Shown piece by piece: positions 1 through 28,047 of a stretch of DNA of 28,047 nucleotides. This DNA is from an uncultured Clostridium sp. GTDB taxonomy: Bacteria; Bacillota; Clostridia; Clostridiales; Clostridiaceae. Positions within the stretch are counted from its first letter, which is position 1, and every line of letters begins with the position of its first letter. The stretch is taken from assembly GCA_934746015.1 (NCBI GenBank), contig CAKVEW010000039.1:1-28047 (forward strand), in the 5' to 3' direction. The position numbers were made by a program, and so were the translations under genes. The notes beneath the pieces are model-generated. The model was given only the letters and a program-made list of their open reading frames with translations, was not told where the DNA came from and did not search any database.

Positions 1-55
1 CCTAAAAATATTTTACAATAAAAACGAAAGAGTGTCGACTTTGTCGACACTCTGA
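1..55 (-). repeat. Left copy of 55-bp perfect inverted repeat
   Basis: This copy is identical to the reverse complement of 27974-28028 over 55 bases. It contains a hairpin with an 11-bp stem (29-39 with 43-53, loop TTT) built on GAGTGTCGAC. Read on the minus strand, the hairpin is followed by a T-rich stretch and then AGG, and it points out of the window. The match stops sharply at 55/56, where an unrelated terminator hairpin begins. It is probably the end of a multicopy element (insertion sequence or repeated gene leader); the rest lies outside the window. Confidence 0.85.
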
Positions 56-80
56 GCTACCTATTTTTAGGTAGCTTTTT
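56..80 (+). terminator. Intrinsic terminator next to the left repeat
   Basis: Stem GCTACCT (56-62) pairs with AGGTAGC (69-75) around an ATTTTT loop, followed by five T. It would stop plus-strand transcription entering from the left. Read on the minus strand the same hairpin has an A-run before it but no T-run after it: repeat sequence begins at once. This suggests that the repeat was inserted into the tail of a bidirectional terminator. Positions 81-181 show nothing further. Confidence 0.7.
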
Positions 81-183
81 ATATTATAAAAATAAAATAC
101 ATATTAATTCTACATTTTTAATTAGTAGCTGCTTAGATATCTCTATGTTTAATATTTTTGCTTAAATATAAATAATAATTTAA

Positions 184-253
184 TGATAATTATTATTGAC
201 AAAGGCAATAATAGTAATATAATAAAACTATAGGACACCCCCATGGGGTGGGT
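184..253 (+). promoter_or_regulatory. copA promoter with CsoR-like operator
   Basis: A consensus sigma-A promoter is visible: TTGACA at 196-201, 16 bp, TATAAT at 218-223. Just downstream of the expected start lies ACACCCCCATGGGGTGGGT (about 235-253), a C-tract/G-tract near-palindrome of the kind bound by the copper sensor CsoR. Upstream, TGATAATTATTATTG (184-198) overlaps the -35 and resembles a Fur/PerR-type 7-1-7 box (13 of 15 to TGATAATNATTATCA), although chance similarity is easy in AT-rich DNA. The operator position predicts repression relieved by copper. No csoR gene is in the window. Confidence 0.65.
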
Positions 254-268
254 GAGGGAGGCAGTATT

Positions 269-2704
269 ATGAAGGAAGAAAAAGTTAAAATAACAGGTAT
301 GACTTGTTCAGCCTGTGCGAATAGAGTCCAAAAAGTTGTAGGTAAGCTTGAGGGAGTGGATAACGCAAATGTAAATTTTGCTACAGAAACTTTAAGTGTT
401 AAATATGATAATAACAAATTAAATAGTTCTGATATTGAAAATGCAATTGAAAAAGCCGGATATGGAGTTGAAAAAAACATTAAGAACTATAGCTTTAAAG
501 TTGAAGGCATGACTTGTTCAGCTTGTGCAAATAGAGTTGAAAGAGTTACTAAAAAAGCTAATGGAGTAGAAAATTCATCAGTGAATTTTGCTACAGAAAA
601 ATTAAATATTACTTTTGATGAAAATAAAATATCTGTAAATGACTTAAAAAATATAGTTGAAAAAGCAGGTTATAATTTAATCGTAGAAGAAAAAAAGGAC
701 AGTGCTATAAAGAAAATTCCTGCTTACAAAAAACTTTGGTATAGATTTATTCTATCTATTATATTTACAGTGCCTTTATTAATAATATCAATGGGACACA
801 TGGTAGGTATGCATTTACCTCATATTATAGATCCAATGATGAATCCGCTTAATTTCGCAATAATACAACTTATCTTAACATTACCAGTTATGATAATTGG
901 TTATAAGTTCTATATTGTAGGTTTTAAAAACTTATTTAAACTAAGCCCTAATATGGATTCTTTAATTGCAATAGGAACATCAGCAGCATTTATTTATGGA
1001 CTATTTGCTATATATAAAATAAATGTTGGAGACCATGAATACGCAATGCACCTTTATTTTGAATCAGCAGCAGTAATTCTTACACTAATAACTTTAGGTA
1101 AGTATTTAGAGGCAGTATCAAAGGGTAAAACTTCAGAAGCTATTAAGAAGCTTATGGGATTAGCGCCTAAAACTGCAAATATTATTAGAGATGGGAAAGA
1201 ACTCACTATTCCAATTGAAGAAGTAAAAGTTTTTGATATTGTAATTGTAAAACCTGGAGAAAAGCTTCCAGTTGATGGAGAAGTTATAGAAGGAAATACT
1301 TCAATAGATGAGTCTATGCTTACTGGAGAAAGTATTCCAGTAGAAAAAAGTGTTGGAAGTAAAGTAATTGGAGCAAGTATTAATAAAACTGGATTTATAA
1401 AATATAAAGCTACGAAAGTTGGAGATGACACAGCTCTTGCTCAAATAATTAAATTAGTTGAAGATGCTCAAGGAACTAAGGCACCAATTGCAAAGCTTGC
1501 AGATGTAATATCAGCTTATTTTGTGCCAACTGTAATAGTATTAGCTATTATAGGAGCTTTAGGCTGGTATATATCAGGTGAATCTGCAGTATTTTCATTA
1601 ACTATATTTATTGCAGTTTTAGTTATAGCATGTCCATGTGCTTTAGGTTTAGCAACACCTACAGCAATTATGGTGGGAACTGGTAAAGGTGCTGAAAATG
1701 GAGTGCTTATAAAAGGTGGAGAAGCATTAGAAACTGCATATAAAGTTGAAACTATCGTTTTTGATAAAACAGGAACTATAACAGAAGGAAAGCCAAAAGT
1801 AACAAATATAGTAACTAGAGATATAAGTGAATCAGATATTTTAGTTTTAGCAGCTAGTGCAGAAAAGGGATCTGAACATCCATTAGGAGAAGCAATAGTA
1901 AGAGCTGCAGAAGAAAAAAATCTTAAACTTAAGGAAATACAAGATTTTAAGGCAATACCTGGTCAAGGTATTGAAGTTAAAATAGATGATAATATGGTCT
2001 TATTAGGAAATAAGAAGTTAATGTCTGAAAGAAAAATAGAATTAGGAGATTTACTAGATAAATCTAATGAATTAGCTGAAGAAGGAAAAACTCCTATGTT
2101 CTTAGCAATTGACAATGAAATAAAAGGCATTGTAGCTGTTGCAGATACAGTTAAAGAAAATAGTAAAAGAGCTATTGAAGCTATTCATAATATGGGAATA
2201 AAGGTAGCTATGATTACTGGAGATAACAAGAAAACAGCAAGAGCAATTGCAAAAGAAGTTGGAATTGATATAGTACTAGCAGAAGTATTACCAGAGGATA
2301 AAGCAAATGAAGTTAAAAAGTTACAAGCTGGAAATAAAAAAGTTGCTATGGTAGGTGATGGAATTAATGATGCACCTGCTTTGGTTCAAGCTGATGTAGG
2401 AATAGCTATAGGTTCTGGAACTGATGTGGCAATGGAATCAGCAGATATAGTATTAATGAGAAGTGATTTATTAGATGTAATAAAAGCAATTCAGTTAAGT
2501 AAGGCTACTATAAACAATATTAAGCAAAATTTATTTTGGGCATTTGGATATAATGTACTAGGAATTCCAGTTGCAATGGGAATACTCCATATTTTTGGAG
2601 GCTCTTTATTAAATCCTATGATTGCAGCAGGAGCAATGAGTTTAAGTTCTGTTTCAGTATTATTAAATGCTTTGAGGCTTAGAAATTTTAAAGCAAGTAT
2701 ATAA
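269..2704 (+). CDS. copA: Copper-exporting P1B-type ATPase
   Basis: Predicted membrane pump that expels Cu(I) using ATP. Of 811 residues, the N-terminus carries two heavy-metal-associated domains, each with [10 protein letters not shown] (metal cysteines 13/16 and 83/86). Membrane helices follow, then TGES in the actuator domain, the CPC metal motif of the sixth helix (C455-P456-C457), DKTGT with the phosphorylated aspartate D499, SEHPLG in the nucleotide domain, and [10 protein letters not shown] in the hinge. This is the full-length CopA order. I chose ATG 269 because GAGGGAGG ends 7 bases before it; a GTG at 248 in the same frame has no ribosome site. There is no copZ or csoR beside it, so it looks monocistronic. 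The upstream C/G-tract operator supports copper control. Confidence 0.93.
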
Positions 2705-2717
2705 TTGTCGAAAAAAG

Positions 2718-2745
2718 TTGACAAATGTATAAATTTTGTTAAAAT
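2718..2745 (+). promoter_or_regulatory. Promoter of the lysine riboswitch transcript
   Basis: TTGACA at 2718-2723 is followed after 16 bp by TAAAAT at 2740-2745. Transcription would begin near 2752, about 18 bases before the first riboswitch stem. No convincing terminator for copA lies between 2705 and this promoter, so some read-through into the riboswitch is possible. Confidence 0.6.
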
Positions 2746-2767
2746 TATAAAGTAAAAATTAATATAA

Positions 2768-2935
2768 TTGATAGAGGTTGCAATAATTAAGAATATTATT
2801 AATGAGGTAAGCACGAAGATTTAATTTGAAAGGAATTATTGCCGAAGTATATAATTTTGCTTATAGGTTATATGCTGGTTTTGCATAAAATATGTGTAAA
2901 ACTGTCACAATAAATTTGTGGAGAGCTATCTTTGT
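2768..2935 (+). ncRNA. Lysine riboswitch (L box)
   Basis: The leader carries the conserved L-box elements in order: GATAGAGGTTGC at the first junction (2770-2781), GAAAGGAATTATTGCCGAAG, GCTGG, AACTGTCAC and TGGAGAGCTATC. The closing stem P1 is GATAG (2770-2774) with CTATC (2926-2930). This matches the known lysine aptamer. The expression platform is the terminator hairpin at 2961-2994, so lysine binding should shut off the downstream permease. The assignment is by motif; a covariance-model score would settle it. Confidence 0.93.
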
Positions 2936-2960
2936 GGTTGTTAAATTTTGCGATTAATAC

Positions 2961-2994
2961 AAGTTCAAAGAGAAATCTTTGAACTTATTTTTTT
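2961..2994 (+). terminator. Riboswitch-controlled terminator
   Basis: A perfect 10-bp stem, AAGTTCAAAG (2961-2970) with CTTTGAACTT (2977-2986), is followed by A and seven T. It ends directly before the AGGAG ribosome site (2995-2999) of the permease. Its position makes it the OFF structure of the lysine riboswitch. Confidence 0.9.
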
Positions 2995-3005
2995 AGGAGA
3001 AACAA

Positions 3006-4319
3006 ATGAAAGATGAACAAATGAAAAAAGAAATAAGCCTGTTTATGGCAACTATGTTGGTTTGTGGGAATATGATAGGCTCAGGTATATTTATGTTGCC
3101 AGCTACATTGGCAGAAGTTTCAGGACCTTTTGCTACAATAATTGCATGGGTAATAACAACTATAGGTTCTGTATTGATAGCAATATCCTTTGCAAATCTA
3201 GGATCAAAATACCCGACAACAGGAGGGGCGTATCAATATACCAAAGAAGCCTTTGGAGAGTTTGCTGGATTTTTAAGTGCTTGGTTATATTGGAATGGAT
3301 CATGGATAGGTAATGCAGCTATAATAGTAGCATTAGCTAGTTATAGCACAGCTATAATACCAGCTCTAAATAATCCTATAATATCTATTATTTACACAAG
3401 TGCAATTTTATGGATTTTTACTTTTATTAATATAGTAGGAGTAAAAAAAGCCGGTAAAATTCAATCTTTTGTAACAGTATTTAAAATAGCATTTTTTGCT
3501 TTATTTATAATAGTAGCTTTTTTACATTTTGATAGTTCAAATATTTTACCTATGATACCAGAAAATAAAGGAATTGGAACTATACCTTTAGCGGCTACAT
3601 CTACACTATGGGCTTTTTTAGGCTTAGAAAGTGCAGCTGTGACAGCTGGTGAAATAAGAAATCCTGAAAAAAATATTAGAAAAAGTACTATATATGGTAT
3701 GCTAATTTCTTCTATAATATATATTTTAATTAGTGTAGCTAGTATGGGGGTTATGTCTAATAGTGAATTAGCATTAAGTTCAGCACCATTAACTGACATA
3801 CTTACAAAGATATTAGGTCATGGAATAGGAAAGCCTTTAGCTATTGCAGTTGTTGTTTGTATTTTAGGTACAACAATTGGCTGGCTTTTATCTACGGCAA
3901 GGGTATCATTTGCAGCTGGAGAAGATGGAGTTTTCCCAAAAACTTTTGGTAAGTTGCATCCAAAGTATGGAACACCATCAAATTCATTAATTATAGGCTC
4001 TGTATTAGTTAACATATTATTGATTATGAATTATCAAAAAAGTATGGTATCAACTTTTACTTTTATAACCATTTTAGCTACATTATCATTCTTACCAGTA
4101 TATTTATTAACTGCTGCTGCAGAGATGATGCTTATTTTTAAAGATGAAAAAGAAGTTACAGTAAAATTATTTATTAAGAAAAGTATTATCCCTCTCCTTG
4201 CATTTACATATGCTTTATGGACTATATATGGTTCTGGAGCAGAGATAGTTATGTGGGGATTCATATTAATGTTACTTGGGGTTCCATTTTATATTTATAA
4301 TCACCATAAGAATAAATAA
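3006..4319 (+). CDS. APC-superfamily amino acid permease, probably lysine transporter
   Basis: A 437-residue polytopic membrane protein with about 12 predicted helices. The first helix has the substrate-binding glycine motif GSGIFMLP (residues 25-32), typical of the basic amino acid/polyamine (APA) branch that includes AdiC, CadB and PotE. The lysine riboswitch directly upstream makes lysine the likely substrate, either for uptake or exchange. The family alone does not separate uniport/symport from antiport, and no decarboxylase gene is next to it, which argues mildly against an acid-resistance antiporter. ATG 3006 follows AGGAGA by 5 bases. It ends at its own terminator, so this is a single-gene unit. 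Confidence 0.85.
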   Translation: MKDEQMKKEISLFMATMLVCGNMIGSGIFMLPATLAEVSGPFATIIAWVITTIGSVLIAISFANLGSKYPTTGGAYQYTKEAFGEFAGFLSAWLYWNGSWIGNAAIIVALASYSTAIIPALNNPIISIIYTSAILWIFTFINIVGVKKAGKIQSFVTVFKIAFFALFIIVAFLHFDSSNILPMIPENKGIGTIPLAATSTLWAFLGLESAAVTAGEIRNPEKNIRKSTIYGMLISSIIYILISVASMGVMSNSELALSSAPLTDILTKILGHGIGKPLAIAVVVCILGTTIGWLLSTARVSFAAGEDGVFPKTFGKLHPKYGTPSNSLIIGSVLVNILLIMNYQKSMVSTFTFITILATLSFLPVYLLTAAAEMMLIFKDEKEVTVKLFIKKSIIPLLAFTYALWTIYGSGAEIVMWGFILMLLGVPFYIYNHHKNK

Positions 4320-4348
4320 TTAATAATTAAATAGCATATATTATAATT

Positions 4349-4377
4349 TGGAGCTGTTTTTAGGCAGCTCCATTTTT
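4349..4377 (+). terminator. Terminator of the permease gene
   Basis: GGAGCTG (4350-4356) pairs with CAGCTCC (4365-4371), extended by T4349-A4372, and is followed by five T. It separates the permease from the activator gene. Confidence 0.85.
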
Positions 4378-4464
4378 AATATAAATAATATTATTATGTT
4401 AATAATATAAACATATGTTAAAATATATTAATGTAGAAGTTTACAATAAGATAAGGAGGATACT

Positions 4465-7191
4465 ATGAGTAAAATAAAAGATGTTCATATTGCTTTGCAA
4501 AGCTTAGAATCAAAGAGTAGTGAAGGAGTAACAGCTGGTGAGCTTAGTAGATTTATGAACTTAGACAGGGCTAATGTAAGTAGATATTTAAATCAATTAT
4601 TTAAAGATGGCACTGTCAATAAAGGTGATGGTCATCCTGTAAAATATAGTTGTGTAAAAAATATTGAAGAAAATGAAGATAAAAATATCCAAAAAGGTAA
4701 AAAAGAAATAAAAAGAAATACACTTGATACTTTAGTTGGAGCAAAATACAGCCTACAAATGCCAATTCAGCAAGCTAAAGCAGCAATATTATATCCACCT
4801 AGAGGATTACATACTTTAATCTTAGGTGAAACAGGTGTTGGTAAATCAATGTTTGCTGAAGCTATGTACAATTTTGCTATTGAAGCAGAGGTTATTAACG
4901 AAAAAGCACCATTTATAAGGTTTAATTGTGCTGATTATGCTGATAATCCACAATTGGTTATGGCTCAAATTTTCGGAGTTAAAAAAGGTGCATATACAGG
5001 AGCAGACTCTGATAGAGAGGGATTATTAAAAAAAGCTGATGGTGGTATCTTATTTTTAGATGAGATTCATAGACTATCTCCACAAGGGCAAGAAATGCTA
5101 TTTACTTATATAGATAAGGGACAGTTTAGAGTTTTAGGAGATACTGAAAAGTTAGTTAATGTCGAAGCACAAATTATTGCAGCCACTACAGAAGATCCAA
5201 AGTCTTTCTTATTGAAAACATTCACAAGAAGAATACCAATGGTAGTTACTTTACCATCATTAAAAGAAAAAAATATTAAGGAAAGATATTATTTATTAAG
5301 GGAATTTATAGAAAATGAATCTCAAAGGGTTCAGAAAAGTATTTATATAAATAAAAGTGCATTAACATCTTTTTTATTATACGATTGTCCTAATAATATA
5401 GGACAATTGAAAAGTGACATTCAATTGTCTTGTGCTAGGGCATTTTTAAGATATAAAGCTAAGAATAAAGATTATATATTTTTAGAACAAGAGGATTTGC
5501 CTCAAAGAGTTAAAATGGGTCTTATGAAGCTTCAAAATTATAGAGATGAAGTGGAAGAAATATTAAGCAATATGGGAGATGTTCTTAAATTTTCATATAA
5601 AAACAAGATGAATTTGTTAGAAGATGAATCTAGTTTAGATGAAATAAAAGAAGGTGTAATCTTCTATGATAGAATAGAGCAAAAGGTTGAAGAATTAAAA
5701 AGTCATGGTATTGAAGAAAAAGAAATAGATGAAATTTTAAATATAGATATTGATAAATACTTTAAAAAATATATTAGAGATTTACCTGAAAAGTATAGAA
5801 AAGAAGAAATATCTAAGATTGTAGATGTTGATATAGTAGATGTTGTTGAAGAAATATTACAATATGCTTCTAAAAAATTAAATAGGGATTATGATGAAAA
5901 AGTATATTTTGGATTAGCACTTCATATTCAAGGAAGCGTTGAAAGAATTAAAAAGGGAATAAAAATTTTCCACCCAAAATTAAATTTTATAAGAGGAGAA
6001 TATGCTAGAGAGTTTATAGTTTCAATGGAAGTTGCTAGTATACTAGATAAAAGGTTTGGACTTGAAGTTCCACTAGATGAAATTGGATATATTACAATGT
6101 TTTTAGCAAGTAATCCATACGAAAAAGATAAGGACAAAGAAGAAAAGGTTGGAGTTTTAGTAATAATGCATGGACATTCTACTGCATCATCTATGGTAGA
6201 GGTTGCAAATTCATTAATTGGTGAAGAGCATGTTAAATCTTTAGATATGCCCCTTAGCATGAAAGCTGAAGATATGTATAAAATTGCAATTGAGGAGATT
6301 AAGACTATAGATAATGGTAAAGGTGTAATGTTATTAGTAGATATGGGATCACTAACAAATTTTGCTGATATGATAAAAGATGAAGTTGATATAAATGTAA
6401 AAACTGTTGATATGGTTACAACTTTATTAGTAATTGAAGCAGGAAGAAAAGCCCTAAACGGTAGATCTTTAAATGAGATATACGAATCTTGTGTAGGTAT
6501 AAAAAGGTATGGAATTCAAGGAGTAGGTACAAAGATAGAGAGAAAAGAAAATATCATAGTAACTTCATGTTTTACTGGGGATGGATCAGCACAAAGACTT
6601 AAAGAAATAATAGAAAATAATATCAATGATAATATAAAAATATATGCCCTAAATATTTTAGATAAGGATGATTTTTATAGTAATATTGAGTCTTTAAAGA
6701 AAAAATATAATATTTTAGCTATTGTAGGAGTACTTAATACTTATTTCCCGAATATTCCATTTATATCAGCAGCAGATACACTTTCAGGAGATGGCATAGA
6801 AGATTTAGAAGCTCTTGTTAGACAAGAAGAAGAATATTATAAAATAATTGAAAGTATGGAAAAGCAAATTGAATCTATAGATTCTTATAAATTAATTTCT
6901 GATATTAGAGAAACTCTTTATAAAATTGAGGAACACTTAAATATAAAATTAATCCATGATGTAAAAATAGGAATCTTAATTCATATTTGCTTCCTTATAG
7001 ATAAATTGAAAAAAGGTGGAAAAGATACGCCTTTTGTGATGCTAAATGAATTTAGACATTCTAATAGCAGAGAATTCATTCTTGTTAAGCAATGTTTAAA
7101 ACTACTTGAAGAAAGATATAATATCAATGTTGGTGAAAATGAATTAGCACATATAGTTAAGATGATAATTAATAATAAAATATCTGTGTAA
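4465..7191 (+). CDS. levR-like: LevR-type sigma-54 activator with PTS regulation domains
   Basis: A 908-residue transcription activator. Residues 1-65 form an N-terminal winged HTH. The AAA+ sigma-54 interaction domain has Walker A GETGVGKS (121-128), the sigma-54 contact loop GAYTGA (175-180, a GAFTGA variant) and Walker B GGILFLDE (193-200). Then come PRD1 (H487 in LALHIQ), an EIIA-Man-like domain (H569 in IMHGHS), an EIIB-like segment (C702 in VTSCFTG) and PRD2 (H840 in GILIHIC). This is the LevR domain order. It should drive sigma-54 promoters in response to PTS phosphorylation. Two such promoters follow immediately and serve PTS genes, so its regulon is visible here. The second PRD1 histidine position appears to be Phe (GYITMFLA). 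ATG 4465 follows AAGGAGGAT. I see no clear terminator after it. Confidence 0.92.
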   Translation: MSKIKDVHIALQSLESKSSEGVTAGELSRFMNLDRANVSRYLNQLFKDGTVNKGDGHPVKYSCVKNIEENEDKNIQKGKKEIKRNTLDTLVGAKYSLQMPIQQAKAAILYPPRGLHTLILGETGVGKSMFAEAMYNFAIEAEVINEKAPFIRFNCADYADNPQLVMAQIFGVKKGAYTGADSDREGLLKKADGGILFLDEIHRLSPQGQEMLFTYIDKGQFRVLGDTEKLVNVEAQIIAATTEDPKSFLLKTFTRRIPMVVTLPSLKEKNIKERYYLLREFIENESQRVQKSIYINKSALTSFLLYDCPNNIGQLKSDIQLSCARAFLRYKAKNKDYIFLEQEDLPQRVKMGLMKLQNYRDEVEEILSNMGDVLKFSYKNKMNLLEDESSLDEIKEGVIFYDRIEQKVEELKSHGIEEKEIDEILNIDIDKYFKKYIRDLPEKYRKEEISKIVDVDIVDVVEEILQYASKKLNRDYDEKVYFGLALHIQGSVERIKKGIKIFHPKLNFIRGEYAREFIVSMEVASILDKRFGLEVPLDEIGYITMFLASNPYEKDKDKEEKVGVLVIMHGHSTASSMVEVANSLIGEEHVKSLDMPLSMKAEDMYKIAIEEIKTIDNGKGVMLLVDMGSLTNFADMIKDEVDINVKTVDMVTTLLVIEAGRKALNGRSLNEIYESCVGIKRYGIQGVGTKIERKENIIVTSCFTGDGSAQRLKEIIENNINDNIKIYALNILDKDDFYSNIESLKKKYNILAIVGVLNTYFPNIPFISAADTLSGDGIEDLEALVRQEEEYYKIIESMEKQIESIDSYKLISDIRETLYKIEEHLNIKLIHDVKIGILIHICFLIDKLKKGGKDTPFVMLNEFRHSNSREFILVKQCLKLLEERYNINVGENELAHIVKMIINNKISV

Positions 7192-7220
7192 AAATCTTAG
7201 GGAGCACCTAGTAAAAGTAT

Positions 7221-7245
7221 TGTGTGTAACCATAAATTACACACA
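7221..7245. promoter_or_regulatory. Upstream activator site for the LevR-like protein
   Basis: Perfect 9-bp inverted repeat TGTGTGTAA (7221-7229) and TTACACACA (7237-7245) with a 7-bp spacer, 86 bp before the sigma-54 promoter. The same half-sites recur before the second sigma-54 promoter (9197-9263) and I saw no comparable cluster elsewhere. It is the best candidate binding site for the activator encoded upstream. Confidence 0.75.
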
Positions 7246-7330
7246 GGAAATATAAAAAAAGAATCCATTATAATTAGTAAAATACAAGGTTTTAAGCTGT
7301 TTTTATCTACAGTATATATAGAAAATAAAT

Positions 7331-7348
7331 TTGGCATGGAAATTGCTT
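7331..7348 (+). promoter_or_regulatory. Sigma-54 (-24/-12) promoter of the PTS EIIB-EIIA-DUF871 unit
   Basis: TTGGCATGGAAATTGCTT has the -24 GG and -12 GC elements at the required spacing. It is almost identical to the second promoter at 9325-9342. The expected start is near 7358, leaving a short leader to the gene at 7392. Confidence 0.9.
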
Positions 7349-7391
7349 AATAAAATAGTGTAATTAGATACATAAAATAGGAGGTAATAAA

Positions 7392-7700
7392 ATGAAAAGA
7401 ATATTATTAGTTTGTTCAGCTGGAATGTCTACATCATTATTAGTTACAAAGATGCAATCAGCTGCAGAGACTCAAGGAATAGAGTGCAGTATTAAAGCGG
7501 TAGGGGAAGCAGAATTAAAAAAACATGAAAATGAAATAGATGTATTATTATTAGGACCACAAGTTAGATTTTTATTAAATAAAATGAAAACTAAGTTTGA
7601 ACCTTTGGGAATACCTGTAGAAGTTATAAATACAGTTGACTATGGAACAATGAATGGAGAAAAGGTTTTAAACCATGCACTATCAATGATAAATAAGTAG
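7392..7700 (+). CDS. PTS lactose/cellobiose-family EIIB
   Basis: A 102-residue cytoplasmic phosphocarrier. The N-terminus MKRILLVCSAGMSTSLLV holds the phosphorylated cysteine C8 in the family P-loop. Length and fold pattern match CelA/ChbB. It accepts phosphate from the EIIA encoded next and passes it to the sugar during transport by the EIIC encoded at 9497. ATG 7392 follows AGGAGG by 7 bases. It is the first gene of a sigma-54-dependent unit controlled by the LevR-like protein. The substrate cannot be read from EIIB. Confidence 0.93.
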   Translation: MKRILLVCSAGMSTSLLVTKMQSAAETQGIECSIKAVGEAELKKHENEIDVLLLGPQVRFLLNKMKTKFEPLGIPVEVINTVDYGTMNGEKVLNHALSMINK

Positions 7701-7725
7701 CAGGAATATAAAAGGGGTGTAACCG

Positions 7726-8046
7726 ATGGAAAAAATTATAATGGATTTAATAATTTTTAGTGGAGAAGCTAGAAGTTATGCAATGGAAGCTATGCAATCA
7801 GCTAAAAATGGACAAATTGATGAAGCAAGAGATTTAATAGAGAAGTCTAAGGAAACTCTAGGGAATGCCCATGCAACACAAACTAGTTTAATTCAAGGCG
7901 AGGCAGCTGGCAATAAGACAGAAGTGTCTTTATTATTAGTACATGCACAAGATCATTTAATGACTTCTATAGTAGTAAAGGATTTGGCAGAAGAAATTAT
8001 AGATTTACATGAAAGATTAAGTAAGGTGGAATGTAAAAATGCATAG
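7726..8046 (+). CDS. PTS lactose/cellobiose-family EIIA
   Basis: A 106-residue, all-helical phosphocarrier that takes phosphate from HPr. The motif LLVHAQDHLM contains the conserved histidine pair H73/H77, with H73 the predicted phospho-acceptor. Length is normal for LacF/CelC/ChbA-type EIIA, which form trimers. The ribosome site AAAAGGGG precedes the ATG. Its last codons overlap the start of the next gene by 8 bases, so the two are translationally coupled. Confidence 0.92.
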   Translation: MEKIIMDLIIFSGEARSYAMEAMQSAKNGQIDEARDLIEKSKETLGNAHATQTSLIQGEAAGNKTEVSLLLVHAQDHLMTSIVVKDLAEEIIDLHERLSKVECKNA

Positions 8047-9130
8047 ATTAGGTATTTCAATATATCTTAATAATTCAACTTTAGAAGAAATTAAAGACTA
8101 TATTAACTTAGCAGCTAAATATGGATTTAAAAGAATATTTACATGTTTAATATCAGCAACAGATAAAAATATAGATGAAACAATAAAGGAATTTAAAGAA
8201 ATATTGCAAGTAGCTAATGAAAATAGTATGGAAGTTATTGCAGACATAGATCCAACAGTATTTAATAAAGTAAATGCATCAATATTTGATTTAAAAGTAT
8301 TTAAGGAAATGGGACTTTCAGGTATAAGGTTAGACATGGGGTTTAGCGGTTATGAAGAAGCAGTAATGAGCTATAATGAATACGGGTTAAAAATTGAATT
8401 AAATATTAGTAATGGTACAAAGTATGTTGATAATATAATTTCATATAAATCAAATATAAATAATATATATGGATGTCATAATTTCTATCCTCATGTTTAT
8501 ACAGGATTATCTTATGATAACTTTATATCTTCAAGTAAACAATTTAAGGATTTAGGTATTAGAACAGCTGCTTTTGTGAATTCTCCATCTGCAGGATTTG
8601 GCCCTTGGCCAGTTTCAGAGGGATTATGTACATTAGAGATGCATAGAGACTTACCTATAGAGGTACAAGCAAAGCATTTATTAGCAACAGGACTAATAGA
8701 TGATGTTATTATTGCAAATGCATTTGCTTCAGAAGAAGAGCTAAAAGCATTAAGCAAAATAAATATGGAAATGTTAGAATTTAATATTGAGTTAATTGAT
8801 GATATTAGGGATTTAGATAAAAAAATAGTTTTAGAAGAATTTCATTTTAATAGAGGAGATTCTTCAGAATATATGGCTAGAAGTACTCAAAGTAGGGTAA
8901 AATATAAAGGAGAAAGCTTCCCACCATATAATGTGGTAGATATAAAAAGAGGAAATATATTAATTGATACGGATTTATACACTAGATATGCAGGAGAATT
9001 ACAATTAGCTTTAAAAGATATGAAGAATACTGGAAAAACAAATGTGGTAGGCAAGATTGTAGATGAAGAAGTATTTCTACTAGACTACATAAAGCCATGG
9101 AGTAAATTTTCATTTAAAATAAAAGAGTAG
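8039..9130 (+). CDS. DUF871 / MupG-like 6-phospho-glycosidase
   Basis: A 363-residue protein of the DUF871 family, whose characterised member is Staphylococcus aureus MupG, a 6-phospho-N-acetylmuramidase that splits MurNAc-6P-GlcNAc after PTS uptake. The N-terminal part (about 1-240) reads as a TIM barrel beginning LGISIYLNNST, with conserved blocks such as ADIDP, GIRLDMGF and CHNFYPHVYTGLS. The C-terminal part (about 250-363) is the smaller beta domain. It overlaps the EIIA gene by 8 bases, so it probably acts on the 6-phospho-sugar imported by this PTS. The usual MupG partner transporter MurP belongs to a different PTS family and no MurQ etherase gene is near, so the substrate may be another disaccharide. 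Family call is firm; substrate is inference. Confidence 0.85.
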   Translation: MHRLGISIYLNNSTLEEIKDYINLAAKYGFKRIFTCLISATDKNIDETIKEFKEILQVANENSMEVIADIDPTVFNKVNASIFDLKVFKEMGLSGIRLDMGFSGYEEAVMSYNEYGLKIELNISNGTKYVDNIISYKSNINNIYGCHNFYPHVYTGLSYDNFISSSKQFKDLGIRTAAFVNSPSAGFGPWPVSEGLCTLEMHRDLPIEVQAKHLLATGLIDDVIIANAFASEEELKALSKINMEMLEFNIELIDDIRDLDKKIVLEEFHFNRGDSSEYMARSTQSRVKYKGESFPPYNVVDIKRGNILIDTDLYTRYAGELQLALKDMKNTGKTNVVGKIVDEEVFLLDYIKPWSKFSFKIKE

Positions 9131-9150
9131 TACTTGGTATTTAGTGTAAA

Positions 9151-9180
9151 AAGATTCTGGTGAAAACCAGAATCTTTTTA
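9151..9180 (+). terminator. Terminator after the DUF871 gene
   Basis: A perfect 10-bp stem, AAGATTCTGG (9151-9160) with CCAGAATCTT (9167-9176), runs into a T-tract. It separates the first PTS unit from the EIIC gene, which therefore needs its own promoter. Confidence 0.92.
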
Positions 9181-9196
9181 TTCTTTAGAATTATTT

Positions 9197-9263
9197 TTAC
9201 ACAAATTGTTTTTTAAAATGATTGTGTAAGTTTATTACACAATTTAAAAAAGTAAGTGTGTAA
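9197..9263. promoter_or_regulatory. Cluster of activator half-sites before the EIIC promoter
   Basis: Four half-sites alternate in orientation: TTACACAA (9197-9204), TTGTGTAA (9222-9229), TTACACAA (9235-9242) and GTGTGTAA (9256-9263). The middle two form a 9-bp palindrome ATTGTGTAA / TTACACAAT with a 5-bp spacer. The cluster ends 61 bp before the sigma-54 promoter. It matches the element at 7221-7245, indicating control by the same activator. Confidence 0.75.
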
Positions 9264-9324
9264 AAAAGGAATCTCTAAAAGCTTTATATAGCAAGGATTA
9301 TAACATTTACAAGGAAAAATAAAA

Positions 9325-9342
9325 TTGGCATGCAAATTGCTT
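9325..9342 (+). promoter_or_regulatory. Sigma-54 (-24/-12) promoter of the EIIC gene
   Basis: TTGGCATGCAAATTGCTT matches the -24/-12 consensus and the promoter at 7331-7348 at 17 of 18 positions. The expected start is near 9352. Confidence 0.9.
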
Positions 9343-9496
9343 TATATAATATTGTAAAAATAAATTAAACTTCTACAATATTAATTCAAAGAATTCTAAA
9401 TTTTAGAATTATTAACTGATGACTCTTCATAATGAAATTATTAATACAAATCTTTAGGAGAAATCAGTAAATATAAAAATTAAGGGGGACTTTTAA
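9343..9496 (+). promoter_or_regulatory. Long structured leader of the EIIC gene
   Basis: About 145 bases separate the predicted start from the EIIC ATG. Two hairpins are visible: AATATTGTA (9348-9356) with TACAATATT (9374-9382), and AATTCTAA (9392-9399) with TTAGAATT (9403-9410). Neither has a T-tract, so neither looks like a terminator. No ORF with a ribosome site lies inside. The function is unknown. Confidence 0.4.
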
Positions 9497-10840
9497 ATGG
9501 AAAAATTCATGAACTTTATGGAACGATATATTGTTCCAGTAGCATCAAAAATAGGTGCTCAAAGGCACTTAGTAGCTATTAGAGATGGTTTTGCTACAAT
9601 AATGCCACTTATGATAATAGGTTCTTTTGGCCTTTTAATTCATAACTTTCCGATTCAATCAGTAAAAGATTTATTTGCTGCAGGACAGCCTTTACATTGG
9701 TTAGACGTAATAGCATTAAATGTTTATGGTGGATCAATGTTCTTAATGGGATTATTTGCTGCAATGTCTATAGGATATGCATTAGGTAAATCATATGATG
9801 TAGATGGATTTGCAACAGGATTAGTTACATTAGCATCAAGCTTAATTTTAACAAATATGTTTGCTTACAAGGCTCCAGTTACTTGGGGTGGATTTGATGC
9901 AGGAACACTTGGTTGGGAACCAGGATTATTTACAAAATGGCTTGGACCTTCAGGGTTAATAACTATTTTAATTGTGACTTTAATTACAGGTACAATATTT
10001 GCTAAATTATCTCAAAATAAAAAACTTATTATTAAGTTACCAGATGGAGTACCACCAGCTGTAGCAAGATCATTCTCTGCTTTATTACCAACAATGATAA
10101 CATTAACTTTAGTGGGAATAGTATTTGCAATTTGTGAAGCCTTTGGATATGCAGAAGTTTACTTACATGTATATAATTTAATTTCAAAACCATTAATGGG
10201 CCTTGCAAATTCATTACCAGTATTATTAGTATTAATATTAATACAACAAATGCTATGGTTTTTTGGATTACATGGTTCCAATATACTAGCACCAGTTATA
10301 AACTCTATATTCCTTGCATTAACAGCTGAGAATATGGCAGCCATAGCAGCAGGAGAAACTCAAGGAATTCATATTATAAACAGCCAATTCCTAGATTCTT
10401 ATGTAAATCTTGGAGGATCAGGTTTAACAGCAGCATTAATGATAGCCATGATAATTAGTTCAAAGAGTGCTATAAATAAGTCAATTAGAAATGTTGCAAC
10501 AGCACCAGCATTCTTTAATATAAATGAGCCAGTTATTTTTGGATTACCAATAGTATTAAATCCAATTTATATAATTCCATTTGTTCTAGCACCAATGGTA
10601 TCAGCATGTATAGCTTATGTATTAAGTGTAATTGGATTTGTAGCACCAGCATCAGCAGTAGTTCCATGGACTTGCCCACCAGTAATATCTGCATTTTTAG
10701 CAACTGGACAATGGCAAGGAGCAGTTGTAGCATTAATTAACATTGCGGTTTCTGTATTTATTTACTTACCATTTGTAATGTATGCCGATAAGAAGAATTT
10801 AGAAATTGAAAGAGCTGAAGCAGCAGCTTCAATAGCTTAA
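9497..10840 (+). CDS. PTS lactose/cellobiose-family EIIC permease
   Basis: A 447-residue polytopic membrane permease of the CelB/ChbC family that moves a disaccharide across the membrane and presents it for phosphorylation by EIIB. It opens with the amphipathic MEKFMNFMERYIVPVASKIGAQ typical of the family. It has the conserved FFGLHGSNI and NEPVIFGLP segments of the substrate site. Length is normal. AAGGGGGAC precedes ATG 9497. Its own sigma-54 promoter and the terminator at 9151 show it is transcribed apart from EIIB and EIIA, but under the same activator. Cellobiose, chitobiose and similar sugars are all possible; the MupG-like gene suggests an amino-sugar disaccharide. Confidence 0.92.
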   Translation: MEKFMNFMERYIVPVASKIGAQRHLVAIRDGFATIMPLMIIGSFGLLIHNFPIQSVKDLFAAGQPLHWLDVIALNVYGGSMFLMGLFAAMSIGYALGKSYDVDGFATGLVTLASSLILTNMFAYKAPVTWGGFDAGTLGWEPGLFTKWLGPSGLITILIVTLITGTIFAKLSQNKKLIIKLPDGVPPAVARSFSALLPTMITLTLVGIVFAICEAFGYAEVYLHVYNLISKPLMGLANSLPVLLVLILIQQMLWFFGLHGSNILAPVINSIFLALTAENMAAIAAGETQGIHIINSQFLDSYVNLGGSGLTAALMIAMIISSKSAINKSIRNVATAPAFFNINEPVIFGLPIVLNPIYIIPFVLAPMVSACIAYVLSVIGFVAPASAVVPWTCPPVISAFLATGQWQGAVVALINIAVSVFIYLPFVMYADKKNLEIERAEAAASIA

Positions 10841-10882
10841 TAAATTGTCCTATAAATAATAATATTAAAATAAATGGAGAAG

Positions 10883-10908
10883 GGATAGTTTTAAATACTA
10901 TCCTTTTT
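10883..10908 (+). terminator. Terminator after the EIIC gene
   Basis: GGATAGT (10883-10889) pairs with ACTATCC (10897-10903), followed by five T. The small gene at 10933 begins only 25 bases on and shows no promoter of its own, so read-through is likely to express it. Confidence 0.75.
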
Positions 10909-10932
10909 CTATAATTCTTAGGAGTTGATATT

Positions 10933-11091
10933 ATGAAAAAATTTTTATATAAACTTACGCATTTATTTAGTTATATTACTGAAGATAAGGATGATGAGAA
11001 GGTAAAGAAAAGAAAATCTTCTGCAATTACTAATATTTCTGCCATTATAAGTTTATTAATGCTATTATATTTACTTACAGGAATTAAATAA
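10933..11091 (+). CDS. Small single-span membrane protein (52 aa)
   Basis: The ORF starts MKKFLYKLTHLFSYITED and ends with one hydrophobic segment, ITNISAIISLLMLLYLLTG (about residues 32-50). A charged KDDEKVKKRK linker precedes the helix, so an N-in, C-out orientation is expected. AGGAG at 10920-10924 lies 8 bases before the ATG, which makes translation credible. It sits between the EIIC terminator and another terminator at 11172. I do not recognise a family. It could modulate the PTS permease or be unrelated. Confidence 0.6.
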   Translation: MKKFLYKLTHLFSYITEDKDDEKVKKRKSSAITNISAIISLLMLLYLLTGIK

Positions 11092-11171
11092 AAGTATAAA
11101 TGTTTTTATAAATATGTGGAAATAGGGATTTTTAAAATAGATATGTATATAGAAATTAAATAGAGTTAGTA

Positions 11172-11200
11172 GGGTAAGTGACTTTTCATTTACTCTTTTT
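11172..11200 (+). terminator. Terminator after the small membrane protein
   Basis: A 10-bp stem with two G-U pairs (11172-11181 with 11186-11195, loop CTTT) is followed by five T. It closes the plus-strand PTS region. Confidence 0.75.
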
Positions 11201-11213
11201 ATTATTTATTATT

Positions 11214-11257
11214 ATAAAAAGATAGTAGGACTGTAATTTAAAATTTCAGTCCTACTA
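11214..11257 (-). terminator. Terminator of the minus-strand coiled-coil gene
   Basis: An 11-bp perfect stem, TAGTAGGACTG (11223-11233) with CAGTCCTACTA (11247-11257), overlaps the stop codon at 11255. On the minus strand it runs into CTTTTTAT. Confidence 0.85.
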
Positions 11258-11659
11258 GATTTTCCAATGCTCTTTAAATTTTAGCACTTCATTTAAGCTT
11301 TTAGCAGACATTTGCTGAGTTAAAATTATTTCATCTTCTATATCGGCAAATCTTTTACCTAAAATTTGATCTAGAATATTTAAGTCTTCTTCTATTTTAT
11401 CTATATTTGAAAATTTGTTAGAAACAATATTTAAGGCACGAGTAACATCTCTCTTAAATTTTTCTTGATCAGATTTCATAATATTAACTTCAGCTTGTAA
11501 TAATGATAAGTTATTATTAGTGCTCAAAATTATATTCTTCATTTGATTAAGAATTTTAGGTAGTTGTTTCAAAACTTCATTAGTTTCATAAAGTGTTAGA
11601 TAAGTATTATCATTAGGTTGAACTCTTTCATTATTTTCATTTACATTTTGCTCTTCCAT
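11255..11659 (-). CDS. Hypothetical coiled-coil protein (134 aa)
   Basis: I do not recognise a named family. The first 25 residues are polar and disordered. Residues 30-120 are heptad-like and strongly helical (LKQLPKILNQMKNIILS, LLQAEVNIMKSDQEKF, IEEDLNILDQIL), suggesting a long coiled coil. There is no signal peptide or membrane span. Two starts are possible, GTG 11662 and ATG 11659; the ATG is better spaced from AGAGGTGA. It is the only minus-strand gene between the PTS and clp regions, with its own terminator. A structural or adaptor role is a guess. Confidence 0.75.
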   Translation of the reverse strand: MEEQNVNENNERVQPNDNTYLTLYETNEVLKQLPKILNQMKNIILSTNNNLSLLQAEVNIMKSDQEKFKRDVTRALNIVSNKFSNIDKIEEDLNILDQILGKRFADIEDEIILTQQMSAKSLNEVLKFKEHWKI

Positions 11660-11745
11660 CACTTATCACCTCTTAATATTATATGATTTTTAACATATTA
11701 GTTACATAAAAATATAATAATAGTATTATATCAAGTGATAGTATT

Positions 11746-11774
11746 TTGCAACTAAATACAATATAATATATAAT
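11746..11774 (+). promoter_or_regulatory. clpS-clpA promoter
   Basis: TTGCAA (11746-11751), 17 bp, TATAAT (11769-11774). The start would be near 11781, giving a leader of about 55 bases. No CtsR-type direct repeat is visible around it. Confidence 0.65.
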
Positions 11775-11836
11775 GAATATCAAATAAGAATATTTTTCTT
11801 CATTAGAGAATCAAAAGGGAAAATGGAGGAGTTATT

Positions 11837-12136
11837 TTGGAAACTAATTCAAAAGTGATAGAAAAAACATATATTAAAGCTAAGGAACCAAAAAAATATA
11901 AAGTTATTATGTATAATGATGATTTCACAACTATGGAATTTGTAGTTGCTGTTTTAAATATTATTTTTAATAAGAGTTTCGAAGAAGCTAATAAGATCAT
12001 GATGGAAGTTCATAAAACTGGGAAAGGTATAGCAGGCGTTTATACTTATGATATAGCTGTTACAAAGAAAAATAAAGCTATTTCAATGGCAAGGGAAGAA
12101 GGATTTCCATTTAAACTTACAGTAGAGGAGGATTAA
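11837..12136 (+). CDS. clpS: ClpS N-recognin adaptor
   Basis: A 99-residue adaptor that delivers proteins with destabilising N-terminal residues (Leu, Phe, Trp, Tyr) to the ClpA unfoldase. The binding pocket is intact by comparison with Escherichia coli ClpS: YNDDFTTMEFVV supplies N27, D28, D29 and M33, and VHKTGKG supplies H59. A flexible N-terminal tail of about 20 residues is present. The start is TTG 11837, the only initiation codon suitably placed after GGAGGAG; the ATG overlapping that site is in another frame. The gene ends two bases before clpA, so they form one operon. Confidence 0.95.
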   Translation: METNSKVIEKTYIKAKEPKKYKVIMYNDDFTTMEFVVAVLNIIFNKSFEEANKIMMEVHKTGKGIAGVYTYDIAVTKKNKAISMAREEGFPFKLTVEED

Positions 12137-12137
12137 A

Positions 12138-14381
12138 ATGGATATAAGTAAAGTAGTAAGAGATATTTTGCTTAGAGCGTATAGCACAGCAAAAAACAAT
12201 AAAAATGAATATGTTACACCTGAACATTTACTATTAAGTGCTTTAGATGATGATATATTTAAAGATATAATTATTAAATTAAATGGAAATGTTGAGGAAT
12301 TAAAAGAAGATTTAACAAATTACATTAATGATAATTTAGATAAATTAGAAGATGATGGGGAACCAGAAGAAAGCTTTGGAATTAAAAATGTATTAATTGT
12401 TGCTACACAACAAGCAGCTTTTAGTGAAAGAAATTATGTAGCTTTAGAACATGTTATTTCGGCAATTTATGCATTAAAGGATAGTTATGCTGTTTATTAT
12501 TTAGAGAAGCAAGGAATATCCAAGCAAGATTTATTATTTGAACTTTCTCATAATAAATCAGAGGAAGAAGATTTAGCTAAGGATGCTATAAAAATAATTA
12601 GAGTTAATAAATCAGAAGAAGAAAAAGAAAAGAAAGAAAAGAGCATAGTTAATAATTTTTGTACTAATTTAACAGAATTAATTGAAGAAGAAGATAATTA
12701 TCCTTTAGTAGGGAGAGAAGATATAATTGATAGGACAATACAAATACTATGCAGAAGAACTAAGAACAACCCAATTCATATAGGAGAACCTGGAGTTGGA
12801 AAAACTGCAATTACAATGGGGCTTGCTAAGCTAATTAAGGAAGGTAATGTTCCAGAAAAATTGAAAAATGCTCAAATATTTTCATTGGATATAGGAACTA
12901 TACTTGCAGGAACAAAGTATAGAGGAGATTTTGAAGAAAGAATTAAACAAATCTTAGATGAGATAAAGACTTATGATAATCCAATAGTGTATATTGATGA
13001 GATTCATAATATAGTTGGTGCTGGTGCTTTAAATGGTAGTTCATTAGATGGGGGAAGCTTAATAAAGAGATATTTACTAGAAGGAAAAATAAGGTTTATA
13101 GGAGCAACTACTTATGATGATTACAAAAAGTATTTTGAGAAAGATAAAGCATTAGTAAGAAGGTTCCAAGTAATAGAGGTTAAAGAAACTTCTGTTGAGG
13201 AAACTATAGACATCTTAGAAGGTGTTAAAGATGTATTTGAAGAGTATCATAAAGTAAAGTTTACTGACGAAGCTTTAAAATCTGCTGTTAATTTAAGTTT
13301 CAAATATATTAATGATAGATTTTTACCAGATAAGGCTATTGATATTATAGATGAAGCAGGTGCATTTGTAGATATAAATAGAGAAAAATATTCTAATGGA
13401 TTAGTAGATGAATCAATAATTGAGGAAATTATATCAAAGATATGTCATATACCTAAGAAAACTATAGAGAATACAGAAATAAACTCATTGAAAATATTAG
13501 AAGAAGAACTTAAAAATAGAATATTTGGTCAAAATCAAGCAATAGAAGAAGTTTCAAGATGTATTAAGATGTCAAGAGCTGGATTAAATGATGAAAATAA
13601 ACCTGTTGCTTCAATGTTATTTGTAGGGCCAACTGGTGTTGGTAAAACTGAAATAGCTAAAGTTTTAGCAAAAACTTTAGGTATAGAATTAGTAAGATTT
13701 GATATGAGTGAATATAGTGAAAGGCATGCAGCTTCAAAACTTATAGGATCTCCACCAGGATATGTTGGTTATGAAGAAGGAGGGCTTCTAACTGATACAA
13801 TTAGAAAAAAACCAAATTGTGTGTTATTGTTAGATGAAATAGAAAAGGCTCATCCTGATATATTAAGTGTTTTATTACAAGTAATGGATTATGCAACACT
13901 AACAGATAATAAAGGGAGAAAGGCAGATTTTAGAAATGTTATATTAATTATGACATCAAATGCTGGAGCAAGAGATATTGGTAAAAACCTAGTTGGATTT
14001 GCTAGGGGAACAATTAATAATGAAGCTATAAGCGATGAAGTTAAGAGAGCATTTACTCCTGAGTTTAGGAATAGATTAGACAAAATAGTTGTATTTAATC
14101 AAATAAATCAAGATATGGCAATAGAAATAACTAACAAAGAATTAAATAAATTTATAGACAAATTAAAGGAAAAAAATATAGAATTAAGCTTTACTGATAA
14201 AGCAATTAGTTTTATAAGCCAAAAGGGATTATCTAAGGAATTTGGTGCAAGGGAAATAATTAGAGTTATTAATTCTGAAGTAAAACCCCTGTTAGTTGAT
14301 GAATTGTTATTTGGAGATTTATCAAATGGTGGGAAATGCAATGTAGATATAGAAAATAATACTTTTAAACTTGCAAAGTAA
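12138..14381 (+). CDS. clpA: ClpA-type AAA+ protease ATPase
   Basis: A 747-residue two-ring unfoldase that feeds substrates to ClpP. Residues 1-140 are the Clp N-domain where ClpS docks. The first AAA+ module has Walker A GEPGVGKT (216-223) and VYIDEIHNI. The second has GPTGVGKT (497-504) and LLLDEIEKAHPD. There is no long M-domain between them, which separates it from ClpC and ClpB. The tripeptide V619-G620-F621 lies where the ClpP-docking loop (IGL/IGF/VGF) is expected, so a ClpP partner encoded elsewhere is predicted. GGAGG lies just upstream and clpS is adjacent. A terminator follows. Confidence 0.94.
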   Translation: MDISKVVRDILLRAYSTAKNNKNEYVTPEHLLLSALDDDIFKDIIIKLNGNVEELKEDLTNYINDNLDKLEDDGEPEESFGIKNVLIVATQQAAFSERNYVALEHVISAIYALKDSYAVYYLEKQGISKQDLLFELSHNKSEEEDLAKDAIKIIRVNKSEEEKEKKEKSIVNNFCTNLTELIEEEDNYPLVGREDIIDRTIQILCRRTKNNPIHIGEPGVGKTAITMGLAKLIKEGNVPEKLKNAQIFSLDIGTILAGTKYRGDFEERIKQILDEIKTYDNPIVYIDEIHNIVGAGALNGSSLDGGSLIKRYLLEGKIRFIGATTYDDYKKYFEKDKALVRRFQVIEVKETSVEETIDILEGVKDVFEEYHKVKFTDEALKSAVNLSFKYINDRFLPDKAIDIIDEAGAFVDINREKYSNGLVDESIIEEIISKICHIPKKTIENTEINSLKILEEELKNRIFGQNQAIEEVSRCIKMSRAGLNDENKPVASMLFVGPTGVGKTEIAKVLAKTLGIELVRFDMSEYSERHAASKLIGSPPGYVGYEEGGLLTDTIRKKPNCVLLLDEIEKAHPDILSVLLQVMDYATLTDNKGRKADFRNVILIMTSNAGARDIGKNLVGFARGTINNEAISDEVKRAFTPEFRNRLDKIVVFNQINQDMAIEITNKELNKFIDKLKEKNIELSFTDKAISFISQKGLSKEFGAREIIRVINSEVKPLLVDELLFGDLSNGGKCNVDIENNTFKLAK

Positions 14382-14387
14382 AATTTT

Positions 14388-14424
14388 TAAGACCTATTTA
14401 ATATAAAAGTAGGTCTTATTTTAT
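14388..14424 (+). terminator. Terminator of clpS-clpA
   Basis: A 9-bp stem, TAAGACCTA (14388-14396) with TAGGTCTTA (14410-14418), is followed by a T-rich stretch. Confidence 0.8.
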
Positions 14425-14429
14425 TCACT

Positions 14430-14458
14430 TTGTTTAAAAAAGATATAAAATATATATT
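14430..14458 (+). promoter_or_regulatory. Candidate promoter for the small membrane protein and TPR genes
   Basis: TTGTTT (14430-14435), 17 bp, TATATT (14453-14458). The match is moderate and the region is AT-rich, but a promoter is needed after the clpA terminator. Confidence 0.4.
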
Positions 14459-14492
14459 ATATAAATTAAAGTTATAAATGGAGGGGTTAATT

Positions 14493-14831
14493 TTGGTACT
14501 AAATATACTATTATTGATATGGGGAGCTACAGAACTTATAATAGGTGGATTAGTTGCTACAAAGAAGGAATTATTATTTTTAAAATCAATTATAGAAAGC
14601 TTTTCTTATATAAATAGAGATTTTAATATTGAAAGCATAGGTGATATTAAAAGTTTTTCAATATGGATTGGGGAAATTCTTCTAGTTGAAGGAGCACTAT
14701 ATGTTTTTTTATCTTCTGCAGCTATATATTTTAATATGAATATTATTACAGTTATTATTTTTATTTTTATAATTGAAATAGTATTCTTTAATTTTATTAT
14801 AAGAGGAATACAAAATTTTCTAAAGGAGTAA
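14493..14831 (+). CDS. Small multi-span membrane protein (112 aa)
   Basis: Not recognised. Three hydrophobic segments are visible: LNILLLIWGATELIIGGLVA near the N-terminus, an ISIWIGEILLVEGALYVFL-like middle helix, and VIIFIFIIEIVFFNFII near the C-terminus. I place the start at TTG 14493, because GGAGGGG (14480-14486) is 6 bases before it. The in-frame ATG at 14478 overlaps that ribosome site and has none of its own. The stop is 2 bases before the TPR gene, whose ribosome site lies in its last codons, so the two are probably cotranslated. Confidence 0.65.
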   Translation: MVLNILLLIWGATELIIGGLVATKKELLFLKSIIESFSYINRDFNIESIGDIKSFSIWIGEILLVEGALYVFLSSAAIYFNMNIITVIIFIFIIEIVFFNFIIRGIQNFLKE

Positions 14832-14833
14832 GG

Positions 14834-15775
14834 ATGTCAGATAAAAGATATATTTTTAATAATTATTTAAATATAGCAAGAAACTTTGTTAGTGAAAAAG
14901 AGTATTCTAAGGCTCTAAAATTTTATAATAAGGCATATAGATTAGAGGAAGGTAAGAATGATATAGAACTTGTCCTTGATATAGCCTTACTTTATGATAA
15001 ACTTGGTTATAAAAATGAGGCAGAGGAAAAATACAAATCTGCCATTAAAATTGATAAAAAGGATGCTAGAGCTTATTATGGGCTTGGTGTTTTATATGAT
15101 GAAGATGGATTGTTAGAAGAAGCTATAGAATTTTATAAAAATGCAATAGAATTAGATCAAAAATATGATAGAGCCTATTTCTTTTTAGCCAATGCTTATG
15201 ATGAATTAAAAGATGTGAATAATGCAATTAAATATTATAATGAAGTAATAAAATTAGTTCCTAAAGATTTGTGGGCTAATGCTAACTTAGGTTGCATCTA
15301 TGAAGAAATGGGGGAATATGATAAAGCTTTAATATATATGAAAGAAGCATTAAAAATAGCTCCAAGGAATTTTAGAGTTTTATTTAATATGGGGGTATTA
15401 CTTAATAGTTTAAATAAAGAAGAGGAAGCAAAGGAGTATTATCTTAAGTCAATAAGTGAAAATCCTAAGTATCCATATAGTTACTTAAATTTAGCTATAA
15501 TTTATAAAGAAAAAAGAGACTTTGAAACTGCTATAGATATAATAAGTAAGGGAATAGATAGTAATCCAAATTCTAGTTTTCTATTTTATAATAGGTGTTG
15601 TTTCTATGCAAATATTAATAAACTTCAACTTGCTTTTAAAGATTTGATAAGAAGTATAGAGCTAAACAATATATTTCTTGATTATATGAAAAGGGATGAA
15701 GAGTTAGATAAATTAAGAGAGATAGAGGAATATAAAGATTATATAAAGAGATTATCGCACAATATAAATGAATAG
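14834..15775 (+). CDS. Tetratricopeptide repeat protein (313 aa)
   Basis: A cytoplasmic protein made almost entirely of TPR units of about 34 residues, roughly seven to eight between residues 8 and 285. Repeats such as ARAYYGLGVLYDEDG and WANANLGCIYEEMGEYDKA show the usual small/large residue pattern with A, G and Y at canonical places. There is no signal peptide or catalytic domain, so it is a protein-interaction scaffold. The preceding small membrane protein could anchor it (inference from coupling). AAGGAG overlapping the previous stop serves its ATG. The partner is unknown. Confidence 0.85.
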   Translation: MSDKRYIFNNYLNIARNFVSEKEYSKALKFYNKAYRLEEGKNDIELVLDIALLYDKLGYKNEAEEKYKSAIKIDKKDARAYYGLGVLYDEDGLLEEAIEFYKNAIELDQKYDRAYFFLANAYDELKDVNNAIKYYNEVIKLVPKDLWANANLGCIYEEMGEYDKALIYMKEALKIAPRNFRVLFNMGVLLNSLNKEEEAKEYYLKSISENPKYPYSYLNLAIIYKEKRDFETAIDIISKGIDSNPNSSFLFYNRCCFYANINKLQLAFKDLIRSIELNNIFLDYMKRDEELDKLREIEEYKDYIKRLSHNINE

Positions 15776-15875
15776 TGTAGGTTTATAATAAACTCATAAG
15801 AGGGTTCTAAAATAAATTATTTTTAATATTTTTTAAAATTATTAAAAGTAATCCTACATTTAAATCTGAAATATT

Positions 15876-15906
15876 GAGATGCTTAGATAATCTCTTTATT
15901 TTTTTA
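15876..15906 (+). terminator. Weak terminator after the TPR gene
   Basis: GAGAT (15876-15880) pairs with ATCTC (15890-15894), followed by TTTATTTTTTT. The stem is short. An outer pairing of TGTAGG near 15777 with CCTACA near 15855 may also fold. The rest of 15776-15998 shows no gene. Confidence 0.45.
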
Positions 15907-15998
15907 GATATACAATATATAAAAACCTCTAAATTTTCACAACTAGCAAAAATTTATAAGAAAAATTTAAAATAAATTTAAATTTTTATACAAAAACT

Positions 15999-16048
15999 TT
16001 GTTAAAAATATTACAAAAGTTGTGGAGAGCCTTTATTTATGGTAATAT
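15999..16048 (+). promoter_or_regulatory. rnf promoter with Rex-like operator
   Basis: TTGTTAAAAATATTACAA (15999-16016) matches the redox repressor Rex site TTGTTAANNNNTTAACAA at 12 of 14 fixed positions. Just downstream, TTGTGG (16020-16025), 17 bp, TAATAT (16043-16048) forms a candidate promoter. The Rex-like site abuts the -35, so repression at low NADH/NAD+ is plausible. Rex itself is not encoded here. Confidence 0.5.
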
Positions 16049-16119
16049 GAAAATGCTCGTTAAATTAGGGGCTAAATTAATATGTTTAATGTTAAATACT
16101 ATATATAGGAGGTTTTAGA

Positions 16120-17052
16120 GTGCTAATTAATCTTTTTAATAATGTAAAAGTTTCAAATAAATTATTTACATTAAATGATTTTAAATTATCACAAACTTTA
16201 GTTAAGAAAGAAAATTTAGATGAAGTAGCTACTAAAGAAGTTGATGAAAGCTTAAGCTCATATTACGAAAATAATAAAGGGGAAAAAGTAATAGTTAAAG
16301 CATTTAGCTTTCAACCAAATTTAAATGGGTATGAAATTATAGTAAATGAGAAAAAAGAGGAATTAAAGAAAGGCTTAGAAAAAATTAATTCTTTAAATGA
16401 AGTAAAGTTCGTAGTTAATAAAAAAGACAAAAAATTATTTGAAGAATTAAATTCATTTGGGGAAGTTGTTAAGGTTCCTGCAATAACAGAATTAAATAAT
16501 AATAAGCTTATAAGCAAAGTTTATGGAGAAAATAATAATGTAATTATATATGATATTTTAGACATTATTAAACTTGGACAGGCATTACTAGGAAAAGAAA
16601 TTGAAAATTATATTACTGTATATGGAAGTGCAGTTGATGGAAACAAAGTAGTTGCAATTAATTCTAATACTACATACAAAGAAGTTTTTGATGGACTAAA
16701 TGGAAGAACAGAAGCCCTTTTAAAAGCTATAGATGGAGGAAGTTTAAATGGTACTCCAATTTATGATTTAAACTCTAAAATAAATAAGGATTCAAAGGGG
16801 TTATTATTTTTAAGTGATGCAGATTTACCATCAGGGGGAAAATATAACTGCATTAATTGTTCTAAATGCTTAAGAGTGTGCCCAGAAGGATTAAGTCCTG
16901 TAAAACTTATGGAACTAGCAAAAAGAAATGAAAAAGAAGAATTTATTAAATTCGGAGGAAAGAAATGTATAGACTGTGGACTATGCAGCTTTATATGTCC
17001 TTCCAATATAGAAGTTTCACAAATGATAAAAACTTCAAAAGAATTTAATTAA
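16120..17052 (+). CDS. rnfC: RnfC-like subunit, N-terminally short
   Basis: RnfC is the peripheral subunit of the Rnf membrane complex that normally carries FMN, binds NADH and holds two [4Fe-4S] clusters. This protein has 310 residues, against about 440 usually. The C-terminal ferredoxin-like part is intact: C244, C247, C250, C254 and C283, C286, C289, C293. The middle part aligns loosely with the 51K/SLBB region. The usual N-terminal sandwich domain and the glycine-rich GxGGAxFP nucleotide/FMN segment are absent, and the next block is degenerate (KAFSFQPNLNG where NAAECEPYLT is expected). It is not a recent truncation: GTG 16120 has AGGAGG 7 bases before it and upstream DNA is regulatory. 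Electron partner therefore uncertain. Confidence 0.85.
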   Translation: MLINLFNNVKVSNKLFTLNDFKLSQTLVKKENLDEVATKEVDESLSSYYENNKGEKVIVKAFSFQPNLNGYEIIVNEKKEELKKGLEKINSLNEVKFVVNKKDKKLFEELNSFGEVVKVPAITELNNNKLISKVYGENNNVIIYDILDIIKLGQALLGKEIENYITVYGSAVDGNKVVAINSNTTYKEVFDGLNGRTEALLKAIDGGSLNGTPIYDLNSKINKDSKGLLFLSDADLPSGGKYNCINCSKCLRVCPEGLSPVKLMELAKRNEKEEFIKFGGKKCIDCGLCSFICPSNIEVSQMIKTSKEFN

Positions 17053-17078
17053 TAAGAATTTGAATAGGAGTGAAAAGT

Positions 17079-17969
17079 GTGGAAAATAGAAATCTTAAAG
17101 TATCACCAGCACCTTATGTAAAAAAAGGTCTAGAGATTAATAAGATAATGATTGATTTTATTATAGCATTGATTCCAGCTATATTTGCAGGAATTTATTT
17201 TTATAAGGTAGATGCTGTTAAAATACTAGTTACTACAATTTTGACTAGTATTATTGCAGAAGGACTTTGGAATAAATATGTTAAAAAGACATCTTTTTTA
17301 ACAGACTTAAGTCCAATTGTATTAGGTATAATATTAGGATTAATAATGCCTACTTATGTTCCTTTATGGATACCTATTATAGGAGCTACTTTTGCAACTA
17401 TAGTTGTAAAACAATTCTTTGGTGGATATGGACAAAATTTTATGAATCCAGCAGCAGCTACTAAAGCGTTCTTAATTGCTTCATGGGCAGGAGTAATGGC
17501 AAAGCCAACAGTAGATGCAACCTCTTCAGCATCAGAGACTGTAGAGGTAGTAGTTCCATTAATAGATAAAATTATAGGCCAAGCTTCAGGAAGTATAGGT
17601 GAAGTATCTATTTTAGCTTTATGCTTAGGAGGACTTTATTTAGCTATTAGAGGAAGAATTAGCTTAAGAGGTCCAATTACATTTATTTTATCAGCAATGG
17701 TTATGTACGGTATTTTTGATAAAGAATTATTATTACCAGGTGCATTTTTCCTAGCGGCAATATTTATGACTACTGACTATGGAACAACTCCAATGACTAG
17801 AATAGGACAATACATATTTGGAATAATTGCAGGTATCTGTGCTTCAATTATTGCAGTAAAGGGATTTAATCCAGAAGGACCATATTATGCTATTATAATT
17901 ATGAATTTATGTACTCCTTTAATTGAATATTTAACTACAAAAAAAATTAAGGTTAAGAAGGAGGCTTAA
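17079..17969 (+). CDS. rnfD: Rnf complex subunit RnfD
   Basis: A 296-residue integral membrane subunit with about nine helices, beginning VSPAPYVKKG. The conserved QNFMNPAAA segment and the late TTDYGTTPMTRIGQ segment identify the NqrB/RnfD family. The covalent FMN motif (S/T-G-A-T in an expected D-x-x-G-A-T-P-L setting) appears as DATSSASETV, residues 146-155, with Ser152 in place of the flavinylated Thr. FMN attachment is therefore doubtful. GTG 17079 is chosen: AGGAG (17066-17070) lies 8 bases upstream, and the earlier GTG 17070 overlaps it. It lies in the rnfCDGEAB operon, 26 bases after rnfC. Confidence 0.92.
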   Translation: MENRNLKVSPAPYVKKGLEINKIMIDFIIALIPAIFAGIYFYKVDAVKILVTTILTSIIAEGLWNKYVKKTSFLTDLSPIVLGIILGLIMPTYVPLWIPIIGATFATIVVKQFFGGYGQNFMNPAAATKAFLIASWAGVMAKPTVDATSSASETVEVVVPLIDKIIGQASGSIGEVSILALCLGGLYLAIRGRISLRGPITFILSAMVMYGIFDKELLLPGAFFLAAIFMTTDYGTTPMTRIGQYIFGIIAGICASIIAVKGFNPEGPYYAIIIMNLCTPLIEYLTTKKIKVKKEA

Positions 17970-17973
17970 TAAC

Positions 17974-18588
17974 ATGAAAAGAAATTTTAAGCTAGGAGGA
18001 ATCCTTCTAATAATAACAATGATTTCAGGATTATTACTTGGATTTGCTAATGACTTAACTAAAGAAGCAATTTTAGAAAACTCTAAAATAAGTAAAGAAG
18101 ATTTAAATTATATAATGCCATCAGCAGAAAAAATTCAAGATACTACTATTGAAATAGATGATGAAAGTGGAATAAAAGAAATATATGAAGCAGTTAATGG
18201 AAATGATGTTATAGGTTATGTTATGAAAGTAACTAGCAAGGGTTTCCATGGAGCAGTTGATTTTGTTGTTGGTATTTCCAAAGAAGATAAAGTTACAGGT
18301 ATGAAAGTATTATCACATAGTGAAACACCAGGATTAGGTGCGAAAATATCTGAGGATAAATTTACTGAAAGATTTAAAGATAAACCTGCAACTGGATATT
18401 TAGAAGTAGTAAAAGTTACTCCTAATAAAGATACTGAAGTAGAAGCTTTATCAGGGGCTACAACTTCAAGTAAAGCATCTGTAAATGCTGTTAATGAAGC
18501 TATCACTTTCTATTTAGAAAAGATAAAAGGTGAAACAGTAGAGGCAAAGGAAGATACTGATGCAGATACAGGAGCTAGTTCAAATTAA
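17974..18588 (+). CDS. rnfG: Rnf complex subunit RnfG (flavoprotein)
   Basis: A 204-residue protein with one N-terminal membrane helix (LGGILLIITMISGLLLGFA) and an extracytoplasmic FMN-binding domain. The flavinylation motif ALSGATTSS is intact, with T163 as predicted phosphoester-FMN attachment site; an ApbE-type transferase encoded elsewhere is needed. G-LGAKISE and HSETPGLG are family signatures. The tail after residue 185 is acidic and low complexity. AAGGAGG precedes ATG 17974, which is four bases after rnfD. Confidence 0.94.
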   Translation: MKRNFKLGGILLIITMISGLLLGFANDLTKEAILENSKISKEDLNYIMPSAEKIQDTTIEIDDESGIKEIYEAVNGNDVIGYVMKVTSKGFHGAVDFVVGISKEDKVTGMKVLSHSETPGLGAKISEDKFTERFKDKPATGYLEVVKVTPNKDTEVEALSGATTSSKASVNAVNEAITFYLEKIKGETVEAKEDTDADTGASSN

Positions 18589-18609
18589 TATTAAATTAGG
18601 AGGAAGGCA

Positions 18610-19323
18610 ATGAATAAATTAATTGAAAGATTAAAAAATGGAATAATTACTGAAAATCCAATTTTTGTACAAGTTTTAGCTATGTGTCCAACTTTAGCTG
18701 TTACAACAAGTGCAGAAAATGCTTTAGGAATGGGATTAGCATCAACTGTAGTTTTAATATTTTCTAATATGATAATTTCAGCAATAAGAAAATTAGTTCC
18801 TGACGAAATAAGAATACCTGCGTATATAGTAGTTATAGCGTCTTTCGTTACTATAATTGATATGTTGATGCAAGGATATTTGCCAAGTCTTTATTCTTCA
18901 CTTGGAATATTTATTCCTTTAATTGTTGTTAACTGTATAATATTAGGAAGAGCAGAAGCTTACGCTTCAAAAAATCCAATTGTGCCATCTATATTTGATG
19001 CAATTGGAATGGGATTAGGATTTACTATAGCATTATTTTTAATAGGAACATTTAGAGAAATATTAGGTGCTGGACAATTTTTAGGAATTCAAGTTATTCC
19101 TGAAAGTATAAAACCTGCTTCAATCATGATATTAGCACCAGGTGCCTTCTTTACTTTAGGTGGACTTATGGTAGTTTTAAATGCTTATAATATGAAAAAA
19201 GCAGCTAGAACAGGTGAAGAAGTGAAGCCTTTAGAACATAATTGCGGAAGCTGCTCTGGATGTGGAACTGGATCTTGTGGGACTACATCAGGAATAGAAA
19301 TAAAAGAAACTAATAAAAACTAA
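18610..19323 (+). CDS. rnfE: Rnf complex subunit RnfE
   Basis: A 237-residue integral membrane subunit with six predicted helices. It pairs with RnfA in an inverted-topology core that holds a membrane [2Fe-2S] cluster; the expected cysteines are in LAMCPTLAVT and VVNCIILGRAEAY. RnfE proteins are usually about 200-215 residues; here an extra C-terminal tail contains HNCGSCSGCGTGSCG with cysteines 212, 215, 218 and 223. This could bind metal or an Fe-S cluster, though tails of this kind may occur in relatives. AGGAGG precedes ATG 18610. Confidence 0.93.
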   Translation: MNKLIERLKNGIITENPIFVQVLAMCPTLAVTTSAENALGMGLASTVVLIFSNMIISAIRKLVPDEIRIPAYIVVIASFVTIIDMLMQGYLPSLYSSLGIFIPLIVVNCIILGRAEAYASKNPIVPSIFDAIGMGLGFTIALFLIGTFREILGAGQFLGIQVIPESIKPASIMILAPGAFFTLGGLMVVLNAYNMKKAARTGEEVKPLEHNCGSCSGCGTGSCGTTSGIEIKETNKN

Positions 19324-19337
19324 GAGGGGTGGAACTT

Positions 19338-19916
19338 ATGGAATTATTTATGATTTTTATAGCATCAATGCTTGTAAATAACTTTGTATTATCAAAATTC
19401 CTAGGAATTTGTTCATTCCTTGGAGTTTCTAAGAAAAAAGATGCAGCTATAGGTATGGGGTTAGCTGTTACCTTTGTTATGACCTTAGCTTCAATTATGT
19501 CATGGCTTGTTTATACTCAAATATTAGTTAGATTTGAACTTGAATATTTAAAAACTATAGCAAATGTATTAGTTATTGCAGCTTTAGTTCAATTTGTAGA
19601 AATGGCTATTAAAAAATTATCACCAGCCCTTCATAAGGCTTTAGGAATATATTTACCACTTATTACTACAAACTGTGCTGTTTTAGGTATGGCAACATTA
19701 AATATCCAAGAAAGCTATAACTTTATAGAATCTGTAGTAAATGGATTAGGTGCTGCATCAGGATATATGTTATCAATAGTTTTACTATCATTCATTAGAG
19801 AAAGAATAGATAATAATGAAAATATACCTGTCGTTCTAAGAGGATTACCAATTACATTATTTACAGCAGCTTTAATGTCAATTGCCTTTTTAGGATTCCA
19901 AGGATTAATTCACTAG
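19338..19916 (+). CDS. rnfA: Rnf complex subunit RnfA
   Basis: A 192-residue integral membrane subunit with six helices, the partner of RnfE in the ion-translocating core. The paired cysteine motifs are in FLGICSFLGVS and TTNCAVLGMA. Length is normal. ATG 19338 is preceded by AGAGGGG at the right distance; the in-frame GTG at 19329 overlaps that site and is rejected as the start. Confidence 0.95.
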   Translation: MELFMIFIASMLVNNFVLSKFLGICSFLGVSKKKDAAIGMGLAVTFVMTLASIMSWLVYTQILVRFELEYLKTIANVLVIAALVQFVEMAIKKLSPALHKALGIYLPLITTNCAVLGMATLNIQESYNFIESVVNGLGAASGYMLSIVLLSFIRERIDNNENIPVVLRGLPITLFTAALMSIAFLGFQGLIH

Positions 19917-19928
19917 GGGAGGTTTAGT

Positions 19929-20726
19929 ATGAATACTTTATATGCAACTTTAAGCTTAGGAATTTTAGGTTTAGTTTTTGGAATACTTTTAGGCTTTGCA
20001 TCAAAAGCTTTTGAAGTAAAGGTAGATCCTAAAATACCTAAGTTAAGAGAGTGTCTTCCAGGTGCAAATTGTGGGGGATGTGGATTTGCTGGTTGTGATG
20101 CCTATGCAGAGGCTGTAGTAATGGAAGGTGCAAAACCTAACTTATGTTCAGTAGGGGGATCGAAAACTGCAGAAGATATTGGAGAAGTATTAGGAATTAA
20201 AGTAGATGTTTCTGAAAAGATGACTGCTTTTGTTAAATGCAACGGAAATTGTGATTCAGCTAAAATTAATTATGATTTAGAAGGTGTTTCTGATTGCCTT
20301 ACAGCTTCTCTTATGGTAAATGGTGGTTCAAAATCCTGTACATATGGATGTTTAGGACTAGGAAGCTGTGTTAATGTTTGTGAATTTGGTGCTTTAGAAA
20401 TAGTTAATGGTATTGCTAAAGTGAATATGGATAAATGTACAAATTGTGGAGCCTGTATAAATATTTGTCCAAAGGGACTTATTGAATCAGTACCTGTTTC
20501 TAAAAAGGTAAGAGTAGAGTGTAATAATACAGAAATAGGAAGACATGTTAAAGATAATTGTACAGCTGCATGCATAGGTTGTAAATTATGTGAGAGAAAT
20601 TGTCCGAAGGATGCAGTTCATGTAGTAAATAATTTAGCAAAAGTAGATTATGATAAATGTGTAAATTGTCAACTTTGTACTAAAAAGTGTCCAACAGGAG
20701 CAATAAAAAATATATTTTTAGCATAA
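19929..20726 (+). CDS. rnfB: Rnf complex subunit RnfB (ferredoxin-accepting)
   Basis: A 265-residue subunit with one N-terminal membrane helix (LGILGLVFGILLGFASKAF). Next comes the cluster motif PGANCGGCGFAGCDAYAEA, then further cysteine groups. These include two ferredoxin-like motifs starting CTNCGACINICP and CIGCKLCERNCP and a last CVNCQLCTKKCP. It receives electrons from reduced ferredoxin. GGGGAGG precedes its ATG. It closes the operon at a perfect palindromic terminator. Confidence 0.95.
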   Translation: MNTLYATLSLGILGLVFGILLGFASKAFEVKVDPKIPKLRECLPGANCGGCGFAGCDAYAEAVVMEGAKPNLCSVGGSKTAEDIGEVLGIKVDVSEKMTAFVKCNGNCDSAKINYDLEGVSDCLTASLMVNGGSKSCTYGCLGLGSCVNVCEFGALEIVNGIAKVNMDKCTNCGACINICPKGLIESVPVSKKVRVECNNTEIGRHVKDNCTAACIGCKLCERNCPKDAVHVVNNLAKVDYDKCVNCQLCTKKCPTGAIKNIFLA

Positions 20727-20729
20727 GTA

Positions 20730-20755
20730 AAAGGAGCTGCTTAAGCAGCTCCTTT
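20730..20755. terminator. Bidirectional terminator between rnfB and the FAD gene
   Basis: A perfect 26-bp palindrome with arms 20730-20742 and 20743-20755 (core GGAGCTGC / GCAGCTCC), with A on one side and T on the other. It serves both converging units. Confidence 0.85.
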
Positions 20756-20759
20756 CAGT

Positions 20760-22028
20760 TTAACTATTAAATATTCCTAATAATGATAAGGAACGAACTC
20801 TATCTTTTATCAGATTTCTATCTGTTGTGTATAGATTTAATTCTTTCATCCTTTCAAAGTATTCTCCACCTGAAAAGGTATGTCTAAGACTTTTTCCATT
20901 TTCCATATCTAAGGATTCATTTGCAAAGGCAATAATATCTCCTATTGCAAGTTCCCTTGGAAGTTCCATAAGAGGTTTATTTAGAAGGTATCTTACGGAA
21001 TTATACCCTGCTAATGCACCTGTAGCCATAGCTTCAGTATGGCCTACAAAGAAACCAGATTTTTCGCCAGCACAAAACATATTAGCTAAGCCTTTAATTT
21101 TCATATTATTATCTCTAGGGCTTGATGCTAAATATCTAATAGAATTAGATATTCCACCAGATAAAGGATCAATATATTTAGCATTTTCAAGACCTGGAAT
21201 CTTACGAAGTTTTTCTATAGGATAATAAGAAGTCATAAGTTTTATATGACCAGTATCTAATAAAATTACATTTTCAGCAAATTCTTTTAGAGCATATTGT
21301 TGGCATACTTTTTGACTTAATTTATCTAAATTAATATCTTCAGGAGGTATAGGAATACTTGCTACACCTTTAGTTGCAACTTCTTCTAATAATTCCTTAG
21401 ATAATGATTCACGAGGTAATTCACATGAACCACTCATTGCTCCAGGCATACCATTATTTCTTTTTCCTATAATATCACTTATTCCAGCTTTTGCACTTAA
21501 ACTTTCTCTGCCACCAAAAGTAGGACATCTTAATATACACATTGAGCATCCATTACCATATCTATTACAATTTGTCATAGGACCTGTTGAACCTGTAGTT
21601 TCTATAAATACATCTCCTTCAATATAATTTCCATTAGCTAATTTTATCTTAGTAATTGAATTATTTTCTAAAGATACATTTATAGCTCTACTATTAAAGT
21701 GAATATTAATATTAAGGGAGAGTAGATAGTTTCTAATTTTGGGTTCAGCCATACCTATATCTGTTAGGCTTGCGTGATTATGTCCAGTGAAATTAACATT
21801 TTTATGGAGTGATAGGCTATCCATAATATCAATTATTTCATTAGCACCTAAATAGGATAATTCCTCTGCAGCAGTAAATCTTCCGTTATTTCGCATGATT
21901 CCACCGACATTTCCAACACCCAGTAACATATCTGTTCTCTCTATAATATGAACTTCTGCTTTCATTTTTCTTGCTTGTATTGCAGCTTGACATCCAGCAA
22001 AGCCACCACCAATTACAATAACTTTCAT
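20760..22028 (-). CDS. FAD-dependent oxidoreductase, MnmG/TrmFO-like fold
   Basis: A 422-residue protein starting with the dinucleotide motif VIVIGGGFAGCQAA (residues 3-16) and a second FAD contact near the C-terminus (CAGEKSGFFVGHTEAMATG). The latter resembles the MnmG/TrmFO tRNA-modifying families, but the length matches TrmFO and the middle differs. A cluster of four cysteines, C154, C161, C164 and C168 (NCNRYGNGCSMCILRC), follows the FAD domain and could hold an Fe-S cluster. The substrate is unknown. GAGGTATTAAGA precedes its ATG. It converges on rnfB; any electron link with Rnf is unproven. Confidence 0.8.
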   Translation of the reverse strand: MKVIVIGGGFAGCQAAIQARKMKAEVHIIERTDMLLGVGNVGGIMRNNGRFTAAEELSYLGANEIIDIMDSLSLHKNVNFTGHNHASLTDIGMAEPKIRNYLLSLNINIHFNSRAINVSLENNSITKIKLANGNYIEGDVFIETTGSTGPMTNCNRYGNGCSMCILRCPTFGGRESLSAKAGISDIIGKRNNGMPGAMSGSCELPRESLSKELLEEVATKGVASIPIPPEDINLDKLSQKVCQQYALKEFAENVILLDTGHIKLMTSYYPIEKLRKIPGLENAKYIDPLSGGISNSIRYLASSPRDNNMKIKGLANMFCAGEKSGFFVGHTEAMATGALAGYNSVRYLLNKPLMELPRELAIGDIIAFANESLDMENGKSLRHTFSGGEYFERMKELNLYTTDRNLIKDRVRSLSLLGIFNS

Positions 22029-22112
22029 TCTTAATACCTCAAATATTAGTATTTATAATAAAATATTCTAATACTTAAGATTTGCTACCATTATAGATTG
22101 GTATTATAATCA

Positions 22113-22433
22113 CTAATTTATAATAGGTATTATGTTGTATACTGGTTCTTCATAAGGGTGAATAGCTTTTATTACGTTGATTACTTCTATAGCTAAATCT
22201 TTATGACATCTAAATTCCATTTTTGCTTCTTTTTCAATGCTTAATTCATTTTCATTACCTAAGTATGGGTTAGAATTTTTTAAAGGTCTGAAATAACCAT
22301 TTACTTCAGTTATTGAAATGCAGTTGTCATATTTGCCAATATTTAAGGCTCCTGTATTATTAATTGCCGCTCTTAATTTATCAACATGACTTAATGGAAG
22401 ATATATTTCAAATTTGACTTTAGTATAATTCAT
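22113..22433 (-). CDS. NIF3/YqfO-like small domain protein (106 aa)
   Basis: A stand-alone version of the CutA/PII-like domain found inserted in NIF3-family YqfO proteins. The C-terminal IHPYEEPVYNIIPI is the clear signature. The start MNYTKVKFEIYLPLSHVDKL gives the first beta strand. AGGAGG lies 6 bases before the ATG. It is 84 bases upstream of the FAD oxidoreductase on the same strand, so cotranscription is possible. No catalytic residues are evident and its function is not known to me. Confidence 0.75.
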   Translation of the reverse strand: MNYTKVKFEIYLPLSHVDKLRAAINNTGALNIGKYDNCISITEVNGYFRPLKNSNPYLGNENELSIEKEAKMEFRCHKDLAIEVINVIKAIHPYEEPVYNIIPIIN

Positions 22434-22464
22434 AGAATTACCTCCTATTAATAACTATAATTTA

Positions 22465-22493
22465 ATATTAGACTATTGGTATAAAATAGTAAA
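22465..22493 (-). promoter_or_regulatory. Promoter for the NIF3-like gene
   Basis: On the minus strand, TTTACT (22488-22493), 17 bp, TAATAT (22465-22470). The rest of the 282-bp divergent gap up to 22715 is AT-rich, with a short hairpin near 22625-22640 and no assignable element. Confidence 0.5.
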
Positions 22494-22715
22494 CGAAATA
22501 AATGTCTAAAGAAAATAAAAATTAAATTTTAAAAAGTAATAAAATTCCTTATAAAAAACTAATAACTTATTATAAAAGATAAAATAAATGAAAAATAATA
22601 TCATAAAAATAAGTAAATTACTTCAAAACTGCGAAAGTTTCACCTTAATATATCTTTTGAGGCTATTAAGCATAATATATTATTGAGAGAAATAAATTTG
22701 ATTTGAGGGATGAAA

Positions 22716-23120
22716 ATGGGAGTGTTATTTTCAATTATTGGTATTACATTAAGTTTTATTGCTGGTATTACATTACTTAAAAGAACAATATTAAGTAGGG
22801 AGTTTGTTGTAAAAAAAGCTAAGGTTATAGGATTTGAAGCATATACCTATTCAACACCTGGAATTGAGTATAATACAATACACAATGCGAAAATATATCC
22901 AATTATAGAAGTGAGAGATGAAAATAAGATTATCAAGATTGCAATTTCTACATTTGGAAACAAATGTAGTTTAGAAAGTGGAGATGAAATAGAAGTTATA
23001 TATCCTAAAGGAAAGCTAGAAAAAGTAAAAATATATAGTAGAGATGATATATATAATTTTTATTATTTAGCTTTAATAATGGGAGTATTAATAACAATAT
23101 TATCAATTGGAATGATTTAA
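22716..23120 (+). CDS. DUF3592-type membrane protein (134 aa)
   Basis: Two membrane helices (N-terminal LFSIIGITLSFIAGITLL and C-terminal YYLALIMGVLITILSIGMI) flank a small soluble beta domain with YPIIEVRDENK and LESGDEIEVIYPKGK, the DUF3592 arrangement. The function of this family is not established. ATG 22716 is chosen because GAGGG is 6 bases upstream; the ATG at 22710 abuts that site. It is a single-gene unit with its own terminator. Confidence 0.7.
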   Translation: MGVLFSIIGITLSFIAGITLLKRTILSREFVVKKAKVIGFEAYTYSTPGIEYNTIHNAKIYPIIEVRDENKIIKIAISTFGNKCSLESGDEIEVIYPKGKLEKVKIYSRDDIYNFYYLALIMGVLITILSIGMI

Positions 23121-23164
23121 GTTATACTAAAGTTTTTAATTTTAATATTTATATTTTAGCTATG

Positions 23165-23190
23165 GGAGCTGTTTTTAACAGCTCTTTTAA
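23165..23190 (+). terminator. Terminator after the DUF3592 gene
   Basis: GAGCTGTT (23166-23173) pairs with AACAGCTC (23177-23184), followed by four T and AATTTTT. Confidence 0.85.
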
Positions 23191-23255
23191 TTTTTAGTCA
23201 ATTTATTTAGGGTTAATTCATATTGTAAAAATTAGATAATGAATAAGGAGATAAT

Positions 23256-23954
23256 ATGGAGCTTACTATAAAGGATATAATAATAAGAATACTAATGGCA
23301 TTAATAATAGGAGGACTTATAGGTTATGAAAGAGAACTAAAAAATAGAGCTGCCGGATTTAGAACACATATTTTAGTGTGTTTAGGAGCTACTATAGTTT
23401 CCTTGCTTCAAATAGAAATAGGGAATCAAGCTATAGCTATTATAGCATCAAATGAAAAGTTATATGAGGTTATAAAAGTAGATTATGGTAGACTTGGAGC
23501 TCAAGTAATTACTGGAGTTGGATTTATTGGGGCAGGAGCAATAATTCATAATAGAGGGAATATAAAAGGATTAACTACTGCAGCAACTTTATGGGTTGTA
23601 GCATGTCTAGGTTTAGCAATAGGTATGGGAGGATATTATATAAGTATTTTTTCTACTATTATAATTTTTATAACCTTAGTATTCTTAAAAAGAATAGAAG
23701 ATAAATTTATTTTTAAGAATAAACTAGAAAAATTTGAAGTGGAGTATTTTAAAAGAGAAGAAATAGAAAGTGAAATAGAACAATTTTTAGAAAGGAAGAA
23801 AATAAAAATTAATAAAATAGAGTATAATTTTAATGAAAATGAAGTTCACGCATTATATACAATAATAAAACCAAAAAAAATTAAAATTGAGATATTATTA
23901 GGTGAATTAAAAGAAAAAGTGAAAATAACTAAAGCAGAGAAAATAAGCAATTAA
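23256..23954 (+). CDS. MgtC/SapB-family membrane protein
   Basis: A 232-residue protein. The N-terminal membrane domain (about residues 8-140) has the family signatures GGLIGYERELKNRAAGFRTH, VGFIGAGAI and TTAATLWVVACLGLAIGMG. The C-terminal 90 residues form a soluble, charged ACT-like tail. MgtC proteins are linked to magnesium limitation and to control of the F-type ATPase in other bacteria; the role in clostridia is unclear. AAGGAG precedes ATG 23256. Confidence 0.88.
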   Translation: MELTIKDIIIRILMALIIGGLIGYERELKNRAAGFRTHILVCLGATIVSLLQIEIGNQAIAIIASNEKLYEVIKVDYGRLGAQVITGVGFIGAGAIIHNRGNIKGLTTAATLWVVACLGLAIGMGGYYISIFSTIIIFITLVFLKRIEDKFIFKNKLEKFEVEYFKREEIESEIEQFLERKKIKINKIEYNFNENEVHALYTIIKPKKIKIEILLGELKEKVKITKAEKISN

Positions 23955-23965
23955 TATAAAGAAAG

Positions 23966-23995
23966 TTTGATTGTCAAAATAATTAATAATAGAAT
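23966..23995 (+). promoter_or_regulatory. MarR-gene promoter with FabT-like box
   Basis: TTTGATTGTCAAA (23966-23978) is a palindrome matching the known FabT operator type (TTTGATTATCAAA). It overlaps a promoter, TTGATT (23967-23972), 17 bp, TAGAAT (23990-23995). This predicts autorepression of the MarR gene. Confidence 0.65.
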
Positions 23996-24075
23996 GACAT
24001 ATTTCATTGAATTTTAGTGAACTTTAGATTATTATTTAATTAAGGAACAATTGAAGAAGGATGGGATAATTCATT

Positions 24076-24528
24076 ATGAAAAAAGACGTAAGTGTAGTTA
24101 ATGAACTTTTGGTAAAAATATTTAATGAAATACTTCAAATTGAAGAAAAAACATTAAAAAGTGGGCATTTTTCAGATCTATCTGTAAGGGAAATGCATAC
24201 TATTGAAGCTATTGGAAGAAAAGAAAAAAGAATGATGAGTGAAGTTGCACAAGATTTAGGTATAACAGTTGGAACATTAACTACATCTATTAATAGGCTT
24301 ATAAAAAAGGAATATGTTGAAAGAAGTAGGATAGAAGAGGATAGGAGAGTAGTTCTTGTAGAGCTAACAATGAAAGGAAAGGTAGCACATAGGTTGCATG
24401 AAAGATTTCATAATGAAATGGTTACAACTATGATGGATAACCTTTCTGAAGGTGAAAAAGAAGTTTTGATAGGGGCATTAGGGAAATTAAATGATTATTT
24501 TAAAGAAAAGTGTGAGTCTATAAAATAG
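24076..24528 (+). CDS. MarR-family regulator, FabT-like
   Basis: A 150-residue dimeric winged-helix repressor. The recognition region reads MMSEVAQDLGITVGTLTTSINRLIKKEYVER (shown in part: VAQDLGITVGTLTTSI), with the wing at EEDRRVVLVELT. The opening and DLSVREMHTIEAIG resemble FabT, the fatty acid synthesis repressor of Firmicutes. A FabT-type palindrome lies over its own promoter, which supports the assignment. No fab genes are in the window, so its targets would be elsewhere. The ribosome site (GGATGGG) is imperfect and about 10 bases from the ATG. It is 28 bases before the HutP gene. Confidence 0.82.
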   Translation: MKKDVSVVNELLVKIFNEILQIEEKTLKSGHFSDLSVREMHTIEAIGRKEKRMMSEVAQDLGITVGTLTTSINRLIKKEYVERSRIEEDRRVVLVELTMKGKVAHRLHERFHNEMVTTMMDNLSEGEKEVLIGALGKLNDYFKEKCESIK

Positions 24529-24556
24529 TAAATATAATTAGACGCAGGAGGATATT

Positions 24557-24970
24557 ATGGCTAATACAAGCTTGGAAGTTGCAAAATATGCAACAAGAAT
24601 GGCTATTTCATCTAGAGAGGAAGAAGAGGAACTAAAAATTGAACTTAAGAGAAAAGGCATATTAGTTACAGCAGTAAATATAGGTGGAAATATTAATGAT
24701 TCAACTTCCAAAATATTAGAAAGAGCTTTAGTTGCATCTAAAAGAAATGGTCTTATTAGAGAAGAACATTTACATGAAGGTGGTGTTATAGGAGCAACCA
24801 GAGATGCTTTAATGCAGGTATGGAATAGAGCTAGTGGTCAAAATGTTGGAGGTAAAATAGGGATTGCAAAACATGGAGAACATTTAAGTGTATGTATATT
24901 TTTAAGTGTTGGACTTTTGCATCTAGATGAAGTTGTCATAGGAATAGGGCATAGAGCTATACCTAATTAG
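24557..24970 (+). CDS. hutP-like: HutP-family RNA-binding antiterminator, orphan
   Basis: A 137-residue protein of the HutP family. In Bacillus subtilis HutP is a hexamer that, with L-histidine and Mg2+, binds spaced UAG/NAG triplets in the hut leader RNA and prevents termination. Here the ligand-type histidines are present in EEHLHEGG and near the end in IGIGHRAIPN. No histidine utilisation genes are present. It follows the MarR gene by 28 bases (AGGAGG, 5 bases before ATG) and is followed by a terminator. The next transcript begins with a leader carrying four UAG and one AAG at an 8-nt period, a plausible RNA target. Confidence 0.88.
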   Translation: MANTSLEVAKYATRMAISSREEEEELKIELKRKGILVTAVNIGGNINDSTSKILERALVASKRNGLIREEHLHEGGVIGATRDALMQVWNRASGQNVGGKIGIAKHGEHLSVCIFLSVGLLHLDEVVIGIGHRAIPN

Positions 24971-24998
24971 AATTGAAATAAAATAGTATAATATTTGA

Positions 24999-25021
24999 AG
25001 GCACTATGGTGTCTTTTTTTA
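24999..25021 (+). terminator. Terminator of the MarR-HutP unit
   Basis: A 6-bp stem with one G-U pair (24999-25004 with 25009-25014, loop TATG) is followed by at least six T. Confidence 0.75.
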
Positions 25022-25042
25022 TTTAAAAAATAACTTTATATA

Positions 25043-25071
25043 TTTACAAAAAAAACTAATTGTGATATTAT
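25043..25071 (+). promoter_or_regulatory. Promoter of the ABC transporter operon
   Basis: TTTACA (25043-25048), 17 bp, TATTAT (25066-25071) with an extended TGA directly before the -10. The start would be near 25078, leaving a leader of about 145 bases. Confidence 0.65.
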
Positions 25072-25091
25072 ATGATAAATATAAAAGTGGT

Positions 25092-25200
25092 AATAAAATC
25101 TTAAGAATAATATCAAAATATTATATTTTATATAATATTTATAGTAAATTAGGAAAGTAGAATTGTAGGAATTAAGATTTTATTAAAATCAGAAGTGTTT
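25092..25200 (+). promoter_or_regulatory. Structured leader with periodic UAG triplets
   Basis: A perfect 13-bp stem pairs 25092-25104 with 25172-25184. Inside it a 10-bp hairpin forms (25116-25125 with 25131-25140). Between that hairpin and the 3' arm lie UAG at 25142, 25150, 25158 and 25166, then AAG at 25174: exactly 8 nt apart. The 3' arm can instead fold as GATTTT (25176-25181) with AAAATC (25185-25190), followed after seven bases by six T. The two folds exclude each other, as in attenuators. There is no T-box motif. HutP-family binding is the leading guess. Confidence 0.55.
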
Positions 25201-25223
25201 TTTATAATAGGAGGATGGTAAAG

Positions 25224-26228
25224 ATGGTAGGAAAAAAGAAAGTTGTAATGGGGTTATTAGCTTTTATTGTAGCTAGTACCTTCGTTGGATGTAAAGAGGA
25301 TGGAAAAGAATCTTCAAGCAAAGAAGCAAAATACAATATAGGTATTAGTCAATTGGTTCAACATCCAGCGCTAGATTCGGCAAGGGAAGGATTTATTGAA
25401 GGATTAAAAGAAAAGGGATATGAAGAAGGTAAGAATATAACTTTTGATTATCAAAATGCTCAAGGAGACAATCCCACTTCTCAAACAATAGCACAAAAGT
25501 TCACATCAGAGAAAAAAGATTTAATTCTTGCTATTGCAACTACTTCAGCACAAGCAGTATATAATTCAACTAAAGAAATACCAACAGTTTTTACTGCTGT
25601 TACTGATCCAGTTGAAGCTGGTATAGCTAAAGATTGGAAAAGTTCTGGAACTAATTTAACAGGAGTTTCAGATATGGTTCCAGTAGATAAGCAGCTTGAT
25701 TTATTGCTTAAACTTAAACCTGATATTAAGACACTAGGAGTAATATATAATACTTCTGAAGCAAATTCAGTAGTTCAAGTGGAAGCTTTAAAAAAAGAAG
25801 CAAGTAAATTAAATATAACAATAAAGGAAATTGGAATTACAAATGTAAATGAAATAAATCAAAATTTAAGTGCAGTTATAAAAGATATTGATGCCTTATA
25901 TACACCAACAGATAATACTGTGGCTTCAGCTTATGATTTAGTTGGACAAATTGCTGTAAAAAATAATGTGCCAATATTAGGAGCAGAAGAAGCTGTTGTA
26001 TCTAAAGGTGGGTTATGTTCAATTGGAATAGATTATTTTAAACTTGGAAAAGAAACTGGATACAAAGCTGCTGAAATATTAGAGGGTAAGAAACCAGAAG
26101 AAATAGAAATTACTACATTAAGTGATATGAGTATTGTAATAAATACTGATGTGGCTAATAAATTAAATATTAGCATTCCAAGTGAAATTAAAGATAATGC
26201 AAAGAGTGTAACTGGAGGTGTTAACTAG
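25224..26228 (+). CDS. trpX-like: ABC transporter substrate-binding lipoprotein, TrpX type
   Basis: A 334-residue lipoprotein of the ABC_sub_bind family. The signal peptide ends in the lipobox TFVGC, with C23 as lipidated residue. The mature protein has two lobes, with motifs YNIGISQLVQHPALD, FTAVTDPVEAG, YTPTDNTVASA and GGLCSIGIDYFKLG. In streptococci such systems bind tryptophan or other aromatic residues; the ligand here is not proven. ATG 25224 lies 9 bases after AGGAGG (25209-25214); the ATG at 25215 abuts it. It is the first gene of the operon; its stop overlaps the permease start by one base. Confidence 0.9.
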   Translation: MVGKKKVVMGLLAFIVASTFVGCKEDGKESSSKEAKYNIGISQLVQHPALDSAREGFIEGLKEKGYEEGKNITFDYQNAQGDNPTSQTIAQKFTSEKKDLILAIATTSAQAVYNSTKEIPTVFTAVTDPVEAGIAKDWKSSGTNLTGVSDMVPVDKQLDLLLKLKPDIKTLGVIYNTSEANSVVQVEALKKEASKLNITIKEIGITNVNEINQNLSAVIKDIDALYTPTDNTVASAYDLVGQIAVKNNVPILGAEEAVVSKGGLCSIGIDYFKLGKETGYKAAEILEGKKPEEIEITTLSDMSIVINTDVANKLNISIPSEIKDNAKSVTGGVN

Positions 26229-27142
26229 TGGATTTTGTAATTAATGTTTTAGAACAAGGGTTGCTTTTTGGAATAGTTGCTATAGGAGTCTATATTACTT
26301 ATAAAATTTTAGACTTTCCTGATCTTTCTGTAGATGGAACTTATCCATTAGGAGCAGCTATATGTGCAGCTTTACTAGTTAAAGATGTAAATCCTTGGTT
26401 AGCAGTTTTAGTAGCAACTATAGGGGGTGCTATAGCTGGGTTAGCCACTGCACTTTTGAATGTAAAACTTAAAATCACTAATTTAATGTCTGGAATATTA
26501 GTGATGATAGGCCTATATTCAATAAATTTAATGGTGATGGGGCAATCGAACATTCCATTATTTAATACTAAAAGTATTTTTACTGGAAAATATAATATAA
26601 TTATTATTATAATAATTACTTTAGTAGTAAAGATAGCTTTTGATTTATTTTTAAAAACAAAGCTTGGTAATTTACTTATTGCAGTTGGGGATAATGAACA
26701 ATTAGTTACTTCATTAGGAATAAATAAAAATAATATAAAAGTTTTAGGCTTAATGATAAGTAATGGATTAGTTGCTTTAAGTGGGGCTTTAACTGCTCAA
26801 TATCAAGGATTTTCAGATGCTAGTATGGGAACTGGAGTAGTTGTTATGGGGCTAGCAGCAGTTATAATAGGGGCTTCAATATTTAAAAAAGTGAGTTTTA
26901 TGAAGTACACAACAATTTCAATATTTGGAGCTATAATCTATAAGCTAGCTATAGCAATGGCATTAAAATTTGGCTTAAATCCAAATTATTTAAAACTAAT
27001 GACAGCAGTTATAGTTATAATTGCTTTGAGTTTAAATTCAGGAGTATTTAAGTCAAAAAGAAAGAAAGCTAAGAGTGGTGTAACAAATAGAGAAGGCGGT
27101 GATGTAAATGCTAAAGATTCAAGCGTTGCACAAAGTCTTTAA
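26228..27142 (+). CDS. trpY-like: ABC transporter permease, TrpY type
   Basis: A 304-residue membrane protein with about eight to nine helices of the branched-chain-type permease superfamily. Typical segments are DFPDLSVDGTYPLGAA near the N-terminus and GDNEQLVTSLGINKNNIKVLGL in the coupling region. GTG 26228 shares its G with the stop of the lipoprotein gene, and GGAGGTG lies 6-7 bases before it. The last 35 bases overlap the ATPase gene. Confidence 0.9.
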   Translation: MDFVINVLEQGLLFGIVAIGVYITYKILDFPDLSVDGTYPLGAAICAALLVKDVNPWLAVLVATIGGAIAGLATALLNVKLKITNLMSGILVMIGLYSINLMVMGQSNIPLFNTKSIFTGKYNIIIIIIITLVVKIAFDLFLKTKLGNLLIAVGDNEQLVTSLGINKNNIKVLGLMISNGLVALSGALTAQYQGFSDASMGTGVVVMGLAAVIIGASIFKKVSFMKYTTISIFGAIIYKLAIAMALKFGLNPNYLKLMTAVIVIIALSLNSGVFKSKRKKAKSGVTNREGGDVNAKDSSVAQSL

Positions 27143-27902
27143 TGAAAATACAATAAATGAAAATAAGGTATTCTCTGATTTTTCTTTAGAAGTAAAGGAA
27201 GGAGATTTTATTAGTATAATAGGATCTAATGGTGCTGGAAAGTCAACATTATTAAATATTATATCTGGGAATATTCAATGTGATGAAGGAATAATTGAAA
27301 TAAATGGAGAAGATGTTTCAAATAAAGATGAATATAAAAGATCAAAAATGATAGGAAGAGTATTTCAAAATCCATCATTAGGTGTTGCTCCTAATATGAC
27401 AATATTAGAAAATTTATCTTTAGCAGATAATAAAGGAAAGAAATTTGGATTAACTCTTGGAATTAATAGAAAAAGGATTCCATATTATGAAAAGCTTCTT
27501 AAAGAATTAGATTTAGGTCTTGAAGATAAGCTATATAACAAGGTTAATCTATTGTCAGGAGGCCAACGACAAGCTTTGAGTATGTTAATTGCAGTTATGT
27601 CTAAGCCTGAGCTGTTATTATTAGATGAGCATACAGCAGCATTAGATCCAAAAACTTCATTAAAAATAATGGAAATAACAGAAAGAATTGTAAGGGAAAC
27701 TAATATTACAACTATGATGATAACACATAATTTAAAGCAAGCAATAAAAACAGGAAATAGACTAATAATGATGCATAGTGGTAAAATACTACTAGATGTT
27801 AAAGGAAAAGAAAAGGAAGAGTTAACAACAGAAAAATTAATGAATTTATTTAAAGATGCTAATATTAATGATGATTTAAGTGATAGAAGTTTATTAGCAT
27901 AA
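27108..27902 (+). CDS. trpZ-like: ABC transporter ATPase, TrpZ type
   Basis: A 264-residue ATPase with Walker A GSNGAGKST, Q-loop VFQNPSLG, signature LSGGQRQALSM, Walker B LLLLDEHTAALD and the switch histidine in MITHN. A His after the Walker B glutamate (DEH) is usual for this branch. It powers the transporter formed with the two preceding products. ATG 27108 overlaps the permease gene; the ribosome site (AGGCGGTGA) is weak, suggesting translational coupling. Confidence 0.92.
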   Translation: MLKIQALHKVFNENTINENKVFSDFSLEVKEGDFISIIGSNGAGKSTLLNIISGNIQCDEGIIEINGEDVSNKDEYKRSKMIGRVFQNPSLGVAPNMTILENLSLADNKGKKFGLTLGINRKRIPYYEKLLKELDLGLEDKLYNKVNLLSGGQRQALSMLIAVMSKPELLLLDEHTAALDPKTSLKIMEITERIVRETNITTMMITHNLKQAIKTGNRLIMMHSGKILLDVKGKEKEELTTEKLMNLFKDANINDDLSDRSLLA

Positions 27903-27949
27903 GAATGAATAAAAATGTAAATTTAAACAATAATTATATACTTCCAAAA

Positions 27950-27974
27950 AAGGAACTGTTTTATACAGTTCCTT
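27950..27974 (+). terminator. Terminator of the ABC operon, joined to the right repeat
   Basis: A 10-bp stem, 27950-27959 with 27965-27974 (core AGGAACTG / CAGTTCCT), is preceded by an A-run but followed by only two T (part of the stem) before repeat sequence begins. The missing T-tract suggests insertion of the repeat here. The repeat's own hairpin and T-rich tail may complete termination. Confidence 0.7.
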
Positions 27975-28028
27975 CAGAGTGTCGACAAAGTCGACACTCT
28001 TTCGTTTTTATTGTAAAATATTTTTAGG
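27974..28028 (+). repeat. Right copy of 55-bp perfect inverted repeat
   Basis: Reverse complement of 1-55 without mismatch. It begins TCAGAGTGTCGAC, carries the 11-bp hairpin (27976-27986 with 27990-28000) and then TTCGTTTTTATTG. It ends in AGG, which is the Shine-Dalgarno of the ORF starting at 28037. The repeat therefore looks like the leader or end of a multicopy gene or insertion element pointing out of the window. Confidence 0.85.
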
Positions 28029-28036
28029 TGATTAAA

Positions 28037-28047
28037 ATGTTAACAAA
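28037..28047 (+). CDS. Start of an outward gene, truncated by the window edge
   Basis: AGGTGAT (28026-28032) is followed after 4 bases by ATG TTA ACA. Only M-L-T is visible. An IS200/IS605-type transposase would fit the hairpin-bearing leader, but three residues cannot show it. Confidence 0.35.

Follow-up and report, generated by a model that had tools for sequence, protein, structure and literature searches.

To our knowledge, HutP is known from a single system, histidine breakdown in bacilli. The Bacillus subtilis protein is a histidine-dependent hexamer that acts on spaced UAG/NAG triplets with four-base spacers, and we take its metal-ligating residues to be His73, His77 and His138, a numbering checked on the PDB chain. 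TRAP also reads triplets; in its ligand-bound form it occupies triplet repeats with spacers of 2-3 nt and brings about either termination or a block of the ribosome-binding site. For B. subtilis HutP, the consulted part of PMC7430163 describes two clusters of three NAG triplets with 20 nt spacing, and prevention of terminator formation is described there and in the corresponding part of PMC8934654. Among the papers listed from the open-licence literature, judged by titles and abstract openings, none concerned a Clostridium HutP that regulates uptake, and HutP does not occur in PMC9413887, which deals with histidine regulation in Firmicutes. Here we describe a HutP-family gene beside an ABC transporter operon in a 28,047-nt stretch of DNA from an uncultured Clostridium sp., which we refer to in full as the window.

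The orphan hutP gene and the transporter leader

The HutP-family gene of the window (24557..24970, + strand) encodes a protein that passes profile PF09021 with 147.8 bits against a cut-off of 25, and its predicted monomer has the HutP fold. The sequence alone returned only unrelated matches from the PDB; the relation to the HutP structures deposited there was recovered only through the fold, or with a profile that included canonical copies. At the three positions of the metal-ligating histidines the window protein has Gly75, Gly79 and Glu125, residues that are invariant in the 22 sequences compared, whereas three clostridial HutPs that adjoin hutH (L368-L370, with hutH recognized by eye) retain all three histidines. 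Such canonical hutP-hutH pairs are present in three genomes of the order, whose HutPs mostly belong to the orphan subfamily. The window protein has neither of two marks of a canonical hut-type HutP, hutH linkage and the metal-ligating histidines, and no hut genes were seen in the window, where the open reading frames were read by eye and six proteins were profiled. The protein is thus a member of the HutP family by fold and profile that lies outside hut-type HutP.

A FabT-like regulator gene of the MarR type (24076..24528, +; NF050133, 169.1 bits, under the cut-off of 200) ends 28 nt 5' of hutP, and the two are possibly carried on one transcript. In 18 of the 65 loci found by our collection scan a relative of this gene lies 5' of hutP; no connection of the FabT-like regulator to fatty acid genes was seen. 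The terminator scan placed a terminator-like hairpin 3' of hutP (24997..25016, +); beyond it comes a promoter-like site, TTTACA-17-TATTAT with a TG (25043..25071, +), which is a consensus match only. From this site transcription would be predicted to start near 25078, so that the transporter leader is probably a transcript of its own. The operon encodes a substrate-binding lipoprotein predicted to be tyrosine-specific (25224..26228), an ABC permease (26228..27142; PF02653) and an ABC ATPase (27108..27902; PF00005), all on the + strand. Elsewhere in the window, a lysine riboswitch (2764-2936) lies ahead of an amino acid permease-like gene (3006-4319).

Array I of the leader (25142..25176, +) consists of UAG at 25142, 25150, 25158 and 25166 and AAG at 25174, an exact 8-nt period; the region reads atttaTAGtaaatTAGgaaagTAGaattgTAGgaattAAGatttt. 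The first-pass annotation had placed these triplets correctly, in the leader of an ABC operon 3' of a HutP-family gene, and had noticed no other such run in the window. The four-UAG pattern matches once in the 28 kb, both strands included, and in none of 100 shuffles. In the predicted folds a long stem that pairs 25091-25104 with 25172-25185 (25091..25185, +) encloses an inner hairpin at 25117-25139 together with the UAG array. Most of the array is single-stranded in the centroid structure; the leader folds no better than shuffles do (z -0.90 and -0.66). The C. beijerinckii leader (L039) also has a long stem and inner hairpin that leave the array largely unpaired, and this leader has a strong fold (z -3.89, 0 of 200 shuffles). 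Array II (25208..25230, +) extends over the Shine-Dalgarno sequence and the start codon, with UAG at 25208, GAG at 25211, UAA at 25219, the ATG at 25224 and UAG at 25228. In the window it is irregular, the only 8-nt step being that from GAG to UAA, with the final UAG 9 nt further on. The terminator scan found no strong terminator in the window leader, its sole hit being the hairpin 3' of hutP. A T-box or other known riboswitch was rejected for this leader, which gave no Rfam match up to E 1.

Conservation of the arrays and their tie to HutP

A scan of 84,980 species genomes gave 65 hutP loci, one of them spurious (L065, 29 residues, not HutP) and one cut before its stop codon (L003). The window together with the 37 loci in which a binding-protein gene starts at most 1.3 kb from the hutP start made up a set of 38 leaders. 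In these, two UAG triplets stand 8 nt apart 59 times, against 6.7 (sd 2.6) in 500 dinucleotide shuffles, whereas a distance of 7 is not enriched (5 against 6.7) and a distance of 6 is absent. An excess is also seen at distances of 3, 5, 9, 11, 19 and 27 (33, 19, 16, 27, 25 and 17, respectively, against about 6), and we think most of it due to the start-site motif and to doublets (UAGUAG, UAGnnUAGUAG) that lie on the 8-nt lattice. UAG-N5-UAG is present in 25 of the 38 leaders when the final 40 nt are excluded.

The binding protein was also sought in 225 genomes of one order, of which 118 were positive. This gave 143 matches and 140 upstream regions that were read; the remaining three are partial matches, two of them in G060 and one in G195. 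The ATGGTAG-start subset, 109 of the 128 regions from HutP-positive genomes, supplied 108 distinct leaders, with the start site itself excluded from the counts of chains. At least three NAG triplets at an exact 8-nt period, at least two of them UAG, occur in 40 of the 108, against 3.0 in dinucleotide shuffles; relatives that have both genes thus keep the triplet period, the point that the first-pass annotation had proposed to check. Such chains are not in excess at period 7 (2 vs. 3.7) or 10 (3 vs. 3.8) and are mildly raised at 6 (14 vs. 5.5) and 9 (13 vs. 3.9). When chains of at least three UAG or GAG triplets were counted against mononucleotide shuffles, 31 leaders had one at 8 nt (1.0 expected) and 2 at 7 nt (1.2 expected); a further excess at 5-6 nt (19 of 108 vs. 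3.3) we take to represent UAGnnUAGUAG doublets on the 8-nt lattice. The spacer consensus across the 108 leaders is W-A-U-D-G. A five-base spacer, which the first-pass annotation had set against the four bases of B. subtilis HutP, is the rule of this subfamily and no oddity of the window.

Three UAG at 8 nt are common by chance genome-wide, so that a bare run of this kind proves nothing alone and conservation is what counts. NAG chains at 8 nt were found in 8 of the 38 transporter leaders vs. 2 of the 251 leaders of other genes in these loci, and one of those two (L057) belongs to an open reading frame within the operon's own leader. The longest array seen has seven UAG in register (L381). Close relatives of the window (L006, L126 and L129) retain the core UAGAAUUGUAGG; in L012 an AAG and a UAG 8 nt apart are kept with a GAG 7 further, and L002 keeps little of the core. 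Twelve of the 83 hutP-linked leaders have no UAG-N5-UAG within 350 nt; the upstream regions of such linked genes can take in some hutP coding sequence. Upstream of the operon in C. tagluense (L060), UAGGUAAUG is repeated at a 9-nt period with five UAG, a different pitch.

The second set of triplets lies on the start site. ATGGTAG begins 82 of the 83 hutP-linked transporter genes; it is translated as Met-Val, and its UAG lies outside the reading frame. One large group has GAGGAUGGUAGUAUGGUAG across the entire initiation site, which places the Shine-Dalgarno GAG, a UAG and another UAG at 0, 8 and 16. The strict motif GRGGAYGGTAGNATGGTAG has 48 matches in 46 of the 225 genomes, all 46 of them HutP-positive, and its reversed control has none. 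Forty-six of these matches stand at this transporter, including cases where hutP lies elsewhere (45 at a listed binding-protein match and one at a frame-broken copy in G195); the other two stand at another gene. A close variant in the family of G004 occurs in 10 of 71 genomes, all within the 14 that are HutP-positive. A looser form is found in 71 of the 225 genomes, three of which have no HutP match: in G017 and G019 it stands at one same unrelated gene family, and in G215 the contig begins 246 nt 5' of the binding protein.

HutP itself is present in 130 of the 225 genomes of the order. UAG-N5-UAG occurs at most 350 nt upstream of the transporter in 86 of 106 HutP-positive vs. 0 of 11 HutP-negative genomes (Fisher 9.8e-8); like the other genome counts, this one carries no correction for kinship. 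Arrays are kept at targets away from hutP (e.g., L075, L178 and L238), and in L178, L185, L224, L235, L238 and L239 hutP lies 3.5 to 810 kb from the array-bearing target. In G011 (which contains L047) hutP and the transporter are on separate contigs, and the leader still has the start motif and a strong terminator as well as two arrays. For several HutP-positive genomes no target was found. TRAP can be ruled out as the reader of the arrays, since its profile (PF02081) finds nothing in the 225 genomes of the order, a set without the window's own genome, and detects the B. subtilis positive control; the earlier judgement that TRAP with its 2-3 base spacers does not fit is borne out by this result and by the 5-nt spacers of the window, even though other leaders show the raised distance of 5 and the short chains at 5-6 nt. 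The array system is real, conserved and tied to HutP, and very probably it is regulatory. The original proposal, a HutP-family switch that would use periodic UAG triplets to control the uptake of amino acids, gains support from the conserved period and from the tie to HutP presence. It did not include the start-site set, the framing stem, the attenuator form of other clades or the targets remote from hutP.

Ligand, mechanism and rival explanations

The closest solved relative of the window binding protein is C. difficile CD0873 (6hni), which binds tyrosine and whose Glu263 is bonded to the hydroxyl of that ligand; relatives that bind phenylalanine or tryptophan have Ala at position 263, and the tryptophan binder has Gln in place of Tyr279 (from the consulted part of PMC6816091). 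The window protein has Glu and Tyr at the positions of 263 and 279, a tyrosine-type signature. Among 75 binding proteins of HutP-positive genomes, 71 are Glu/Tyr, two Glu/Phe and two Asp/Tyr; counted as 56 distinct proteins, the numbers are 53, 2 and 1. By comparison, paralogs under T-boxes with a UUC specifier are Val/Tyr in five of six, the sixth (L358) being Glu/Tyr, and both a UGG paralog (L357) and a T-box-like neighbour (L360) are Val/Asn; specifiers were read by eye off the Rfam alignment, and L354 (UUC) and L360 were assigned by leader pattern, with no Rfam hit. Two loci (L203 and L236) have tandem T-boxes, two in each, ahead of a paralogous binding-protein operon. The other binding proteins, from HutP-negative genomes, are mostly Glu/Tyr as well, so that these residues mark the substrate, not the regulator.

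A second target is a sodium symporter, which the start motif precedes in two genomes and whose closest solved relative is 4us3, presumably MhsT. It was sought in 22 HutP-positive genomes that lack the ABC operon, together with G162 and G166, and was present in 19 of these 24. Twelve of 23 close symporters have a short upstream open reading frame that is rich in Tyr and ends like AYYSNYYR, and UAG-N5-UAG occurs in the 300 nt upstream in 8 of the 12 with this peptide vs. 3 of the 11 without it. Both of the symporter leaders examined in full have tandem terminators, CCACATAG..CTATGTGG. The Tyr-rich peptide has a YYxxYY form upstream of the symporters of L324-L331, L333-L335 and L351; these leaders look like a ribosome-stalling tyrosine attenuator, one that we have not seen described before, and the two leaders examined in full seem to combine stalling on Tyr codons with HutP. 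A close symporter was found in 3 of the 70 HutP-negative genomes searched (of 96 without HutP above the cut-off). In one of them (G178) the closest symporter copy comes with the Tyr peptide but lacks an array. Another (G043, L385) has the peptide and a partial array, which counts against the HutP reading; the HutP profile finds nothing credible in either genome, and recent loss or an assembly gap is suggested for G043. With a Tyr-codon attenuator on array-bearing leaders here and a tyrosine-type binding protein elsewhere, tyrosine is the best guess for the ligand. We regard it as likely, on the evidence of the targets and not of the pocket of the HutP protein.

The explanation that fits best, and one that we consider probable, is a tyrosine-responsive HutP-family repressor of tyrosine uptake that works through two NAG arrays at an 8-nt pitch. 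The protein would be an RNA-binding sensor of tyrosine, or of a close aromatic relative, that switches off tyrosine uptake. A ligand-loaded, HutP-like hexamer would bind the NAG triplets at their 8-nt pitch, array I being presented beside the stem of the leader and array II over the transporter's Shine-Dalgarno sequence and start codon. Two sets per leader would fit one hexamer, given the pair of three-NAG clusters bound by B. subtilis HutP. Protein on array II would cover the Shine-Dalgarno sequence and the AUG, so that ribosome binding is blocked. At the G162 symporter the leader, counted from a promoter-like sequence recognized by eye, would measure a few dozen nt and hold little beyond the start-site array. 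In clades other than that of the window there is a putative attenuator version. Terminator-like hairpins were found by a simple scan in 41 of 109 leaders, although nine of them lie more than 190 nt 5' of the start and perhaps belong to other genes. In many relatives array I closes with a UAG that is part of UAGGAGA, a stretch able to pair with the 5' arm of an intrinsic terminator; complementarity of at least 6 nt between array end and arm was present in 20 of the 28 leaders with a CTC-type arm within 190 nt, vs. about 7 expected from mononucleotide shuffles, and in L206, where the arm is CUCUCCCUA, the array reads UAGGGA. A bound array I would then occupy the would-be antiterminator strand and free the terminator, and transcription would stop as well.

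The same protein, targets and ligand could also serve activation, with ligand-bound HutP acting by antitermination or by unmasking the ribosome-binding site. The precedent of B. subtilis HutP, which prevents terminator formation, speaks for this, as do the terminator-like hairpins just described, apart from the nine distant ones. We nevertheless hold activation to be unlikely: the location of array II on the Shine-Dalgarno sequence and start codon speaks for blocking, the end of array I falls in the would-be antiterminator strand and not in the terminator, and uptake systems are usually shut by plenty. It is unlikely, too, that the ligand is not tyrosine but another aromatic compound such as phenylalanine, tryptophan or 4-hydroxyphenylpyruvate. 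Paralogous operons do stand under Phe- or Trp-type T-boxes, and MhsT also takes tryptophan; against this, five of the six UUC T-box paralogs have Val instead of Glu at the tyrosine position, and the symporter leader peptides are rich in Tyr.

The first-pass annotation had named histidine as a possible effector, in which case the protein would couple histidine status to the transporter. Its fold and its NAG-triplet targets are indeed those of B. subtilis HutP, and clostridial hut leaders also carry UAG at 7-8 nt. Yet all three metal-holding histidines are replaced in a protein whose relatives adjoining hutH keep them, the binding protein has a tyrosine signature and the second target a Tyr leader peptide. 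With those histidines replaced and with targets that suggest tyrosine, histidine is probably not the ligand; we judge that effector unlikely, and a histidine-sensing protein at this transporter improbable. Lastly, the arrays might be read by another protein or be a by-product of AT-rich leaders and Shine-Dalgarno sequences, with HutP a bystander. The chance frequency of UAG triples at 8 nt and the excess of 5-6 nt chains over mononucleotide shuffles lend themselves to such a view. It appears very improbable in the face of the shuffle and other-leader controls, the tie to HutP presence whether hutP is adjacent or not, and the lack of TRAP, the other known triplet reader, throughout the 225 genomes. 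The reading that we retain is that of a tyrosine-responsive repressor of tyrosine uptake.

Implications and comparison with known systems

On balance we favour a broader statement, that Clostridia have turned the HutP fold into a tyrosine-sensing, RNA-binding repressor, a tyrosine counterpart of TRAP, with two 8-nt UAG arrays of which one lies in the Shine-Dalgarno sequence, start and first codons, and that this form far outnumbers the hut-type in the order. In that case most proteins named 'hut operon positive regulator' there would be wrongly named. If this is true, the HutP fold has come to serve another amino acid besides histidine, and in an opposite role, the shut-off of uptake; its binding site is partly written in the coding start of its target; and a function is assigned to a protein of 130 of the 225 genomes in one order. 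The histidine and tyrosine forms of HutP would be a natural pair for the study of ligand change in an RNA-binding hexamer. The system would also bear on the clostridial gating of tyrosine, which C. difficile ferments to p-cresol (consulted part of PMC6816091).

The binding protein is homologous to CD0873 (6HNI) and to TrpX/SP1069 (3LFT), and the window protein shares its Glu and Tyr with CD0873. In Streptococcus suis, according to the consulted part of PMC9382623, trpXYZ is under a Trp T-box; the regulatory element there is thus a T-box, whereas here it would be the UAG arrays. T-boxes control paralogous operons in the same order as well, and none was found in the window leader. With TRAP, the system would share a similar logic, although the protein is unrelated and the spacers are mainly 5 nt, compared with 2-3 for TRAP. 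The closest comparison is with the HutP of B. subtilis and Geobacillus. Common to both are the fold, clusters of NAG triplets in the leader and the number of two clusters; different here are the absence of adjoining hut genes, the loss of the metal-ligand histidines, the uptake targets and the position of one set on the start codon. The pitch is 8 nt here vs. 7 in B. subtilis HutP. However, in a clostridial hut leader beside a canonical hutP (L368) UAG triplets stand at both 7 and 8 nt directly before a strong terminator (fold z -3.3), and two others (L369 and L370) have one UAG pair at 8 nt each. Since clostridial hut leaders mix the two spacings, pitch draws no sharp line between the HutP subfamilies.
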